This document shows positions 1-64,000 of a DNA stretch of 64,000 nucleotides, in pieces. Within the stretch, counting starts at the first letter, position 1; each line of letters begins with the position of its first letter. The notes beneath the pieces were generated by a model. It searched no databases. It was not told the origin of the DNA and was given only the letters and a program-made list of their open reading frames with translations. Source of the stretch: Leptolyngbya sp. NIES-3755 (GTDB lineage: Bacteria > Cyanobacteriota > Cyanobacteriia > Leptolyngbyales > Leptolyngbyaceae); assembly GCA_001548435.1 (NCBI GenBank), contig AP017308.1, positions 2,799,030-2,863,029 of the forward strand, given 5' to 3'. Position numbers and translations under genes: made by a program.

Positions 1-1752
1 TTGTTGGAGTGTTGAGGAATTCTCAATCACATCGATCGAATAACTCGTCGCCCGTGGCTGTCCTAAAGTGAGCGATCGCTGTTTCAGTTCATCTCCATGA
101 AATACTGTGATGGTGACCGTATCACCAGGCTGATAGTCCTTCAGTCGCTCATCAAACTGACCAGAACTCACCCGCAATCCATCCATTGCTAGTAGCTCGT
201 CACCAGGATCGATCGCGGCTTTCTGAGCAGGTGAACCCGCCTCCACGAATTTGATCATTTCTCGTCCATTTTCAGATTTCACAGTCATTCCAGCAAATGG
301 AGCTAAGTTTGGATTATCTGAATTCGATTTCAGTCTCAATCCGAATCCAGCTAAGTACTCATCAAACGGCAATTCCTCTGTACCGTGAAGATATCGATCG
401 AAGAAATTAGTCAAATCAAATCCGGCAACAGACTCGATCGTGGTTTTCAACTGCTCAGGTGTGAATCCGATCTCATCTTTACCAAATTGCTGCCACATGA
501 TTCGCATCACATCATCAAACGATCGTTGATTCTGATGTTTAATCCGAATGCCTAAATCGAGCAGCAATGTCACCATCTCACCTTTGAGATAATAGGAAAT
601 CTGAGAATTTGCACTGTTTGAATCTGGGCGATAGAGCTTAATCCAAGCATCAAAACTCGATTCGCTCAAAGGCTGTACTAAACGTCCCGGTGTCGTTAGA
701 TAGCGAGAAATTTCTTGTCCTAGCGCACTTAAATAAGCTTTCGCGTCATAAACTCCTGCACGATACGGAAAAGCGAGATCATAAAAGCTCGTTGTTCCTT
801 CGCTAAACCAAAGAGACGGGGTGTAATTTTCGCGATCATAATCAAAAACTTCAAGCGCTTTGGGTCGAATCCGTTTCACATTCCACAGATGGAAGAATTC
901 GTGAGCAACCAATTGAATGAATCGATCGTACTTTTCCTTCGCTCGAAATCCGAGCCGCGAATAAATCAATGAACAGCAATCTTTATGCTCTAATCCACCA
1001 AAAGAGTTTGCCGTTAAATGTAATAGAAAGAAATAGCGATCGTAGGGCAATCCCCCAAATATTTCTGCCTCAACTTCGATTACTTTCTTCGTATCTTGAA
1101 CAATACGATCGATATCGAGTTTTCCTTCTCCCCAAACCACAAATTGATGCGATTTTCCTAATACTTCAAACGAATAGATTTGATGCTGCCCAACCTCAAA
1201 CGGGCTATCAACCAACGTATCAAAATCTTTTGCTTCAAACGTATTCGTTCCTACTTCAGAAAGCGCCGTCACGACTTTCCAATCTGCACGAGGCGGAACG
1301 ATCGACACTCGAATCGGTTGCTTCTCAAATCCAGGAACGTAGAAGAACAACGCTGCTCCGTTGAAATAGCCGTGATTTTCGTCGAGATGGTTTGTTCTAA
1401 CAGTCAACTCATTCGCAAAAATCTGATAGCGAACCTCGATCGATTCCTTGCCCTGAGTGTCGATCTGATAATGATTTTTTGCTAATTTCTGCCAGGGATG
1501 TTCAGATTTGAAATTCTGCAAATGCCGCGAATATTCCCGCACCAAATACGATCCGGGTGTCCAAACTGGCATCTTTAAATCAAGTGTCGGCGACTTCCAG
1601 CCCTCAATTCGCAGCGTCACTTCAAATAGATGTGACTCCGGTGCAGGCATCGCTACCCAATAATGAATCGACAAAGTAGAAGGCGGCGAAGAGTTTGAGG
1701 ATTCATCTTCTGACTGTAGCGATCGAGCCACTTCAAACCCTTCATCATTCAT
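1..1752 (-). CDS. M61 family metallopeptidase (glycyl aminopeptidase-like) with C-terminal PDZ domain, partial
   Basis: The reading frame is open from the ATG at 1752 to the left edge of the window, so the stop codon is missing. The N-terminal half is a beta-rich domain typical of M61 peptidases. The zinc motif HEFFH lies at about 892-906 and is followed by LWNVKRIRPKAL, the usual M61 context. The last visible part (about 1-260) is a PDZ domain containing GDELLAMDG. Family knowledge: zinc-dependent aminopeptidases that prefer N-terminal Gly or Ala. No signal peptide is visible, so a cytoplasmic location is likely. The gene to its right reads in the same direction but is 87 bp away. Family assignment is firm; the natural substrate is unknown. 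Confidence 0.9.
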   Translation of the reverse strand, partial: MNDEGFEVARSLQSEDESSNSSPPSTLSIHYWVAMPAPESHLFEVTLRIEGWKSPTLDLKMPVWTPGSYLVREYSRHLQNFKSEHPWQKLAKNHYQIDTQGKESIEVRYQIFANELTVRTNHLDENHGYFNGAALFFYVPGFEKQPIRVSIVPPRADWKVVTALSEVGTNTFEAKDFDTLVDSPFEVGQHQIYSFEVLGKSHQFVVWGEGKLDIDRIVQDTKKVIEVEAEIFGGLPYDRYFFLLHLTANSFGGLEHKDCCSLIYSRLGFRAKEKYDRFIQLVAHEFFHLWNVKRIRPKALEVFDYDRENYTPSLWFSEGTTSFYDLAFPYRAGVYDAKAYLSALGQEISRYLTTPGRLVQPLSESSFDAWIKLYRPDSNSANSQISYYLKGEMVTLLLDLGIRIKHQNQRSFDDVMRIMWQQFGKDEIGFTPEQLKTTIESVAGFDLTNFFDRYLHGTEELPFDEYLAGFGLRLKSNSDNPNLAPFAGMTVKSENGREMIKFVEAGSPAQKAAIDPGDELLAMDGLRVSSGQFDERLKDYQPGDTVTITVFHGDELKQRSLTLGQPRATSYSIDVIENSSTLQQ

Positions 1753-1839
1753 AACGCTCAACTCCGGCAAACGAGATTCATCTCTCCATCATGCCGTAAA
1801 TTAGAGCGAACACGTCACCGTGTAGCGAAGCTATCGCTC

Positions 1840-2544
1840 TTACCCCTTTTTGGTTGCCAATTGAGTCAACTGTTTTAGATTCACTAGATGAATCACTTGC
1901 TTAGCCGGATTGACCTGAATCCAGCCTTTGCTATCGAGCTTTTCAAGAATTTTGCTCGTTTCCTCAACTGAGATATCTGTCACATCTGCGAGATCTTTTG
2001 CTGGAATATTAAAGATGTCAACGCCTGATCCCGACGGTTGACCATAGTTTTCAGCCAAACTGACAAGTGTATTCACCAACTTAATTGCGGCGGGTTGATT
2101 GCGTAACTGAAAACGGTAATTTGTTTGCCGCAAGCGTCTGACCATCAGTTGCAGCATTCGATGGTGCAGTTGTGGATCTTTAAACAGAGTTTGGATAAAT
2201 CGTTGAGCCGAAATGCTCATCAGCCGGACATTTGAGAGCGCGATCACATCCGTCGATCGAGGGGATTCATCCAAAATCGCCATTTCGCCAAAAAAGTCGC
2301 CACGACCTAGAATCGCCAGGGTTGAGACATCTTCGCCAGTGCCGGAATGTCGTCGCACTTTGACCCAACCCGATACGACAAAATACACCGCATTGCCCCA
2401 GGCATCTTCCATTAAAACGGCTCTGCCAGTTGGGTACTCATGCTCAGTCGCGACGGAGAGCAACCAGTCGAGGGTTTCTGGGTTTGCCGCCGCTAATAAC
2501 GGAAATAGCTCACTGAATATTTCAGTCTGCATTGGTCGATCCAC
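1840..2544 (-). CDS. Crp/Fnr-family transcriptional regulator with canonical cNMP-binding domain
   Basis: The protein has 234 residues: an N-terminal cyclic-nucleotide-binding barrel (about 10-125), a dimerisation helix, and a C-terminal winged helix-turn-helix (about 150-220). The phosphate-binding cassette GEMAILDESPRSTDV is intact, with the Arg and Thr that contact the nucleotide, so binding of cAMP or a related nucleotide is plausible. This differs from the two Crp-like paralogues near 28 kb, which lack the cassette. The first codon is GTG at 2544; an in-frame ATG at 2532 is an alternative start. The neighbour upstream on the same strand (CysQ-like phosphatase) is 50 bp away. Targets cannot be told from the sequence. 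Confidence 0.88.
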   Translation of the reverse strand: MDRPMQTEIFSELFPLLAAANPETLDWLLSVATEHEYPTGRAVLMEDAWGNAVYFVVSGWVKVRRHSGTGEDVSTLAILGRGDFFGEMAILDESPRSTDVIALSNVRLMSISAQRFIQTLFKDPQLHHRMLQLMVRRLRQTNYRFQLRNQPAAIKLVNTLVSLAENYGQPSGSGVDIFNIPAKDLADVTDISVEETSKILEKLDSKGWIQVNPAKQVIHLVNLKQLTQLATKKG

Positions 2545-2594
2545 GGGGGAGAGGGGTCGATGTTATCGTTCCCCATTTCTGCCCGTGACACACA

Positions 2595-3446
2595 TCACAC
2601 GAGAATTTGGGGATCAAGAATCGCTTTCAAACGCGGTAAAAGTGCCTCTACAGCGTCGATTTGCCCAATGGCGATCGCTTGTTCATGCGCCAAACTTTCA
2701 AGGTTCAAAACATCCGGTGTGTACTGAATCGGATTGCCTTCAAGATCTCGACAGACAAGTCCAGCAGCTTGTGCGATCGCGATCGGGGCTACAGTATCCC
2801 AAACTTTTACACGTCGATTGAGATAAAGGTAGACGTTCGCTTTCCCTAGCACGACGTTCATGACTTTTAAGCCGAAGCTACCGGGCGATCGCAAAAATTC
2901 AATTTCAGGAATCGAGGCAGAGATTTGACTTGCTGTATTCCTAAAGTCCTTATCACCAATGATCACCCGATATGAATCAAGCCGAACTTTCGGAATCTCA
3001 CAAGGTTCTGGCTCTTGATCCCCTAAACATTGCCACACACCTAAAGTCTTTCCACCGTAGTAAAGACTGTCTTGTTCAGGTGCATAAATCCAACCTGCGA
3101 TCGGGCTTTGATTTTCCAACAATCCTACCAAAACCGCATAGTCGGGATCACCGTGAATAAAGTCTTGTGTGCCGTCGAGCGGATCAATACACCAGAGTCG
3201 ATCGTAGTTGCCTTGATAACGTTTGCGCGATTCGGCGTTCTCTTCGGTAATGATCCCATCGTTTGGAAAAAGATTGCTGAAAAATTCGGAAAGTTGTTGA
3301 TCGAGCGCTTGATCGACCGTTGTGACAAAATCACCCGGTTCTTTTTGGAAAATTTCGTACTTTTGGGCAGAGAGCGTTTTCGCTTGTTGTCCACATGATC
3401 GGACGATCTGCCGAATTTTAGTCAGGTGCGCGGGAGTCAAAATCAT
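2595..3446 (-). CDS. Inositol monophosphatase / CysQ-like 3'(2'),5'-bisphosphate nucleotidase family protein
   Basis: The 283-residue protein belongs to the Li+-sensitive, Mg2+-dependent phosphatase superfamily. Visible metal-site motifs are EE in IITEENAES, DPLDGTQDF in the middle, and WDTVAPIAIAQAAG near the C-terminus. The DPLDGTQDF variant and the overall length fit the CysQ branch, which removes the 3'-phosphate of PAP/PAPS formed in sulfate assimilation. Inositol-1-phosphatase activity is the main alternative. Start ATG at 3446. It shares direction with the downstream Crp gene and could be co-transcribed with it. Confidence 0.85.
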   Translation of the reverse strand: MILTPAHLTKIRQIVRSCGQQAKTLSAQKYEIFQKEPGDFVTTVDQALDQQLSEFFSNLFPNDGIITEENAESRKRYQGNYDRLWCIDPLDGTQDFIHGDPDYAVLVGLLENQSPIAGWIYAPEQDSLYYGGKTLGVWQCLGDQEPEPCEIPKVRLDSYRVIIGDKDFRNTASQISASIPEIEFLRSPGSFGLKVMNVVLGKANVYLYLNRRVKVWDTVAPIAIAQAAGLVCRDLEGNPIQYTPDVLNLESLAHEQAIAIGQIDAVEALLPRLKAILDPQILV

Positions 3447-3522
3447 GAACCGATGGGTGAAGGATGAATGAGTGCGATCGTAGAAGACAGATTTTCAAAG
3501 CACAACTGACAATATGCAGATT

Positions 3523-3702
3523 TTAGCGCTTGTGAGCTTTCCAAGTTCCACCATAGACGTAGAACGGATTATCTTGACTCACACGATCCCAACACTCACG
3601 ACAAACAAAAATCCACTCACCAGACTCATCGTACTGAATACGGTAGAGAACGGGAGCGGACTTTGCACAGAGAGAACATTGTTTTTCTCGATCGCGACTC
3701 AT
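3523..3702 (-). CDS. Small zinc-ribbon-like protein, 59 aa, unknown function
   Basis: A short ORF reading from ATG 3702 to TAA at 3523. Two cysteine pairs, CSLC near residue 9 and CREC near residue 34, suggest a zinc ribbon. Acidic and aromatic residues lie between and after the pairs (GEWIFVC, DNPFYVYGGTW). The ATG lies only 2 bp after the stop codon of the upstream PIN/TRAM gene, so the two are very probably co-transcribed. I recognise the pattern as a conserved small cyanobacterial protein without a known role. Base composition matches its neighbours and the ORF ends cleanly, which supports a real gene. Confidence 0.75.
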   Translation of the reverse strand: MSRDREKQCSLCAKSAPVLYRIQYDESGEWIFVCRECWDRVSQDNPFYVYGGTWKAHKR

Positions 3703-3704
3703 GT

Positions 3705-4784
3705 TTAAGCTAGGGCTGAAGCTTTTGGTTTTGCAAAGATCATTCGACCAGCAGAAGTCTGCAAAGAACTGGTCACGACGACTTGAAGTTCGCCGCCAAC
3801 ATAACTACGACCATCTTCAACGACGACCATTGTTCCATCATCGAGATAGCCAATTCCTTGAGCCGGTTCTTTTCCTTCTCGCAGAATCTTCAAGTCGATG
3901 CTGTCTCCCGGTAGATAAGACGGGCGAATCGCTTGCGTCAAATCGTTCACGTTTAAAACTGGAGCTTTTTGAACCGTTGCAACTTTGTTCAGGTTGTAAT
4001 CGGTCGTTAACAGCGTTCCATTAATTTCCTGAACGAGCCGAACGAGTTTTGCATCAACGGTCGGAATATCGTCGTAGTCTGCGGGATGAATCACAACGCG
4101 ATCGGGATAACTTTCTCGAATCCGATTGAGAATATCCAATCCGCGCCGCCCGCGAACTCGTTTCTGATCATTAGAAGCATCTGCAACTTGCTGAAGTTCT
4201 TGCAGAATAAACTGCGGAACGAGTAGCTGTCCTTCTAAAAATCCAGTATCTAGCAGATCGGCAATCCGACCATCGATAATGCAGCTAGTATCGAGCACTT
4301 TCGTCGATGCGGCTTTGATTGTGCCTTCCGATAACAGAAGCGTTTCGGCACTGCTCGGATTAATCAACCGTAACAGCGATCGACCATGCACATCTGCCAG
4401 CGACATTCCCGAAGCTGCGAACATAATGCTGCCCACAACAGCCGTTAAAGGCTTGAGAAACGAGAACTCAGGCGGAATCGGCAACAAGAAAGTTGGAGCC
4501 AGCAGCAAATTCGCCACCAGCAGTCCCATGACCAGACCGATCGCACGACTGAGTAATGTGTAGGCTGGTAACTGTCGGATTTGACGTTCGAGCCGACGAA
4601 ACGCACTTTGAGCGACAAGCCCGATCGCTAAACCGAAAATTGCACCGAATCCAGCACAAATCCAACGGAGTGCTTCCGGGTTTGAGACTTGTTGCAGTAC
4701 ACTTCCAGGCAACGCTTCGATGCCCCGAAAGCCCGTTCCCGCCCCTGCTAGGATGAATGAGATAATGATAATTGCGTCAAGCAT
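3705..4784 (-). CDS. Membrane-anchored PIN/TRAM domain protein (YacL family)
   Basis: The protein has 359 residues from the chosen ATG at 4784. Four hydrophobic segments fill the first 140 residues. A PIN nuclease domain follows at about 160-290, with acidic residues in LDTSCIIDGRI, LQELQQ, TVDAKLV and LLTTDYN. A TRAM (RNA-binding beta-barrel) domain lies at about 293-350 (KEPAQGIGYLDDGTMVVVEDG). Family members are thought to be membrane-tethered ribonucleases. The longer frame to 4835 would add 17 residues before the first membrane helix and lacks support. On the minus strand a TATAAT box at 4916-4921 could be its -10 element. The small zinc-ribbon gene follows 2 bp downstream. Confidence 0.88.
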   Translation of the reverse strand: MLDAIIIISFILAGAGTGFRGIEALPGSVLQQVSNPEALRWICAGFGAIFGLAIGLVAQSAFRRLERQIRQLPAYTLLSRAIGLVMGLLVANLLLAPTFLLPIPPEFSFLKPLTAVVGSIMFAASGMSLADVHGRSLLRLINPSSAETLLLSEGTIKAASTKVLDTSCIIDGRIADLLDTGFLEGQLLVPQFILQELQQVADASNDQKRVRGRRGLDILNRIRESYPDRVVIHPADYDDIPTVDAKLVRLVQEINGTLLTTDYNLNKVATVQKAPVLNVNDLTQAIRPSYLPGDSIDLKILREGKEPAQGIGYLDDGTMVVVEDGRSYVGGELQVVVTSSLQTSAGRMIFAKPKASALA

Positions 4785-5083
4785 AATGGAGATGGAGACG
4801 CAAAGGCGCGTCTGTACGGGAAAATTGCTCGTCAAACAACTCGGTAAAGCTCTTCAAGAATTCGATCGAATTCGGGCAAATTTGTCAGCCTTAGCGAACC
4901 GCTTGACTTGCGTTCATTATATCCTGCTTGTCCAGCGATTCCTGCGCCCAAATGCTTATCTGATGGGCGGTTTACCCGACTCGACTCGTATTTTGTGATA
5001 CAAAGTTTATCGTTTTATGAGAAGTCGATCGCGCTTTTCTTCGTCTGAACCCAGTTTTAAAGTTGAAAAATAAGTTTCAAGTT

Positions 5084-6253
5084 ATGGAATTTAATAGTCC
5101 AAGTTCCGCGTATGTGCATATCCCGTTCTGTCGAAGGCGCTGTTTCTACTGCGATTTTCCAATCTCTGTAGTCGGGGATCAGCGCAACGGTAGTAATTCT
5201 GGAACGATCGCTCAATATGTTGAAAAGCTCTGTGAAGAGATTGAGCGATCGGATAATTTTGGTGAACCGTTAAGAACTGTATTTTTTGGTGGAGGAACCC
5301 CCTCGCTTTTATCAGTTTCACAATTTCAGCAGATTTTAGAAACGCTCGATCGACAATTCGGTATTCTTCCAAACGCAGAAATCTCGATGGAGATCGATCC
5401 CGGCACATTCGACTTAGCTCAAATCAAAGGCTTCAAATCAGCAGGAGCAAATCGAATTAGTTTAGGAGTCCAAGCGTTTCAATCTGAAATTCTTAAAGCT
5501 TGTGGCAGAACTCATGTTGTAGAAGATATTTATAGTTCGATCGACTTAATTCACCAAGCAGGCATTGAGAATTACAGCTTGGATTTGATTTCAGGACTGC
5601 CGCATCAAACGATCGAGATTTGGCAAGAATCACTCGAAAAAGCGATCGCACTTTCTCCGACGCATTTATCGATTTACGATTTAACGATCGAGCCTCAAAC
5701 ACCATTTGGCAAACAGTTGAAACCTGGAGAGAAACCTTTACCTTCAGATGAACTCACTGCTGATCTTTATCGAATCGCTCAACGAACTTTAACTGATACT
5801 GGCTATGAGCATTACGAGATTTCTAACTACGCGAAACCCGGTTATCAATGTCAACACAATCGCGTTTATTGGGAGAATCGATCGTTTTATGGATTTGGCA
5901 TGGGAGCGACCAGTTATCTAAGTGGTCATCGCCTTTCCAGACCCCGAAAACTCCGAGAGTATTACGATTGGATCAGAGAATCGTATTCAATTAAGCTTGA
6001 GCAAGCATCACAGATTGAGTATTTATTAGATAGTTTGATGACCGGATTGCGATTGAAAGAAGGGATTGATTTAGAACAATTAACCGAGCGATTTGGAAAA
6101 AATGCGATCGCCAAAATTCTAGACTGCTTAAAACCCTACGAAAAAGCCTTCTGGGTTGTCATCACACCGGAGAGAATTCGGCTAACTGATCCAGAAGGCT
6201 TCTTGTTTTCAAATGTAATTCTGACAAAACTATTTGCCACATTTGAAGATTAA
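5084..6253 (+). CDS. hemW: Radical SAM heme chaperone HemW (oxygen-independent coproporphyrinogen oxidase-like)
   Basis: A 389-residue radical SAM protein. The 4Fe-4S motif CRRRCFYC is at residues 16-23, directly after AYVHIPF, which is the HemW/HemN signature. GGGTPSLL (SAM-binding glycine motif) and the C-terminal HemN_C domain are present. Family knowledge: HemW binds heme and delivers it to proteins rather than acting as a true HemN oxidase, and the family lacks the extra N-terminal extension of HemN, as here. An upstream in-frame ATG at 5063 would add 7 residues. The gene ends 1 bp from the end of dps on the other strand, leaving no space for a separate terminator. Confidence 0.92.
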   Translation: MEFNSPSSAYVHIPFCRRRCFYCDFPISVVGDQRNGSNSGTIAQYVEKLCEEIERSDNFGEPLRTVFFGGGTPSLLSVSQFQQILETLDRQFGILPNAEISMEIDPGTFDLAQIKGFKSAGANRISLGVQAFQSEILKACGRTHVVEDIYSSIDLIHQAGIENYSLDLISGLPHQTIEIWQESLEKAIALSPTHLSIYDLTIEPQTPFGKQLKPGEKPLPSDELTADLYRIAQRTLTDTGYEHYEISNYAKPGYQCQHNRVYWENRSFYGFGMGATSYLSGHRLSRPRKLREYYDWIRESYSIKLEQASQIEYLLDSLMTGLRLKEGIDLEQLTERFGKNAIAKILDCLKPYEKAFWVVITPERIRLTDPEGFLFSNVILTKLFATFED

Positions 6254-6254
6254 T

Positions 6255-6818
6255 CTATTTCTTCGACTTCGACTTTTTGCCGTTTGTCTTCTCCACCGAC
6301 GCACCATTCGTCATAATCGATACTGAATCCACCTGTAGATGAGCTTCCAAGAACCAAAGACGCTTATCAATTCCTCTCGAAACTTCGGTGTACAAATCAG
6401 CCGTATCCGCATCGCCAAGATCGTCGGTTTCTGCAATTCCATCTCGCAGCAATTTCGCGTAAGGAGCGTATCGATCTGCCAGCGCAGTCACATGAGATTT
6501 TCCATCAAAAATGTCGATCGGATATTCAGGAATCTCTGACACTTCCGCTGCAATTCTCGCCGTTCCCAGTGCTGTTCCACCCAATGCTGTGATTCGTTCA
6601 GCAAACAAATCGATGTACTCTTCCAACTCGGTCGCCAGTTCATCAAACAACTCATGAAGCTGATAGAAATCCATGCCCTTAACATTCCAATGGGCTTGTT
6701 TCACTTGAGTTTTCAAGTCGATCGTCGAAGCAAGGGTCTGATTCAGCGTTTCGATAATCTTCGATCGAACATTTGCTGGAAGATCAATTCGGGTCGAATG
6801 CAGTGGGGTACTACTCAT
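6255..6818 (-). CDS. dps: Dps family DNA-protection ferritin-like protein
   Basis: 187 residues, a four-helix-bundle miniferritin. The intersubunit ferroxidase ligands appear in KQAHWNVKG (His) and in DELATELEEYIDLFAERI (Asp and Glu spaced as in Dps). The C-terminus is lysine-rich (KTNGKKSKSKK), a tail that in some Dps proteins promotes DNA binding. Dps dodecamers oxidise iron with peroxide and protect DNA during starvation and oxidative stress. A purine-rich ribosome site (GGAAGGAG) precedes ATG 6818. The stop lies tail to tail with hemW. Confidence 0.93.
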   Translation of the reverse strand: MSSTPLHSTRIDLPANVRSKIIETLNQTLASTIDLKTQVKQAHWNVKGMDFYQLHELFDELATELEEYIDLFAERITALGGTALGTARIAAEVSEIPEYPIDIFDGKSHVTALADRYAPYAKLLRDGIAETDDLGDADTADLYTEVSRGIDKRLWFLEAHLQVDSVSIMTNGASVEKTNGKKSKSKK

Positions 6819-6912
6819 TACTTCTCCTTCCTAAATGTTTTCCCTTGAGAAGTAATAGTGTAATGGCAAAACACGATTTAACTCGTCTTATAAGAAAAAT
6901 TTTGGATTCAAA

Positions 6913-7641
6913 TTATGGAATCGGTCTCGATAAATCTTTCCGATGTCTCCAAATTTCTAAACTTAAAACACAGGTCATTAGCCATACAAAGCCTGCTGCA
7001 TATCCCGCAATAATATCTGTGAACCAATGCACTCCAAAATACAGGCGACTAAAGCCAATCAGCGCAATCAAGATCGACATCAAGAGAATAGTCAGATTGC
7101 GATATTTCGGGTAGCGAGTTGCTAATAAATACCCCAACAATCCGTACATCACGATCGATAACATTGCATGACCACTCGGAAAACTATAAAACTTCACTTC
7201 AACCGTTCTCGACCACAACTCCGGACGCGATCGCTCAAACAGCCGTTTTAATAGAAGATTCAATCCCAACGCGCCAAAGCCACCGAGCGCGATCGTCATC
7301 GCCTCCGATTTTCGATGTCGAAACAGCAAAATTGCACTCATCAGCGTTCCAACCACTAGAAGCACCGTCGGATCACCAATGTTAGTCACGAACAGCATGA
7401 TCGGGGTTAGCCAAGGAGCTTGAAGTTTTTGAACTGCAAGTAAAACGTTTGTGTCAAAAACTTGAGTTTGATTACCCATTACGGTTTCTGCCAGTTCTGC
7501 GAATCCCCAAAGCGCGATCGCTGCCGTGACTAATCCTGCCAATCGAACCGTATTCAGCAGCGGTGTAATTCGAGTTCCAACCTTTCGTCGCCAAAATGTT
7601 AAGATTCTTCGACTCGATCGCCGAATCATTTCAACCAACAT
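6913..7641 (-). CDS. PAP2-family membrane phosphatase
   Basis: 242 residues with about six hydrophobic helices. All three parts of the phosphatase motif are present: KRLFERSRP (KxxxxxxRP), PSGH, and SRLYFGVHWFTD (SRxxxxxHxxxD), so the enzyme should be active. Such proteins dephosphorylate phosphatidic acid, diacylglycerol pyrophosphate or undecaprenyl pyrophosphate at the membrane; the substrate cannot be chosen here. The gene stands alone, divergent from the universal stress gene, with a 209-bp shared upstream region. Confidence 0.9.
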   Translation of the reverse strand: MLVEMIRRSSRRILTFWRRKVGTRITPLLNTVRLAGLVTAAIALWGFAELAETVMGNQTQVFDTNVLLAVQKLQAPWLTPIMLFVTNIGDPTVLLVVGTLMSAILLFRHRKSEAMTIALGGFGALGLNLLLKRLFERSRPELWSRTVEVKFYSFPSGHAMLSIVMYGLLGYLLATRYPKYRNLTILLMSILIALIGFSRLYFGVHWFTDIIAGYAAGFVWLMTCVLSLEIWRHRKDLSRPIP

Positions 7642-7850
7642 TATTTCTAATTTCCCAAGATTAGCGCTAGTTTTTCAGAAACAAATTCCCGAATTCGTCT
7701 AGCTAAAGTTTGATTTTTTCTTAAGTATTAAGAAGCAAGAAAATTTAGCAATCATCCTAAATTGTAGTTCTATACTTTAAATATGAGGTAGTGATAAATC
7801 TCGCTTCAAATTAGCCTTAAGCAATCGATTGAGCCATTAGGAGAATCGGT

Positions 7851-8348
7851 ATGTTTCAAAGAATTTTAGTTGCCCTTGACCATTCTGGAACGAGTCAAAG
7901 CGTATTTGAAAAAGCGATCGAGCTTGCCCAAACGAACAAAGCAACTTTGATGTTGATTCACGTAATCAGTCCGCTCGATGAAGGAATTCCAACCCCGCTA
8001 TATCCAATGCCCGATAGTCTGTATCCTTTGCAGCACGAAGCTTTAATTCGATCGTCGGCTCAATTATTCTCGCAGGCGGAAGAAGCAGGATTGGATATGT
8101 TGAGAGCCAAGAATGCAGCCGCGATCGCAGCAGGTGTTCCTTGCGAATTCACTCAGCATGTTGGTGATCCAGGAGAGACTGTTTGCACAATTGCAAAAAC
8201 TTGGAATGCTGATTTAGTTGTAATGGGTCGCAGAGGTCGATCGGGCTTGACTGAATTCTTCCTGGGTAGCGTGAGCAACTATGTCATGCACCATGCGCCC
8301 TGTTCAGTTCTGATTGTTCAAGAAGCATTAGTCGCAGCAGCAACCTGA
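7851..8348 (+). CDS. Universal stress protein (UspA family), single domain
   Basis: 165 residues with the Usp alpha/beta fold. The N-terminus FQRILVALDHSG and the nucleotide-binding loop GRRGRSGLTEFFLGS followed by APCSVLIVQ match ATP-binding Usp proteins (G-2x-G-9x-G[ST]). The role is usually stress survival through an unknown partner. The last 31 bases overlap the 3' end of the convergent TPR gene. Confidence 0.92.
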   Translation: MFQRILVALDHSGTSQSVFEKAIELAQTNKATLMLIHVISPLDEGIPTPLYPMPDSLYPLQHEALIRSSAQLFSQAEEAGLDMLRAKNAAAIAAGVPCEFTQHVGDPGETVCTIAKTWNADLVVMGRRGRSGLTEFFLGSVSNYVMHHAPCSVLIVQEALVAAAT

Positions 8349-9148
8349 ATCAGAGCCTGAAACCGTTCGTCTGTTTTTAGGAAATTAAAGTTTGAGTCAG
8401 TAGCAGCTAAATTTCGATAAATAGAAGGAGAAAGCGCGATCGCTTGTTCTAAACTCTCGATCGCGCTTTCTGTATTCTTTTCAATTGCATAACAACAAGC
8501 TTTCCCATACCAAGCACTGGCACTTCTCGCATTAATTTTCAGTGCATTTTCAAAGCTGACAATTGCTTCAGAAATTTGATGGAGCTTGCCTAAAACTTGT
8601 CCTCGATAGTTCCAAACATAATCAGAATTCGGCTTAATCTTAATTGCAATATTTAGGTTTGTTAATGCAATTTGATTATCATTTAGTGATGAGAGTGCGA
8701 TCGCTCGATTGTACCAAGCTTTATAGTTTTCCGGCTTCAGTTCCAGCACTCGATCAAAACTTGCAATCGCGTCTCGATAACGATACAAATTCATCAATGT
8801 TTTGCCATGATTTTGCCAGCTTCGATAATCATCTGGCTCTAATTTCAATGCTTGATTAAAACTCGTTAAAGCTTCTTCGTATTGTCCTAATCGACCCAGT
8901 GCAATTCCTCGACCTTGCCAAGCCAAACTCATTCTTGGACGGAGCGAAATCACTCGTTCAAAGGTCGCGACTGCATCTTCGTATCGTCCCAATTTTTCTA
9001 GAGCGTACCCGCGACAAAGTAACCCGTTTGGATGGTCTGGATCGATCGCTAGAATCTGCTCGAATTTGGTGTAATGTTGCCCATACCGACCGAGTAGAGA
9101 AAGCGATCGTCCGACATTGCGATACCGAGTTTCATCAGAGGGAAGCAT
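8318..9148 (-). CDS. TPR-repeat protein (copy 1 of a tandem pair)
   Basis: 276 residues made of about seven 34-residue tetratricopeptide repeats (AWYNRAIALSSL, ALEKLGRYEDAV and similar), with no signal peptide or catalytic domain. It should be a protein-interaction scaffold. It is a tandem paralogue of the gene 9 bp upstream (9158-9994): repeat number, the cysteine-containing last repeat (KACCYA) and the short C-terminal tail (DSNFNFLKTDERF versus NSDFAALRRDNRF) correspond. The two are almost certainly one transcription unit. Its 3' end overlaps the universal stress gene on the other strand by 31 bp. Confidence 0.88.
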   Translation of the reverse strand: MLPSDETRYRNVGRSLSLLGRYGQHYTKFEQILAIDPDHPNGLLCRGYALEKLGRYEDAVATFERVISLRPRMSLAWQGRGIALGRLGQYEEALTSFNQALKLEPDDYRSWQNHGKTLMNLYRYRDAIASFDRVLELKPENYKAWYNRAIALSSLNDNQIALTNLNIAIKIKPNSDYVWNYRGQVLGKLHQISEAIVSFENALKINARSASAWYGKACCYAIEKNTESAIESLEQAIALSPSIYRNLAATDSNFNFLKTDERFQALIQVAAATNAS

Positions 9149-9157
9149 AGCGGGCAG

Positions 9158-9994
9158 TTAGGTTTCGCGAGGTGGGCGAACACTCAGAAGTGACAGAAAT
9201 CGATTGTCTCGTCGCAGGGCAGCAAAATCTGAATTGCTCTGGGCGATTTCACGATATTCTTCGGGACTCAACTCGATCGCTCGTTGCAAGTGTTCGTAAG
9301 CAAGCTCAGCTTTGCCTTGAAGGGCATAACAACAAGCTTTGTTGTACCAAATGGTTGCAGCATCTGGTCGGAGTGCCAGAGCACGATCGTAGCTTGCGAT
9401 CGCGGCATCAATGTTGCCCATGTGATAGAGCGCATTGCCTCGATTTGTCCAAGACTCTTCAAAGTCTGGCTTCAGTTCGAGAGCGCGATCGTAACTTGCA
9501 ACCACTCGTTCTAATTGTCCGAGTTTTCGCAACGCTAGTCCGCGACTGTACCAAGCCCAGTAATAATCGGGTTTGAATTCAATTGCGCGATCGTAGCTGT
9601 TGACTGCATCTTCGTACCGTTCTAAGTTCCGAAGCGAAATGCCTCGGTTGTACCAAGCCCAGTGGTAATCTGCACGATATCGAATGGCATGGTCATAGCT
9701 TTTGACCGCTTCTTCGTATCGACCGAGTTCATCGAGTGCATTACCGCGATTGTTCCAAGCTTCGGGGAACCCTGGTTGATATTCAATCGCTTGAGAGTAA
9801 CTTTCAATCGCTTGTTCGTATCGTCCCAGATGGTAGAGCGAGTTGCCTCGGTTATACCAAGCGTCGGGATAGTCCGGTTTGAGATTTAAGGCAGCCTCGT
9901 AACTAGCGATCGCTGCTTCGTAGGCTTTCGTCTTATTGAGATATAACCCTTTCTGGAATAGAAAGGTTACTTCAACATCTTGAGCGTGGCTCAT
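9158..9994 (-). CDS. TPR-repeat protein (copy 2 of a tandem pair)
   Basis: 278 residues and about seven TPR units, each beginning AW(Y/N)NRG, more regular than in the neighbouring copy. No membrane segment or enzyme domain is visible. The ATG at 9994 is preferred to the adjacent GTG at 9997. The stop lies 9 bp before the start of the paralogous TPR gene. Partners are unknown. Confidence 0.88.
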   Translation of the reverse strand: MSHAQDVEVTFLFQKGLYLNKTKAYEAAIASYEAALNLKPDYPDAWYNRGNSLYHLGRYEQAIESYSQAIEYQPGFPEAWNNRGNALDELGRYEEAVKSYDHAIRYRADYHWAWYNRGISLRNLERYEDAVNSYDRAIEFKPDYYWAWYSRGLALRKLGQLERVVASYDRALELKPDFEESWTNRGNALYHMGNIDAAIASYDRALALRPDAATIWYNKACCYALQGKAELAYEHLQRAIELSPEEYREIAQSNSDFAALRRDNRFLSLLSVRPPRET

Positions 9995-10101
9995 CACCTA
10001 AGTCCGTCTTTCACATCACTGTCTCTGTTAAGGTTCCCAGATGATGTGCGACAAATCACAGATGAAATGAAAGTTTATAACAGTGAGCGCAAAAAAAGAC
10101 T

Positions 10102-10857
10102 TTATAAATCAGGGATTTGAGCCGCGTGAATCTCGATGTCAGTGACTAATTCTTTGTTCTCGATCGCAAGTTTTTTGACTTGAAAAGCGATGCCTCCAAA
10201 TTCAAGATAAGGCTGACTGATCAAGCTGTTCATCCACTGCATCAGAGAGATCATGAAGGGAATGGATTGACCGTCATCAGGGGTACAGCAAAAGGTTTCC
10301 ATGCGAACAGGTTGAGTGTCTGTTCTTGGGGAAACTACGGCGGTGAATGCCAATTTTTGTGTATCTTTTATTGTCCGAATTGCAGCATTTCCAGTGAAAC
10401 GCATCTTATTATTATCAAGCAATTTGATCGTAAATGGAGGCTGTAATTCTAATGAATTGATTTCGCCTTCTACATTCAATCCGATCGGTTTTAAGAAGCC
10501 TAAAACATAATCTGAATTCATGTTTTGATTCAGATTATTTTCCGATAGAACCAAGTGAATATGGCTATCGATCGATTCATTCAACCGAACTTTTCCAAGC
10601 AAAATACTGAGCGGATCGACTGAGATTTGATCCGTCTGAATTTCGATTTCCTTAACCTGAAGATCGTCCTTAACTAAGTTGCGACCCTGAAACGAAATGT
10701 CATCAACTTCGCCTTGTATCAATTTAAGCAAGTTTGTTTGAGCCGACACTGCAAGATTTCTAAAATCGTCAAACTGTGATCCTAGAACCGCTTTGGCAAC
10801 TTCAGAAAAGATATTCTGTTCAGACCGAGGTGGCTCAGACATACGCTTAAAACTCAT
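10102..10857 (-). CDS. LmeA-like (DUF2993) protein
   Basis: 251 residues of the DUF2993/LmeA family: repeated amphipathic beta strands, with motifs such as KLIQGEVDDISFQGRNL and IQTDQISVDPLSILLGKVRL. The fold is thought to bind phospholipid; the mycobacterial member LmeA takes part in lipoglycan synthesis. No clear signal peptide is present, unlike the second family member at 42079-42858, which starts with a hydrophobic segment. It is divergent from the acetoacetate-decarboxylase-like gene across about 135 bp. The function in cyanobacteria is unknown. Confidence 0.75.
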   Translation of the reverse strand: MSFKRMSEPPRSEQNIFSEVAKAVLGSQFDDFRNLAVSAQTNLLKLIQGEVDDISFQGRNLVKDDLQVKEIEIQTDQISVDPLSILLGKVRLNESIDSHIHLVLSENNLNQNMNSDYVLGFLKPIGLNVEGEINSLELQPPFTIKLLDNNKMRFTGNAAIRTIKDTQKLAFTAVVSPRTDTQPVRMETFCCTPDDGQSIPFMISLMQWMNSLISQPYLEFGGIAFQVKKLAIENKELVTDIEIHAAQIPDL

Positions 10858-10992
10858 TGCTTTTGAACACTGTAGAACAGCCTGCGAGAAAGTATCTCTA
10901 CACTTTGGAAGGCATTGGTTCTACGACTAAAGATGGAGGTAAAGTTGACCGAATTTCCTTAGGGTACGATGTGCAATTCCTCACTCACTGCT

Positions 10993-11637
10993 ATGAATCA
11001 CCCACCCGCACCTTGGACTTTGAAGGGATACGGTTATTTATCGCTGCATCTGATCGATTTTTCTGATGCTGCCAAAGCGATCCCCAAAGACCTTGAGATT
11101 GTTCAAGTTCTGCCTGGAAAAACGATCGGAGGTTTGTTTCTCGGTAAGTACGAAGCGGGTTCAACGCTAACTTATGGCGAATTGATTGCAGTTCCAGGTC
11201 TAGTCCGCTACGGTGGCAGGATCGGAGGCTGGGTTTCTCACATTTATGTGGATGACGAAAGCTCGATCGCGGGAGGTCGAGAGATTTGGGGACTGCCAAA
11301 GGAAAATGCTCAATTTCTCTGGCAATCGGAAGGAGGCGCGATCGTCAAGCAAGGCGATCAAACGCTTTGCAGTTTTACTCAGTCTTGGCAGTTAAGTCTC
11401 TTAAAACTCAGCGGACAGTTTGATACCTACACCAAACTGGCAGACGAATTAATGCGTTTTGAAAGCTCAGCAAGCGCGAATCCTTCTGTGATTGGTTCTC
11501 GGCTTGATGTTCCCCGCTCTAGTCCATTTGCGACACTGTTCGATTCTCAGCCCTGGATGGCAATCAAAGGCGAATCCCTCGAAATCACGATCGCGGCTCC
11601 GTATTCGATCGGTGCAAAAGTTCCGATGACGGTTTAG
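10993..11637 (+). CDS. Acetoacetate decarboxylase-like protein
   Basis: About 214 residues from ATG 10993. The sequence GYGYLSLHLIDF...GLFLGKYEAGSTLTYGEL...GREIWGLPKENAQF is the acetoacetate-decarboxylase superfamily pattern, and the GREIWGLPK segment is the most diagnostic part. I could not confidently place the Schiff-base lysine of true decarboxylases, so the activity may differ. A longer frame from 10969 adds 8 residues without clear support. holB follows 53 bp downstream on the same strand. Confidence 0.8.
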   Translation: MNHPPAPWTLKGYGYLSLHLIDFSDAAKAIPKDLEIVQVLPGKTIGGLFLGKYEAGSTLTYGELIAVPGLVRYGGRIGGWVSHIYVDDESSIAGGREIWGLPKENAQFLWQSEGGAIVKQGDQTLCSFTQSWQLSLLKLSGQFDTYTKLADELMRFESSASANPSVIGSRLDVPRSSPFATLFDSQPWMAIKGESLEITIAAPYSIGAKVPMTV

Positions 11638-11690
11638 CGATCGTACTGCCGATTAGACTACACTAGGCTTTCATTCTGCCGTTAATCGTA

Positions 11691-12617
11691 ATGTCTGTCT
11701 TTACTTCTCTAATCGGTCAGTCTCAAGCCGTCGAATTACTCGATCGAGCGATCGCGGTCGATCGTCTTGCTCCCGCTTATCTATTTGTCGGAACTCCGGG
11801 GATCGGTAAACGGTTAGCGGCAGAGTGCTTTCTCGAATCGCTCTTATCGTCTTCCCGTTCCCGCATTCTGAATCGCAATCATCCCGATTTACTTTGGGTA
11901 GAGCCGACTTATCTACATCAAGGCAAGCGATTCACCGCGATCGAGGCTGAAGCGGCTGGAGTCAAGCGCAAAACGCCACCGATGATTCGATTAGAGCAAA
12001 TTCGTGAAGTCAGTCAGTTTCTCAGCCGTCCGCCATTAGAATCAGCACGATCGACGATTGTGATCGAACAAGCCGAAACGATGCCAGAAGCTGCCGCAAA
12101 TGCACTACTCAAAACGCTGGAAGAACCTGGACGAGCCACAATTATTCTCTTAGCCACAAGTGTGGAATCGGTTTTACCCACGATCGTTTCTCGATGTCAG
12201 AGAATTCCATTTGCCCGACTTGACGCGGATTCAATGGCGCAAGTTCTAAAAGAAGTTGGACACGCAGAAATTTTATCGAAACCGCAATTATTAGCTCTGG
12301 CACAAGGCAGTCCTGGAGCCGCGATCGCACATCAACAGACCCTTGAATCGATCCCACCTGAAGTTCTCGATTCAGTCATGCAGCCACCCAAATCCCTTCG
12401 ACAAGCGCTGACCGTTGGAAGAACGATCGCGAAATCGATCGATGGTGAAACACAGCTTTGGCTGATTGATTATTTGCAGCAGGTGTATTGGACAAAAAGC
12501 CAGAATGCTCGATCGCTTCGTCTGCTCGAAAAAGCGAAGGAACAACTTCTGGCTTATGTTCAACCTCAACTGGTTTGGGAAGTGATGTGGATGGAGTTTT
12601 GTGCTCAACCGCACTGA
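11691..12617 (+). CDS. holB: DNA polymerase III subunit delta'
   Basis: 308 residues. The clamp-loader AAA+ fold begins with GQSQAVELLDRAI. The Walker A region reads GTPGIGKRLAA, and sensor and SRC-type motifs are seen in NALLKTLEEPG and TIVSRCQRIPF. The four-cysteine zinc module between Walker A and B of many delta' proteins is absent, which is acceptable for this subunit. Role: stator of the clamp loader that opens the beta clamp. The last 13 bases overlap the end of the convergent phytoene-synthase-like gene. Confidence 0.9.
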   Translation: MSVFTSLIGQSQAVELLDRAIAVDRLAPAYLFVGTPGIGKRLAAECFLESLLSSSRSRILNRNHPDLLWVEPTYLHQGKRFTAIEAEAAGVKRKTPPMIRLEQIREVSQFLSRPPLESARSTIVIEQAETMPEAAANALLKTLEEPGRATIILLATSVESVLPTIVSRCQRIPFARLDADSMAQVLKEVGHAEILSKPQLLALAQGSPGAAIAHQQTLESIPPEVLDSVMQPPKSLRQALTVGRTIAKSIDGETQLWLIDYLQQVYWTKSQNARSLRLLEKAKEQLLAYVQPQLVWEVMWMEFCAQPH

Positions 12618-13600
12618 GACGTGATCGCTACAAAACTTCTCAGCTTGCAACGTCGATTCGGAAACGGAATGGTTTTCTGAAATGCGTTTGGAGTGGTCGC
12701 AGTTCCCCATCGCGACGGCAACAACAACACTAAATCGCGTTGAACTTCCCGCCAGTAGACTTGAGGAAATCGCACATAATCATAGTCACAGTGCCGCATC
12801 ACTCGTTCAATTCGGCGATAGCGATTGAGTGACCAATCTCGCAAAATCTGCCACGACGGATGGAGATCAGGCGACAGAATGAATGGATAAGCACGACGAT
12901 AGAGTTTCGGCAAGTATTCGTAAATCCAGAAGTTCATCATTGCTTCATAACCTGGATTTTCATACGCTCTGAGTTCTAAAATCTCTGTCCGTGTGACTCC
13001 AAATCGATCGAGCAATTCATTCGGCAAATAACAAATCCCTTGCGCTGCATCTTCGTGCAAATCTCGCAAAATGTTGTAAAACTGATCGACCACTCCAAAC
13101 GTTCCCGCTAAATGCCAAGTTTGGGTTGACAAAAACGGCAACACCTGGAAGAATGACGAGGCAAGTTCGCGCAACATTGTTTCAAAGTCCTCGATCGTTT
13201 CGAGAACCAAGTCTCTTTGGTTATATCGATCGAGAGCTAAAAGATAGTGCCCCCAAGCTTTTTGAGAAAGCTGACCGATGGGATCAGACTGAACAAACCA
13301 ACGATCGTGCATGGATTCAAATAAAGCGCGATGGTTCCCTGCGGGCTGAACCTTTCCAGTCGATCGTAACCATTGCCACGCAGCGTGAAACTCCTGAAAC
13401 TGTCCCGACTGTCCATTCATGAGTTCGCTTTCTGCCAATCGATCTGCTAAGCGAATCCAATGAATGCGTTCGATCCAAGCTTGTCGAACCTCTGGCTCAA
13501 GCTCCATAACCCAAGCAGCATTATCCTCGTCCTTTAGGGCATCATCCGCGATTGCGTGATGAAGGGACGACCCAAACAACTCAGCAACAGACGTATTCAT
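12605..13600 (-). CDS. Squalene/phytoene synthase-like protein, possibly not catalytic
   Basis: 331 residues from ATG 13600 (a GTG at 13633 would add 11). The second aspartate-rich motif of trans-isoprenyl head-to-head synthases is clear: QFYNILRDLHEDAAQG followed by YLPNELLDRFGV. The first motif, DxxxD in real phytoene synthases, is not recognisable; the corresponding stretch reads ALDRYNQRDL. It is therefore a divergent relative and not the CrtB of the carotenoid pathway. Convergent with holB (13-bp overlap). The function is unresolved. Confidence 0.7.
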   Translation of the reverse strand: MNTSVAELFGSSLHHAIADDALKDEDNAAWVMELEPEVRQAWIERIHWIRLADRLAESELMNGQSGQFQEFHAAWQWLRSTGKVQPAGNHRALFESMHDRWFVQSDPIGQLSQKAWGHYLLALDRYNQRDLVLETIEDFETMLRELASSFFQVLPFLSTQTWHLAGTFGVVDQFYNILRDLHEDAAQGICYLPNELLDRFGVTRTEILELRAYENPGYEAMMNFWIYEYLPKLYRRAYPFILSPDLHPSWQILRDWSLNRYRRIERVMRHCDYDYVRFPQVYWREVQRDLVLLLPSRWGTATTPNAFQKTIPFPNRRCKLRSFVAITSQCG

Positions 13601-14019
13601 ATCAACAGGTGAATTTCGGACTAGCCACGGCACTCGCTAATTAGAATTCCCAGATTTTGATAGGATTAACGGGTGTCAACAAAAATTTTTGAACCCATGA
13701 ATCGAGAGAGCAACCTGATTGAGCACGTATCCAAACCATCTGGGAATTACGGGTGTGAGGAGTAGGAGAATTAAATTCTCACTAGAGCGTCAGAATGGGG
13801 CACGAACAGGCAGTGATAAGAAGGATGCTCGATCGAGAACACGTTTTCATGCCAAGATAAACGTCTCGAATCTGAAGTGCGATCGGACTACGTAATCGAC
13901 AAGCTGTTAAAAAAGACACGTTTTTTAATTGAAATTTAAATGTCATAGCGATCATGTTACTCGCTTTTACACAATTGACTAACTTTTGTTTCTTTCGATG
14001 AAAAGGATAGCCTAAACCC
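13601..14019. other. Intergenic region upstream of accD
   Basis: About 420 bp between divergent genes. It holds the small palindrome GAGAATTAAATTCTC near 13768 and AT-rich stretches before accD. I see no convincing small ORF, tRNA or structured RNA. A polypurine stretch (GAAAAGGATAG) precedes the accD ATG and may contain its ribosome site. Confidence 0.5.
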
Positions 14020-14940
14020 ATGTCTTTATTCGATTGGTTCGCGAATCGGCGTAAATCCGAGACTAAAGTTTCCCCCGCACAAGAGCGCGAAATCGCAGAT
14101 GGTCTTTGGAAAAAGTGCGAGATGTGCGGAGTGTTGACTTATACCAAAGATTTAAGAGCGAATCAGATGGTTTGCCTGGAGTGCAATCATCACCTGCGTG
14201 TCTTTAGTCCAGAGCGAATTCGGCAATTGATCGATGCGGATACTTGGGTCGCGATCGATGAACAGATTCAACCGACTGATCCGCTAAAATTCCGCGCCCG
14301 CAAATCTTATAGTGATTATCTCCGCGACACTCAGGAGAAAACGAAGCTAACTGAAGCCGTTCAAACGGGAATTGGTCAACTCGACGGCTGCCAGGTTGCG
14401 TTAGGCGTGATGGACTTCCGCTTTATCGGTGGCAGTATGGGATCGGTCGTTGGTGAAAAACTCACTCGCTTAATTGAACGAGCCACCCAACAGCGGCTTC
14501 CAGTTGTGATTGTTTGTGCTTCCGGTGGCGCGAGAATGCAGGAAGGCATGTTGAGCCTGATGCAAATGGCAAAGATTTCTGGAGCACTTCAACGCCACCG
14601 AGAAAGCCGTTTACTTTACATTCCGGTCTTGACTCATCCAACGACTGGAGGCGTAACCGCGAGTTTTGCCATGTTGGGAGATATTATTTTGGCAGAACCG
14701 AAAGCGATGATTGCGTTCGCAGGAAGACGAGTCATCGAACAGAACTTGCGCCAGAAGTTGCCAGACGATTTTCAAACTGCGGAATATTTGCTGAATCATG
14801 GATTTGTCGATGCGATCGTACCTCGCACCCAACTGAAGAAAACCCTGGCACAACTCATCCGCCTGCATCAGCCCGTGGTTCCAACCGCTCATGGCGTTCA
14901 GATTCCAGGAATAAAAACCTTTACTTCAGCCCCCGATTAG
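14020..14940 (+). CDS. accD: Acetyl-CoA carboxylase carboxyltransferase subunit beta
   Basis: 306 residues. The N-terminal zinc ribbon has Cys33, Cys36, Cys52 and Cys55 (CEMC and CLEC). The crotonase-like carboxyltransferase core follows, with [21 protein letters not shown] and [14 protein letters not shown]. It pairs with AccA to transfer carboxyl from biotin to acetyl-CoA, the first step of fatty acid synthesis. Start ATG 14020 gives the usual [12 protein letters not shown]-terminus. psbV follows 154 bp downstream on the same strand. Confidence 0.97.
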
Positions 14941-15094
14941 GCACAATCCGAAAATTGGTGAAAGTATTGTCACAGCGGCATGATATTGGTATTAAAGAGG
15001 TCTATTCTCATCATCAGCAAAGCCGATTTGCCGATAGCCATTATCGATTGTTGTGTTGTGATGTCCGATTACTGAGCCACATTTAAGGAGAACC

Positions 15095-15586
15095 ATGCTT
15101 AAAAGATTTCTTTGGCTTGCTGTTGCCACCGTCTTTTTTGCGTTTCAAGTGTTTGCACCGTCCGCGAACGCTGCGGAACTTGATGCTGCAACTCGCACTG
15201 TTGTAAAAGATGCCAACGGGGGAACAACGACCCTCTCGCTGAAGCAAGTAAAAGAAGGCAAACGCCTGTTTCAATACGCTTGTGCCCAATGTCATGCGGG
15301 CGGCGTAACCAAAACCGATCCGAACGTTGGACTTGATCCCGAAGCGCTGTCGCTGGCAACTCCGAAGCGCGATAATATCGATGCTCTGGTCGATTACATG
15401 AAAGACCCCACGAGCTACGACGGCACAACCTCGATCGCAGAAGTGCATCCGAGCCTCAAGAGCAAAGATACCTTCCCCGAAATGCGAAACCTGACCGATC
15501 AAGACTTAGTTGCGATCGCAGGTCACATTCTCCTCCAACCCAAAGTCGTTGGCGACAAATGGGGCGGCGGCAAAATCTACTACTAA
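15095..15586 (+). CDS. psbV: Photosystem II cytochrome c-550
   Basis: 163-residue precursor. A 26-residue signal peptide ends ANA before AELDAAT. The heme site CAQCH spans residues 63-67, and the second axial ligand is His118 (His92 of the mature protein, the family position). The C-terminus KIYY is typical. It is the extrinsic lumenal subunit that stabilises the oxygen-evolving complex. The ribosome site AAGGAG lies just before the ATG. The paralogue psbV2 follows 25 bp downstream. Confidence 0.97.
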   Translation: MLKRFLWLAVATVFFAFQVFAPSANAAELDAATRTVVKDANGGTTTLSLKQVKEGKRLFQYACAQCHAGGVTKTDPNVGLDPEALSLATPKRDNIDALVDYMKDPTSYDGTTSIAEVHPSLKSKDTFPEMRNLTDQDLVAIAGHILLQPKVVGDKWGGGKIYY

Positions 15587-15611
15587 ACCCCTGTTGAGGC
15601 TGACTCTCCCT

Positions 15612-16100
15612 ATGTTGGTACAAGCTATTCGATCGATTTTGATCTTCTGTGTTGCTTCTATCCTTTGGGGAGGGTTCAGCCTTCCTGCGTATGCCAGGGT
15701 TGATCCGTATATCAGACAGTATTTACAAGTTTCTGATCCGGTTCCGGTTGCGATCAACGATCGAGGCGAAACTCGGTTGTTCTCCTACGAGAATATGCTC
15801 GAAGGCAAAAACTTATTTGAGCTGCACTGCGCGTCCTGTCACGTCGGCGGCTCAACGTTGCCGAACCCCTCAGTTTCGCTGTCGTTAGAGGCGCTAAAAC
15901 AAGCCATGCCACCACGAGATACCGTTGAGCAATTGGTAGCGTTTATGCGGCATCCGATGAGCTACGACGGGACTGAAGAGTTGTTGTTGTGTCGGGAAGT
16001 TCCAGAGTCTTGGCTGGCGCAGTCTGAAGTCGAGAATTTGGCAGGATTTATTTTGCGTGCGGCTGAAAAGGCAAAAGGGTGGGGAAGCACGAATCTTTAA
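15612..16100 (+). CDS. psbV2: Cytochrome c-550-like protein PsbV2
   Basis: 162-residue precursor starting at ATG 15612, which gives a proper signal peptide (cleavage after AYA, residue 28); the longer frame from 15510 lies within psbV. The heme site CASCH is at residues 73-77. The segment SYDGTEELLLCREV aligns with PsbV SYDGTTSIAEVHPS, so Cys127 takes the place of the distal histidine ligand. Published work on Thermosynechococcus PsbV2 describes His/Cys heme coordination, and this protein fits that pattern. It is tandem with psbV, probably by duplication, and likely co-transcribed with it. Its physiological role is not settled. Confidence 0.93.
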   Translation: MLVQAIRSILIFCVASILWGGFSLPAYARVDPYIRQYLQVSDPVPVAINDRGETRLFSYENMLEGKNLFELHCASCHVGGSTLPNPSVSLSLEALKQAMPPRDTVEQLVAFMRHPMSYDGTEELLLCREVPESWLAQSEVENLAGFILRAAEKAKGWGSTNL

Positions 16101-16209
16101 GGGCGGATTTCTGGGACGAATTTTTGGTTTTACAAGCGGTCAATCTGAGTACGACAGGCTGTAAAATATGAGAATAGTCTAAAGACCAAACTCGTTCCGA
16201 GAAAAACTT

Positions 16210-16623
16210 ATGAAATCGATCGCTTCTGCTATTCGGGGACTGTCCCTTGCTTTCTGTGCCGTCCTCCTGATTATGGGCAGCTTGTTCCTCTCTGCTGCTC
16301 CCGCTTCGGCAGATACCGTCAAGGTGAAGATGGGTGGCGCTAAGGGTTTAGTGTTTGAACCCGCAGTCGTAACCGTCAAGCCTGGAGACACCATCCAATT
16401 TGATGTCGGTCAATTGCCGCCGCACAACGTGATCTTCGATGCTGCAAAGGTTCCGGGTGGAAACGCAGAGTTGGCAGCGAGCCTGTCTCACAAAGCATTA
16501 GAAGGTGCGAAGAAGTCGTTTGAAGTCGCGATTCCCGCAGATGCTCCTGCTGGCGAATATACCTACTACTGCTTGCCTCACCGGGGCGCTGGTATGGTCG
16601 GTAAAGTTGTCGTCGCTGGTTAA
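16210..16623 (+). CDS. petE: Plastocyanin
   Basis: 137-residue precursor with a 34-residue signal peptide ending ASA before DTVKVKMG. The type-1 copper ligands are His72 (PPHNVIFD), Cys121, His124 and Met129 (YYCLPHRGAGMVG). It carries electrons from cytochrome b6f to photosystem I in the thylakoid lumen. In cyanobacteria petE and petJ are usually regulated oppositely by copper; here petJ lies 83 bp downstream on the same strand. The 109 bp upstream of petE should hold its promoter, but I cannot point to a copper operator. Confidence 0.97.
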   Translation: MKSIASAIRGLSLAFCAVLLIMGSLFLSAAPASADTVKVKMGGAKGLVFEPAVVTVKPGDTIQFDVGQLPPHNVIFDAAKVPGGNAELAASLSHKALEGAKKSFEVAIPADAPAGEYTYYCLPHRGAGMVGKVVVAG

Positions 16624-16706
16624 TTTTGCCTCGTGTTCTCCCCAGTCTCCGGTCTACAATAGGTAGAGAGCGCCGTTTCACCCACGTTGGCACAGGATTG
16701 GGGAGA

Positions 16707-17108
16707 ATGAATTTGAATTGGCAACAATCTTCGTTTCGATGTGCGATCGCGCTCTTTGGATGTGCGATCGCAATTTTTGTGTCAATTCTTCCGGCTTATG
16801 CAGAACCTCCAAACGGAGAACAATTATTTAACTCAAATTGCTCTGCTTGTCACATTGGCGGAAACAACGTGATTATTTCTCATAAGACGCTGAGAAAAGA
16901 AGCGCTAGAGAAATATGAAATGGATTCGATCGAGGCGATTCGGCATCAGGTGATTAATGGTAAAAATGCGATGCCTGCATTTGGCAGTCGATTGAGCGAA
17001 GAAGAGATTGGTGCGATCGCGACTTATGTTTTAGGACAGGCTGAGATGGATTGGTCTACCAAAGTAGAACTAAGCGAATCACAAGAGATCTCAGAAAGCA
17101 AGTCGTGA
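16707..17108 (+). CDS. petJ: Cytochrome c6 with C-terminal extension
   Basis: 133-residue precursor from ATG 16707, preceded by GGGAGA. The signal peptide ends AYA (residue 32). The heme site CSACH is at residues 45-49 and the axial methionine is Met89 in KNAMPAFG. About 18 residues (DWSTKVELSESQEISESKS) extend beyond the usual end of cytochrome c6, acidic and serine-rich. It replaces plastocyanin under copper limitation in many cyanobacteria. The longer frame from 16626 begins directly after petE and lacks a ribosome site. Confidence 0.92.
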   Translation: MNLNWQQSSFRCAIALFGCAIAIFVSILPAYAEPPNGEQLFNSNCSACHIGGNNVIISHKTLRKEALEKYEMDSIEAIRHQVINGKNAMPAFGSRLSEEEIGAIATYVLGQAEMDWSTKVELSESQEISESKS

Positions 17109-17178
17109 TACCAAAGCTCGATTTAGGGTAGGAGACGATTGTGCTAATTCATGTTCTAGTATTTGTCCCTTCGATGCC

Positions 17179-17310
17179 TCACTCGATCGCTTGCCACCAA
17201 TCCTCTGTCCACTCGATCGCATCCCAATCCACCCAAGTCTCGCGATTCTGCGATCGCAATGCCTCGTGCAACTTCTGAACATTGTTACGAAACACCCACG
17301 ATCGCAGATT
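17179..17310 (-). pseudogene. Relic of a TIR-domain gene
   Basis: On the minus strand a 43-codon open stretch runs between an in-frame TAA (just above 17310) and a TGA at 17179-17181. It reads NNVQKLHEAL, RETWVDWDAIEW and TEDWWQAIE. This lines up with the intact TIR protein next door (VQRLHAALTQQDRKVWVDWQDIPLTAGWRQEIYNG). There is no start codon and no room for the rest of a TIR domain. I read it as a leftover of a second TIR gene in opposite orientation. Confidence 0.65.
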
Positions 17311-17430
17311 GTGTTACAAAGATTTCCCCATCACAATAAGCTTTATCAGGGTGATTGGCTGAATTGGAAGCTTGCTCTATGATGACAATGACCGATGCAA
17401 GCTGGGTCACTAAATTTACAGGGAAAAGCC

Positions 17431-20211
17431 ATGTTTGAAGCATTTGTCTCGTATTCTCGCAAGGACAAATTCTTTGTACAGCGGCTTCATGCTGCCCTAA
17501 CCCAACAGGACCGAAAAGTATGGGTGGATTGGCAAGATATTCCGCTCACTGCTGGCTGGCGACAAGAAATCTACAACGGTATTGATGCCTCGAATAACTT
17601 CATTTTCATTCTCAGCCCCGACTCGATCGGTTCAACCGTTTGCCAAGAAGAGCTAGAGAGAGCGATCGACAGTAAGCGCATTGTCCCGATCGTCTGGCGG
17701 GATGTTGATCCCAGTAAAGTCCATCCCGCTCTTGCCAAGCTCAACTGGATCTTTTTTCGCGAAACGGACAACTTCGATCAGGCGCTGAAATCCCTAACCA
17801 CTGCGCTCGATACCGATCTCGATCACGTCAGAGCGCATACTCGATTCCTCACTCGTGCCCTAGAGTGGGACCAAAAACGGCAGGAGAAAAGTCTACTGCT
17901 GAGCGGTCGAGATTTGAGAAACGCGGAAGACTGGTTGGTTCATGCAGCAGACGAGTTGCCCGCACCCGTTTCCTTGCAGCGACTGTACATCCAGCAAAGC
18001 CGTCAGGCGGAAACTGCACGTCAGCGGAAAATTCTGCTCGGCGTGATGGTGAGTGCCGCGATCGCAATCATTTTAGCGATCGCGGCAGGGATCGGATGGT
18101 TTGAAGCGAATCGCCAATCGATCGCCTCTAGACAGCAAACGCTGCGAGCAGAAAGCGAATCCGCCCGATTGCTCTCTTCCTCTGGACAAGGGTTTGACGC
18201 GCTTCTCACGAGCCTGAGAGCAGGCATTCAACTGCGGCAGTTGGGCTGGGAGAATCGTCCGCTCTCAACGCGAGTCGTCAATGCACTGCAAGAATCCATT
18301 CATGGTGTGCGAGAACAAAATCGCATTGTGGCTCATCGGGATGCGGTTTACAGCGTGAGTTTTAGTCCTGATGGTCAGACCGTTGCCTCTGCAAGTGGCG
18401 ATCGCACAATTAAACTCTGGCAGCTCGATAGCTCCCTGCGACAAACGCTAACCGGACATGGAGATAAGGTCTATCAAGTCGCGTTTAGTCCAGATGGAAA
18501 AACGATCGCGTCTGCAAGTGGCGATCGCACAATTAAACTCTGGAATCCAGACGGTCAACTGCGGCAAACGATCACAGGACATCGCAACACCGTTTATAGT
18601 GTGGCGTTCAGTCCAGACAATCAAAGAATTGCCTCTGCAAGTGCGGACGGCACTATCAAGCTCTGGGATCAAAACGGCACCTTGTTGCAGACGTTGAACG
18701 CTCAGAGTAATTCTAGCCCCACTGTAATTGCCGAAGACAAAACACACGATCACTCCGATTTGCCCTCGTCTAATTCGTCGAGCGAGGTGCGCTATGTCAG
18801 TTTCAGTCCTGATAGTCAAATGCTGGTAGCGGCAAGTGGGAACACGATTCAACTTTGGAATCGATCGGGCAAGCTGCTGAAAACCATTACAGGCTACAAC
18901 CGACCTGTTTTGGGGGTGAACTTTAGCCCCGATGGTCAGCTTCTTGCTGCCGCGAGTGAAGACGGCACGATTCAGTTTTGGAAGCCTGATGGAACCTTGG
19001 TCGCGAGACGCTTTGAAGGCAATGTAGTGCATCAGGTGAAATTCAGTCCCGATGGTCAGATTTGTGCAACCGCTGGTGGGGATACGGTGCTCAAGCTATG
19101 GAATCCTGATACTACTTTGCTGCAAGCGTTTCAAGGGCATCAAGACGGTTTGCTCGATCTTAGCTTTAGTCCCGATGGCAGCGCGATCGCGTCTGCGAGT
19201 GCGGATGGAACGGTTCGCATCTGGCAGCGCAACGGCATCTCGCTACAAACACTTTTAGGACATCAAGGGGACGTTTACAATGCGGTCTTCAGTCCCGACG
19301 ATCAAATCCTTGCTTCTGTGGGTGCCGATAGCCTGATCAAGCTCTGGCAGCGAGATGGGAAATTGATCAAAACGCTAACGGGTCATACGGATTTGATTCA
19401 TGGTGCGGCGTTCAGTCCCGATGGAAAAGTGCTAGCGACTGCCAGTTGGGACAAAACAGCAAAACTCTGGAGCCGCGAGGGGACGTTGCTCAGCACCTTG
19501 AATGGTCATACGGGACGAGTGTTTGGCGTGGTCTTTAGTCCCGATGGCAAGATCGTCGTCACCAGTAGCGGCGATGGCACCATCAAACTGTGGGATCAGA
19601 GCGGCAAGCTGCTGAATACCCTGCGTGGGCATACCGATGTGGTTCACAATGTCAGCTTCAGCTCCGATGGTCAGTATATGGTGTCTGCGAGTCATGACAA
19701 GACGGTGCGGCTCTGGAGTCGCGAAGGGCGGATGCTGAAAGTCTTTACAGGACATACGAACTGGATTCATGCGGTTGCCTTTAGTCCCGATGGAAAAACG
19801 ATCGTGAGTGCTAGTCACGATCGCACATTGAAGCTTTGGGATCTAGAGGGCAAGCTGTTGCAAACCTTGGAGGGTCATACTGATAAAGTGCTGGGCGTGA
19901 CTTTCAGCCCGGATGGAGAAACGATCGCGTCCTCTGCTGCGGATCGAACAGTGCGGCTGTGGCGTAGGGATGGAACGACGATCGCGATTTTGCGAGGACA
20001 TGGCGACGTAGTTCACGGCATTAGCTTTAGTGCTGATGGCAAAACGCTTGCCTCTACTAGCAATGACAATACGGTGATTCTGTGGAATCTGGATAATCTC
20101 AACAATCTAGAGGGGTTGATTACGAAAGGGTGCAATTGGTTGGGCGCGTACTTGAAGCACAATCCGAGCGTTGAGGAAAGCGATCGTGCACTTTGCGATC
20201 GTGCTGCTTGA
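17431..20211 (+). CDS. TIR - transmembrane - WD40 protein
   Basis: 926 residues from ATG 17431 (an ATG at 17395 adds 12). The N-terminal TIR domain (about 1-140) starts EAFVSYSRKDK and contains CQEEL, which holds the likely NADase glutamate. A linker (GRDLRNAEDWL, then LYIQQSRQAETARQRK) is typical of cyanobacterial TIR-WD40 proteins. One membrane helix follows at about 202-222. The C-terminal half carries 14 WD40 units (VxFSPDGxxxASASxDxTIKLW), enough for two seven-bladed propellers; unit 4 has a polar insertion. The TIR domain would lie in the cytosol. It is likely a sensor that couples ligand binding on the propellers to TIR enzyme activity. Defence or cell-death signalling is inferred from the family only. 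Confidence 0.9.
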   Translation: MFEAFVSYSRKDKFFVQRLHAALTQQDRKVWVDWQDIPLTAGWRQEIYNGIDASNNFIFILSPDSIGSTVCQEELERAIDSKRIVPIVWRDVDPSKVHPALAKLNWIFFRETDNFDQALKSLTTALDTDLDHVRAHTRFLTRALEWDQKRQEKSLLLSGRDLRNAEDWLVHAADELPAPVSLQRLYIQQSRQAETARQRKILLGVMVSAAIAIILAIAAGIGWFEANRQSIASRQQTLRAESESARLLSSSGQGFDALLTSLRAGIQLRQLGWENRPLSTRVVNALQESIHGVREQNRIVAHRDAVYSVSFSPDGQTVASASGDRTIKLWQLDSSLRQTLTGHGDKVYQVAFSPDGKTIASASGDRTIKLWNPDGQLRQTITGHRNTVYSVAFSPDNQRIASASADGTIKLWDQNGTLLQTLNAQSNSSPTVIAEDKTHDHSDLPSSNSSSEVRYVSFSPDSQMLVAASGNTIQLWNRSGKLLKTITGYNRPVLGVNFSPDGQLLAAASEDGTIQFWKPDGTLVARRFEGNVVHQVKFSPDGQICATAGGDTVLKLWNPDTTLLQAFQGHQDGLLDLSFSPDGSAIASASADGTVRIWQRNGISLQTLLGHQGDVYNAVFSPDDQILASVGADSLIKLWQRDGKLIKTLTGHTDLIHGAAFSPDGKVLATASWDKTAKLWSREGTLLSTLNGHTGRVFGVVFSPDGKIVVTSSGDGTIKLWDQSGKLLNTLRGHTDVVHNVSFSSDGQYMVSASHDKTVRLWSREGRMLKVFTGHTNWIHAVAFSPDGKTIVSASHDRTLKLWDLEGKLLQTLEGHTDKVLGVTFSPDGETIASSAADRTVRLWRRDGTTIAILRGHGDVVHGISFSADGKTLASTSNDNTVILWNLDNLNNLEGLITKGCNWLGAYLKHNPSVEESDRALCDRAA

Positions 20212-20243
20212 TGGATTTTGTTCAATCCTTGGCGATCGATAGG

Positions 20244-20266
20244 AGATCATAGAGGAGCGCGATCGC
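20244..20266. repeat. 23-bp direct repeat, outer copy
   Basis: The 23 bases here match 20538-20560 at 22 positions. The second copy lies inside the 3' end of the dehydrogenase gene, where it encodes AIALLYDLL on the minus strand. This copy also reads AIALLYDLL in the same sense and then runs to a stop (SIAKD). It therefore looks like the displaced original end of that gene. Confidence 0.7.
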
Positions 20267-20330
20267 AAGAAGTTGTCAAATTCCCAATTTGAGGGGAATC
20301 ATTGGTCTTCAAACTAGCAAGGTTGCTCCA

Positions 20331-20498
20331 CAGAAAGGAAAGCCTGCCTCCAAAAGAGGAATTGTTGCTCATAGATTAGGCGATCATCCTCACAAAAGAG
20401 GAACGATTGACCACAAATCAGGCGATCGCTTTCAAAAATCAGGAACTCTTGCCCACAAATCAGGCAATGATGCCCCAAAACTGTTGATTGCCCGCCCC
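20331..20498. repeat. Degenerate 21-bp tandem array, about 8 units
   Basis: Successive 21-bp units are visible, best preserved at 20401-20485 (CACAAATCAGGCGATCGCTTT-like and CACAAATCAGGCAATGATGCC-like). Read on the plus strand from TTG 20289, the array encodes seven-residue repeats of the type (K)(R/S)Gxxx(H): KRGIVAH, RLGDHPH, KRGTIDH, KSGDRFQ, KSGTLAH, KSGNDAP, in an 85-codon ORF. The minus strand also stays open for 67 codons (repeats like LICGQ-FLF). Neither ORF has a clear ribosome site, so I call the DNA repeat and not a gene. There are no unique spacers, so it is not a CRISPR array. Confidence 0.75.
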
Positions 20499-20500
20499 AA

Positions 20501-21397
20501 TCAGACCAAACTTTCATTCAGAGGAGGGTTTGAAAGCAGATCATAGAGAAGCGCGATCGCTGCATTATCTAGTTCTCCTTTCCCCTGAGCAATCAGCGAA
20601 TCCATTAACACTGTTACTTGACTACTTCCCAGTAAAGGCACTCCCACTTCTCGCCCAGTCTGCAACACAATATTCATATCCTTCCGATGCAAATCGACCT
20701 TGAATCCAGGCTGAAACGTTCCGTCTAAAATTCGCTGTCCGTGAACTTCTAGAACTCGACTTTGAGCGAATCCACCGAGCAAAGCATCTCGAACTTTTGC
20801 TGGATCAACGCCTGATTTTTTTGCCAGTGTGAGTGCTTCTGCAACGGCTTGAACGGTCATTGCGACAACGATTTGATTGCAGGCTTTCGTGACTTGTCCG
20901 GCTCCTGCTTCTCCGATGTGGACGATGTTTTTTCCCATCGCTTGCAAGACGGGTAATGCTCGATCGAAGGCTGACTTTTCTCCGCCTACCATAATTGAAA
21001 GCGTTCCTTGCTGTGCCCCAATGTCACCACCGGAAACGGGAGCATCAAGCGATTGAATATCGTGTTTCTGAAGTTCTGAGTAGATTTTTTTGGATGTAGC
21101 AGGCGCGATCGTAGACATATCGATCAACAACATTCCCGATCGCGCTCCTGATAAAACGCCATTCTCGCCTAATACAACCGACTCCACATCGGGAGAATCG
21201 GGAAGGCAAGTAATCACGACATCGGATTGTTCAGCGACTTGTTTTGGAGAGGTTGCGGGGATTGCACCTTGAGTGGCGAGTTCGTCGATCGCAGTTGTCG
21301 ATCGGTTAAACACGGTCACGCTATATCCAGCTTTTAACAAATTCTGCACCATTGGTTTCCCCATGATGCCAAGTCCGATGAATCCGATGCGTTCCAT
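20501..21397 (-). CDS. Beta-hydroxyacid dehydrogenase (GarR/GlxR/LtnD-type NAD(P)-dependent oxidoreductase)
   Basis: 298 residues. The Rossmann motif GFIGLGIMGKPM starts at residue 5. The family motif DAPVSGGDIGAQQGTL and the catalytic lysine segment GQVTKACNQI are present. The family reduces tartronate semialdehyde or oxidises small hydroxyacids such as L-threonate. The start is 4 bp from the end of the DUF1537 kinase gene, so the pair is an operon. In other bacteria this pair (LtnD- and OtnK-like) acts in four-carbon acid-sugar breakdown; no aldolase is present here. The C-terminal residues NPPLNESLV lie next to the 21-bp array and may be acquired. Confidence 0.87.
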   Translation of the reverse strand: MERIGFIGLGIMGKPMVQNLLKAGYSVTVFNRSTTAIDELATQGAIPATSPKQVAEQSDVVITCLPDSPDVESVVLGENGVLSGARSGMLLIDMSTIAPATSKKIYSELQKHDIQSLDAPVSGGDIGAQQGTLSIMVGGEKSAFDRALPVLQAMGKNIVHIGEAGAGQVTKACNQIVVAMTVQAVAEALTLAKKSGVDPAKVRDALLGGFAQSRVLEVHGQRILDGTFQPGFKVDLHRKDMNIVLQTGREVGVPLLGSSQVTVLMDSLIAQGKGELDNAAIALLYDLLSNPPLNESLV

Positions 21398-21401
21398 GTT
21401 G

Positions 21402-22718
21402 TTAGATATGTTGGTTTAAGCGATCGTAAACGGTTGCGAGAGCGGTTTCATCTCCAACATTTCCAGGAAATAGAACGACTGGCAAATTTGGGAATTGAGG
21501 ATGATCTTCTGCGGTTCTGACCATCGAAACACCAGCTAAAACTTGCCCTAACAGTCGAGCCGTTCTCAGCGCTAATCCTTTGCTCAATGTGTCGTTTGAA
21601 GTGATGCCACCTTTACTGATTAGAAAACCAATATCGGATGGGAGACCCCGCAGAACGTCCATTAACAGTGTTGAGACCGACTCACCAAAATCCAAACGAG
21701 TTTGAGCATCGTCAAACGTTAACTCTTTGCGACTGGTGTAGACGACAGGTGTTTTTCCAGCATTGTGAATTTCGTTGATTTTGTCGATCGTATCTTTCAA
21801 TAGTTCATCATGAGCCGCATCTGATCCGACCAATTGCGCGACCTCAATTTCAACGCCAACCGTTCCTGGAGCTTCAAGCAATTTCTGTAATTGTTCAGTC
21901 GTTTTCTTCACATGAGAACCGACGATCACGGCTCCGGGTTTACCTTCTCGCACATATCGCGCCATTTCTGCTTGTGCGATCGGCTGCGCTCCTAAGTTCG
22001 CCAGTGAAGTTAATAGACTTGCAGCACTTCTAAATAAAAAGCGTTTCCCTTCAGATGCCACTGTTAATACATCAGAAGCAAATCGATCCATGTCTGCTTG
22101 TGTTTCTGAATCGACGACACAGCATTGGTTATCGTGTAAGTTTTCTAATCTGGATTGAATGCTCGATCGTATATCCGACAGCAAAAATCGCTCAACTTGA
22201 TCTGCTCGAATTCGACCTTGTGTTTTCTCTTCAACGTAATCCGGTAAATAGCTATGCCGATAGCCAAACACAGAATCCTTTGCGAATTCAGTTTCATGAA
22301 CCGGAGTATCAACCCCGTTGACTTTCAAATAGTGAATGCTGTCACGAGTTGTGCGTCCACCTTCAAAAAATGCAGGAACGAGAAAGTGAGCATCAAACGA
22401 ACCGAGTTCTTCCGCGATCGCATCCGTCTCGATCGGGTAATGTCCTCTCAAAGTCGAATCCGATCGACTCACCACTAGGAAATCTTGAATCGATTCTTGG
22501 GCGATCGCTTCTTTCAAATTGCGGCAAACTTCCTGAGTTACGGATTTCGCAGCTTCGGGAGTCATTGCTCTCGTATTGGTCAGCACAAAGAAAATCGGTG
22601 CTCGATCACGCAATCCAATTCTCAAAGTTTCGACATCCCACTGCATGAGAAGCAGACAACTATGAACCGTTTGCGACCCGGTTGGATCATCATCAAGCAC
22701 AATGATTTTCGGTTGCAT
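21402..22718 (-). CDS. Four-carbon acid sugar kinase family protein (DUF1537, OtnK-like)
   Basis: 438 residues. The N-terminal domain starts KIIVLDDDPTGSQTVH, the diagnostic DUF1537 motif. SRSDSTLRGHYPIE and a C-terminal nucleotide-binding domain with SKGGITSNDTLSKGL follow. Characterised relatives phosphorylate 3-oxo-tetronate, D-threonate or erythronate. Operon with the downstream dehydrogenase (4-bp gap). The natural substrate here is unknown. Confidence 0.87.
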   Translation of the reverse strand: MQPKIIVLDDDPTGSQTVHSCLLLMQWDVETLRIGLRDRAPIFFVLTNTRAMTPEAAKSVTQEVCRNLKEAIAQESIQDFLVVSRSDSTLRGHYPIETDAIAEELGSFDAHFLVPAFFEGGRTTRDSIHYLKVNGVDTPVHETEFAKDSVFGYRHSYLPDYVEEKTQGRIRADQVERFLLSDIRSSIQSRLENLHDNQCCVVDSETQADMDRFASDVLTVASEGKRFLFRSAASLLTSLANLGAQPIAQAEMARYVREGKPGAVIVGSHVKKTTEQLQKLLEAPGTVGVEIEVAQLVGSDAAHDELLKDTIDKINEIHNAGKTPVVYTSRKELTFDDAQTRLDFGESVSTLLMDVLRGLPSDIGFLISKGGITSNDTLSKGLALRTARLLGQVLAGVSMVRTAEDHPQFPNLPVVLFPGNVGDETALATVYDRLNQHI

Positions 22719-22786
22719 TGTTCCTGCCTCTCAGCGCGTTATATCGCTCAATCTACCAGGAAACGGTGATCGAGAACGATACGAGA

Positions 22787-23566
22787 TTATCGCTGTAGCT
22801 GTCTAAGCGCGTTGATAGCATTTTGACGCAATCTAGAATTGTTTGAGTTGCGAGTCAAATCGATCGTCTTTTGATAGTCCGCGATCGCATTCGTTCGATC
22901 GCCCATTGCGGCTCTCACTCGCGCCCGATTGTAGTAAGCGATCGGATCATTGGCATTGATTTTCAAAACCTGGTTGTAATCATTGATCGCGCCTTGCCTA
23001 TCTCCTAGATCAAAGCGAATATTGCCACGATTTCCGTAAGCTCCAATGTATTCGGGATCAAGTTCAATGGCTTTGGTGAAATCCGCGATCGCGCCTTTCT
23101 TGTCGCCTGTTGCCGATCGATCAATGCCACGATTGTAGTAAGCATCTGCATAATCAGGTTTCAGTTTGATTGCTTGCGTGTAGTCTGCGATCGCACCTTT
23201 TTTGTCTCCCAACTCTGATCGCGCATCACCTCGATTTAGATAAGCCAGCGGATCATTCGGATTCAACTTCAAAACCTGGTTGTAATCTGCGATCGCGCCC
23301 CGATAATCGCCCAGTCTCGATTTTGAATTGCCACGATTTCCATAAGCTGCAATAAAATCTGGCTTCAATCGAATTGCTTGAGTGTAATCTGCGATCGCGC
23401 CCCGATAGTCGCCTTTTTGCTGTTTTGCATACGCTCGATCGAACAACTCACTTGGACTCAGTTGAGCGACCGTAATTGGAGAACTGGCTGCAATTGTTGG
23501 AAAGGAAGGAGCGATTGCGATTACCCCGATCGCGAAGATAAATGGAATGGATTTTCTGAGAGTCAT
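22787..23566 (-). CDS. Exported TPR-repeat protein
   Basis: 259 residues. An N-terminal hydrophobic segment with possible cleavage after IAA suggests export to the periplasm or lumen. Six near-identical 34-residue TPR units follow (AYGNRGNxxxxLGDYRGAIADYNQVLKLNPNDP-like), with strong internal DNA repetition such as the recurring GCGATCGCGCC. No enzyme domain is present. Partners are unknown. Confidence 0.85.
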   Translation of the reverse strand: MTLRKSIPFIFAIGVIAIAPSFPTIAASSPITVAQLSPSELFDRAYAKQQKGDYRGAIADYTQAIRLKPDFIAAYGNRGNSKSRLGDYRGAIADYNQVLKLNPNDPLAYLNRGDARSELGDKKGAIADYTQAIKLKPDYADAYYNRGIDRSATGDKKGAIADFTKAIELDPEYIGAYGNRGNIRFDLGDRQGAINDYNQVLKINANDPIAYYNRARVRAAMGDRTNAIADYQKTIDLTRNSNNSRLRQNAINALRQLQR

Positions 23567-23642
23567 CAGTTCTAAGAATGTAATTTGTGCACAGCCTAAC
23601 TCACGAACTTTGAAATCCTATTGAGTAGGTTTTCCTAATCGC

Positions 23643-23676
23643 AAAAAATCCCCAGCCTTCGAGAGACCAGGGATTT
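23643..23676 (-). terminator. Rho-independent terminator of the 23697-24137 gene
   Basis: Arms AAATCCC (23646-23652) and GGGATTT (23670-23676) form a stem with a 17-base loop. Read on the minus strand, the hairpin is followed by a run of six T (23643-23648). It lies 21 bp after the stop codon. Confidence 0.7.
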
Positions 23677-23696
23677 GAAAAACAAAAAGAATTCAA

Positions 23697-24137
23697 TTAC
23701 TTGCGAATATCTTTCGCCATCTTGCGGAACATATCCATGTCCGATGACGCTTTTCGACGCTGAGCCGCAGCATTCTCGATCGGAGTCGTCGATTCTGATT
23801 CAGACTTTGGAGCTACGATTTCGACTTTTGCCTGACCTGGAACCACTCGACCCATTGCCGAAAGCTCTTGGATGTATTCCCTTGCTTCTGGATTGTCCAC
23901 AGTTTTCGGGAATGTGCGGCGAGTTTTCTTGGAAGCTTTCATATATTCCAAGTTGCCATAGGTTTGGGCATCAGTCGCATCTAGAAAGAAAGCAGAATTT
24001 TCCTTGGGAGGACGAGCGGCTTTCTCTTTCTTCGGGCGCTCCACTTTCTCTTGCTTCGGAGGTTCTACAGAAGCGGGCTTGGTTGCCTCATCGGTTGATT
24101 TCGATTTTGAAAATAGTCCTCGGATGAATCCGGTCAT
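23697..24137 (-). CDS. Conserved hypothetical protein, lysine-rich N-terminus
   Basis: 146 residues from ATG 24137; the longer frame to 24164 adds 9. The N-terminus MTGFIRGLFSKSK is amphipathic and basic. A charged low-complexity linker (PPKQEKVERPKKEKAARPPKE) follows. A conserved-looking core contains FFLDATDAQTYGNLEYM and RRTFPKTVDNPEAREY. The C-terminus is again basic (FRKMAKDIRK). No known domain is recognised. It has its own terminator and probably its own promoter in the 335-bp region upstream. Confidence 0.65.
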   Translation of the reverse strand: MTGFIRGLFSKSKSTDEATKPASVEPPKQEKVERPKKEKAARPPKENSAFFLDATDAQTYGNLEYMKASKKTRRTFPKTVDNPEAREYIQELSAMGRVVPGQAKVEIVAPKSESESTTPIENAAAQRRKASSDMDMFRKMAKDIRK

Positions 24138-24472
24138 AAGTCTCCTAACCGCAATGCGTCGCATTAATCTTAATAATATTAAATTTTATCAAATTTATGA
24201 GTCCTATAGTGTTGTTTTTATTGCACTTTTGATTGTTAGAAAAAGTTGAGAATTTCTGCTCTCACAAAGAAAGTTCGTCACAATAAAACTAGAGCGGAAT
24301 TCTCATCAAGCTCAACAAAACTTAGGATTCGCTACAAATCTGCCCTTCCTTCGATCGAATGATATCCAGAGACCGACGTTTTCTGGAATCGCCCTTCATA
24401 CAGTTGAAGTTATTAATACAAAGCCTTGTTGATCGACCCGCTCCGCTTACTCATCTGCTGGAGGATACTTTT
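24138..24472. other. Divergent intergenic region
   Basis: 335 AT-rich bases between two divergent genes. It includes ATTAATCTTAATAATATTAA-like sequence at about 24163-24182, likely promoter DNA for the minus-strand gene. GGAGG at 24460-24464 is the ribosome site of the pentapeptide gene. No ORF or RNA gene is recognised. Confidence 0.45.
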
Positions 24473-24910
24473 ATGTTTGCAAAAGTTGGAATCACCCTTG
24501 CTTGTCTCGCTACCGTTTCGCTGGCAACTCCGATTCGCGCCCAAAACCCGCAGCATGTTCAACGACTTCTCACCACGGGCGAATGTTCCGGGTGCAATCT
24601 CGCAGGTGCAAACTTAAAGGAGATTCATGTCTTGGGGGCTGACCTGCGGAATGCAAATCTCGAAGGCGCAAATCTCACAGGTGCAAATTTAGAAGGTGCG
24701 GATTTAACGGGCGCGAATCTGAAGAACGCCAATCTCACGGCAGCTTACCTGACTAATGCAACGCTCGATCAGGCAAATCTGACAAACGCAAATCTGTCTG
24801 CCGCTAGTTTGATTAATGCTCAAACTTTGGGTGCAATTCTAGATGGCGTTAACATCCAGAATGCAGAAGTATACGGCAGTGGAGTTGCTGCGGGTGGCGA
24901 AGATCGTTAA
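24473..24910 (+). CDS. Exported pentapeptide-repeat protein
   Basis: 145 residues from ATG 24473, chosen because GGAGG lies at good spacing and a signal peptide follows (LACLATVSLATPIRA). Two cysteines occur in GECSGCNLAGANL. Pentapeptide repeats A(N/D)LxG then continue to about residue 130 and should fold as a right-handed beta-helix. It is presumably periplasmic or lumenal; no activity is known for such proteins in cyanobacteria. The stop overlaps the end of the convergent GT9 gene by 4 bp. Confidence 0.85.
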   Translation: MFAKVGITLACLATVSLATPIRAQNPQHVQRLLTTGECSGCNLAGANLKEIHVLGADLRNANLEGANLTGANLEGADLTGANLKNANLTAAYLTNATLDQANLTNANLSAASLINAQTLGAILDGVNIQNAEVYGSGVAAGGEDR

Positions 24911-25872
24911 CCGCCCCAAACGCGATCGAGAACCATCTGCGGTGTAATGTCTACCATTTTTCCGGTAGGCGATTTGATCGCTGTGACTCGATCGCTCTTC
25001 GGTAACAGTTTCTCTGGATCAGTTGCACCAAAGAGTGCCAGTGTGAATGTTTGAGCCGCGATCGCAATGTGCATCGGTGCGCTATCAGTACAAATCATCA
25101 AACTTGCACCTGCAATCATTGAAACTAACTGCCCAATATTTTCGGGTGAAGTTACTTTAGTTCCAGGACACAAGGCAGCAATTTGAGACACGATCGCAGA
25201 ATCTTCTTCGCCTCGAATTAGTACGATCGGTAAATCTGGCTGCTTCTGCTGAAAGTCCTGGATGATCTTCTGCCAATTTTCTGCGGGATAAATCTTATCG
25301 ACTCCTTTGCGTTGAGAGAGTTGACTCGCGCCTGGATGAATCAGAACATAGCGACCATCTTGCAGTCCGAGCCGTTTCCGTTCCGCGTCTGACCATTCGA
25401 GATCCTTAGCTGGAACACTAATTGCAACTTCGGAAAGGGGTCGATCAATCCCCAATCCTTTCAGCAAGTCGTGATACATTGCTGCTGCGTATTGATCAGG
25501 ATTCAGCGGAACTGTTTTGGTAAAGAAGCCTTCACCCGATGCACCGCTGCCATACCCAATGCGAGTTGAAATCCCGCTGAGCCAGAGGAGAAAGCCGATT
25601 CCCCGGCGTTGACCGAGTGAAAGGGCAATATCATATTCTCGATCGCGCAAAATTCCGAGCAAATTACTCCAATCAGACAAGCTGTTTCTACTCTTGAAAT
25701 CAAACAAAATCGTATCATTCACCGATTTAGAAATCCGGTACGCGCCCTTTGCTCTAGGTTCAACGACTACATCGATTTGAGCATCGGGATAGGTCGCTTT
25801 TAGATCATCTAGGGTCGGAAAAAATAAGATTTGATCGCCGATTCCACCTGGAACGAGGGCAAGGATTCTCAT
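24907..25872 (-). CDS. Glycosyltransferase family 9 (heptosyltransferase-like)
   Basis: 321 residues with two Rossmann-like halves (GT-B). Recognisable segments are LALVPGGIGDQILFFPTL at the N-terminus, VLIHPGAS in the middle and CTDSAPMHIAIAA with ALFGATDPEKLLP near the end, the GT9 donor-binding pattern. The family adds heptose or other sugars to lipopolysaccharide; cyanobacteria usually lack heptose in LPS, so the sugar is uncertain. Confidence 0.87.
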   Translation of the reverse strand: MRILALVPGGIGDQILFFPTLDDLKATYPDAQIDVVVEPRAKGAYRISKSVNDTILFDFKSRNSLSDWSNLLGILRDREYDIALSLGQRRGIGFLLWLSGISTRIGYGSGASGEGFFTKTVPLNPDQYAAAMYHDLLKGLGIDRPLSEVAISVPAKDLEWSDAERKRLGLQDGRYVLIHPGASQLSQRKGVDKIYPAENWQKIIQDFQQKQPDLPIVLIRGEEDSAIVSQIAALCPGTKVTSPENIGQLVSMIAGASLMICTDSAPMHIAIAAQTFTLALFGATDPEKLLPKSDRVTAIKSPTGKMVDITPQMVLDRVWGG

Positions 25873-25981
25873 AGGACTTAAACATTACGACGCTGCAATT
25901 CCGCCCTTATTTTAGAGGAAGAAATCCGCCAAAGAAACTGCGGAATGATGATTAATTCTGTTCGATCGACGAATTTTGAGC

Positions 25982-26024
25982 AAAAACAAAGAAAAAACCC
26001 TCAGTAGAGAGATTCTACCGAGGG
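25982..26024 (-). terminator. Rho-independent terminator of metK
   Basis: CCCTCAGTAGA (25998-26008) and TCTACCGAGGG (26014-26024) pair over 11 positions with one G-T mismatch and a five-base loop. On the minus strand a T-rich tract (25982-25997) follows. It lies about 20 bp after the metK stop. Confidence 0.85.
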
Positions 26025-26045
26025 CAATTTAGCTCAAATTGTCTT

Positions 26046-27302
26046 CTAGCTGACTGCGGTTGCAGAGAGCACAGATTCTTTCAACAGAGCCGCCTTATCG
26101 GTTTGTTCCCAAGGCAGTTCCAGATCGGGACGACCAAAGTGACCATAAGCCGCCACGTCTTGATAGAAGCGACCGCCACGATCGCCTGGAAGCGTCCGCA
26201 AACCGAAGGTCTGGATAATTCCCGCTGGACGCAGTTCAAAATGTTTCTGCACTAATTCCAACAGAATGTCATCGCTGACTTTTCCAGTGCCGAAGGTTTC
26301 GATCATGATGCTCACCGGACGAGCAACACCGATCGCATAACTCAGTTGAACTTCGCACTTGTCCGCCAAACCTGCTGCGACAATGTTCTTCGCGGCGTAT
26401 CTTGCGGCATAGGCAGCACTTCGATCGACTTTTGTGGGATCTTTTCCAGAGAATGCACCGCCACCGTGACGAGAGTATCCACCGTAAGTATCAACAATGA
26501 TTTTCCGTCCGGTCAGACCCGAATCTCCTTGAGGTCCACCGATCACAAATTTTCCAGTTGGGTTGACTAAGAAACGAGTTTCGCTGTCGGGTTTGATGTC
26601 GATGTCTGCGAAACAAGGCTCAACAACAAGCGACCAGAGATCTGATTTGATTTTTTCTTGAATCGCAGCATCATCGGAAATATCGCCGATCGTTGCGGTG
26701 TGCTGAGTCGAAACCAAAATCGTATCAATTCCCACAGGTCGATCGTCTTCGTAGAGGACGGTGACTTGCGTTTTGCCATCCGGACGTAAGTAGGACAGTT
26801 GACCCGTTTTACGAACAGCAGCGAGTTTACGAGAAATCCGGTGAGCCAAACAGATTGGCAAAGGCATGAATTCAGGAGTTTCGTTGCAGGCAAAACCAAA
26901 CATAATGCCTTGGTCGCCAGCCCCGATCGCGTCGAGCGCTTCTGAGCTAAGATGTTCGCGGCTTTCTTGAGCGGTATCAACGCCTTGAGCGATGTCCGGG
27001 GATTGTTCATCGAGCGCGACCATCACAGCACAGCTATTCGAGCTAAACCCGTTCTCTGCACCTGTATAGCCAATTTCAGCAATTTTCTTTCGAGCGAGAT
27101 CGATGTAGTTGACGTTTGCTTTCGTGGTGATCTCACCTGTAATGAGAACCAATCCAGTGTTTACAACAACTTCTGCCGCCACCCGACTGCTCGGATCTTG
27201 GCTCAAAATCGCATCCAGAATCGTATCCGAAATCTGATCACAAATCTTGTCTGGGTGTCCTTCAGTGACGGACTCAGACGTGAAGAAATAACGACGGGAC
27301 AA
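26046..27302 (-). CDS. metK: S-adenosylmethionine synthase
   Basis: 418 residues. Hallmarks are [16 protein letters not shown] near the N-terminus, [10 protein letters not shown] (ATP site) and GGGAFSGKD (P-loop-like, phosphate binding). It makes S-adenosylmethionine from methionine and ATP. The start is a TTG at 27302: GGAG lies 7 bp upstream, whereas the TTG at 27308 almost touches the ribosome site. The resulting N-terminus [11 protein letters not shown] matches the family. A strong terminator follows. Confidence 0.96.
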
Positions 27303-27355
27303 GGGCAATCTCCTTTAATCTCGTGAATTGACCTGTAACAGTTAGCTGCAATACA

Positions 27356-27392
27356 GTTGCCGGAATTATATCACTCGGCTTCCGGCGGCAAC
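27356..27392 (-). promoter_or_regulatory. metK promoter overlapped by an inverted repeat
   Basis: On the minus strand TATAAT (27365-27370) stands about 15-16 bp after TTGCCG/GTTGCC, a weak -35. The same segment forms an imperfect inverted repeat: GTTGCC then GGAA on one side, TTCCGGCGGCAAC on the other, with a 3-base bulge. The expected transcript start lies near 27358, some 55 bases before the start codon. The repeat overlaps both promoter elements, so a bound protein could repress metK. Promoter plausible; operator function inferred. Confidence 0.5.
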
Positions 27393-27575
27393 TTGAACGT
27401 CAGAGGGAGATTAAACCAAAGGATGATCTTTTTCTTCCATCTCACGAAAGGAATGCCGAGAATCGTCATGCTGATCTACGAACGGCATCCTAGCAATATT
27501 ACTGAGGTAGAAACTATTTGCTCGACGACATCTTTATCGAGTCTTTGAAATTCAAGGCTTTATTTTGGTTTTAGC

Positions 27576-28307
27576 TTATTGTTCCGGATCATTCAGTTGA
27601 TCACCGAGGAGTCGATCGAACTCTGTTTTCACCAGCCGATAACACTCACACGAGGCATTCTCTAGCCCTTGTCGATCGAGAATCCGAATTCGTCCGCGAC
27701 TATACGTAATCAATCCCGCTTTTTGCAAAATTGCTGCGACGACGCTGACACTCGCACGACGAACACCAAGCATTTGAGACAGGAGTTCTTGAGTCAGAAA
27801 AAACTCATCGGTCGTGACTCGATCGTGACACATCAAAAGCCATCGACAGCAGCGCTCTTCTACCGAATGCAAGCGATTACAGGCAACCGTTTGAGAGAGT
27901 TGGCTAATCAGCGCTTGGGTATAGCACAAAAGCAATCCATAGAGTTGCGTTCCAGGTCTAACTTCCCGTCGAAAGGCATCCGCCCGCATTCGCATTCCAT
28001 CTCCTGCGACTTGGGCAATCACTTGCAGAGAAACCTGCTCCACTCCGAGCAACAAGTGAATGCCTGCCATTCCTTCATTACCGAGCGTGGCTGCCTCGAC
28101 CGTTTCCCCTTCTTCCGTGATTGTCACCATTGAAATCACACCATGATTGAGAAAATAGACATAATCGACAGGCTGATTCGGCTCGTACAGGACGAACTTA
28201 AACGGCAAAGTGACAAACTCCAAGTGTGGCGAAAGTCGATCGTACTCTTCCTGCAATAGAGCGCGGAGGAGCTTATTTTGAGTAGGACGAGAACGATTTT
28301 GAGGCAT
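27576..28307 (-). CDS. Crp-like regulator lacking the cNMP phosphate cassette (tandem copy A)
   Basis: 243 residues from ATG 28307 (a longer frame to 28340 exists). An N-terminal Crp-type barrel (LYEPNQPVDYVYFLNHGVIS) precedes a C-terminal winged helix (LTQELLSQMLGVRRASVSVV). The cyclic-nucleotide cassette is replaced by GNEGMAGIHLLLGVEQVS, so it probably does not bind cAMP. A paralogue lies immediately upstream (28417-29118) with colinear motifs such as EERCC, CECY and EFDRLLGD/QFDRPFDE. Ligand and targets are unknown. Confidence 0.82.
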   Translation of the reverse strand: MPQNRSRPTQNKLLRALLQEEYDRLSPHLEFVTLPFKFVLYEPNQPVDYVYFLNHGVISMVTITEEGETVEAATLGNEGMAGIHLLLGVEQVSLQVIAQVAGDGMRMRADAFRREVRPGTQLYGLLLCYTQALISQLSQTVACNRLHSVEERCCRWLLMCHDRVTTDEFFLTQELLSQMLGVRRASVSVVAAILQKAGLITYSRGRIRILDRQGLENASCECYRLVKTEFDRLLGDQLNDPEQ

Positions 28308-28416
28308 GAAAGCCAAGAGACCCAGGCGACACAAACCCACTCAGACCGAATCCGAATGCGGTTTCTAAGGTATAAGTCTTGTGTCACGGTTGTCTGTCCC
28401 TTACCGTACATAGGGT

Positions 28417-29118
28417 CTAGGGGGATTCGTCGAACGGTCGATCGAACTGCGATCGCAGAATTTGATAACACTCACACGCGGCGGATTCCAATCCAGCACG
28501 ATCGAGCAGCGTAATTCGTCCGCGCTGATGATGAATGAGTCCCGCTCGTTCTAAGGTTGTAACGATTTCACCGATGCGATCGCGTCTTACCCCGACCATT
28601 CGCGCCAGTAAGTCTTGCGTCAATGACAGGTCTGGAGTGCCGACTCGATCTTGCAAGAGCAGCAACAAATAACAGCAGCGTTCTTGCGTCGAATGCAGAT
28701 GAGTACAGGTGAGATTTTGAGCGATCTGATTCATCAGCGTTTGAACGTATCGCAGCAGAAAAGATTGCAGCGATCGGTTGACGCTGAGTTCAGCTTGCAA
28801 AGTTGTTGCCGAGATGCGGAGGGCAATTCCGGGAATCTGCACGATCGATCTCATGGGAATGCGTTCTGTGCCCAAAATCAGCGGAATGCCGATCATGCCC
28901 TCATTGCCAATGACAGCGGTTTCCACTTCACGTCCACCTTCCAGCAGATTCAAGTGGGCAATGACCGCTGTGGTGGGGAAATAGGCGTATTCGATCGCTT
29001 GATTCGGCTCATAAAGGATCTGTCCAAAGGTTAGCGTGACGGGTTCTAGTAGCGGAGTCAGACGCTCGTAATCGCCTGAAGGAAGCGCGGTTAGCAGTTG
29101 GTTTTTAGGCGGGGACAT
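28417..29118 (-). CDS. Crp-like regulator lacking the cNMP phosphate cassette (tandem copy B)
   Basis: 233 residues from ATG 29118, the start that matches its paralogue; an upstream start at 29187 would add 23 residues. It has the same architecture as copy A: LYEPNQAIEYAYFP in the barrel, GNEGMIGIPLILGTERIP in place of the nucleotide cassette, and LTQDLLARMVGVRRDRIGEI as recognition helix region. The two copies are 109 bp apart and read in the same direction. Confidence 0.82.
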   Translation of the reverse strand: MSPPKNQLLTALPSGDYERLTPLLEPVTLTFGQILYEPNQAIEYAYFPTTAVIAHLNLLEGGREVETAVIGNEGMIGIPLILGTERIPMRSIVQIPGIALRISATTLQAELSVNRSLQSFLLRYVQTLMNQIAQNLTCTHLHSTQERCCYLLLLLQDRVGTPDLSLTQDLLARMVGVRRDRIGEIVTTLERAGLIHHQRGRITLLDRAGLESAACECYQILRSQFDRPFDESP

Positions 29119-29396
29119 GGCTTGCAGGAGCCGCCGTAGACTGCTTGCCGAATGGCAAGAAACAGAATCGGTGAAATCTCTGGTCATGGGTTAAGGCTCA
29201 ACAAGAGACGCACGAACGGTCGCCCAGATGATTTATCCAGATCAGAGCGTTTTGCGCCTGTTGTTTACAAAAAAATGCTTCAGCGGATCTGCCCGTTATC
29301 GTACCGCAATCGCCCTGCCCAAACGCTCTATAGATGGGAAGAATTGGAGTTTGCAGGGGAATTTGCTCCTCTGTCTTTTGGTAGTGATTGAGACCT

Positions 29397-29786
29397 TCAC
29401 GAAGCGGATTGCGGAATTAGCTCAGTAATGGTGCGGTAGAGCAGGTCGAGATCGATCGGTTTGGGTAAATGTCTCTGAAATCCAGCAGCAAAGGCTTGTT
29501 TACGTTCGTCTTCGTCTGCTGAACCTGTGACCGCGATCGCAGGAATTGTAATGGAGCGCGATCGGAGTTCCTGCAAAAAACTAAACCCGTCTGCATCAGG
29601 CATCCGTATATCGCTGATGAGCAAATCAGGTCGCCAATCAGACAAGGCTGCAAAGGCAGATCCAACATCTTCCGTCGCAACCACTTCTGCTCCTTCGGCT
29701 TCAAGGGCGACGATCATCATGTCACGAGAATCTTGATCGTCTTCAACCAGTAAAATTCGCAAACCTTGCAGAGCCAGAGCTTCCAT
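29397..29786 (-). CDS. Stand-alone response regulator receiver (CheY-like)
   Basis: 129 residues from ATG 29786; a longer frame to 29834 adds a hydrophobic stretch without support. The receiver domain shows RILLVEDDQDSRD (acidic pocket), the phospho-acceptor in DLLISDIRMPDADG and the lysine in HLPKPIDLD. There is no output domain. The sequence is close to the C-terminal receiver domains of the hybrid kinases at 51.7 and 62 kb, so it may be a free partner of such kinases. Confidence 0.87.
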   Translation of the reverse strand: MEALALQGLRILLVEDDQDSRDMMIVALEAEGAEVVATEDVGSAFAALSDWRPDLLISDIRMPDADGFSFLQELRSRSITIPAIAVTGSADEDERKQAFAAGFQRHLPKPIDLDLLYRTITELIPQSAS

Positions 29787-29968
29787 ACCAATATTTGACG
29801 CAATAAGGGGAACCCACAAAAGAGAAAGAGCCAAAGTCCAATGGAGTAAGGCGATCTTGCTGCCGTCTGATAAACCCTATCGAGCTAGTCGAATTCTTGT
29901 CTGTACGGTTTCGTACACAGAGCTAAAATTCTGTCTATGGTTAGATGGAAAACCTAAAAGTAATCGAA

Positions 29969-30694
29969 CTACGGAATTGCAACAATCACTACGGTGATAT
30001 TGTCTCGACCTCCGTGATCTTTAGCCGCGTTAATTAAAGCGATGGCAGCTTTTTCACAAGCTCGAATCCCTTTTAAGTGAGTCGCAATAATCTGATCTGT
30101 GAGTTCTTCTGTGAGTCCATCGCTACACAGTAGTAAGCGATCGCCAGATTGTACGGAGAGCGATCGAATCTCAACCGTGTCCAAATCAGGTCGTCCTAAA
30201 CACTGTGCTAAAACATGTCGCATCGGATGAACTCGTGCTTGATCGGGTGTCAGTTCGCCCAATCTCATTGCCCGCGCTACCCAGGTGTGATCCTCAGTGA
30301 TTTGCTCTAATTTGGCTCCCCGCAAGCGATAAAGCCTTGAGTCGCCAATGTGCGTGTAAAGCGGTTGTTCATCACGGAAAATCACTGCCACCGCGGTCGT
30401 TCCCATGTCGGCTCGTTCTGGATTCATCCGCTGATCTTTCATGATCGCCTGATTCGCCTCTAACATCGCTTGTTCGAGTAGCGTTGCCGAATCGATATCG
30501 GTATCCCACTGCTGTGTGAGAAAGGCTTGCATCGTCTCGATCGCAATGCGACTGGCTTCCTGTCCACCAGCATGACCCCCCATGCCGTCTGCAACGATAA
30601 AAAATCGCTCATCTGGATCGACAGCATAAGCATCTTGGTTAACCGATCGGATCAATCCCGTATCAGTCATCCCAGCGGTAAAGAAGCGTTTCAT
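29969..30694 (-). CDS. PP2C-type serine/threonine protein phosphatase (Stp1-like)
   Basis: 241 residues with the metal-binding motifs of bacterial PP2C: GLIRSVNQDAY, VADGMGGHAGG, LLCSDGLTEEL and GGRDNITVV. It is complete and should be active, removing phosphate from Ser/Thr. It is 95 bp downstream of the AarF kinase gene and in the same direction as the pseudokinase gene at 33-34.6 kb. Confidence 0.93.
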   Translation of the reverse strand: MKRFFTAGMTDTGLIRSVNQDAYAVDPDERFFIVADGMGGHAGGQEASRIAIETMQAFLTQQWDTDIDSATLLEQAMLEANQAIMKDQRMNPERADMGTTAVAVIFRDEQPLYTHIGDSRLYRLRGAKLEQITEDHTWVARAMRLGELTPDQARVHPMRHVLAQCLGRPDLDTVEIRSLSVQSGDRLLLCSDGLTEELTDQIIATHLKGIRACEKAAIALINAAKDHGGRDNITVVIVAIP

Positions 30695-30788
30695 GAGTGT
30701 TAAGCGAATCGGGGTAGACAGCGTTGAAGCCGAATTACATCTGCTTTAAATTCAATTATTCACATCTCACTCGAAATCACACCAGAAT

Positions 30789-32657
30789 TTAAGGCATTCG
30801 ATCGTATCGATCGAGTTTCATCATTAATCGAATCAATGCAATTCCACTCACTACAGCCGCGATCGCAACTATTCCGGCAACCCAAAAAAGTTGATTAACC
30901 AGCAAAATTGTCGAGGAAATTGTAAAAGCACAAGTGAGCAGGGTGTAATTCGTGCCCATATTCACGCCGCTCATTTTGCGAAGAATGCGATCGGTTTCTG
31001 TCGATCGAACTCTGACGCGCAAGTCTCCCCGCTCCAACTTATCCAAGGTGTCTTCAATTCGACGCGGCAACCCGAAGGCAGTACTACTGACTTGCACGGC
31101 TTGTCGGCTCAATTCGTTTAACAGTCCACCATCTGGGGAGTTTCCACTATTTGTCATAAGCTGCATTGCAAATGGTTTTGCAACCTCCATAAAGTTAAAT
31201 TCTGGGTCTAGCCCTTTACCGACTCCTTCCAACGTCGAGAAGGCTCTCATCACAAAAGTGAATGTTGCTGGGAATCGGAACGGTTGATCATACGCGATTT
31301 CATACAAATCGTCACTGATCGCGTTCACAGATTGATCTTCAAACGGTTTGTCCATGAAGTTATCCAGCATGAACTGAACCGATCGACGAACGGGACCCAT
31401 ATCATCGGTTGGAGCCAACGCACCTAAATCGATTAGGGATCTGACGACGCGATCGCCATCTTTCTGAGCAACTCCGAAGAACGTATCGAGTAATCGATCG
31501 CGGGTGAGGGGTTTAATCTGTCCCATCATGCCGAAATCGTAAAAGATCAGCCCCCCCTCTGGACTAACCGCGATATTGCCTGGATGCGGATCAGCGTGAA
31601 AAAATCCGTCATCTAAAAGCTGATGGAGATAGGCTCTTGCACCCAATTGAGCGAGATTTTTACGATCGAGTCCCGCCGCTTCTAAGGCTTCATAATGACT
31701 GATCTTGATTCCCGGCATGTATTCGAGCGTCAGAACACGCGGAGAAGCATAGCGCCAATACACTCTCGGCACGTGAATCCAATCAAATCCTCGGAAATTC
31801 CGTCGAAATGTATCCGCGTTCCGTCCTTCATTCAGATAGTCGATTTCTTCCCACAGAATCTTACAGCACTCTTCGTAAATGCCAATCCAGTCACGCCCTT
31901 TGCCCCACTCTGGATGATTCTGAAAATAGCGAGTAATCCCTTTGAGAATCTGTAAATCAATCTCAAATAACTGTTTCAGTGCGGGACGTTGCACTTTGAC
32001 AACCACTTCTTCACCAGAGTGCAACTGAGCGCGGTGAACTTGTCCCAAACTCGCAGCCGCCAGCGGAATCGGATCGAAACTCCGATAAAGTTCTTCGATC
32101 GATTTCCCTAAATCCGTATGAATAATGTGCGCCGCCTGCTCATAACTAAAAGCAGGCACACGGTCTTGGAGTTTCGTCAATTCCTCGACAAACTCACTCG
32201 CAAACAAATCTGCCCGTGTCGAAAAGAGTTGTCCCAGCTTAATAAAAGTCGGACCGAGATCGAGCAGCGTTTCTCGAATCCAAATCGCTAACGATTGTCG
32301 TCGAGCCGCCTTTTTCGCGTCACTAATCCCACCTTTGTAGCTCCAAGATTTGTTGTAGAGCCACCGCGATCCCATCAATTTCAGCACAAACGACCAGATA
32401 TCAAAAAATCGGCGGTTGCGCGAATATTTCTCCCGATTCCAGCGATACGACTTCGTAGAATACAAAGTCTCAGGAGCTTTTCGCCGCCGAGAAACAGTTC
32501 GGGGCGCTCCATTCAACTCAGATTCATGCGAGTCAGTAGGCTCAGGAAGACGCAAGGGATTCACCTTTTCGGGATCGTTCACAGGTTCGGAGACAGAATG
32601 CTCCGTTGATGCCACTGGGCTGGAGTCATTGGAAGAAACAGACACGCGATTTCTCAA
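30789..32657 (-). CDS. AarF/UbiB (ABC1) family atypical kinase
   Basis: 622 residues. A low-complexity N-terminus is followed by the UbiB motifs: LGPTFIKLGQLFSTR (KxGQ), PLAAASLGQVH (alanine-rich loop in place of the glycine loop), ILTLEYMPG, HADPHPGNI (catalytic loop) and YDFGMMG (metal loop). Two membrane helices lie at the C-terminus (about 565-612). Plant and cyanobacterial relatives act in plastoquinone and prenyl-lipid metabolism. The upstream DUF6825-like gene is 34 bp away. Confidence 0.92.
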   Translation of the reverse strand: MRNRVSVSSNDSSPVASTEHSVSEPVNDPEKVNPLRLPEPTDSHESELNGAPRTVSRRRKAPETLYSTKSYRWNREKYSRNRRFFDIWSFVLKLMGSRWLYNKSWSYKGGISDAKKAARRQSLAIWIRETLLDLGPTFIKLGQLFSTRADLFASEFVEELTKLQDRVPAFSYEQAAHIIHTDLGKSIEELYRSFDPIPLAAASLGQVHRAQLHSGEEVVVKVQRPALKQLFEIDLQILKGITRYFQNHPEWGKGRDWIGIYEECCKILWEEIDYLNEGRNADTFRRNFRGFDWIHVPRVYWRYASPRVLTLEYMPGIKISHYEALEAAGLDRKNLAQLGARAYLHQLLDDGFFHADPHPGNIAVSPEGGLIFYDFGMMGQIKPLTRDRLLDTFFGVAQKDGDRVVRSLIDLGALAPTDDMGPVRRSVQFMLDNFMDKPFEDQSVNAISDDLYEIAYDQPFRFPATFTFVMRAFSTLEGVGKGLDPEFNFMEVAKPFAMQLMTNSGNSPDGGLLNELSRQAVQVSSTAFGLPRRIEDTLDKLERGDLRVRVRSTETDRILRKMSGVNMGTNYTLLTCAFTISSTILLVNQLFWVAGIVAIAAVVSGIALIRLMMKLDRYDRMP

Positions 32658-32691
32658 CTAAAACTGAATTTAAAACTTTGAAATAGAAAAC

Positions 32692-33033
32692 TTATTGGCT
32701 CGATCGCAGTCGATAGCGCTGAAGTTCAGACCGCAACTGGGCGATTTCGGCTCTCAAATCATCGATCGTCGCTTGCAAATCGCCTCCAGTTTGTAGATCC
32801 AAAGGCACGATCGTGGTCGTCGTGGTCGTCGTGGTCGTCGGAGTCGCGATCGAAGCCTCTCGTTCTGCTCGTTCCATCACTTCTTCGACGAACTGCCGCA
32901 GATTTTCCCGCTGTTCCGCATCAAACTTGCCCAACTCACTCAGAGCATCAGTGACCCCAGCTTCGAGCTTTTCATAAGCAATTTCAGCGATCGCTCGACC
33001 CACAAAAAAGGCATGAACTAATGGAGTACTCAT
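32692..33033 (-). CDS. Small cyanobacterial protein with C-terminal coiled coil (DUF6825-like)
   Basis: 113 residues. The N-terminal helical domain ([20 protein letters not shown]...) resembles a conserved cyanobacterial/plastid family, and a coiled coil ([20 protein letters not shown]) closes the protein. A run of nine threonines joins them, encoded by three perfect copies of a 9-bp repeat (32813-32839). The gene precedes the AarF kinase by 34 bp and is probably co-transcribed with it. Function unknown. Confidence 0.7.
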
Positions 33034-33109
33034 AAAATCTTTACCTAGCGCTGCCTGAATTATAGCGTGAGCCGCCCAGAGGGCAAGTCAGCCACAAGCG
33101 GAATCTTGA

Positions 33110-34627
33110 TTAGGGTGTTGAAATCGGCGGAGTGGGTTCAACCTCACGAGTACTCGGTCTGACCGGAGCAGGAGTCACCGGAGCAGGAGTCGCAACGGGG
33201 GGCACGATCGGTTCAGGTGTTTGAATTGGAACAGGCTCGATCGGGGGTTCGATCTCTGGAGAGGGCTTTACAGGAGTCACAGGTTGAATCGGTTCAACTG
33301 GCTCAACGACTTGGCGACGAGGGCGAGTGTAATTTGGCAGGGGTTCTTCAACCTTGGGCGGAGTGTACCGAGGTTGATCGACTTCAGACCCGATCGAGGG
33401 TTGCGGTACTTTGTCAGTTTTTGCACTGCCTGATTCTAGGGGCAAGTCCTTCAAAGTGTTTTCACTTGGACTGATTGTGCCCTTCCATTCTTTCTCTGAA
33501 AAAGTCTGAATGGGTTGCAGTATCGTAGTTCCGCCAGGAGATTTGGCAGCACTGAGCCGCAGAGCCATCCCGAACCCAATTCCAATCGCACCCGCAGCCG
33601 CGATCGTTAACATCAAAACTTTCGGCAGTCGAGGGCGGGGAGTGAGGGTCACGACTTGGGCAGGAGGGGTAGAGAGTTTCGGTGGAGGCGTAGGCGCTTT
33701 TGCGGGTGGGTTTGTTGATCGTCCATTTTGAGCAACGGGAAAGGGCACAGGAACAGGTTCTACAGATTTAGATCGACCGTTTTGTGCAGGGGCAGGCGGA
33801 ACACTCTGCACACTATGATTGGCTGGAACTGAATGATTTGTTGCCATCAACGGTAGAGTCGTGTTTGGCAAGAGACGCAACCAATCATCGACGGTTTGAA
33901 GTTGCCATTCTGGATCGCTTGTCAATCCTCGGAAGATCGCTTGTTTGGTGGCAGGACTCCAAGAATATTGCTCAAACGAGAGAGACCCATCTGGCGATTG
34001 TCCGGTGAGCAGAAAATAGAGGGTTGCAGCTAGGGAATAAAGGTCGATCGAGAATCGGTTCTCTCGGTTCCAATCTGGATGAGGCGGCAGAAATGGATTG
34101 GGTTCGCCGGGAGTTGCCACTGCCAGATCATGCACGAATCCGAATCCGACCAGAATTCCTAAATTGGTTCCTTGACGACGAATGATCGTTTCCGGTCGAA
34201 TGTTGCGATGAATCAGTCCATTGCGATGTGCCACACTCAGGGCTGAAGCGACTTGCCGCATGTAGTGAATGGCTTCAGCTTCGGTGAGACTGGGTGCGTT
34301 TCGGGTGGAAATGCGATCGTACAACGTTTGACCGGGCACATAGTCCATCACCAGAAACGGCAGTCCGTCTTCTTGGAAAAAGTCGAGGACGCGAACAATA
34401 CTAGGATGCTGACAACGAGCAAGAAGGCGAGTTTCTTCAGTGAAGCGGGTTTTGAGTTGGGGAAAGCTTTGGGTGATTTGGAGAGACGGATCGATCGTTT
34501 TAATCACGATCGATTGCTGGAGCAGCGTTTGGGTAGCGAGATAAGTCGCGCCTAGGCTTTCGTGCCCTAACACTTGGTTGAGTTGGTATTTGCCGTTTTG
34601 AAGGGTTGCACCCATTCGTAGTTTCAT
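33110..34627 (-). CDS. Ser/Thr kinase-like protein, predicted pseudokinase, with membrane anchor
   Basis: 505 residues from ATG 34627. The kinase-like domain (about 10-265) keeps the N-lobe lysine (Lys43, VIKTID) and a regulatory-spine context. The catalytic loop reads HRNIRPETI, so the catalytic Asp is Asn142, and the DFG motif reads GFG at 161-163, so the metal-binding Asp is lost. Phosphotransfer is therefore unlikely. A hydrophobic helix at about 340-362 is followed by a long Pro/Glu-rich tail (PVTPVKPSPEIEPPIEPVPIQ-like). Possible role: membrane scaffold or ligand sensor. The upstream membrane GTPase gene and the downstream DUF6825-like gene lie on the same strand. Confidence 0.85.
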   Translation of the reverse strand: MKLRMGATLQNGKYQLNQVLGHESLGATYLATQTLLQQSIVIKTIDPSLQITQSFPQLKTRFTEETRLLARCQHPSIVRVLDFFQEDGLPFLVMDYVPGQTLYDRISTRNAPSLTEAEAIHYMRQVASALSVAHRNGLIHRNIRPETIIRRQGTNLGILVGFGFVHDLAVATPGEPNPFLPPHPDWNRENRFSIDLYSLAATLYFLLTGQSPDGSLSFEQYSWSPATKQAIFRGLTSDPEWQLQTVDDWLRLLPNTTLPLMATNHSVPANHSVQSVPPAPAQNGRSKSVEPVPVPFPVAQNGRSTNPPAKAPTPPPKLSTPPAQVVTLTPRPRLPKVLMLTIAAAGAIGIGFGMALRLSAAKSPGGTTILQPIQTFSEKEWKGTISPSENTLKDLPLESGSAKTDKVPQPSIGSEVDQPRYTPPKVEEPLPNYTRPRRQVVEPVEPIQPVTPVKPSPEIEPPIEPVPIQTPEPIVPPVATPAPVTPAPVRPSTREVEPTPPISTP

Positions 34628-34823
34628 CCTGGCGGCTCCTGCACACAATCCAGATTATGCTAACCCCTTCGCGACACTTTCCCAACATTCCGGATAGGTC
34701 TGAGCGATCGAAAAATCTCTACGATCGTGAATCATTGCTGATCAACGATCGGGCTTTGAAAAGTGGTAACTCCTTGGAATGCGAGAAGGTTCAATCCGGA
34801 GGCAAGTAAGCTAACTTTCATCG

Positions 34824-36425
34824 TTATTTCCAATCCTCGATCGTATCCTCGTTTGATCGAGGTAGTTCCTCATATTCAGGCATTCTTAGTTCTTCTAAAG
34901 GTTCTGGTTCATATTCCGCTTTCATTTCAAGCTGCAAGGGTCGAATCACTCGCGTGACTGCTTCCTGCATAAATGACTTGATAAATTCATCGCGGCGATT
35001 CAGTTGGAATTGTTTTTGCACTACTTCACTAATGCCACCATCCCCCCAACTTTGATTATTTCGGAAATATTCAATAAAGCTTCTCCCAGCAATTCGAGTG
35101 AGATAAGCTGCACTCACTCCTTGAATGGCTCGACCTGCGATCAATCCCGCGATCGTCACTTGCATCGCAGTCGTTACAAGCTCGATCGCACCTCGCACAA
35201 TTCCCAATCCCACAAGCGTTTTCGCCAGTGAAATTGCCATTTCTTTCGCATGTTCAGTCGTAATTTCACAGCCATAAATCCGCCCAATTTCCACCACCAT
35301 TTGAGCGTTCACTGCCGCAGTTGCTAACAAATCTACGACCGGAATTGGTGTTGCTGCGATCACTCCTGCTCCGATCCATTGATATCGATCGACTAATTTC
35401 TCTGCTTGTTTTCGTCGCTGTTCATCAATCAATCGCCGCGCTTCTTCGCCCAATCGCTGAGACTGAATCAGAATATTATCTGCGAGTAAATCTTCGCCTT
35501 CGGTTCTGAGAATGTAAACAATTCGATCAATTAAATCTGTGACTTCTGGATCAGGGTGAAGCCATTCTCCGGTCTCAGTTTGCATTCTTGGCGGATTTGC
35601 CGCGATCGCGACCACATCATCGATCTTCACCGTTCCCCGCACTCGTTCCCGCAATCTTGCCAAAATTGCCTCTAAATCTTCTTGAGTGTAGAGATCCGCT
35701 TTGTTCAAAACGACAATCGATCGCTTTCCAATCTGCGTCAATGCTTGTAGCGGCTCATACTCCGACTGCCGCAAATCGTTATCCAAAACGAACACGATTA
35801 AATCTGCTTCAGTTGCCAATCGTCGCGCTAATGTTTCCCGTTCAGTTCCCACGACTCCAGCTTCGAGAATTCCAGGGGTATCGGTAATGATCACTTCTCG
35901 ATCGACTCCCTGCAATTTCATTCGGTAAGTCGCGCCCGCTTCAGTCGTTCCCATCGGTGCGCCCACTTCTCCAACAATTTGCCCCATCAGCGCATTCACG
36001 AGCGAAGTTTTTCCCGCCGATCCCGTTCCAAAAATCACCAATCGAAATTCTCTTCGGGCGAGATCCTGTTCAATTTGTTTCGATCGAGCAATCAACTCCC
36101 GTCGTGCAATCTCATCCTGAATCTGCGCCACCTGCTGTCGAACCGCTTGTAAATTCTCCTGAGCCGCTTCCGTTTTCACCTCTGAAACTTTGGGAATAGG
36201 TCGCCTCCGTCTTCTTGCCCGATTCGGCAACCAGAAAAAGTAATAGGTAAAAGCTGCCAGTAACACCGCTAGCAAGACAATCACCAAAACGAGCACAACA
36301 TTCGCCAAAACCGGATTTGAGATCGCCCAACTCAATCGGGTAATCGACTCGATCAGCCAAATCACCAAACCCAAAATTACGACAACACCAACAACCAGCG
36401 TGATCAGTCGAGATAAGCGCATCAC
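34824..36425 (-). CDS. Membrane-bound GTPase with DUF697-like C-terminal region
   Basis: 533 residues. Two N-terminal membrane helices (about 5-30 and 38-68) lead into an arginine-rich stretch and a coiled region. The G domain shows GTGSAGKTS (G1), TDTPG (G3) and LNKAD (G4). The C-terminal part (about 340-470) is helical and hydrophobic, as in DUF697 proteins (IGAGVIAATPIPVVDLLATAAVNAQ-like). Homologues are common in cyanobacteria; dynamin-like or Era-like membrane roles are proposed. The last bases lie 197 bp before the pseudokinase start. Confidence 0.88.
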   Translation of the reverse strand: MMRLSRLITLVVGVVVILGLVIWLIESITRLSWAISNPVLANVVLVLVIVLLAVLLAAFTYYFFWLPNRARRRRRPIPKVSEVKTEAAQENLQAVRQQVAQIQDEIARRELIARSKQIEQDLARREFRLVIFGTGSAGKTSLVNALMGQIVGEVGAPMGTTEAGATYRMKLQGVDREVIITDTPGILEAGVVGTERETLARRLATEADLIVFVLDNDLRQSEYEPLQALTQIGKRSIVVLNKADLYTQEDLEAILARLRERVRGTVKIDDVVAIAANPPRMQTETGEWLHPDPEVTDLIDRIVYILRTEGEDLLADNILIQSQRLGEEARRLIDEQRRKQAEKLVDRYQWIGAGVIAATPIPVVDLLATAAVNAQMVVEIGRIYGCEITTEHAKEMAISLAKTLVGLGIVRGAIELVTTAMQVTIAGLIAGRAIQGVSAAYLTRIAGRSFIEYFRNNQSWGDGGISEVVQKQFQLNRRDEFIKSFMQEAVTRVIRPLQLEMKAEYEPEPLEELRMPEYEELPRSNEDTIEDWK

Positions 36426-36584
36426 TCAAGCTCAGGGCAACTTTTCTCTATTCTGTCTGATTCAGTGCGATCGTGTTTCGTAGCAGCCCATTCGATCTGA
36501 TACTTGTACTCTTTCCAATTGCGCTTGATTTTCTCAAAAAGATTTTCTATCGTCAGGAAGTTAACGCTCATTTATCAGAAAACT

Positions 36585-37115
36585 ATGAGTCTTTTTGATC
36601 AAATTATGAGTGCGGTCGCCAATCCGCAACAACAAGCCTCACCCGATCAACTGGGCAGCATTTTAGGCATGGCTCAGCAACTTGCAGGCAACCAAGGACT
36701 CGACTCAAACGCTACTCAAGCTGTAATGTCACTCCTTGGTAGTCATGTTCGATCGTCTTTACAAAATCAGCAAGCCAGCCAAGGCAGTGGACACGTCCAA
36801 GCTCTGGTGAATCAATTCGCTGGACTCGGCAGCAATCCCCAAGCCGTCAGCGCTCTCTTTCCTGGAGGCGGACAGCAGCAAGTTTCTGAAAATATCGCAC
36901 AGCAAACCGGATTAAATGCCGGAACAATTCAATCCATGTTGCCTGTTCTCGTCCCACTCGTGCTCAATCTGCTCCAAAGCGGCTCAGTTCAACAAGGCGG
37001 ACAGTCAGCAGGAAATCCAGTACTGAATGCCTTCCTAGATGCCGATCGCGATGGCGATGTAGATGTCGGTGATGTGATGGGTATGGCTGGACAATTCCTT
37101 AACCAGCGACGATAA
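36585..37115 (+). CDS. DUF937-like glutamine-rich protein with calcium-loop motif
   Basis: 176 residues from ATG 36585; the longer frame to 36504 has no matching upstream signal. The body is Gln/Asn/Ala-rich helical repeats, with MAQQLAGNQGLDSNATQAV and the family-like LVPLVLNLL segment. Near the C-terminus FLDADRDGDVDVGDVMGM has a DxDxDG spacing like an EF-hand or dockerin calcium loop. Function unknown. Confidence 0.72.
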   Translation: MSLFDQIMSAVANPQQQASPDQLGSILGMAQQLAGNQGLDSNATQAVMSLLGSHVRSSLQNQQASQGSGHVQALVNQFAGLGSNPQAVSALFPGGGQQQVSENIAQQTGLNAGTIQSMLPVLVPLVLNLLQSGSVQQGGQSAGNPVLNAFLDADRDGDVDVGDVMGMAGQFLNQRR

Positions 37116-37153
37116 GCCGCGCTCACACAAGACGGTCAAATTCGCATACACAT

Positions 37154-37207
37154 AAGCCTGTCTTCGCAGAATAGAGCACTAACTCCTTAACCTGCGAAGA
37201 CAGGCTT
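37154..37207. terminator. 16-bp inverted repeat after the DUF937 gene
   Basis: AAGCCTGTCTTCGCAG (37154-37169) pairs perfectly with CTGCGAAGACAGGCTT (37192-37207) across a 22-base loop. The plus strand continues TTGTTTGTC, a weak T-rich tail. It probably ends plus-strand transcription 39 bp after the DUF937 stop. Confidence 0.55.
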
Positions 37208-37279
37208 TGTTTGTCTAGCCGCGAATTCTATTCGCCACGGCACAGATCCGCACCAGATTACAACCCTTCCAAAAACTAG

Positions 37280-37322
37280 AAGAGCGAACAGAGCCTCAAA
37301 CCCATCCGCTCTTTTCGCTCTT
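37280..37322 (-). terminator. Terminator of the RNA-binding protein gene
   Basis: Arms AAGAGCGAA and TTCGCTCTT, with an inner AGAGC/GCTCT pair, form a long stem that starts at the stop codon of the RRM gene. On the minus strand CTAGTTTTTGG follows. The position directly after the stop supports a rho-independent terminator. Confidence 0.7.
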
Positions 37323-37608
37323 AGTAATTCCCTTTACTAAAACTCTTCGCTCCGGCAGGACGCGACTCGCGAGGCTTCGCCTTATTCACCTTCAACTCTC
37401 GACCCAGCCATTCTGCACCATCCAACTCCGCGATCGCGGCATCTTCTTGGGCATCGTCCGCCATTTCGACAAATGCAAATCCGCGTTTTCTGCCTGTCTC
37501 TCGGTCTGTCGGAAGGCTCACCCGGCTCACTTCGCCGTACTCCGCAAACACTTCTTTAAGATCGTCTTCAGTCGCCTGAAAGGACAGGTTGCCAATGTAA
37601 ATAGTCAC
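37321..37608 (-). CDS. RRM-type RNA-binding protein (cyanobacterial Rbp family)
   Basis: 95 residues from a GTG at 37608, chosen because GGAGAG stands just upstream and because the family begins with TIYIGNLSF; the ATG at 37671 would add 21 unrelated residues. RNP2 (IYIGNL) and RNP1 (RGFAFVEM) are intact. A short basic tail (RESRPAGAKSFSKGNY) follows. Such proteins are often cold-induced and act in mRNA binding or localisation. Confidence 0.9.
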   Translation of the reverse strand: MTIYIGNLSFQATEDDLKEVFAEYGEVSRVSLPTDRETGRKRGFAFVEMADDAQEDAAIAELDGAEWLGRELKVNKAKPRESRPAGAKSFSKGNY

Positions 37609-37722
37609 GTTACTCTCCAAACCATTCGTGTGAGGGGCGAACTCGGAGAAAGCCGATCGAGCAGAAATCAATACCGCCCAGCCATTTAGCTGTCGCCGAA
37701 CTCTTGTTTTGAGAGTATTATA
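37609..37722 (-). promoter_or_regulatory. Promoter and about 100-base leader of the RRM gene
   Basis: A TATAAT box at 37717-37722 (minus strand) would start transcripts near 37710, leaving about 100 bases before the GTG. Long leaders are usual for cold-regulated rbp genes. I see no consensus -35. Confidence 0.45.
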
Positions 37723-38132
37723 CTAGACTCACCTCGAAATGAGAAGCACAAGAACTGCAATTCGTCTACCTATAAAAATAGGAATTTCTATCGTTCACCC
37801 TGTGAAATCTTATGAGTCTTCCGATGGAATTCGCGACGAAGCATGTTTTCAATCCTATGAATCAAAAGAATAATTCTCAGAAAGTTGACAAAACGTTACA
37901 CTATTAGGGAAGCTTAAGAATAGGAATCAGTGCTAGTCGCTGTTCTAGACCAAGCGAGTTTATATGGGAAATGAAGAAGATTCCAAATTTTTTAAGGATC
38001 GCTTCATTTCTATCTGTAGCGCAGGCAACAACCCACAAGGTTGGGCGAGAAAAGATACCTTCTTAACCTTGCCTTAAGTCTGTAGGTGTACCGTATTGGA
38101 GATACCTACATACGTTGCCCTGCGTTTTATTT
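37723..38132. other. Divergent region between the RRM gene and pstS
   Basis: About 410 bp containing the Pho box at 38062-38080. A short hairpin (CAACC-CACAA-GGTTG) lies near 38029-38043. The middle part is AT-rich with no ORF above about 40 codons. A small RNA is possible but I have no positive evidence. Confidence 0.4.
38062..38080 (+). promoter_or_regulatory. Pho box upstream of pstS
   Basis: CTTAACCT (38062-38069), a three-base spacer and CTTAAGTC (38073-38080) match the 8+3 direct-repeat pattern bound by the phosphate regulator (SphR/PhoB) in cyanobacteria. It lies 52 bp before the pstS ATG. A third repeat is not clear. Confidence 0.65.
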
Positions 38133-39248
38133 ATGGCGTTTTTTCAGAAGAAAGCTCAACTCGGAGCGTCTCTTTCCTCTCTCGCTGCCTTGACCTTCGG
38201 ATTGGCAGCTTGTACTCCTCAAACCGCAACCGCTCCTCCTCAAGGCGGTGGTGCAACGGGCAATAGTCCTGCTGCACCTGCTGCGGGTGGCGGAACGATT
38301 TCGATTAATGGAGCAGGGGCTTCGGCTCCGAACTTGTTGTATCAACGTTGGTTTCAGGAATACAACAAGCAAAACCCAAATGTTCAAATTAGCTATGACT
38401 CGGTAGGTAGCGGCGCGGGTGTTAGACGTTTCTTAGATCAGACTGTCGATTTTGCAGCAACGGATGATCCCTTGAAAGATGAAGATCGGGCGAAAGTGCC
38501 TGCCGATCGCGGTAAAGCGGTTCAGATTCCTTCAACCGGATTATTCATCGTGATGGCACATAATCTGAAAGAAGTGCCTGATCTAAAGCTGTCTCGTGAA
38601 GCCCTCTGCGGCATCGTCGATGGCTCGATCAAGACTTGGGACGATCCAAAGATCAAATCGAATAATCCCACTGTTCCCAGTCAGCCTCTCACTTTTGTGC
38701 ACCGCTCAGACGGTAGTGGAACGACCGCGATTTTCACCCGGCACATTGAAAAAGCTTGTCCGAACTGGAAAGGTGGCGCTGGTAAAACGGTCGAATGGCC
38801 CACTGGAACTGGAGCAAAAGGAAACGAAGGCGTGACTGCCCAGATTCAGCAGACTCCAGGCGCGATCGGGTATACCGAGTTTTCGTTCTCGAAACAGAAC
38901 AACTTGCCGACTGCAAGCCTGCAAAACAAATCGGGAGCCTTTATTGCTCCAACTCCTGAAGCGGCTGCAAAAGCGTTAGAAGGAGTCAATGTTCCTGAAA
39001 CGTTCGCGGTGAATGTGCCTGATCCAGACGGCAAAGACGCTTACCCGATCGTCAGTTTGACCTATCTGTTGCTGTACGAGAATCCCAGAGATCAAGCGAA
39101 AGCGAAAGCATTCAATGAATTCATGAGATGGGCTTACGGCAACAATGGTAAGCAGTTTGCGACTGAGTTAGGCTACCTGCCACTGCCTGAAACGATTACA
39201 GCGAAAGCGACTTCGGCACTGGACACGATCAAAGTCGCATCGAAATAA
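38133..39248 (+). CDS. pstS: Phosphate ABC transporter, substrate-binding lipoprotein
   Basis: 371 residues. A signal peptide ends in the lipobox LAAC, so the protein should be lipid-anchored in the periplasm. Phosphate-site motifs are GAGASAPNLLYQRW at the N-terminus, DSVGSGAGVRRFLDQTVDFAATD and HRSDGSGTTAIFT. First gene of pstSCAB, behind a Pho box. ATG 38133 is preferred to the upstream TTG at 38115. Confidence 0.95.
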   Translation: MAFFQKKAQLGASLSSLAALTFGLAACTPQTATAPPQGGGATGNSPAAPAAGGGTISINGAGASAPNLLYQRWFQEYNKQNPNVQISYDSVGSGAGVRRFLDQTVDFAATDDPLKDEDRAKVPADRGKAVQIPSTGLFIVMAHNLKEVPDLKLSREALCGIVDGSIKTWDDPKIKSNNPTVPSQPLTFVHRSDGSGTTAIFTRHIEKACPNWKGGAGKTVEWPTGTGAKGNEGVTAQIQQTPGAIGYTEFSFSKQNNLPTASLQNKSGAFIAPTPEAAAKALEGVNVPETFAVNVPDPDGKDAYPIVSLTYLLLYENPRDQAKAKAFNEFMRWAYGNNGKQFATELGYLPLPETITAKATSALDTIKVASK

Positions 39249-39336
39249 CTGAGACTGGACGGCTAGAGGGGATTTCCTTTCTAGCCGATGTGCGATCGCA
39301 TGGTATTGTTTTCATCACTTTGAGTAAAGAGTTTTT

Positions 39337-40293
39337 ATGGCTACGTCTGCGGATCGTTCATCACGGATGTCTTGGCGGCGATCGAGTTCGTCCCGCCTGA
39401 TTGATAACGGATTTGTTTGGCTGACGGCTGCCTTTGCGATCGGGGTCGGCGTACTGCTGTTAACGATCGCAGGTCGAGTCGGAACGGATGCGCTCCCAGC
39501 CATTCAAAAGTTTGGACTGGAATTTTTGGTCACCAGTCGGTGGAGCGTTCAGGATGACATCTTTGGTGCACTGACTCAGATATATGGAACGCTAGTCACT
39601 TCATTTTTGGCGTTATTGTTGGCAGTGCCCGTTGGAGTTGGGGTGGCACTGTTTTTGAGTGAAGATTTCTTGCCGCCACGGGTGAAACAGCCGATCGTAT
39701 TCATGGTGGAACTGTTGGCAGCGATCCCCAGTGTGGTTTACGGACTTTGGGGTATTTTCGTCTTGATTCCGGTTCTACGTCCGTTTGGAATTTGGCTAAA
39801 TGCAAACTTTGGCTGGATTCCGATTTTTAGTACGCCTCCGGCAGGACCCGGAATTTATGCAGCGGGAATTATTCTGGCAATTATGATCTTGCCAATCATT
39901 GCAGCGATTTCACGAGATGCGCTGGTTGCCGTTCCTGGAGAATTACGCCAAGCCGCGTATGGATTAGGCGCAACTCGTTGGGAGACAATCTTTAAGGTAC
40001 TCTTGCCTGCGGCGTTTTCGGGAATTGTCGGTGGCATCATGCTGGCACTCGGTCGGGCAATGGGTGAAACGATGGCAGTGACGATGGTGATTGGAAACGT
40101 CGATTCGATTCGATCGTTCTCGATTCTGTCTCAAGGCTCGACAGTCGCATCTCTGCTGGCGAACCAGTTTGCGGAAGCGAGTGGACTGCAAGTCGCATCC
40201 TTGATGTATGCGGCATTGATTTTGTTTTTGCTGACACTGGTGGTGAATGTGTTGGCAGAAATTATTGTTCGTCGATTCAGTATGAAGCTCTAG
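39337..40293 (+). CDS. pstC: Phosphate ABC transporter permease PstC
   Basis: 318 residues with about six membrane helices and the permease EAA-like loop (ELRQAAYGLGATRWETIFKVLLP, which contacts the ATPase). The cytoplasmic N-terminus is rich in Ser and Arg. It forms the channel with PstA. It lies 88 bp after pstS and 27 bp before pstA. Confidence 0.95.
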   Translation: MATSADRSSRMSWRRSSSSRLIDNGFVWLTAAFAIGVGVLLLTIAGRVGTDALPAIQKFGLEFLVTSRWSVQDDIFGALTQIYGTLVTSFLALLLAVPVGVGVALFLSEDFLPPRVKQPIVFMVELLAAIPSVVYGLWGIFVLIPVLRPFGIWLNANFGWIPIFSTPPAGPGIYAAGIILAIMILPIIAAISRDALVAVPGELRQAAYGLGATRWETIFKVLLPAAFSGIVGGIMLALGRAMGETMAVTMVIGNVDSIRSFSILSQGSTVASLLANQFAEASGLQVASLMYAALILFLLTLVVNVLAEIIVRRFSMKL

Positions 40294-40320
40294 GCACTCT
40301 CGAATTAGATAAGGACTTGT

Positions 40321-41196
40321 ATGACTTCTCCAGAATTTGTGTCTGCCGGACGGGGCTTAAAGCGCAATCCCAAGTCACCCCGCACCTTGTTTTCTTCAGT
40401 GATGACGGTTGTGGCATTTATTTGTGCTGCACTGGCGCTGATTCCGCTGGCAGCCGTTACCTTCTACGTGGTGGTGAACGGAGCTTCTCGCTTGACTCCA
40501 AGCGTGTTTTTTGAACTGCCCCCGGCTCCAGGATTAGCAGGCGGTGGATTTGGGAATGCGTTTGTTGGAACGCTACTGACCGTTGGAATTTCGGCATTGA
40601 TGTCCATTCCGTTCGGCATTATCGCAGCGATTTACCTATCTGAGTTTGGACGCGATACGAAGCTGGCAGAGTGGGTGAGCTTTTTAACCAATGTTTTGAG
40701 TGGTGTTCCCTCGATCGTGATTGGGGCGTTCGCGTACGCAGTCGTGGTTTTGAATACCGGAACCTTCTCAGCCGTGGCGGGTGGATTTGCACTCGCGGTG
40801 TTAATGTTGCCGACGATCGTTAGAACTGCCGCTGAAGCACTCGAAGCGGTTCCGAATGAGTATCGTCAAGCTGCGATCGGGTTAGGATCAACTCGGATGC
40901 AAACCACGTTACAGATTGTGCTTCCCGCCGCGATTCCTGCGATTACGACTGGGATTATGTTGGCGTTGGCACGAGCGGCGGGTGAAACCGCTCCAGTCTT
41001 GTTTACGGCTTCGTTTAATCGATTTTGGGCAACTTCTTTATGGGAGCCGATCGCCACGATGTCGCGGTTGGTGTTTGATTTTGCCACTTCTCCCTTTCCG
41101 GCTCAACAGCAGCTTGCTTGGGCAGGTTCGTTAGTCTTGGTTCTGTTGGTGCTGATTACCAGTGTTCTGTCTCGCATGGTGATCAAACGTCGGTAA
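40321..41196 (+). CDS. pstA: Phosphate ABC transporter permease PstA
   Basis: 291 residues with six membrane helices. The ATPase-contact loop EYRQAAIGLGSTRMQTTLQIVLP parallels that of PstC. The start ATG follows pstC by 27 bp. Confidence 0.95.
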   Translation: MTSPEFVSAGRGLKRNPKSPRTLFSSVMTVVAFICAALALIPLAAVTFYVVVNGASRLTPSVFFELPPAPGLAGGGFGNAFVGTLLTVGISALMSIPFGIIAAIYLSEFGRDTKLAEWVSFLTNVLSGVPSIVIGAFAYAVVVLNTGTFSAVAGGFALAVLMLPTIVRTAAEALEAVPNEYRQAAIGLGSTRMQTTLQIVLPAAIPAITTGIMLALARAAGETAPVLFTASFNRFWATSLWEPIATMSRLVFDFATSPFPAQQQLAWAGSLVLVLLVLITSVLSRMVIKRR

Positions 41197-41238
41197 ATGT
41201 TTCTTGAAACGCTCCATCCTTTATCTTTCTGGTAACTT

Positions 41239-42045
41239 ATGACTTCTAGAGTTCAGAACGCTCGCCAAACTGAGACAGTCTTTCGCACTGAGAATCTGAA
41301 TATTTACTACGGCAGTTTCTTGGCAGTGCGAGATGTGTCGATCGATGTTCCTAAAAACGCAGTAACAGCTTTTATCGGTCCTTCGGGCTGCGGTAAAAGT
41401 ACGGTTCTACGCTGTTTTAATCGATTAAATGATTTGATCAAGTCGTTCCACATTGACGGTAAGATTTTCTATCACGATCAAGATCTGTACGCACCAGAAA
41501 TCGATCCGGTAGAAGTGCGGCGACAGATTGGCATGGTGTTTCAGAAGCCGAATCCGTTCCCGAAAACGATTTATGACAATATTGCGTTTGGTCCTCGACT
41601 GCTAGGCTACAAGGGCGATATGGATGAATTGGTGGAACGATCGCTCAAGCAAGCGGCGCTCTGGGATGACGTGAAAGATAAGCTCAAAGCTTACGGGACG
41701 GATCTTTCTGGAGGTCAGCAACAGAGACTTTGTATCGCTCGTGCGGTGGCAGTTCAGCCTGACGTGATTCTGATGGACGAGCCTTGCTCAGCACTTGACC
41801 CGATTTCGACTCTCAAAGTGGAAGATTTGCTGCAAGAGTTGAAGCAGAATTACACGATCGTGATCGTGACTCACAATATGCAGCAGGCTTCTCGCGCCTC
41901 GGACTATACGGCGTTCTTCAACGTGGAAGCGAATGCGAAAGGACAAAGAACCGGATATATCGTGGAATACGATCGTACCGAGCGCATTTTCCAGAATCCA
42001 CAAGAGCAAGCGACTCAAGCGTATGTCAGTGGTCGTTTTGGCTAA
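41239..42045 (+). CDS. pstB: Phosphate ABC transporter ATP-binding protein PstB
   Basis: 268 residues. Walker A is GPSGCGKST, the signature is LSGGQQQR, Walker B is [12 protein letters not shown], and the H-loop is in IVTHNMQQ. The [18 protein letters not shown] segment is specific to PstB. Last gene of the operon; phoU is not present next to it. Confidence 0.97.
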
Positions 42046-42070
42046 GTTTTATTTTCGATAGGCTGAGACG

Positions 42071-42098
42071 AGGAGGCGCTATTTTGCCTCCTTTTTTT
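42071..42098 (+). terminator. Terminator of the pst operon
   Basis: AGGAGGC (42071-42077) and GCCTCCT (42086-42092) form a stem with an eight-base loop, followed by seven T. It overlaps the last codons of the convergent DUF2993 gene. Confidence 0.85.
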
Positions 42099-42858
42099 GT
42101 GGATTGCGGACTTGGATGAAAGTTGCAACTTCTAAGCGAGAGGGAGCAAATTTTAGGTCGAGAATTCGAGCGGTGATGTTCGAGGATTCGAGCAGACGAA
42201 GATCAGTCCGCTCTCGGATTAGATTCGCGATCGCTTTCGTGACAGGTTCGGGACTTTCTTGCCCGTTTGCCCAGATTTTCAAATTGTTCAATTGCAGCGA
42301 TCGACCTTGAACGATTTGCGGCTGAGCTTCAGCAACAATTTTGAGTTTGGCAGGATCACCTTGTTCTTGAAGCTCGATCTGAAATCGGACGCGGTTCTCG
42401 CTCAGTAAGGTCAGTTGCGGATTGAGAAAGTCGTAGCGTTCAACTTGTCTGACATCGCGACGGAGCAATCGAATTCCTAAGTTTCGGAGTCGAGAAGTGA
42501 CAAAGGGAGATTTGAGAGCGCGATCGAGATCCGATTGAGTCAGAACCATCCGAACGCCAGCTTGCAAGGGTTTCTCTAATCTACGAGTTTTGAATTGAAG
42601 TGCGATCGCATCGGTTTCAAGCTCTAATGTATCAATGCGGAGATCTTGAACTGGGAATAGTCCACGTCCTGCAATGCGAATACGATCGGCGCGACCTTGC
42701 ACAATCTGATAGCTCGGAGCATTATCGACGCGAACTTGTAATTGTTCAGCGGCGACGAGTTGTTTACGGATTTGAGATTCAGCAATGCGATCGACCACAA
42801 TTCCAGTAGGCGAAAGAATGCTGAGTAAGCTTGAAAGCAAGATAGTAAAAAAGTCCAT
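42079..42858 (-). CDS. LmeA-like (DUF2993) protein with N-terminal hydrophobic segment
   Basis: 259 residues, second member of the DUF2993 family in this window (the other is at 10102-10857). The N-terminus FFTILLSSLLSILSP may be a signal peptide or anchor. The core follows the family pattern (LQVRVDNAPSYQIVQGRADRI, IDTLELETDAIALQF). The start is 4 bp after the end of tsaC, so they are one transcript. Confidence 0.78.
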   Translation of the reverse strand: MDFFTILLSSLLSILSPTGIVVDRIAESQIRKQLVAAEQLQVRVDNAPSYQIVQGRADRIRIAGRGLFPVQDLRIDTLELETDAIALQFKTRRLEKPLQAGVRMVLTQSDLDRALKSPFVTSRLRNLGIRLLRRDVRQVERYDFLNPQLTLLSENRVRFQIELQEQGDPAKLKIVAEAQPQIVQGRSLQLNNLKIWANGQESPEPVTKAIANLIRERTDLRLLESSNITARILDLKFAPSRLEVATFIQVRNPQKKEAK

Positions 42859-42862
42859 TGCC

Positions 42863-43441
42863 TTACAACGCGATCGCGCCTTGTCTCAAAATTTGCCATT
42901 CTTCCCCTGTCCATTTCGCCACGGTTGAAGGTGTTCCTGATGCAATCTCATCAGAATTCGACTCCAACATTAATACTTCTGGAAACTCTGCGGCAATTTC
43001 CGCCATTGATAACAGTGCAGGTTGTCCCGATCGATTCGCGCTTGTGGTGGCTAATGCGCCTGTTTTTGCGAGGATTTGACGGGCGATTGCATGATTCGGA
43101 ACTCTGATCCCGATCGTGGTTGGGTCAGCCGGATTCATGGCAGCAGGAACGCGATCATTTGCGGGAAGAACTAACGTTAATGCACCCGGTAAGTATTGTT
43201 TCGCGATCGCATTCCAGGTTTCTAATTCTCGATCGCTTCCTTTGACATATTGCCAAAGTTCTTCAATTTCGCTTGCCATCAGAATCAGCGGTTTATCGAG
43301 ACTGCGCTGTTTTGCAGTGTAAATAAGATTTGCTCGATCGGGTTTTGCGGCTAGAGCGGGAACGGTATCAGTCGGGAAACTGGCAAGATGGGTTCCAGCC
43401 CGAACCGATTCAACTAGCGTTTCAAAAGGGACTTGTGGCAT
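42863..43441 (-). CDS. tsaC: Threonylcarbamoyl-AMP synthase (Sua5/YrdC/TsaC family)
   Basis: 192 residues. SFPTDTVPALAAKP at the N-terminus, KQRSLDKPLILM, LPGALTLVLPA and TTSANRSGQP are the YrdC-domain motifs. It makes threonylcarbamoyl-AMP for the t6A37 modification of tRNAs reading ANN codons. It lacks the C-terminal Sua5 extension. Upstream xdhC ends 21 bp away, downstream DUF2993 4 bp away, all on one strand. Confidence 0.88.
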   Translation of the reverse strand: MPQVPFETLVESVRAGTHLASFPTDTVPALAAKPDRANLIYTAKQRSLDKPLILMASEIEELWQYVKGSDRELETWNAIAKQYLPGALTLVLPANDRVPAAMNPADPTTIGIRVPNHAIARQILAKTGALATTSANRSGQPALLSMAEIAAEFPEVLMLESNSDEIASGTPSTVAKWTGEEWQILRQGAIAL

Positions 43442-43462
43442 AGGTCATTCAAATTGAGGCTC

Positions 43463-44395
43463 TCAGTCTATCATTCTCAACGATTCTGAGAGCGATCGAC
43501 CTGTTCCCCCACGTCGAACTAAGATCAATTCGGCACTAATGCTGATTGCAATTTCTTCGGGTGTTAAAGCTCCGATATCTAAACCGATCGGGGCATGAAT
43601 CGATCGACGTTTTTCTGGCGAAATTTCCGAGGTTTGAAAGACTTGTCTCACGCGCTTCTCACTGCCAATCATTCCAATGTAGCGACAGGGAATTGCTCGA
43701 TCGACTAATGCTTTTAATGCTGCTAAATCGTATTGATAACCGCGTGTGACTAAGGCTGCATAAAGTTGGGTGTGCGTTGAAAGAGTGTTAACTACTTCAT
43801 TGATCGAACCATTGAAAATTTTGGCGTTGGGATAGCGATCGACATTTGCCCATTCTGCTCGATCGTCTTGCACTATCACTTGAAATCCAATCAATTCAGC
43901 CACTTTCGCCAGTTGAATTCCACAATGTCCCGCACCTACAATTAATAGAGTTGGTGGAGGTTCGATCGTTTCGATGAAAGCTTGTTCAGGACACTCATCG
44001 GATAGATAAGGGAATGAATCGAAGGGAGTCACAATCGACACAGATTGCCCGGATTCGAGCTTGGTGAGAATTTGTTCGATCAAAGAGGCTCGATCGCTGT
44101 CCCAACGTTCTAGCCAAATCCGCATCATGCCGCCACAAATGCCTTGAGTGTCCCGCTGCGGTGCGCCTGTAAGATCAATTTCTACCCATTGGTTTTTGCC
44201 TGTTTCTAGTACCTTGAATGCTTGCTGAATGACTTTTGCTTCTCCCGCTCCACCCCCGATCGTGCCAAAGATTTGCCCGTTTGCATCAATAATCATTTTC
44301 GCCCCGACTTCACGCGGCACAGACCCTTTGATTTGGACGACGGTTGCTAGTACAGCAGGGAGACTTTTGAGAAGCTGGCGATAACAATCAAGCAT
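43463..44395 (-). CDS. XdhC/CoxI family protein
   Basis: 310 residues. The N-terminal XdhC_CoxI domain reads ATVVQIKGSVPREVGAKMII and GTIGGGAGEAKVI. The C-terminal Rossmann domain (XdhC_C) reads LLIVGAGHCGIQLAKVAELIGF. Family members deliver sulfurated molybdenum cofactor to xanthine-dehydrogenase-type enzymes; no such enzyme is encoded in this window. It lies 33 bp downstream of the DUF3368 toxin gene. Confidence 0.88.
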   Translation of the reverse strand: MLDCYRQLLKSLPAVLATVVQIKGSVPREVGAKMIIDANGQIFGTIGGGAGEAKVIQQAFKVLETGKNQWVEIDLTGAPQRDTQGICGGMMRIWLERWDSDRASLIEQILTKLESGQSVSIVTPFDSFPYLSDECPEQAFIETIEPPPTLLIVGAGHCGIQLAKVAELIGFQVIVQDDRAEWANVDRYPNAKIFNGSINEVVNTLSTHTQLYAALVTRGYQYDLAALKALVDRAIPCRYIGMIGSEKRVRQVFQTSEISPEKRRSIHAPIGLDIGALTPEEIAISISAELILVRRGGTGRSLSESLRMID

Positions 44396-44428
44396 AGTGA
44401 AATTAGGTTGAAATGACTTGGTTGCTTA

Positions 44429-44914
44429 CTATTTCTCGCCTGCCATCTGTAACACTTGCTGATAGAAAGCAGGACTGATCCATGTTCCGTGATCAATTAA
44501 ATCATTCAGTAACGGGGTAATCTCGCTCACAATACCTTCTTCTTTGGCAAGCAGTAGAATACCAATTGTGCCGATGGTAGGTAATCCTAGCGTTTGAGCT
44601 AATTTGCGTCCTGCTCGTTCGTCCATCAGCAATCGATCTGCTTTTAATTCTTCTGCTAACGCAATTGCAGCACATTCACCTCGATCGAGTCCTGGAGATT
44701 GTAGCAGTTGCTCGATTCTTTCAACCTGATTCATCGATCGTGTCTCAATCCAGGTAGCAACGGGAATTGCAATTGTGGCGGGATGATCTCCTGTGGTAAG
44801 TTCCGCATAAACGGCTGGAGGAATGAGGATGGTAGTAAAGAGAGAATGGAGCAAATCAAGGCGATCAATTTTGGCAAGTTCGCTGAGGGGAGTTGTATTA
44901 GAAACAATGATCAC
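44429..44914 (-). CDS. DUF3368 PIN-like toxin of a UPF0175/DUF3368 module
   Basis: 161 residues. PIN-like acidic positions are seen in IIVSNTTPLSELAK (the usual Asp is Asn), LDRGECAAIALAEEL and LLMDERAGRKLA. A short helical C-terminus follows. It overlaps the antitoxin gene by 4 bp (ATGA type), typical of translational coupling. Likely ribonuclease toxin by family; target unknown. Confidence 0.85.
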   Translation of the reverse strand: MIIVSNTTPLSELAKIDRLDLLHSLFTTILIPPAVYAELTTGDHPATIAIPVATWIETRSMNQVERIEQLLQSPGLDRGECAAIALAEELKADRLLMDERAGRKLAQTLGLPTIGTIGILLLAKEEGIVSEITPLLNDLIDHGTWISPAFYQQVLQMAGEK

Positions 44915-45177
44915 AGTTGCAGGAGGTTACGGGTTTCAGCGACTTCTTGGGCAAGTTCTTCAGGAGTTTGCTCTGGGAAGAGCGAGATTTTATAGTGCCC
45001 CATCAGTTCAAGGATTTCTAGACGACTGAGGTTCAAGTTTTGGGCAGCATAGCCTGAACTGATACTGCCGTGACGCAGGAGTTCCATGATGTAAGATTCA
45101 CGCGCTTTGGACTCGGCTTGCTGACGGATTGCATCATCCAATTGAATATCTTCGGGGAGGTCGATCGTAATTTGCAT
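44911..45177 (-). CDS. UPF0175 antitoxin
   Basis: 88 residues, begins MQITIDLPEDIQLDD, with a helix-turn-helix-like centre (SSGYAAQNLNLSRLEILELM). It is the antitoxin for the overlapping DUF3368 toxin. The same MQITID start occurs in three other genes or relics of this island (45917, 46694 and 50428). Upstream lies a candidate operator (45209-45239). Confidence 0.87.
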   Translation of the reverse strand: MQITIDLPEDIQLDDAIRQQAESKARESYIMELLRHGSISSGYAAQNLNLSRLEILELMGHYKISLFPEQTPEELAQEVAETRNLLQL

Positions 45178-45208
45178 GGTTTAGGCTCCTGGAAGTTGCT
45201 TTTGGTTA

Positions 45209-45239
45209 CGATCGTAGATGCGTTTGAGAACTACGATCG
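45209..45239. promoter_or_regulatory. Candidate antitoxin operator, copy 1
   Basis: CGATCGTAG (45209-45217) and CTACGATCG (45231-45239) are perfect inverted arms with a 13-base spacer, 32 bp upstream of the UPF0175 start. A near copy lies upstream of the broken antitoxin (45948-45978), within about 60 bp of overall similarity. Position and conservation suggest autoregulation; this is inferred. Confidence 0.5.
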
Positions 45240-45244
45240 AGCTT

Positions 45245-45310
45245 TCACGCACTTAATTTCAGAATTTTGTAGGCGCTAGTCATGACTTCAACAAGTGGAT
45301 CAATCGACAT
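45245..45310 (-). pseudogene. Possible 21-codon remnant of a toxin start
   Basis: An ATG at 45308-45310 overlaps the stop codon of the antitoxin (GATGTCGATTGA), the same arrangement as the intact pair at 46392-46399. The frame (MSIDPLVEVMTSAYKILKL) ends after 21 codons. It may be what is left of a deleted toxin gene. Evidence is positional only. Confidence 0.3.
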
Positions 45311-45542
45311 CTAAGCCTTTCCAAAGTTGAGAAACAGGCTTGGTTCTTCCAGCTAATATATCTTGCCAACCTTGATACAGTCCTTCTCGAATTTCTTCAA
45401 TTGGAGTGTCTTCGGGGTCTTCTTCAGGTTCGGTGATGAGAACAATGACGCGGACTCGACTATTTTGGGCAAGGTTGAGCGGTTCATCAAGGGCGAGTTG
45501 TCCGTTCTCGGTGAGGGTAGCTGTGGTTTCGATCGCTTTCAT
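45300..45542 (-). CDS. Orphan antitoxin with AbrB-like N-terminus
   Basis: 80 residues from ATG 45542 (the frame extends to 45578 without need). The N-terminus MKAIETTATLTENGQLALDEPL resembles swapped-hairpin/AbrB-type antitoxins. The C-terminus AGRTKPVSQLWKGLDV nearly repeats the tail of the antitoxin at 46392 (EGKTKPVSELWDGIDV). No intact toxin follows. It could neutralise toxins in trans through the shared tail; that is inferred. Confidence 0.7.
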   Translation of the reverse strand: MKAIETTATLTENGQLALDEPLNLAQNSRVRVIVLITEPEEDPEDTPIEEIREGLYQGWQDILAGRTKPVSQLWKGLDVD

Positions 45543-45617
45543 GATTGAGTGTTCTTTTGGTGAAAGGCTGAATATCATCTTATGAAGATTATGAAGTAAC
45601 CAAACGTGATTGACGAT

Positions 45618-45917
45618 CGCTCAGTTACACAATGCAGAAGTGTCGCTGACGATGATCATAACCAGCCCCGATCGCGAAGATGCTGGACATCTTGCTGAAA
45701 TTCTTCGACATCGTAATGAACGCAAATTCCGCGATCGCTGATTAGCTTCTGAAAGTCCATGACGTGCATATTTGCGATTTTGCTGGCGTTGCCGATGCTG
45801 ATCGGTCTTGCTGGAAAAGCGCGGGCAGCTTTGCTGTGCTGAAGGCAACGCAAGTTCTGTACGAAGGTCAGTTTCGGTCAGATTTAGGGAGTCGGGAAAG
45901 TCGATCGTAATTTGCAT
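45618..45917 (-). pseudogene. Decayed UPF0175 antitoxin plus truncated PIN-toxin start
   Basis: The gene starts MQITIDFPDSLNLTETDLRTEL from ATG 45917. The family sequence then continues only in other frames: ALFQQD in one, and ISIGNASKIANMHVMDFQKL with DRGICVHYDVEEFQQDV and HLRDRGWL-stop in another. At least two frameshifts are therefore needed. Directly after it an ATG begins MIIVSDTSALCN-stop, the first 12 residues of a DUF3368/PIN toxin. It is a toxin-antitoxin pair inactivated by indels and truncation. Confidence 0.8.
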
Positions 45918-45947
45918 GGTTTACGCTCTGGAAGTTTCTTTCGGTTA

Positions 45948-45978
45948 CGATCGTAGATGTGTTTGAGAACTTCGATCG
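45948..45978. promoter_or_regulatory. Candidate antitoxin operator, copy 2
   Basis: CGATCGTAG (45948-45956) faces CTTCGATCG (45970-45978), the same inverted repeat as copy 1 with one arm mismatch, upstream of the decayed antitoxin. The surrounding 60 bp match the leader of the intact UPF0175 gene, which shows that gene and leader were duplicated together. Confidence 0.5.
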
Positions 45979-46036
45979 AGATTCCAGCAACAGGCACTAA
46001 GATTTTTGTCGATTCTACATTGAAAGATAGGAGAAC

Positions 46037-46399
46037 TCAGCTTTCGGATGACGCTTGGTTAAAAGCCGTGATAATCTCGCAGATTTGATCCACTGGGAAA
46101 TCGTTTTGGTCTGATTTGGAGTAGATGACAACCAGCAAAATACAGGCATCATTTCTAAGTTCGTAGATCACGCGATAGCCGCCGCTTTTTCCCTTTTGAA
46201 TGTCGCTATTTTTGACGCGAACTTTGAAGACGGTATAAGTTGTACCAGAAATTTGGTCGCCAGGACAGTTGCCAGTTTGAAGATCGTCGAGCAGGGATTG
46301 TAGATCTGCTCGAATACTGCGATAGCGTTTGGCGAGTTTACGGAGTTGTCTCTGAAAATCGGGTGCAAGAAAGATTTGAATTGATGGCGATTCAGACAT
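46037..46399 (-). CDS. RelE/ParE-like toxin
   Basis: 120 residues from ATG 46399, which overlaps the antitoxin stop (ATGTCTGA). The pattern FLAPDFQRQLRKLAKRYRSI, then GTTYTVFKVRVKNSDIQKGKSGGYRVIYEL and LLVVIYSKSDQNDF, is that of RelE/ParE-superfamily toxins. Basic residues Lys and Arg are in the usual active-site strands. The longer frame to 46816 is accidental, because it overlaps the antitoxin in another frame. Likely mRNA interferase; gyrase poisoning is the alternative. Confidence 0.82.
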   Translation of the reverse strand: MSESPSIQIFLAPDFQRQLRKLAKRYRSIRADLQSLLDDLQTGNCPGDQISGTTYTVFKVRVKNSDIQKGKSGGYRVIYELRNDACILLVVIYSKSDQNDFPVDQICEIITAFNQASSES

Positions 46400-46694
46400 C
46401 AATGCCATCCCAAAGTTCAGAGACAGGCTTAGTTTTTCCCTCTTTGATTTCCTGCAAGGAGATCCGCAAGTGGGCAAGAATGAGTTCGTCCGGATCATCG
46501 TCTGGATCACTGGGCGGGATGAGGATGCCTCGATCGACGAGAACTTGATAAAAATCATCAACATCCATTTCAATAACTTGAGCAGCTTGCTCAATGAGCA
46601 GGATTTTTTGCTGGAAAAGCGCGATCGCAAGTTCTCGGCGTAAGGCTGCTTCTGATAAAGATAGGTTGTCAGGCAGGTCGATCGTAATTTGCAT
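46392..46694 (-). CDS. Antitoxin with UPF0175-like N-terminus and shared C-terminal tail
   Basis: 100 residues. The N-terminal part (MQITIDLPDNLSLSE, then RRELAIALFQQ and VDDFYQVLVDRGI) follows the UPF0175 pattern. An acidic linker (SDPDDDPDE) leads to the tail EGKTKPVSELWDGIDV, shared with the orphan antitoxin at 45300. It overlaps the toxin start by 8 bp. It begins 31 bp after the stop of the NACHT-HEAT-TIR gene on the same strand. Confidence 0.8.
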   Translation of the reverse strand: MQITIDLPDNLSLSEAALRRELAIALFQQKILLIEQAAQVIEMDVDDFYQVLVDRGILIPPSDPDDDPDELILAHLRISLQEIKEGKTKPVSELWDGIDV

Positions 46695-46725
46695 CGGTTA
46701 AGCAATGAGCAGGAATGGTTTGATT

Positions 46726-49677
46726 TTAACCTGAGGATTTCTTTTGTCTGATTTTTGCTGCGGCTTTGCGAATATCTTTGGCGATCGCGGTGAATGCTTC
46801 GTCTTGATTTTTCCATTTCGTGACGGGTCGAATTCCTCCACCTCGAATCGTAGGCAGTCCTTGAAGTTTGCCGAAGGGTGCTGTTTCCCAGTTGCAGGGG
46901 CGCAGAATGATTGGGATGACACAGGCTGCATCAGCTTTGTAGCGCTCTAAGGCGCGTTCCATTTCAATCTCGCGGCAGTATTCGGAGGCGATAAAATCGG
47001 CACTGATCAGGAGCAAGATGATGTCGGCGGTGTTGAGATTGGTATTGATGGCTTCTGCCCAGTCGGTTCCAGCTGTGATGTCACGATCGTGCCAATCGGT
47101 GATGATGTTTTCGTTTTTGAGTTGGCTCAGATGAGTAGCGAGTTTATCGCGAAGAGCTTCATCTTTGTGCGAGTAGGAGAAGAAGAGGGTAAGAGAAGAT
47201 TGACTGGGCGAATTCATATTTGGGCGATCGTGGTTTTGGGGAGTTTGTCGATCGTCTTTCTGTGCTTTCAGATAGTCTTGATAGATTTCGTAATTATAGT
47301 ATTTGCAGTTGGCTTGAACATTGAAAATCACCGAACGGACTTTCTTGCCTGATTCAGTTGGAATTAGGGTTAGAAGATGGGGAAGATGGTGAGCCAGCAT
47401 ATTTGCGTGTTTCTTTACAATCTCCTCTAATACCCATGCTGCATCTTCACGCACATCAGAGTCAGGATCTTCTACTAGCTTGAGCAGACTACCTGCTGCT
47501 CGCCCAGCATTAATCTTACCTAACGCCCACGCTGCGCTTCTACGCACATCAGAATCAGAATCTTTAACTAACTTGAGCAAGCTATCTACTGCCTGTTCAG
47601 TGCCAATCTCACCTAATCTCCATGCTGTATCTGCACGCACGTCAGGGTCAGGATCTCTCACTAGGTTGAATACATCTTCTACTGCTTGCTCAGTACTAAT
47701 GTCACCTAGCACCAACGCTGCACTTTCAATTTTGTCGGGGGTTTCTACTATAAGTAAATCCCCTACTGCTTGCTCAGCATCAATGTCACCTAATACCCAT
47801 GCTACTACTTCACGTACAGTAGGGTCAGGATCTTGCACTAGCTTGAGCAAACCCTCTATTGCTTGCTCAGTATCAATGTCACCTAACGCCCACGCTGCAC
47901 TTCTACGCACATTAGGGTTAGAATCTCTTGACAGCTTGAGCAGACCCTCTATTGCTCGCTCAGAACCAACGATACTTAATCCCCTTGATGCACTCCTGCG
48001 CGCATCAGGGTCGGGAGAGTCTGACAGCTTGAACAAACCCTCTACTGCTTGTTCAGTGCCAATGTCACCTAACTGCCTTGCTGCTATCTCACGCGTAATA
48101 AAGTCAAAATCTTCTAATAGCTTTAGCCAAACATCTACTGCTTGCTCAGTGCTAGTCCTAGCTAATGCCCATGCTACTCGTCTACGCAAGTCAGGGTCAG
48201 AGTCTTCCACCAGTTTCAGCAAGCTATTGATCGCAATATTTGATCGCGTCACTTCCAAAAACTCAATTTTCAACCATATTGGTATTTCCAACGCTTCTAC
48301 AAACTCAATTGTTCGTGTCTGAAGCTCTGGTTTAACCTCTCCCGCCAATCTTGCCCCTAACCGTTGATCGACCTCCAATGCCAATTTCACCATTGATTCT
48401 GTCAGCACTTCATCTTCTACCAGCGCTAACATTAACGCTACAGGCTCCGTCCACTTCAGGAAATTCAAATACTCCCGCTTCAGTTGCTCTCCCTCTAGCC
48501 GATCGACCCGATTCAGCAGAGCCTCCGCCGCATAATATTCCTGAATCAGTTGATGCCGAAATTCAATTTGAGCTGCGCCTCGATTTTGTAACAGATGATA
48601 TTTGAGCAAGTCATCCAAAATGTCTCGAACTGGAAACGGCTCATTTGGAAAAATTCTGTTTAACTCTCTTTCTGCTTCGTCTCGATCGATGACTACTCGA
48701 AAATCAACGGGTGTTTCTCCTTGCATCATCAGAAATGCCAAAGCTTTCAAAGCCTTTTTCCACAAGCGACGATCGCTTAATGGCTTCACGTCTCCTTTGA
48801 GTGCTGCGACCTCATGCTTACGAACACTACTTTGCTCATACGCTTCTGTAAACACCCTAAAAATCTCGCCTAAATTTTTAGGTAGCTCCGAATTTGGACT
48901 TTGCTGAATTACTTCGCACAGCATCCATAGCAGTAACGGTGTTTGCCCAAACTCACGCAATCGATCGTTTAACTGCCGCAACATTTGATCGGCTTGCTCT
49001 GGCACATAAGCTCGAATGAAATCCCGCATCTGTTGTTCAGTCAGCGGTTGCATTTCTAATTTCTTTTCAATTCCGAGATCGCCACCCAAACTCAAATCTC
49101 GCGTGGTGAAAATCATCGGCAGTTTGGGATGATTGCGACGAAAAGCGGAGAGTTGCGATCGAGCTTCTTCAGACGGCAATTCATTCACCCCATCAAAGAG
49201 AATTAGCGATCGCAATAACACTTCTTCCAACTGCTCAATGGCTAACCCATGCCGATTAAACGAATCGCGGATTAATTGCTCGATCGACCCCTGCCAGTAG
49301 CGCAATTCCACCAGCACCGGAATCCCCATCTGTGGATTTGTCGCCTCTTCCAGCATCAACCGCGCCAATGCTGTAGACTTTCCCGAACCCGGTCGCCCCA
49401 CTAACAAAACCTGCTGATTCGCATACTTCCGAAGCCCGTCCAGTACCGAGAATCGCTCGATTTTCTCTTCTTGCCGTTCTCGCTCCTCCCGTTTCACCGT
49501 CTGCACCATCAGATTGAACTCAAAAAATGGTGAGGCTTCCTTTGACCGCTGTTGCTTTCCTACGGCATCTGTCAAGGTGTAACGCTCTCGCCACTTCTCA
49601 TACGTAGTGCGAATCGATTCAAGATAGGGTTGGAATTGAGAAAACATCGATCGAGCGTTAAAGGATAGCGAGGACAC
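46726..49677 (-). CDS. NACHT-HEAT-TIR protein (STAND NTPase, candidate antiphage receptor)
   Basis: 983 residues from GTG 49677; an ATG at 49647 would drop 10. Residues 1-85 are helical. The NACHT NTPase (about 88-330) has Walker A GRPGSGKST at 94-102 and Walker B LILFDGVNELP at 158-168. A helical region follows. Then come about nine HEAT-like units of 31 residues at about 500-775 (LLKLVxDxDxDVRRSAAWALGxI, xTEQAV). The C-terminal TIR domain starts at about 829 (LTLFFSYSHKDEAL) and includes YCREIEM with the candidate catalytic Glu. Such proteins oligomerise on ligand sensing; TIR would then consume NAD+. It is flanked by toxin-antitoxin pairs 5 bp upstream and 31 bp downstream. A C-terminal TIR on a NACHT protein is not the usual order. 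Confidence 0.9.
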   Translation of the reverse strand: MSSLSFNARSMFSQFQPYLESIRTTYEKWRERYTLTDAVGKQQRSKEASPFFEFNLMVQTVKREERERQEEKIERFSVLDGLRKYANQQVLLVGRPGSGKSTALARLMLEEATNPQMGIPVLVELRYWQGSIEQLIRDSFNRHGLAIEQLEEVLLRSLILFDGVNELPSEEARSQLSAFRRNHPKLPMIFTTRDLSLGGDLGIEKKLEMQPLTEQQMRDFIRAYVPEQADQMLRQLNDRLREFGQTPLLLWMLCEVIQQSPNSELPKNLGEIFRVFTEAYEQSSVRKHEVAALKGDVKPLSDRRLWKKALKALAFLMMQGETPVDFRVVIDRDEAERELNRIFPNEPFPVRDILDDLLKYHLLQNRGAAQIEFRHQLIQEYYAAEALLNRVDRLEGEQLKREYLNFLKWTEPVALMLALVEDEVLTESMVKLALEVDQRLGARLAGEVKPELQTRTIEFVEALEIPIWLKIEFLEVTRSNIAINSLLKLVEDSDPDLRRRVAWALARTSTEQAVDVWLKLLEDFDFITREIAARQLGDIGTEQAVEGLFKLSDSPDPDARRSASRGLSIVGSERAIEGLLKLSRDSNPNVRRSAAWALGDIDTEQAIEGLLKLVQDPDPTVREVVAWVLGDIDAEQAVGDLLIVETPDKIESAALVLGDISTEQAVEDVFNLVRDPDPDVRADTAWRLGEIGTEQAVDSLLKLVKDSDSDVRRSAAWALGKINAGRAAGSLLKLVEDPDSDVREDAAWVLEEIVKKHANMLAHHLPHLLTLIPTESGKKVRSVIFNVQANCKYYNYEIYQDYLKAQKDDRQTPQNHDRPNMNSPSQSSLTLFFSYSHKDEALRDKLATHLSQLKNENIITDWHDRDITAGTDWAEAINTNLNTADIILLLISADFIASEYCREIEMERALERYKADAACVIPIILRPCNWETAPFGKLQGLPTIRGGGIRPVTKWKNQDEAFTAIAKDIRKAAAKIRQKKSSG
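47345..48225 (-). repeat. Intragenic HEAT-encoding tandem repeats, about 93-bp period
   Basis: The HEAT part of the NACHT-TIR gene repeats at DNA level; on the plus strand CTACTGCTTGCTCAGT and CAGGGTCAGGATCTT-like strings recur about every 93 bp. One unit (LLIVETPDKIESAALVLGDI) is three residues shorter. Such arrays can gain or lose units by recombination, a plausible route to new sensor specificity. Confidence 0.7.
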
Positions 49678-49682
49678 AGGCT

Positions 49683-50156
49683 TTAGGAATACTTGTTGAG
49701 TAAGTCTTCAAGCAGTCGAGGTGAGATACGGAAGTTCGTCTGCTGTAAGCGGTTAATCACGGTAGGAAAGTGAATGTATCTTTGGGTTGCCGCTTCATCT
49801 AGAAGTCCAATGATGCCGATGATTTGCAATCCTCGCTGAAGTGCAATTCTTCTACCGTAGCGTTCATCGATCAGGAGAAGTCGGGCATTGAGTTCTTCAG
49901 CGAGAGCAATTGCGTCTTGTTCTCCTGGATCTAGACGACTGAGGGCTGGATCGGGTGGATAGCTGAGGGCTTGAATCGTTAGCCAGGATGGAGGCTGGCT
50001 AATCCATTGCTGCACGGTAAGCGGGGTATTGAAAGCTTGCAGTTCGCGCTGTACAGCCTCAGGAATGATGATCTGTCCATAGAGCCGTGGAAGAAGATCG
50101 ATTTGCTCAATCAGAATAAGATAGCAGATGGGCGAAGTGTCTGAGATGACGCTCAT
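49683..50156 (-). CDS. DUF3368 PIN-like toxin
   Basis: 157 residues starting SVISDTSPICYLI (with the PIN Asp), and containing LDPGEQDAIALAEEL and LLIDERYGRRIA. It overlaps its antitoxin by 4 bp. The stop lies 5 bp before the GTG of the NACHT-HEAT-TIR gene, which suggests co-transcription and perhaps translational coupling. Confidence 0.87.
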   Translation of the reverse strand: MSVISDTSPICYLILIEQIDLLPRLYGQIIIPEAVQRELQAFNTPLTVQQWISQPPSWLTIQALSYPPDPALSRLDPGEQDAIALAEELNARLLLIDERYGRRIALQRGLQIIGIIGLLDEAATQRYIHFPTVINRLQQTNFRISPRLLEDLLNKYS

Positions 50157-50428
50157 TGTTGCGACTGTTCAAGGCGAAATTGGCTGAGGGTGGCGCGATC
50201 GTGTTCCAAATCGGTTTCGTCGTAGTGGAGATAGGCTTGTGCTTGGTAGAGGAAGGTATCCACATCGTAACGAGAGAGATTCAGGATGCGACCCACTTCG
50301 GCATGGGTGAGAAGTTCGTCGCGGTAGGCTTGGGCAACGAGGGATTCAAGAGTGCGGCGGGGAAGGTCGGAGATGTTTTGAGCAAGGTGTTGGGCGATTT
50401 CATCGGGAATGTCGATCGTAATCTGCAT
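50153..50428 (-). CDS. UPF0175 antitoxin
   Basis: 91 residues from ATG 50428 (an adjacent ATG at 50431 is also possible): MQITIDIPDEIAQHLAQ, a central helix-turn-helix-like part (THAEVGRILNLSRYDVDTFL) and an acidic/Gln-rich tail. First gene of the candidate five-gene unit that includes the NACHT-HEAT-TIR gene. Confidence 0.87.
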   Translation of the reverse strand: MQITIDIPDEIAQHLAQNISDLPRRTLESLVAQAYRDELLTHAEVGRILNLSRYDVDTFLYQAQAYLHYDETDLEHDRATLSQFRLEQSQQ

Positions 50429-50642
50429 CATTCATACTCCTGGTTGTCTGTGGGTTTCAACCTAGCTTAAATCGATCGAGCAGAAGGAGAAAGGGCTTGT
50501 TTCTCATCCTACACATCCAGCACTTAAAATACTGAGATTCCGAACATTTCTTTCGCTCAAACTCAATTCGTGAATTTCTATCTTCCTCTAGACGCGGTTC
50601 TCTAAATGGTCTAAAGTCCATAGGAAAATTGGGAGCAGAATC

Positions 50643-51686
50643 ATGACAAAGCTGAAAGTTGGATTGCTATTTGGTGGGCGTTCTGGCGAACATGAAGTGT
50701 CGATCGCATCCGCTCGATCGATTGCTCAAGCCCTCAGCGATCCAGCTAATGCAGAAAAATATGATCTGATGCCGTTCTATATTCAGAAAGACGGAGAATG
50801 GCGATCGCCCGATATTGCTCGATCAGTTTTAGAATCGGGTGCGATCGACTGCGAGGATAGCGCAACCAATCTTTGGCAATTCCCAACTGAAGCGGCTCAG
50901 GTCGATGTTTGGTTTCCGATTCTGCATGGTCCTAATGGCGAAGATGGAACGATTCAAGGCTTGCTCACGTTGATGCAAAAACCATTTGTTGGCTCTGGAG
51001 TGTTGGGATCTTCGGTTGGCATGGATAAGCTGGCGATGAAGATGGCATTTGCTCAAGCGGGACTGCCACAGGTGAAGTATTTGGGTGTGAGTCGAGCAGA
51101 AGTTTACTCGAATCCTTGTGTGTTTCCGAAATTATGCGATCGTATTGAAGCCGAATTGGGTTATCCCTGCTTTGTCAAACCTGCAAACTTAGGATCGTCG
51201 GTTGGGATCTCGAAAGTGCGAACTCGTGCTGAGTTGGAAGCCGCTTTGGATAGTGCTGCGAGTTACGATCGACGAATCATTGTCGAAGCGGGGGTTGTTG
51301 CTAGAGAAGTCGAATGTGCAGTGTTGGGAAATGATCAAGCAAAGGCTTCTGTGGTCGGTGAAATTCGCTTTGATAGTGACTTTTACGATTACGAAACGAA
51401 GTACACCGCAGGCAAATCGAGCCATGTGATTCCCGCACAACTTCCAGCAGCAATTACTAGCTTGATTCAGGAAAGAGCATTGCAGGCGTTTCATGCGGTG
51501 GATGCAGCGGGATTGAGTCGGGTGGATTTCTTTTATGTGGAATCAACGGGTGAAGTGTTGATCAATGAAATCAATACGCTGCCTGGATTTACCGCGACCA
51601 GTATGTATCCGATGATGTGGGAAGCATCGGGCGTGTCTTATCCGAATTTAGTCGATCGATTAATTCAATTTGCACTGGAGCAATAG
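50643..51686 (+). CDS. ddl: D-alanine--D-alanine ligase
   Basis: 347 residues. [20 protein letters not shown] at the N-terminus, [31 protein letters not shown] and [17 protein letters not shown] are the ATP-grasp Ddl motifs. It makes the D-Ala-D-Ala dipeptide for peptidoglycan. It ends 4 bp before the stop of the convergent hybrid kinase. Confidence 0.96.
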
Positions 51687-51690
51687 CGAT

Positions 51691-54465
51691 CTAATGATTG
51701 CCTCTAACCAATTCCAGCACGATCGACAATGTGGCATCTGGCTCAATCGGCTTTGCGATGTGCTGCTGAAATCCTGCCTCTAATGCTTGTTGTCGATCGC
51801 TCTCTCCTGCATAAGCGGTTAATGCGATCGCGGGAATCGAGTGATGCTTTGAGGCGCGAATGGCGCGAATCAACGCATAGCCGTCCATCTCTGGCATTCC
51901 GATGTCACTGAGCAGAATATCAGGTGGCGATTGTTCGATCGCGCTAATCGCTTGTAGGGCAGACTCTACCGAGGTCACGATCGCGCCATTGCTCTGGAGT
52001 AGAAAGCTCAAGAAATCGCGGGTATCTGGCTCATCATCGACCACCAGCGCTCGAATGCCGTTCAGGGGTGAATCACTCGGAATTGTAGTCGCTGATGGAG
52101 CAGGTCGCGAATCAGGTTGGACAGACTGCATTAAAGGCAATCGAACTGTAAATGTTGCGCCTTGATTTTCTCCAGGACTTTCTGCGGTGATTGTTCCACC
52201 GTGGAGTTCGACGATTTGACGTGCGATCGCTAAACCTAATCCCAAACCTCCAAATTTCCGCGTGATCGAGCCATCTTCTTGGCGAAAGTACTCGAACAAA
52301 TGGGGTAGAAAATCAGGACTAATTCCTTTACCTGTGTCGATCACTTGCACTTCGACTTGGTGCTTCACTTGCGTGAGGTGAATCGTGACTTGTCCTTGCT
52401 CTGGAGTGAACTTGACCGCATTCGAGAGCAAGTTCCAAAAGACTTGTTGGAGCCGTCCAGCGTCTCCATGTACAAAATAATCTTGACGATCGAACTCCGT
52501 GATTAGCTTAATTTGCTTAGCTTCAGCAGCGAGGCGTATCGTTTCTGTCGCGGCTGAAATTACCGTTGCAAGATTGGCAGGTTCTCGACTGAGCGCCAGT
52601 TTGCCACGAATAATTCGAGAAATATCGAGCAGATCATCAATCAATTGGACTTGAAGTTTTGCATTGCGCTCGATCGTATTGAGAGCCTCTTTTGTTCTTG
52701 CTGCATCTAAGCGACCCATTTGTAAAAGTCTGATCCAACCTAAAATCGGATTTAGTGGTGTTCTCAGTTCATGAGACAGTACCGCAAGAAATTCATCTTT
52801 GGTTCGATTTGCTTTTTCGGCAGATTCTCGTGCTGCTTGTTCTTGTTGCAAAATACGATCGCGCTCTTGCTCAAACTGCACCCGCTCTGTAATTTCACTT
52901 GCAATGCCAATCAGACCAATGACTTCTCCTGCTTCGTTGCGGTAGGGAACTTTTGTGCTGAGAAATGTCCGAATTCCGTCCGGGGATTCTTCGATAATTT
53001 CATTTTGTCCCGTTTCCATGATGCGCTGGTCGTTCTCAGCTACGGTGATGTTCGTTTCCGATGGAACAATTTCTCGATCGAGAAATCCAATCACCTCAGA
53101 CTCAGGCTTTCCAAATACTTCAAGGGTTGCTGGATTTGCATAAATAATCCGCCCATCTCGATCTTTGACAAAGATCGGAGTTGGAGTCGATTCATTGATC
53201 ACATTGAGAATTGCATTCTTTTGGCGCAGTTCTTCTTCGGTGCGTTTGCGATCGGTAATATCTCGAAACAGGATTGCAACTTTGTTTTTTTCTGATTCCT
53301 CAAACCGAAACGCATAGACATCAAACCATCGATTCATCTCTCTAGCTGCATTTTCATAACGAACAGGCTGCCCAGTCCGAACAACTTCGCCATACAATTC
53401 AGCCCAATAGCTTTCAATGTCTGGAACCAGTTCGCGAATCGTTTTGCCCACAGCATCTTCTAGTCCGGTTTGTTGCTCAAACTGTTGATTGACTTCAAGA
53501 AATCGATAGTCAATGCCTTTCCCAGTATCATCAAACAAAACTTCGATCACACAGAAGCCTTCATCGATCGAATCAAACAGCGATCGATACCGTTCTTCAG
53601 ATCGTTTTAGCGCTTCGGCTGCTTGTTGGCGTTCAGCTTCTCGTACTTTCAGTTCGGTGATTCCTTGTACAACCACATTCACCCCTAAAACGCGATCGGC
53701 TTCGTCTTTGAGTGGATAGTAGCTCGACAACCAGGTTCGCATCACTCCAGGCTGTGCGGGATTCATTCCAGTTACTTCTAAGTTAACCAGTGGCTCTCCC
53801 GAATCAATCACTTGTTGATAGATGGGTTCTATCTGATCTGCAAGTTCTGGAAGCAATTCGCGCACGGTTCGCCCAATGTGTTGTTCGACTGATGCACCAT
53901 TGATCGTGGCTAACTGCTGGTTGATCCGAACATAACGTAGTTCAGTATCGTTAAAGCACAGTCCTACGGGAGCAGTCGTGTAGATTGCTTCGATCTCTGC
54001 TCTTCGACGCTGTGATGTTTGTTGTTGTTGTAGAAAGACCGCTTGTTCTGTTTTTTGCTGAGTCACATCTTGAAAGTAGACTGCAAGCCCAGACTCGATC
54101 GGATAAGCTCTAACCGAAAACCAAGCATTCAACGGCGGATAAAACGATTCAAAACCCACCGTCACTTGTTCAGCGATCGCTCGACGATATTCTTGACCGA
54201 AGACGCTCTCTACAGCTTCGGGGAACATTTCCCAAATGGTTTTTCCAATGAGTTCTTCTTTGGAGCGGTTTAGGACTCGTGTCGCTTGCGTATTCACATA
54301 AGTAAAGTACCAATTGCGATCGAGCGAAAAGAAGGCATCAGAAATGCTTTCTAAAACGTCAAAAATCTGTTGAGAAGCAGAAGGTTGATCAGGGACAGTC
54401 CATCCAATCCATTGCCGAATTCGCTGGAATAATTGATGAAAAATAAACGGCGATCGAATGGACAT
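51691..54465 (-). CDS. Multi-PAS hybrid sensor histidine kinase / response regulator
   Basis: 924 residues from ATG 54465. It has no clear membrane helix, so it is probably soluble. Four PAS domains occupy about 35-550 (for example SISDAFFSLDRNWYFTYVN and RYVRINQQLATINGAS). HisKA follows with SHELRTPLNPILGW, then HATPase (NLLSNAVKFTPEQG, DTGKGI, FGGLGLGLAI) and a C-terminal receiver (ALVVDDEPDTRDF, LLSDIGMPEMDG, HIAKPIEP). Signals sensed are unknown. It is a close relative of the kinase at 62.0 kb; the PAS ending GVNVVVQGIT and the kinase core are colinear. Confidence 0.92.
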   Translation of the reverse strand: MSIRSPFIFHQLFQRIRQWIGWTVPDQPSASQQIFDVLESISDAFFSLDRNWYFTYVNTQATRVLNRSKEELIGKTIWEMFPEAVESVFGQEYRRAIAEQVTVGFESFYPPLNAWFSVRAYPIESGLAVYFQDVTQQKTEQAVFLQQQQTSQRRRAEIEAIYTTAPVGLCFNDTELRYVRINQQLATINGASVEQHIGRTVRELLPELADQIEPIYQQVIDSGEPLVNLEVTGMNPAQPGVMRTWLSSYYPLKDEADRVLGVNVVVQGITELKVREAERQQAAEALKRSEERYRSLFDSIDEGFCVIEVLFDDTGKGIDYRFLEVNQQFEQQTGLEDAVGKTIRELVPDIESYWAELYGEVVRTGQPVRYENAAREMNRWFDVYAFRFEESEKNKVAILFRDITDRKRTEEELRQKNAILNVINESTPTPIFVKDRDGRIIYANPATLEVFGKPESEVIGFLDREIVPSETNITVAENDQRIMETGQNEIIEESPDGIRTFLSTKVPYRNEAGEVIGLIGIASEITERVQFEQERDRILQQEQAARESAEKANRTKDEFLAVLSHELRTPLNPILGWIRLLQMGRLDAARTKEALNTIERNAKLQVQLIDDLLDISRIIRGKLALSREPANLATVISAATETIRLAAEAKQIKLITEFDRQDYFVHGDAGRLQQVFWNLLSNAVKFTPEQGQVTIHLTQVKHQVEVQVIDTGKGISPDFLPHLFEYFRQEDGSITRKFGGLGLGLAIARQIVELHGGTITAESPGENQGATFTVRLPLMQSVQPDSRPAPSATTIPSDSPLNGIRALVVDDEPDTRDFLSFLLQSNGAIVTSVESALQAISAIEQSPPDILLSDIGMPEMDGYALIRAIRASKHHSIPAIALTAYAGESDRQQALEAGFQQHIAKPIEPDATLSIVLELVRGNH

Positions 54466-54886
54466 GACGATGGGAGCAGTATTTCTCAGGGTAGATATAC
54501 CATCAAATGCGATCGCGCTTATTCGCTCTTTAGGTAGATCTTGCAAGGTATAGGATGCTTTCAGCTACAAAAACTTGAATCGACTGTATCCTATTTTGTT
54601 CATTCAGTTTGTTATATCTTTTGGTCTACTTAATCTTGGCATTGATAAATTCTATTGTTTAGAAATGTACAAGTCGCTGTAACTATTAAAACTTTCTGTA
54701 CACTACAAATATTGGATGAATTGCAATTCTTAATTCTCAATCAATAGAAACCCGTCGATGAATTGCGGTTATTTCTATTCTGATCATTTTCTAATTTCAA
54801 TAGGTGATGAACCCTGAAGTTTGATTCAAGCGATTCAGGGGAAATTAATGCGATCGAATTCAACCTGTTTCTGAGAGTTTTGCATT
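54466..54886. other. Divergent intergenic region before the iron transporter operon
   Basis: About 420 AT-rich bases. A hairpin CCCTGAA/TTCAGGG lies at 54812-54840, just before the binding-protein gene. A stretch near 54720-54750 (TTGCAATTCTTAATTCTCAAT-like) is weakly similar to a Fur box, not enough to call. No gene is seen. Confidence 0.4.
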
Positions 54887-56005
54887 ATGGACGAATTGTT
54901 TTCGAGACTTTCACGCCGGAAATTCATTCTGATTGCTGGATCGACAGCATTAGCAACAACGGTACTCAAAGGATGTGCTTCTGATACGACATCCCAATCA
55001 GGAAGCCCAACTTCTGGCGCGACCGTTCAACCTGTTGTGGACGGAAATAATGAATCTGCACTCTATGAAGCAGCGAAAAAAGAAGGGAAATTGGTTTATT
55101 ATACCGTTTTCTTTAATCAAGATATTGTAAATGAAATCGGTGCAGCATTTACTAAGAAATATCCAGGGATTCAGTTTGAAGGAACTCGTAAAGTTGCTGG
55201 CACTTTGTTTCAACAATTGAATCAGGAAATGCAATCAGGCGTGAAGAATTGCGATGTATTTGGCACAACGGATATGGGTCAAATGCTGCAACTTCAATCC
55301 GAAGGGAAGCTTTCACAATATGAACCTGTCGGCAAGGATCAAATGTTGCCTGAATTCCGCAATTTGAATCCTGAAAACCTTTATCAAACTGGGGCATTAA
55401 TCCCGATCGTGATTGGCTATAACACGCAAAAAATCAAAGCCGATCAAGCTCCAAAAGGCTGGAAAGACCTACTCGATCCGAAGTTCAAAGACCAAATTGC
55501 AACCGGAAGCGGGGTCGCGAGTGGACAAGTCGGAACTTGGGCGCTGGCGATGGATCAGAAATTTGGCTGGGACAATTATTTTCCGCAGTTCAATCAACTG
55601 AATCCGAAATTAGGTCGATCGATTAACGATGCTGTGTCTGATGTCGTCTCTGGGGAACGTGCGATCGGAATCGTAACATTAGGGCAAACCCTGACGGCAA
55701 AAGGAAAAGGCAATCCGGTCGATGTGATTTATCCAAGCGAAGGAGCGGTGATTGTCGTGGGACCGATCGGGATTCTCAAAGATGCGCCTCGACCGAATGC
55801 GGCTCGATTGTTCATGAACTTCCTCATGAGCCAGGAATATGCAGAATTGGTGGCGAAATACAATGAGCAGCCTTTGAGAGCAGGTGTCAAAGTCGCAGAC
55901 GCAAGACCTATCAGCGAGATGAGTCCAATTATTCCGACTCCTGCACAGATTCAAGCAGGGATTCCTGAGATTCGGAACAAGTGGCGCGACAAATTTGGCG
56001 CTTAG
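54887..56005 (+). CDS. ABC transporter substrate-binding lipoprotein, Fe3+-type (FutA/FbpA-like)
   Basis: 372 residues. The N-terminus has a twin-arginine motif (SRRKFILIAG) and then a lipobox ending LKGC, so it is a candidate Tat-exported lipoprotein. The body is a type-II periplasmic-binding fold (YYTVFFNQDIVNEIGAAFTKKYPGI, then VFGTTDMGQML, GYNTQKI and GVASGQVGTWALAM). The operon continues with a fused permease and an ATPase. Ferric iron is the most likely substrate; phosphonates or thiamine are alternatives for this protein cluster. Confidence 0.85.
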   Translation: MDELFSRLSRRKFILIAGSTALATTVLKGCASDTTSQSGSPTSGATVQPVVDGNNESALYEAAKKEGKLVYYTVFFNQDIVNEIGAAFTKKYPGIQFEGTRKVAGTLFQQLNQEMQSGVKNCDVFGTTDMGQMLQLQSEGKLSQYEPVGKDQMLPEFRNLNPENLYQTGALIPIVIGYNTQKIKADQAPKGWKDLLDPKFKDQIATGSGVASGQVGTWALAMDQKFGWDNYFPQFNQLNPKLGRSINDAVSDVVSGERAIGIVTLGQTLTAKGKGNPVDVIYPSEGAVIVVGPIGILKDAPRPNAARLFMNFLMSQEYAELVAKYNEQPLRAGVKVADARPISEMSPIIPTPAQIQAGIPEIRNKWRDKFGA

Positions 56006-56035
56006 GAATATGGATTTATTAATGCGGAGAATTTC

Positions 56036-56132
56036 GCCCTCATCCCCTAACCCCTTCTCCCAAGCTGGGAGAAGGGGAACTAGAACTCTTGCTCCCCTCT
56101 CCCACCTTGGGAGAGGGGCTGGGGGTGAGGGC
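56036..56132. repeat. Palindromic interspersed repeat (CCCTCAtCCCCtaaCCCC type)
   Basis: Outer arms GCCCTCATCCCCTAACCCC and GGGGCTGGGGGTGAGGGC pair over most positions. Two inner hairpins form from CTCCCA-AGCT-GGGAG and CTCCCA-CCT-TGGGAG-like sequence. This is a repeat family I know as widespread in cyanobacterial intergenic DNA. It separates the binding-protein gene from the permease gene inside one apparent operon. Confidence 0.8.
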
Positions 56133-56201
56133 AAGTCACTTTTGCAATGACCGATCTTATTTAATTCACGATCTTTGATGAAACACAAGGAGCGATCGAC
56201 G

Positions 56202-57935
56202 TTGACAAATCCAGTAACAAGCCTTCCAGGTTCGCCACCCCGCAAAATCGGCAAACTCAAAGGCAAGTGGAACTTTTCCCCAATCTTTTGGGCACTGATG
56301 ATTGGTATTTTGATTGTACTGATCGGGTTGCCTGTGTTCTGGCTGATTGTACGGAGTGTTTCTGTTCCCCAAGTGGGTGGCTTTACGCTGCAAAACTATC
56401 TCAAAGTGTTTCAGAGTTCGCGACTGATCCAAGCAGTGGGTAATTCGCTGATTCTGGCAACGGGCACTGGGATTATGAGTGTCGCGATCGGGGTTCCGAT
56501 GGCGTGGATGATCACTCGCACGAATATCCCCACACGAGGCTTGCTGCGAACATTATTGTTAGTTGCATTCACGACTCCACATTTCTTAGGTGGGATTGCT
56601 TGGATTTTGTTAGCGGCTCCTAATTCTGGTTGGCTGAATCGTGTGTTTGTCAGCCTTACTGGAGCGGCTCAAGGTCCATTAAACATCTATTCGATGTGGG
56701 GTGCGATCTTTGTAGTGGGCATTTATAGTTATCCGTATGCGTTTTTGCTCACCAGTTCTGCACTAGAATTTGTCTCTTCTGAGCTAGAAGATGCAGCAAC
56801 AATTTTGGGTGCTGGAAAGTTCACCACGATGTTTCGGATCACTTTGCCGTTAGTGTTGCCTTCGATTTTATCGGGGTTTCTGTTGTCGTTTTTGGAAGCG
56901 ATCGCGCTTTTCGGTTCTCCGACTCTAATCTTAGTCCCCGCTAGAGTTCCAATCATCACAACTGAGATTTGGCAACAGTTTCAGTTCCCTCCAAATGTTG
57001 AGTTGGCTTCTGCATTCTCAATGTCGCTGATTGTGATTACGCTGGTTTTACTATGGGTACAGCGGCGATTGTTAGCCAATAAAGGCTATACCACTCTGAC
57101 TGGAAAAGGCGGACGCAAGCGATTAATTGATGTTGGACATTGGCGTTGGGCATTCCTCGGATTCTGCCTATTTGTGTCCACGCTGTCTTTGTTCTTGCCA
57201 TTTTATATGTTGCTTAGAACATCACTGTCGAAAGCTTGGGGACAACCGTTTGCACTCTCGAATCTAACTTTGCAGTGGTATCAGGATGTCTTGTTCCGAT
57301 TGCCGTTTACTAGACTATCGATCATTAATACCTTGACCTATTCCGCAGCAGCAGCATTGTTCGCGATGGTCGTTGGAATTGCGATCGCATACATCGTGAC
57401 GCATCGATTGGTTAAAGGTTGGCGCATTCTCGGATTCCTACCCATGATTCCGTTAGCCATTCCAGGCATTGTGATTGCAGTCGGTATCTTTGCGGCTTAT
57501 TCTCGTCCGCCGATCGTGCTATTCGGAACCGGATTGATTTTGATTGTGGCGTATACGACTCGATTTGTCCCGATCGCGTTTTCTAATGCGAGTGACATTT
57601 TCAAAAGTATCAATCCCGAAATGGAGCTTGCCGCACGAAATCTGGGAGCAACGCAGATTCAGACGGTGCAACAGATTACAGTGCCTTTAGTCAAACGCGG
57701 TTTGATTGGTGGATTTATTCTCGTCTTTATCTTGTCAGTGCGGGAATTAAGCTGTGCCATTCTCTTGTTTAGTAACAATACACAGGTCATGGCAACCGTG
57801 CTGTTTGACTTAGTAACCGAAGGTAGCTTTGAGCGAGTTGCGGCATTGGGTGTTGTGATGTTGGTGCTGGTCTTTGGTGCAGTTGGACTGGCGTATCGCT
57901 TGCTCGGTGAAGACTTCATGCTAGAAAAATCTTAG
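56202..57935 (+). CDS. Iron-type ABC transporter permease, two fused permease domains (FbpB-like)
   Basis: About 577 residues from TTG 56202, which has AAGGAG 9 bp upstream; ATG 56178 would add 8 residues but has no ribosome site. About twelve membrane helices are arranged as two BPD_transp_1 domains, each with a cytoplasmic coupling loop (LEDAATILGAGKFTTMFRITLP and MELAARNLGATQIQTVQQITVP). The fused layout is usual for FbpB-type ferric permeases. The ATPase gene follows 12 bp downstream. Confidence 0.88.
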   Translation: MTNPVTSLPGSPPRKIGKLKGKWNFSPIFWALMIGILIVLIGLPVFWLIVRSVSVPQVGGFTLQNYLKVFQSSRLIQAVGNSLILATGTGIMSVAIGVPMAWMITRTNIPTRGLLRTLLLVAFTTPHFLGGIAWILLAAPNSGWLNRVFVSLTGAAQGPLNIYSMWGAIFVVGIYSYPYAFLLTSSALEFVSSELEDAATILGAGKFTTMFRITLPLVLPSILSGFLLSFLEAIALFGSPTLILVPARVPIITTEIWQQFQFPPNVELASAFSMSLIVITLVLLWVQRRLLANKGYTTLTGKGGRKRLIDVGHWRWAFLGFCLFVSTLSLFLPFYMLLRTSLSKAWGQPFALSNLTLQWYQDVLFRLPFTRLSIINTLTYSAAAALFAMVVGIAIAYIVTHRLVKGWRILGFLPMIPLAIPGIVIAVGIFAAYSRPPIVLFGTGLILIVAYTTRFVPIAFSNASDIFKSINPEMELAARNLGATQIQTVQQITVPLVKRGLIGGFILVFILSVRELSCAILLFSNNTQVMATVLFDLVTEGSFERVAALGVVMLVLVFGAVGLAYRLLGEDFMLEKS

Positions 57936-57947
57936 AGGGTAAATATC

Positions 57948-59072
57948 ATGGCATCCATTATATTGGACAATCTGACAAAGTATTTTGGTCAGAATACAGC
58001 CGTCGATCGCATTAATCTAGATGTGGCAGATGGCGAATTGATTGCGCTTTTGGGTCCTTCAGGCTGTGGGAAAACGACGACTTTGCGAATGTTAGCGGGG
58101 TTTGTTTCTCCCGATGACGGTCAAATTCTGGTCGATGGTCGGGCGATTTCAACCAAGCAGCGAACCGTTCCACCAGAGCGGCGCAACATGTCGATGATCT
58201 TCCAAAGCTATGCGATTTGGTCACATAAGACTGTGTTTGAGAATGTTGCGTTTGGCTTAGAACTCCGCCAGATGAGCCGTTCAGAAATTCGATCGAGAGT
58301 GACAAGAGCATTGGAAATCACCCATCTGCATCGACTTGCCGATCGCTATCCCTCTCAACTTTCGGGCGGACAACAACAACGAGTTGCCTTAGCTCGTGCG
58401 ATCGTCATTGAGCCGCAAATTCTCTTACTCGATGAACCATTGTCGAACTTAGATGCTAGTCTGCGTGATGAAATGCGGAATGAGATTCGCCGAATTCACG
58501 ATGAAACAGGACTAACAACCGTTTACGTAACACACGATCAAGGAGAAGCATTAGTGTTATCCGATCGCATTGTGGTCATGTCCGACGGTCGAATTCAGCA
58601 AGCGGGAACCCCTGAAGAGATTTACGAAACGCCTGCGACTGAATTTGTAGCGCGGTTCATTGGTCGGTGTAATGTTCTGCCTGGAACTTTAACGCGATCG
58701 CAGCAAGTGGATGTGGGTGGCGTACTGATTGCAGCGGACGATCTAGCTCCAGGAGTGAGCCTTGGTCAAGATGTTGCGCTTAGTGTTCGTCCACACTCGA
58801 TCGTCCTTGATCCGATCGAGTGTCCGACCGATGATGTTCGGATGAATTGCTTTATTGCATCGGTTGAACATCAAGATTACTTTGGTGAATTCCGAGAGTA
58901 TCAAGTTCGGATTGCAAATAGTAATGTGTGTTTGAGTGTGGTCACTTCTCCGAATGTGCGGCATCGAGTGGGCGATCAGATGTATCTTTCCATTCCGAAA
59001 GAGCATTGTCGCGTTGTGCCCTTGACGGCTCGATCGACAGAACGATCGAATCAATTCGCGATGACTGCCTAA
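57948..59072 (+). CDS. ABC transporter ATP-binding protein (FbpC/PotA-type)
   Basis: 374 residues. Walker A GPSGCGKTT, Q-loop MIFQSYAIWSHKT, signature LSGGQQQR, Walker B ILLLDEPLSNLD, H-loop VYVTHDQGEA. A C-terminal TOBE domain (about 275-355) follows. The Q-loop style fits Fe3+ or 2-aminoethylphosphonate importers. The stop codon directly abuts a MITE-like element. Confidence 0.9.
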   Translation: MASIILDNLTKYFGQNTAVDRINLDVADGELIALLGPSGCGKTTTLRMLAGFVSPDDGQILVDGRAISTKQRTVPPERRNMSMIFQSYAIWSHKTVFENVAFGLELRQMSRSEIRSRVTRALEITHLHRLADRYPSQLSGGQQQRVALARAIVIEPQILLLDEPLSNLDASLRDEMRNEIRRIHDETGLTTVYVTHDQGEALVLSDRIVVMSDGRIQQAGTPEEIYETPATEFVARFIGRCNVLPGTLTRSQQVDVGGVLIAADDLAPGVSLGQDVALSVRPHSIVLDPIECPTDDVRMNCFIASVEHQDYFGEFREYQVRIANSNVCLSVVTSPNVRHRVGDQMYLSIPKEHCRVVPLTARSTERSNQFAMTA

Positions 59073-59074
59073 AA

Positions 59075-59282
59075 GGGTGTTTGAAGAGTATCGTTCGTTG
59101 CACTCACCCGCTCCGGAATAGAATTCGGGGCTAACTGAACAAAGTCCACTGAAGGGGACTGAAAGCCAACCCGAATCAATTCTTCAGTCCTGTTCACAGG
59201 ACTTCGCACCATTAGCCCCGAATTCCATTCCGGGGCGGACGAGAACGAAGCGAGAAGATTTCTGATACTTTTCAAACATCCT
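59075..59282 (+). mobile_element. MITE-like palindromic element, copy A (about 208 bp)
   Basis: The ends GGGTGTTTGAAGAGTATC (59075-59092) and GATACTTTTCAAACATCCTC (59264-59283) are imperfect inverted repeats. Inside is a second large palindrome, CCGGAATAGAATTCGGGGCTAA to TTAGCCCCGAATTCCATTCCGG (about 59112-59234). It encloses two short hairpins built on AGTCC/GGACT. CTAAAAG occurs at both outer edges (59069-59075 and 59083-59089 plus 200), a possible target duplication. There is no ORF. It starts 3 bp after the ABC ATPase stop. Confidence 0.75.
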
Positions 59283-59326
59283 CTAAAAGAGCGCTAAATT
59301 TGATCAACCTCACCTTTACCGATTCC

Positions 59327-60820
59327 ATGAACATCTTTGATCTACTCACTGGAGAGAACGATCGATCTGCGTTAGTGGCTCCCGATCGCGCCACTCTCAC
59401 GCATCAACAACTGAGAGACAATCTCAATCACTTAGTCAGCCAGTTGCAGCAATTCGGCTTACAGTCTGGAGATCGAATTGCGATCGCAATGCCAAATAGT
59501 TCTGCAATGGTTCTAACGTTCCTTGCGGCGACCTTGTGCGCGACGGCTGCCCCACTCAATCCAAAGTACAAAACAGAAGAATTCGCTTTCTACTACGAAG
59601 ACACGCAAGCGAAAGCCTTAATTACTTTGCCGGGTACAGTTGAAGATGCGATCGCGGCGGCTCCTTCAGAGATGCAATTGATTCATGCGATCGTCCAATC
59701 AGATGGAACGCTAACCTTTGAACTGGTACGAGGAGAAGCGACTCCAATCACTTCACCCTCACCCACCGAAGATGATATCGCGATGATTCTGCATACAAGC
59801 GGAACGACCAGCCGTCCAAAACGAGTTCCCATTCGACATCGCAATCTAATTGCTTCGGCTCGAAACATCATTGAAGCCTACCAACTCACCTCCGAAGATA
59901 CAACGCTCTGTTTGATGCCGTTGTTCCACATTCATGGCTTAGTCGGATGTCTATTATCAACCTTAGCTTCGGGGGGAACTCTCGTCTGTCCAAATGGCTT
60001 CAATGCTTTGGAATTTTGGCAATTGGTCGATCGCTTTCGTCCGACTTGGTATTCTGCTGCGCCAACGATGCACCAGATGATTTTGGCTCGTGCAAGTCGC
60101 AACTTGGAGATTGTGAAAGCAAATCCGTTTCGATTTATTCGATCGAGTAGTGCGCCCTTGCCTCCAGTCATCATTGAACAGTTAGAAGCAACCTTGAACG
60201 CCCCAGTGCTAGAGTCTTACAGCATGACTGAAGCGGCTCACTTGATGAGTACGAATCCATTACCACCAAACGTTCGTAAACCAGGAACCGTTGGAATTGG
60301 GTATGGAGTAGCAGTTGGAATCATGGATGAAGCTGGAACTTTGTTATCTCAAGGCTCACTCGGTGAAGTGGTGGTGAAAGGTGCAAATGTGATTGATGGG
60401 TATGAGAACAATCCGACTGCGAATGCGACCGCGTTTGTGGATGGATGGTTTCGGACTGGCGATCAAGGCACGATCGACAATGATGGTTATTTGCGATTAA
60501 CAGGTCGCATCAAAGAACTAATCAATCGTGGCGGTGAAAAGATTTCGCCTTTGGAAGTCGATGATATTTTGCTGCGTCATCCTGCGGTCTCGGAAGCATT
60601 GGCGTTTGCTGTGCCACATAAGTCGCTGGGAGAAGACATTCATGCAGCGGTTGTCCTGAAAGGCGATGTGACTGAGAAAGAATTGAAGGGACATTGTGCG
60701 GAAAGCTTGAGTGATTTCAAAGTGCCGAATCAGATTCATATTCTCGATCAGCTTCCGCGTGGTGCTACGGGAAAACTTCAGCGATTATCGATGGCGAAAC
60801 TGCTTAAAATTGAAGCTTAA
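59327..60820 (+). CDS. Acyl-CoA synthetase, oxalate-CoA ligase (AAE3/Pcs60)-like
   Basis: 497 residues from ATG 59327; a TTG at 59300 would add 9. The ANL-superfamily motifs are MILHTSGTTSRPKRVP (P-loop), YSMTEAAH, FRTGDQGTIDNDGYL and GRIKELINRGGEKISPLEVD, with the catalytic lysine in RGATGKLQR. The middle segment with ATP and carboxylate contacts (LMPLFHIHGLVG, TWYSAAPTMHQMIL) resembles plant AAE3 oxalyl-CoA synthetase more than fatty acid ligases. Substrate by similarity only. panE-like gene follows 14 bp downstream. Confidence 0.82.
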   Translation: MNIFDLLTGENDRSALVAPDRATLTHQQLRDNLNHLVSQLQQFGLQSGDRIAIAMPNSSAMVLTFLAATLCATAAPLNPKYKTEEFAFYYEDTQAKALITLPGTVEDAIAAAPSEMQLIHAIVQSDGTLTFELVRGEATPITSPSPTEDDIAMILHTSGTTSRPKRVPIRHRNLIASARNIIEAYQLTSEDTTLCLMPLFHIHGLVGCLLSTLASGGTLVCPNGFNALEFWQLVDRFRPTWYSAAPTMHQMILARASRNLEIVKANPFRFIRSSSAPLPPVIIEQLEATLNAPVLESYSMTEAAHLMSTNPLPPNVRKPGTVGIGYGVAVGIMDEAGTLLSQGSLGEVVVKGANVIDGYENNPTANATAFVDGWFRTGDQGTIDNDGYLRLTGRIKELINRGGEKISPLEVDDILLRHPAVSEALAFAVPHKSLGEDIHAAVVLKGDVTEKELKGHCAESLSDFKVPNQIHILDQLPRGATGKLQRLSMAKLLKIEA

Positions 60821-60834
60821 TTTGGATTGTGGTG

Positions 60835-61806
60835 ATGAAAATTTGCATTGTTGGAGCAGGTGCGATCGGGGGATTTCTCGGAGCCAAATTAGCGATCGCA
60901 GGCGAACAAGTCACGTTAATCGCTCGCGGGAACCATCTCAAAGCGATTCAACAACACGGCTTAAAGTTGATCATGGCAGATGGTTCGACTGAAGTTGCAA
61001 CTCCCACGCTGGCAACGGATGATTTTGATGCAGTAGAGCCGCAAGACGTGGTGATTCTCGCATTAAAAGCGCAAAGTGTTCCCGCGATCGCGCCTCTACT
61101 TCCGAAGCTGTATCACTCAGAAACAATAGTGATGACGGCTCAAAATGGGATTCCTTGGTGGTACTTTCGCAAACATGGCGGAACTTATGAAGGGACTCGC
61201 ATTCAAGCCGTTGATTCAGAGGGAATTGTCGAGGCGAACATTGGAGCCGATCGCGTCATTGGAACAGTCGTTTATCCAGCAGCGGAGATTGTTCAACCGG
61301 GTGTGATTCAACAGATCGAAGGCGATCGCTTTACGCTGGGAGAAATCGATGGCAGCAAGAGCGATCGACTCCAATCCTTAGCTCAAGTGCTTAAGCAAGC
61401 GGGATTCAAAGCACCGATTCGGACTCAGATTCGGACAGAAATTTGGGTGAAGCTTTGGGGAAATTTGGCATTCAATCCGATTAGTGCATTGACTCGTGCA
61501 ACATTGGTCGAGATTTGTCAAAATCCGTTAACGCGAGATCTAGCCCGTCAAATGATGTTAGAAGCTCAAGCGATCGCACATCATTTGGGAATTGAATTTG
61601 GTATTACCCTAGAGCAGCGAATTGATGGAGCAGAAAAGGTTGGCGCTCATAAAACTTCGATGTTGCAGGACATTGAAGCAGGTCGATCAACAGAAGTAGA
61701 TGCGATCGTGGGAGCAGTGGCGGAATTGGGACGATTAACACAAGTTCCTACGCCGCACATTGATGCGATTTATGCTGCAACGAAGTTACTAGAGCAGACG
61801 CTATAG
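60835..61806 (+). CDS. panE: 2-dehydropantoate 2-reductase (ketopantoate reductase) family protein
   Basis: 323 residues. KICIVGAGAIGGFLGAKLA is the Rossmann motif, LALKAQ continues it, and the catalytic lysine lies in EIWVKLWGNLAFNPISALT; AGRSTEVDAIVG is the substrate-side motif. It reduces ketopantoate to pantoate in coenzyme A synthesis, or acts on a related 2-oxoacid. It forms a pair with the CoA ligase. The stop abuts a MITE-like element. Confidence 0.88.
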   Translation: MKICIVGAGAIGGFLGAKLAIAGEQVTLIARGNHLKAIQQHGLKLIMADGSTEVATPTLATDDFDAVEPQDVVILALKAQSVPAIAPLLPKLYHSETIVMTAQNGIPWWYFRKHGGTYEGTRIQAVDSEGIVEANIGADRVIGTVVYPAAEIVQPGVIQQIEGDRFTLGEIDGSKSDRLQSLAQVLKQAGFKAPIRTQIRTEIWVKLWGNLAFNPISALTRATLVEICQNPLTRDLARQMMLEAQAIAHHLGIEFGITLEQRIDGAEKVGAHKTSMLQDIEAGRSTEVDAIVGAVAELGRLTQVPTPHIDAIYAATKLLEQTL

Positions 61807-62010
61807 GTGCTTTAAACGTATAAGAACTGTCTCGCTTCGTTCGATTCCGCCCCGGAATAAAATTCGGGGCTAACAGTGCGAAGTCCTTTTCAAAGGACTA
61901 AAGAGCTTATTCTAATTGGCTTTCAGTCCCTTTAGTGGACTTCATTCCGTTAGCCCCGATTTCAATCCGGGGCGGGTGAATGCGGTGAACGACACCCTAA
62001 AAACACCCTC
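61807..62010 (-). mobile_element. MITE-like palindromic element, copy B (about 204 bp), inverted to copy A
   Basis: The reverse complement of this interval matches copy A along most of its length: the CGGGGCTAAC...GTTAGCCCCG palindrome, the GACTGAAAGCCAA spacer, ACGAAGCGAGA on one flank and GGGTGTTT at the outer end. The outer inverted repeats are more worn than in copy A. It fills the whole gap between the panE stop and the kinase stop, and probably ends transcription from both sides. Confidence 0.72.
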
Positions 62011-64000
62011 TTAGCAAAGACAGCCCGAAATCGAATCAATCAACGATCGTGGATCAAACGGTTTCGTTAAATGATTGGCAAATCCAGCTTGACGCGATCG
62101 CGCTTGGTTCATTTCGCCTGCATACGCGGTAAGAGCAATCACGGGAAAGTTCTTGCCTTGAGATCGAAGTTGCTTTAACAATTCATAGCCATCGCAATCG
62201 GGCATCCCAATATCACTGACTAGCACATCGATCGATTTATCTTTGAGAACTTGAAGAACCTCGATCGCGGATGCAGCACAAGTGACGATCGCGCCTTCTT
62301 GCTCCAAAATGAACTGTACTAACTCACGCGCATCTTTCTCATCATCGACAACTAGAATCTGTTTGCCTCTGAGCGAAATTGATTGTTCAGGCAGATCAAC
62401 CGAAGGAGCGATCGTATGAGCCGATTGATTCAAAGGTAATCGAACCGTAAACGTTGCACCTTGTTCTTCTCCAGGACTGTCTGCGGTGATGGTTCCACCA
62501 TGTAATTCGACTAATTGACGAGCGATCGCTAACCCCAATCCTAAACCGCCAAACTGTCGAGTCGTAGAAGAATCCGCCTGCTGGAATCGCTCAAACACTT
62601 GCGGTAAAAATTCAGCACTAATCCCTTTTCCACTATCAATCACTTGAACTTCAGCCTGAGAATCAGCAGCAGATAATCGAACTTTAACTTGTCCCTGATT
62701 GGGCGTGAATTTCACTGCATTCGTGAGCAAATTCCAAACCACTTGCTGTAATCGTCCAGCATCACCGATCACTGTTCCAATCGGCTCTAGTACGGTTTCA
62801 ATCTGAATCGATTTCGCTTCGGCTGCGAGTCGGATTGTGTCGATCGCAGATTCGATCACCGTTTCTAAGTTCACTGGAGCCGCATCAAGTTTGAGCTTAC
62901 CTCTGAGAATGCGTGAAACATCGAGCAAATCATCAATTAATTGCGTTTGCAGTTGAGCATTGCGCTCGATTGTGTGAAAGGCTTGCTGCATTCGATCCGC
63001 ATCGAGTCTGCCAGCTTGCAAAAGTCGAATCCAGCCGAGGATTGGATTCAGTGGAGTTCTCAGTTCGTGGGATAGCACTGCGAGAAATTCATCTTTGATC
63101 TGATTTGCTTTTTCTGCTTCTTCGCGGGCAGTTTGTTCTCGCAATAATAGCTGTTCACGTTCTGCTTCAGCCGCTTTTCGATCATCAATATCCGTATGCG
63201 TTCCGAGCATTCTCAACGGTTGCCCTTCACTGTCCCACGCGGCGATTCTACCCAGTGAGAGAATCCATTTCCAATTGCCCGATCGAGTCCGCTGACGAAA
63301 TTCAACCCGGTATTCACTCGTTTTGCCTGTAATGTAATCGAGATAGGTCTGACCGACTCTTTCCCAATCATCAGGATGGAGTCGATCGTGCCATGCTGCA
63401 TTTGTTTCGACAAACGTTTCAGGATCATAGCCCAGCATCTGAGCATATTCGGGCGACACGATCGCATCTCCAGTTTGCACATTCAAGTCATACAATCCTT
63501 GATTTGCAGCGACCAGTGCAAGCCGTAATCGCTCTTCACTTTCACTCAGCTTTGCTTCGGACTGTTTTCGACTGGTAATTTCTTGTACAACTGCATTGAT
63601 TCCAATAATCTGTCCAGTGGCATCTCTCAACGGAAACCAGTTCCCAATCCAAGTTTGCTTAATTCCTGGTTGTGCTACCGTTTCACCACTAATTTCAAGA
63701 TTCAAAAGCGGTTCACCCGCTGCCAATAAGCGATGGAATAACGGTTCTACTTCATCTGCCAAATTAGGAACAATCTCGCGAACCGTTCGCCCAATATGAT
63801 CATCTAAAGACCGTCCGTTAATTTCTGCGAGTTGCTGATTGATCCGAACAAAGCGCAAATCAAGATCAAATACAGCTAATCCAATCGGAGCCGTATTGTA
63901 GATTGCTTCAATTTCTGCAAATTGTCGATTAAGAGTCGCTTCAGCAGTTTTACGATCGCTGATATCGCGAAAGAAAAGATTCAAGCCATCATTCGACGGA
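62011..64000 (-). CDS. Multi-PAS hybrid sensor histidine kinase / response regulator, partial
   Basis: The frame is open to the right edge (PSNDGLNLFFRDISDRK), so the true start lies outside; the TTG at 63984 is only an internal candidate. Visible order: end of a PAS domain, two further PAS domains, HisKA (SHELRTPLNPILGW), HATPase (NLLTNAVKFTPNQG, DSGKGI, FGGLGLGLAIA), then a receiver (ILVVDDEKDARE, LVSDIGMPDCDG, HLTKPFDP). It is closely similar to the kinase at 51.7 kb, with which it flanks the iron-transporter and ligase genes. Confidence 0.9.
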   Translation of the reverse strand, partial: PSNDGLNLFFRDISDRKTAEATLNRQFAEIEAIYNTAPIGLAVFDLDLRFVRINQQLAEINGRSLDDHIGRTVREIVPNLADEVEPLFHRLLAAGEPLLNLEISGETVAQPGIKQTWIGNWFPLRDATGQIIGINAVVQEITSRKQSEAKLSESEERLRLALVAANQGLYDLNVQTGDAIVSPEYAQMLGYDPETFVETNAAWHDRLHPDDWERVGQTYLDYITGKTSEYRVEFRQRTRSGNWKWILSLGRIAAWDSEGQPLRMLGTHTDIDDRKAAEAEREQLLLREQTAREEAEKANQIKDEFLAVLSHELRTPLNPILGWIRLLQAGRLDADRMQQAFHTIERNAQLQTQLIDDLLDVSRILRGKLKLDAAPVNLETVIESAIDTIRLAAEAKSIQIETVLEPIGTVIGDAGRLQQVVWNLLTNAVKFTPNQGQVKVRLSAADSQAEVQVIDSGKGISAEFLPQVFERFQQADSSTTRQFGGLGLGLAIARQLVELHGGTITADSPGEEQGATFTVRLPLNQSAHTIAPSVDLPEQSISLRGKQILVVDDEKDARELVQFILEQEGAIVTCAASAIEVLQVLKDKSIDVLVSDIGMPDCDGYELLKQLRSQGKNFPVIALTAYAGEMNQARSRQAGFANHLTKPFDPRSLIDSISGCLC

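Follow-up and report, generated by a model that had tools for sequence, protein, structure and literature searches.

Two palindromic elements, A and B, in the 64,000-nucleotide stretch of the Leptolyngbya sp. NIES-3755 genome that was analyzed (the window) probably represent separate insertions of one kind of chimeric, non-autonomous element, in which ends of the IS5 type enclose a core linked to Y1 transposases, and the genes between them are probably not cargo. Element A (59073..59283, plus strand, 211 bp) is a chimeric MITE that was delimited by its terminal repeats, an alignment of copies from the same genome and an empty site in the relative G003. Element B (61807..62010, minus strand, ~204 bp), delimited by the same alignment, is of the same kind, though inverted and with one end decayed. 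A genome-wide search recovered the element at 12 places, with 22 matches. An earlier note on this DNA had placed two mutually inverted copies near 59075-59282 and 61807-62010, and the alignment of A with B (80% identity over 202 bases, one inverted) bears this out with refined coordinates; the inverted arms extend over 104 nt and are 82% complementary. The inner palindrome reported at the time (GGGGCTAA/TTAGCCCC) is indeed present in both copies, and the pattern GGGGCTAAN{2,12}AGTCC occurs at four sites in the window as compared to 0.01 expected from shuffled sequences. The many-armed fold that was foreseen was also recovered, as the strand of B folds at -101.4 kcal/mol versus -57.7 +/- 4.6 for shuffles.

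The MITE-like character attributed to the elements is corroborated by their ends. The terminal inverted repeats of A, AAGGGTGTTTGAAGAGTAT on the left (59073..59091, plus strand) and GAGGATGTTTGAAAAGTAT on the right (59265..59283, minus strand), show two and zero mismatches to the consensus, respectively, and the element is flanked by a TAA target duplication (59070..59072 and 59284..59286, both plus strand). The left copy of this duplication is the stop codon of an ABC transporter ATPase gene (57948..59072, plus strand), directly after which the first base of A is found. Element B constitutes the entire gap between the stop codon of panE (61804-61806) and that of a hybrid histidine kinase gene on the opposite strand (62011..63984, minus strand). 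The TTA adjoining B (62011..62013, minus strand; TAA on the other strand) is the stop codon of the kinase and a probable target duplication; the far end of B has decayed and the second copy is not readable. The proximity of both copies to stop codons had been noticed before and proved exact; the duplication of A is itself a stop codon and B lies directly against another, which accounts for the spacing. Among the end-paired copies in relatives, 7/20 were located at most 30 nt from a gene end, which is a raw count without a chance control. The genes between A and B, an acyl-CoA ligase-like gene (59300..60820, plus strand; best family FadD7-like, below cut-off) and panE, encoding 2-dehydropantoate 2-reductase (60829..61806, plus strand; NF005089, above cut-off), appear to be bystanders. 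The gap ahead of the ligase gene, where A lies, measures 254 nt, versus 45 nt in G003.

The earlier note had interpreted A and B instead as a composite unit able to invert or mobilize the ligase/panE pair. The inverted arrangement over a short distance agrees with such a unit, inversion by homologous recombination between A and B is conceivable, and if 12 copies were scattered at random, two would lie no more than 2750 bp apart with a probability of 0.058, which is weak evidence. Nevertheless, a composite transposon should be bordered by a duplication that its flanking elements individually lack, and A is flanked by TAA at either end. Moreover, in the collinear region of G003 site A is empty and site B holds an unrelated repeat, model R2 recovered no core units from the syntenic 12-kb stretch, and in this one relative the unit was not seen to be absent or moved as a block. 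A and B are not each other's nearest copies either: A reaches 83% identity with G003 and G006 copies, versus 80% with B. Two observations that had been named beforehand as speaking against the composite unit were both made, namely the presence of the element at 12 genomic places and a syntenic gene pair in G003 without A. We thus regard a composite unit as extremely improbable. Judged from sequence comparison, A and B are independent insertions and the ligase/panE pair is not cargo; the empty site A would be the ancestral state, as suggested by a single relative, G003.

In its ends and its 3-bp TNA duplication, the element matches IS5-family (DDE) elements, intact copies of which exist in relatives. 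A 915-bp IS in G006 and a 918-bp IS in G016 have ends as in A and TNA duplications, so that the terminal repeats are common to autonomous elements, and the transposase of the IS5-type element in relatives scores above the IS5 cut-off. Ends like those of A were found at 70 sites in G006, versus none in a backward control. TNA duplications flank A and three other copies in its own genome, and 10/20 end-paired copies of relatives have an identical TNA on both sides. A strict-pattern scan of genome contigs matched 11 stretches, from three assemblies. The matching transposase that the earlier note had called for was thus found, as an IS5-type enzyme, in relatives and not in the own genome, where a search recovered no IS5-type transposase with more than 37% identity to the G006 enzyme and where IS5-family elements with the ends of A were not detected intact. 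A 271-aa IS5-type element of the own genome has ends unlike those of A and was therefore discarded as a partner. An IS200/IS605-type partner, which had also been suggested, agrees with the core, whereas the ends match IS5-type elements. With their terminal repeats, TNA duplication, length of ~200-211 bp, lack of a transposase gene and autonomous partners in relatives, A and B are much like IS5-family MITEs (ends GAGGRTGTTTGAAAAGTAT), except that their core also occurs in elements with wholly different ends. Nezha, reportedly a cyanobacterial MITE, is set beside A and B by description alone.

In the core, a two-hairpin unit that is kept by compensatory changes is present twice, the two copies being inverted. 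Model R2 recognizes these half-units in A at 59085..59164 (minus strand, E 3.7e-27) and 59182..59261 (plus strand, E 4.7e-28), and in B at 61824..61903 (minus strand, E 7.3e-27) and 61921..61998 (plus strand, E 1.4e-23), all four sequences being part of its training set. The local hairpins are 97.3% paired, with 29 cells changed on both sides versus 5.0 in shuffles, and both-side changes were observed at 13/14 pairs of the half-unit. Compared with the local hairpins, the long fold-back was judged the weaker candidate for a selected structure. It has no more pair types than expected by chance (23 versus 22.3 in shuffles), and its pairs with both-side changes are near chance (136/500 shuffles). 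Of the five measures other than cells paired, it exceeds the shuffles in two, both-side-changed cells (5/500) and covariation score (4/500). At columns 33/47/143/159, 8/43 rows retain both local pairs and neither long-range pair, four have lost one local pair and kept one long-range pair, and none of the 43 has lost both local pairs and kept both long-range ones. The conserved foot at the hairpin is TTAG. The core was found in 52/146 sampled cyanobacterial genomes and also occurs inside around six other kinds of ends, making around seven kinds in all.

Since hairpins could also fold in RNA, the core might be conceived as an RNA or terminator module that is useful to the host and was spread by insertion at gene ends, in line with the above (uncontrolled) count of copies in relatives. 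The earlier note had indeed taken A and B for bidirectional terminators. However, a consensus terminator scan of 58900-62200 yielded one site, inside panE (3.2 in shuffles), and none in A or B, and in neither element did it show a GC-rich stem with a trailing T run, as in an intrinsic terminator. Rfam gave one chance-level match in the region of A and B (E 1.9) and nothing but a tRNA at seven other core-bearing loci, thus no family near threshold. In addition, the two strands of the core score nearly alike and one copy sits in frame within menE. A role of this kind is therefore very unlikely.

The connection of the core to Y1 enzymes was assessed on a sample of 50 Y1 (IS200-like) transposase loci (first 30, then 20), of which 11 carry the signature Y---Q--HH that was published for TnpA_Y1 subclass 1.2. 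The model found units beside the Y1 gene at 5/30 of the first loci and strongly at 4/20 of the next, and all nine flanked genes carry the signature. The other 2/11 signature loci have repeats with a similar plan and a different sequence, as read by eye; of these two genes, which belong to a sister branch, L391 gave no hit with the unit model and L415 gave E 0.041. In a tree of the Y1 proteins, eight flanked rows form one side of a branch (0/500 shuffles as low), the branch having modest support (77/69) and a single origin appearing in 78% of the bootstrap trees. Only 2/69 DDE transposase loci hold units. Four Y1 proteins that were scored reached 64-101 bits against IS200/IS605 (NF033573, cut-off 55) and 20-24 bits against REP_Tyr_transpos (NF047646, cut-off 80), which places them outside class 2. 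All 129 Y1 matches in plasmid records have less than 60% identity, with no cyanobacterial plasmid by name among the 40 that were listed, and neither of two matching stretches in viral contigs was confirmed.

One may argue that A and B are plain IS5-type MITEs, the core of which merely resembles repeats next to Y1 genes and has no tie to the enzymes. The IS5-type ends, the duplications and the intact partners are all in place for this, the role of Y1 is deduced from sequence alone, and high-copy repeats will adjoin many genes by chance in genomes rich in them. The distribution of the units argues otherwise, as within 500 bp of the gene they track the Y1 signature (9/11 loci with and 0/39 without it). 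At 7/9 loci the unit starts ~10 nt or less from the Y1 stop codon, in the orientation of the gene; at L406 and L414 the unit departs from this orientation behind the gene. The own genome has a unit just behind its Y1 gene, despite only 12 places with the element. We therefore consider plain MITEs unlikely, albeit less so than the terminator module, and favor the chimeric element.

Like REP/REPIN sequences and their TnpA-REP (RAYT) enzymes, the core forms inverted pairs of hairpin units that are present in many copies and adjoin a Y1 gene. It differs in having two hairpins per unit and the foot TTAG instead of GT[AG]G, which sets it apart from the GTAG-tagged REPs, and in that the Y1 proteins remain below the REP_Tyr_transpos cut-off. 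The enzymes resemble subclass 1.2, which is described in the relevant part of PMC6006769 (Quentin et al. 2018) as ~148 aa long, close to IS200 without IS properties, and found mostly in cyanobacteria and Bacteroidetes, with no partner DNA named. Signature, length and cyanobacterial host agree with that description; it mentions generally no typical terminal IS200 structures and gives the REP type as 'no', whereas here units flank the gene. The half-units are accordingly a candidate DNA partner of subclass 1.2 enzymes. The GTAG-15 REP dimers of Anabaena variabilis (PMC3733652) likewise are cyanobacterial REP dimers nested in another palindrome, but their sequence, as far as printed in the passage concerned, is unlike the core and that passage describes no DDE ends. 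The MITEs of Anabaena sp. 90 (PMC3542288), as portrayed in the part consulted, are cyanobacterial as well and are compared to A and B by description alone. The Rickettsia palindromic elements, in the section of PMC10969869 that treats them, include a palindrome in frame in a gene, comparable to the menE copy, yet belong to another phylum, and the in-frame cases here number one or two. Neither the core nor its link to subclass 1.2 was found in the open-access literature (most subscription papers being outside this scope).

Taken together, the elements most likely belong to a REPIN-like system, the core of which would also travel within the ends of DDE transposons. An IS5-type transposase would insert the complete element at TNA sites, which here are stop codons, and a Y1 enzyme would recognize the hairpin units in single-stranded form and spread, or once have spread, the core, similar to what was proposed for TnpA-REP enzymes and REPINs. 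Several unrelated DDE elements may have acquired the core within their ends, and such a switching of carriers would explain why one core is encountered within around seven kinds of ends across the cyanobacteria. With no close IS5-type transposase and a Y1 gene that is interrupted by a TAG, neither system is shown to work in the own genome. That subclass 1.2 has its DNA partner in the core, and that elements like A and B are mobile DNAs of two systems, a HuH/Y1 core within DDE-moved ends, is a tentative proposal that we hold to be nearly as probable as its opposite. As the half-units provide a concrete candidate substrate, the function of subclass 1.2 becomes directly testable. The case of the window illustrates that an element that targets TNA can insert at stop codons, where reading frames survive and the proteins are unharmed. 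If one hairpin core does ride several unrelated DDE elements, it would be a module common to different transposase classes, and many of the palindromic repeats of cyanobacteria may be one system.

The two hairpin-cored, MITE-like elements that bracket the ligase/panE pair, A (59073-59283) and B (about 61807-62010, inverted relative to A), are both recovered far beyond chance, and the inverted repeat pair described in the earlier note is real and well above chance expectation. A starts with AAGGGTGTTTGAAGAGTAT and finishes with the reverse complement of GAGGATGTTTGAAAAGTAT; B is legible at its 62010 end (GAGGGTGTTTTTAGGGTGT) and decayed at the other. A DNA search of the NIES-3755 genome gave 22 matches at 12 distinct places, two of them A and B; upon alignment these proved to be partly complete copies and partly halves or fragments. 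Four complete copies have the same TNA on either side, as judged by eye: A and the copy at 5533 kb (TAA) and the copies at 4297 kb and 1409 kb (TTA). Among relatives, 20 of 40 fetched element loci showed a legible pair of IS5-type ends and 10 of these 20 had identical TNA on both sides; the copies studied were the best-scoring ones, and several duplications and end boundaries were assigned by eye or simple script.

To the earlier note, A and B looked like a composite unit that might invert or mobilise the two genes. This reading is contradicted by several observations. A has a TAA pair of its own. In the cyanobacterial genome G003 the order transporter-ligase-panE-kinase is the same (80-87% DNA identity), with no insert at site A and about 190 bases of a different hairpin repeat at site B; the half-unit model R2 found no match across this 12-kb collinear stretch. 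Moreover, A is nearer to the copies in G003 and G006 (83% identity) than to B (80%). Together, the duplications, the G003 sites and the identities argue that A and B were separate arrivals and not parts of a composite unit. The G003 repeat (locus L124, 4793-4986) is of the CCTCTAAATCCCCC ... GGGGGATTTAGGGGGC type. PanE itself matched in 12 of 58 genomes searched (own included), G003 alone having a close homologue (95%); the G038 protein, from the same class, shows 54% identity. The ATPase stop codon is A's own duplication (TAA) and reads TGA at the insert-free spot in G003; B adjoins the stop codon of the kinase gene, which is encoded on the opposite strand. These locations can be understood because TAA and TGA both fit TNA, and judging from the two sites, insertions at such stop codons would spare the proteins. 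The gap from the end of the ATPase gene to the probable ATG start of the ligase gene (59072-59327) measures 254 nt, versus 45 nt in G003; A may have split an operon-like arrangement. About 1 kb past the window end, C1:2864040-2864059 holds an isolated site that resembles the terminal repeat, two mismatches apart.

The terminal pattern of A and B was found, with at most one mismatch, in 14 of 35 genomes (own counted), and G006 contains 70 such sites versus 0 in a backward control. G006 also carries a 915-bp IS with ends GAGGGTGTTTGAAAAGAC and GAGGGTGTTTTAAAAGTT and TNA duplications, seven copies of which encode one 263-aa protein that scores above the cut-off of NF033580 (IS5 family; 209.7 bits, cut-off 110). 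A 918-bp relative in G016 has two identical 18-base ends with TTA on either side. Since the best matches to the G006 protein in the NIES-3755 genome reach only 36-37% identity and have different ends, no IS5-type autonomous partner was detected there in this search. In G006, terminal-repeat pairs 55 or 82 bp apart (C1:978304-978358, 184043-184124, 1334863-1334944 and 3664188-3664269) are very short elements with IS5-type ends.

In relatives the core also occurs within different terminal repeats, each with its own duplication length. These are CTGATTGACTGACAAA with exact 9-bp duplications (L257, L285, L288, L292, L295, L296 and L302), CTGAGATCTTGCACC with a 4-bp duplication (L266 and L331-L333), TAGGGCGTGYTTTAAAAC with CTAG (L340, L343), CATTGGTGTCAACTTAA with 9 bp (L311), GTGTACACACAA with TA (L268, L317) and, as a single copy, GTGAATTCGATGA with 9 bp (L324); a seventh kind (L265) is doubtful. 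The end-finding script gave no candidate ends at 6 of 18 loci in a first set and 27 of 60 in a second, and several further candidates were weak. Only the IS5-type and CTGAGATCTTGCACC-type ends could be tied to an autonomous IS, the latter being present on a 391-aa IS4/IS701-like element of the NIES-3755 genome that stays below every family cut-off.

Two foldings of the core were compared on an alignment of 43 copies. Four local hairpins pair 97.3% of 1114 cells (shuffles 93.3) with both-side changes in 29 cells (5.0 in shuffles), and on all five measures 0 of 500 shuffles scored as high. A long fold-back pairs 93.8% (shuffles 92.7) with pair types at chance level, although its both-side-changed cells (18 versus 10.1) and covariation score exceed most shuffles. 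At columns 33/47/143/159, both long-range pairs fail in 8 of 43 rows whose local pairs are both intact. On these results, a half is best described as a two-hairpin unit whose linker ends in TTAG. Across 44 halves taken from close as well as distant genomes, both-side changes occurred in 13 of the 14 consensus pairs. Within the class, the core model R1 matched (E up to 0.001) in 52 of 146 genomes, own counted, and in 40 of 86 genera; copy numbers per genome are lower bounds, as no more than 18 candidates were scored in each. One copy lies in frame within the menE gene of NIES-3755 (a 476-aa frame adjoined by other men genes; C1:3550480-3550690, L025 within 1027-2457), and menE of G006 has a half-unit at the same spot (L347 2520-2620), where six further genus members have no unit.

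A half-core at about 479140-479218 of the NIES-3755 genome starts right after the stop of an IS200-like (Y1) transposase gene (match 479288-479632). A Y1_Tnp search of ten genomes gave 60 rows, 52 of which are covered by the 50 loci examined. In the first 30 loci, all 13 R2 matches fell within L390, L392, L406, L407 and L413, and R1 found the same five. The next 20, selected among the rows left over with a view to the expected type, gave strong matches (E up to 1.2e-8) at L414, L416, L417 and L418. Matches were weak at L424 (E 7e-4, over 1 kb away from the gene) and at L415 (E 0.041, adjoining the gene). The R2 training units came partly from the same genomes, none from the Y1 loci themselves. 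By comparison, units occurred at 2 of 69 loci of DDE transposases (L201, L216). In seven of the nine flanked loci, L406 and L414 being the exceptions, a gene-oriented unit begins no more than about ten bases from the stop codon, and L390, L416 and L417 have an opposite-orientation unit before the gene as well. With units on both sides, the core looks like a Y1-bearing element without its gene. In L406 a tandem of three half-units, spaced by about 154 bp, precedes the gene (921-1305). A tree was built from 39 rows, excluding L392, which is a short piece, and ten loci that had no profile match. In it, a branch with support 77/69 separates the eight flanked rows from all others; 78% of bootstrap trees give them a single origin, and 0 of 500 shuffles scored as low. 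When L391 and L415 are added, the resulting group has support 100/99.

Quentin et al. 2018 (PMC6006769) define TnpA_Y1 subclass 1.2 by the signature Y---Q--HH, place it mostly in Cyanobacteria and Bacteroidetes at low copy number, and describe IS200-type terminal structures as generally absent; their table entry for REP type is 'no', where other subclasses list one. We found the signature in 11 of the 50 Y1 loci, namely the nine flanked ones, L391 and L415, and none of the 39 others had a unit within 500 bp. The L391 and L415 genes have inverted repeats on both sides that share this layout and differ in sequence (by eye: hairpin, linker, TAG, hairpin), located at 1406-1450 and 1897-2100 in L391, where the two-hairpin TAG units form a 67-bp tandem array, and at 1426-1477, 1907-1962 and 1989-2040 in L415. 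NCBIfam assigns four proteins of the signature type to IS200/IS605 and places none of these four among REP-associated transposases; the closest solved structure is TnpA of ISHp608 (2a6m, E 3.1e-9).

An element of the A/B type combines two kinds of mobility signal. In the most likely scenario, the DDE-type ends would have carried A and B to their present sites, and the hairpin core would be part of a REPIN-like system whose enzymes are those of subclass 1.2. Considering the stop codons inside the Y1 genes, TAG in NIES-3755 and TGA in G006, the REPIN-like system may no longer function in either genome.
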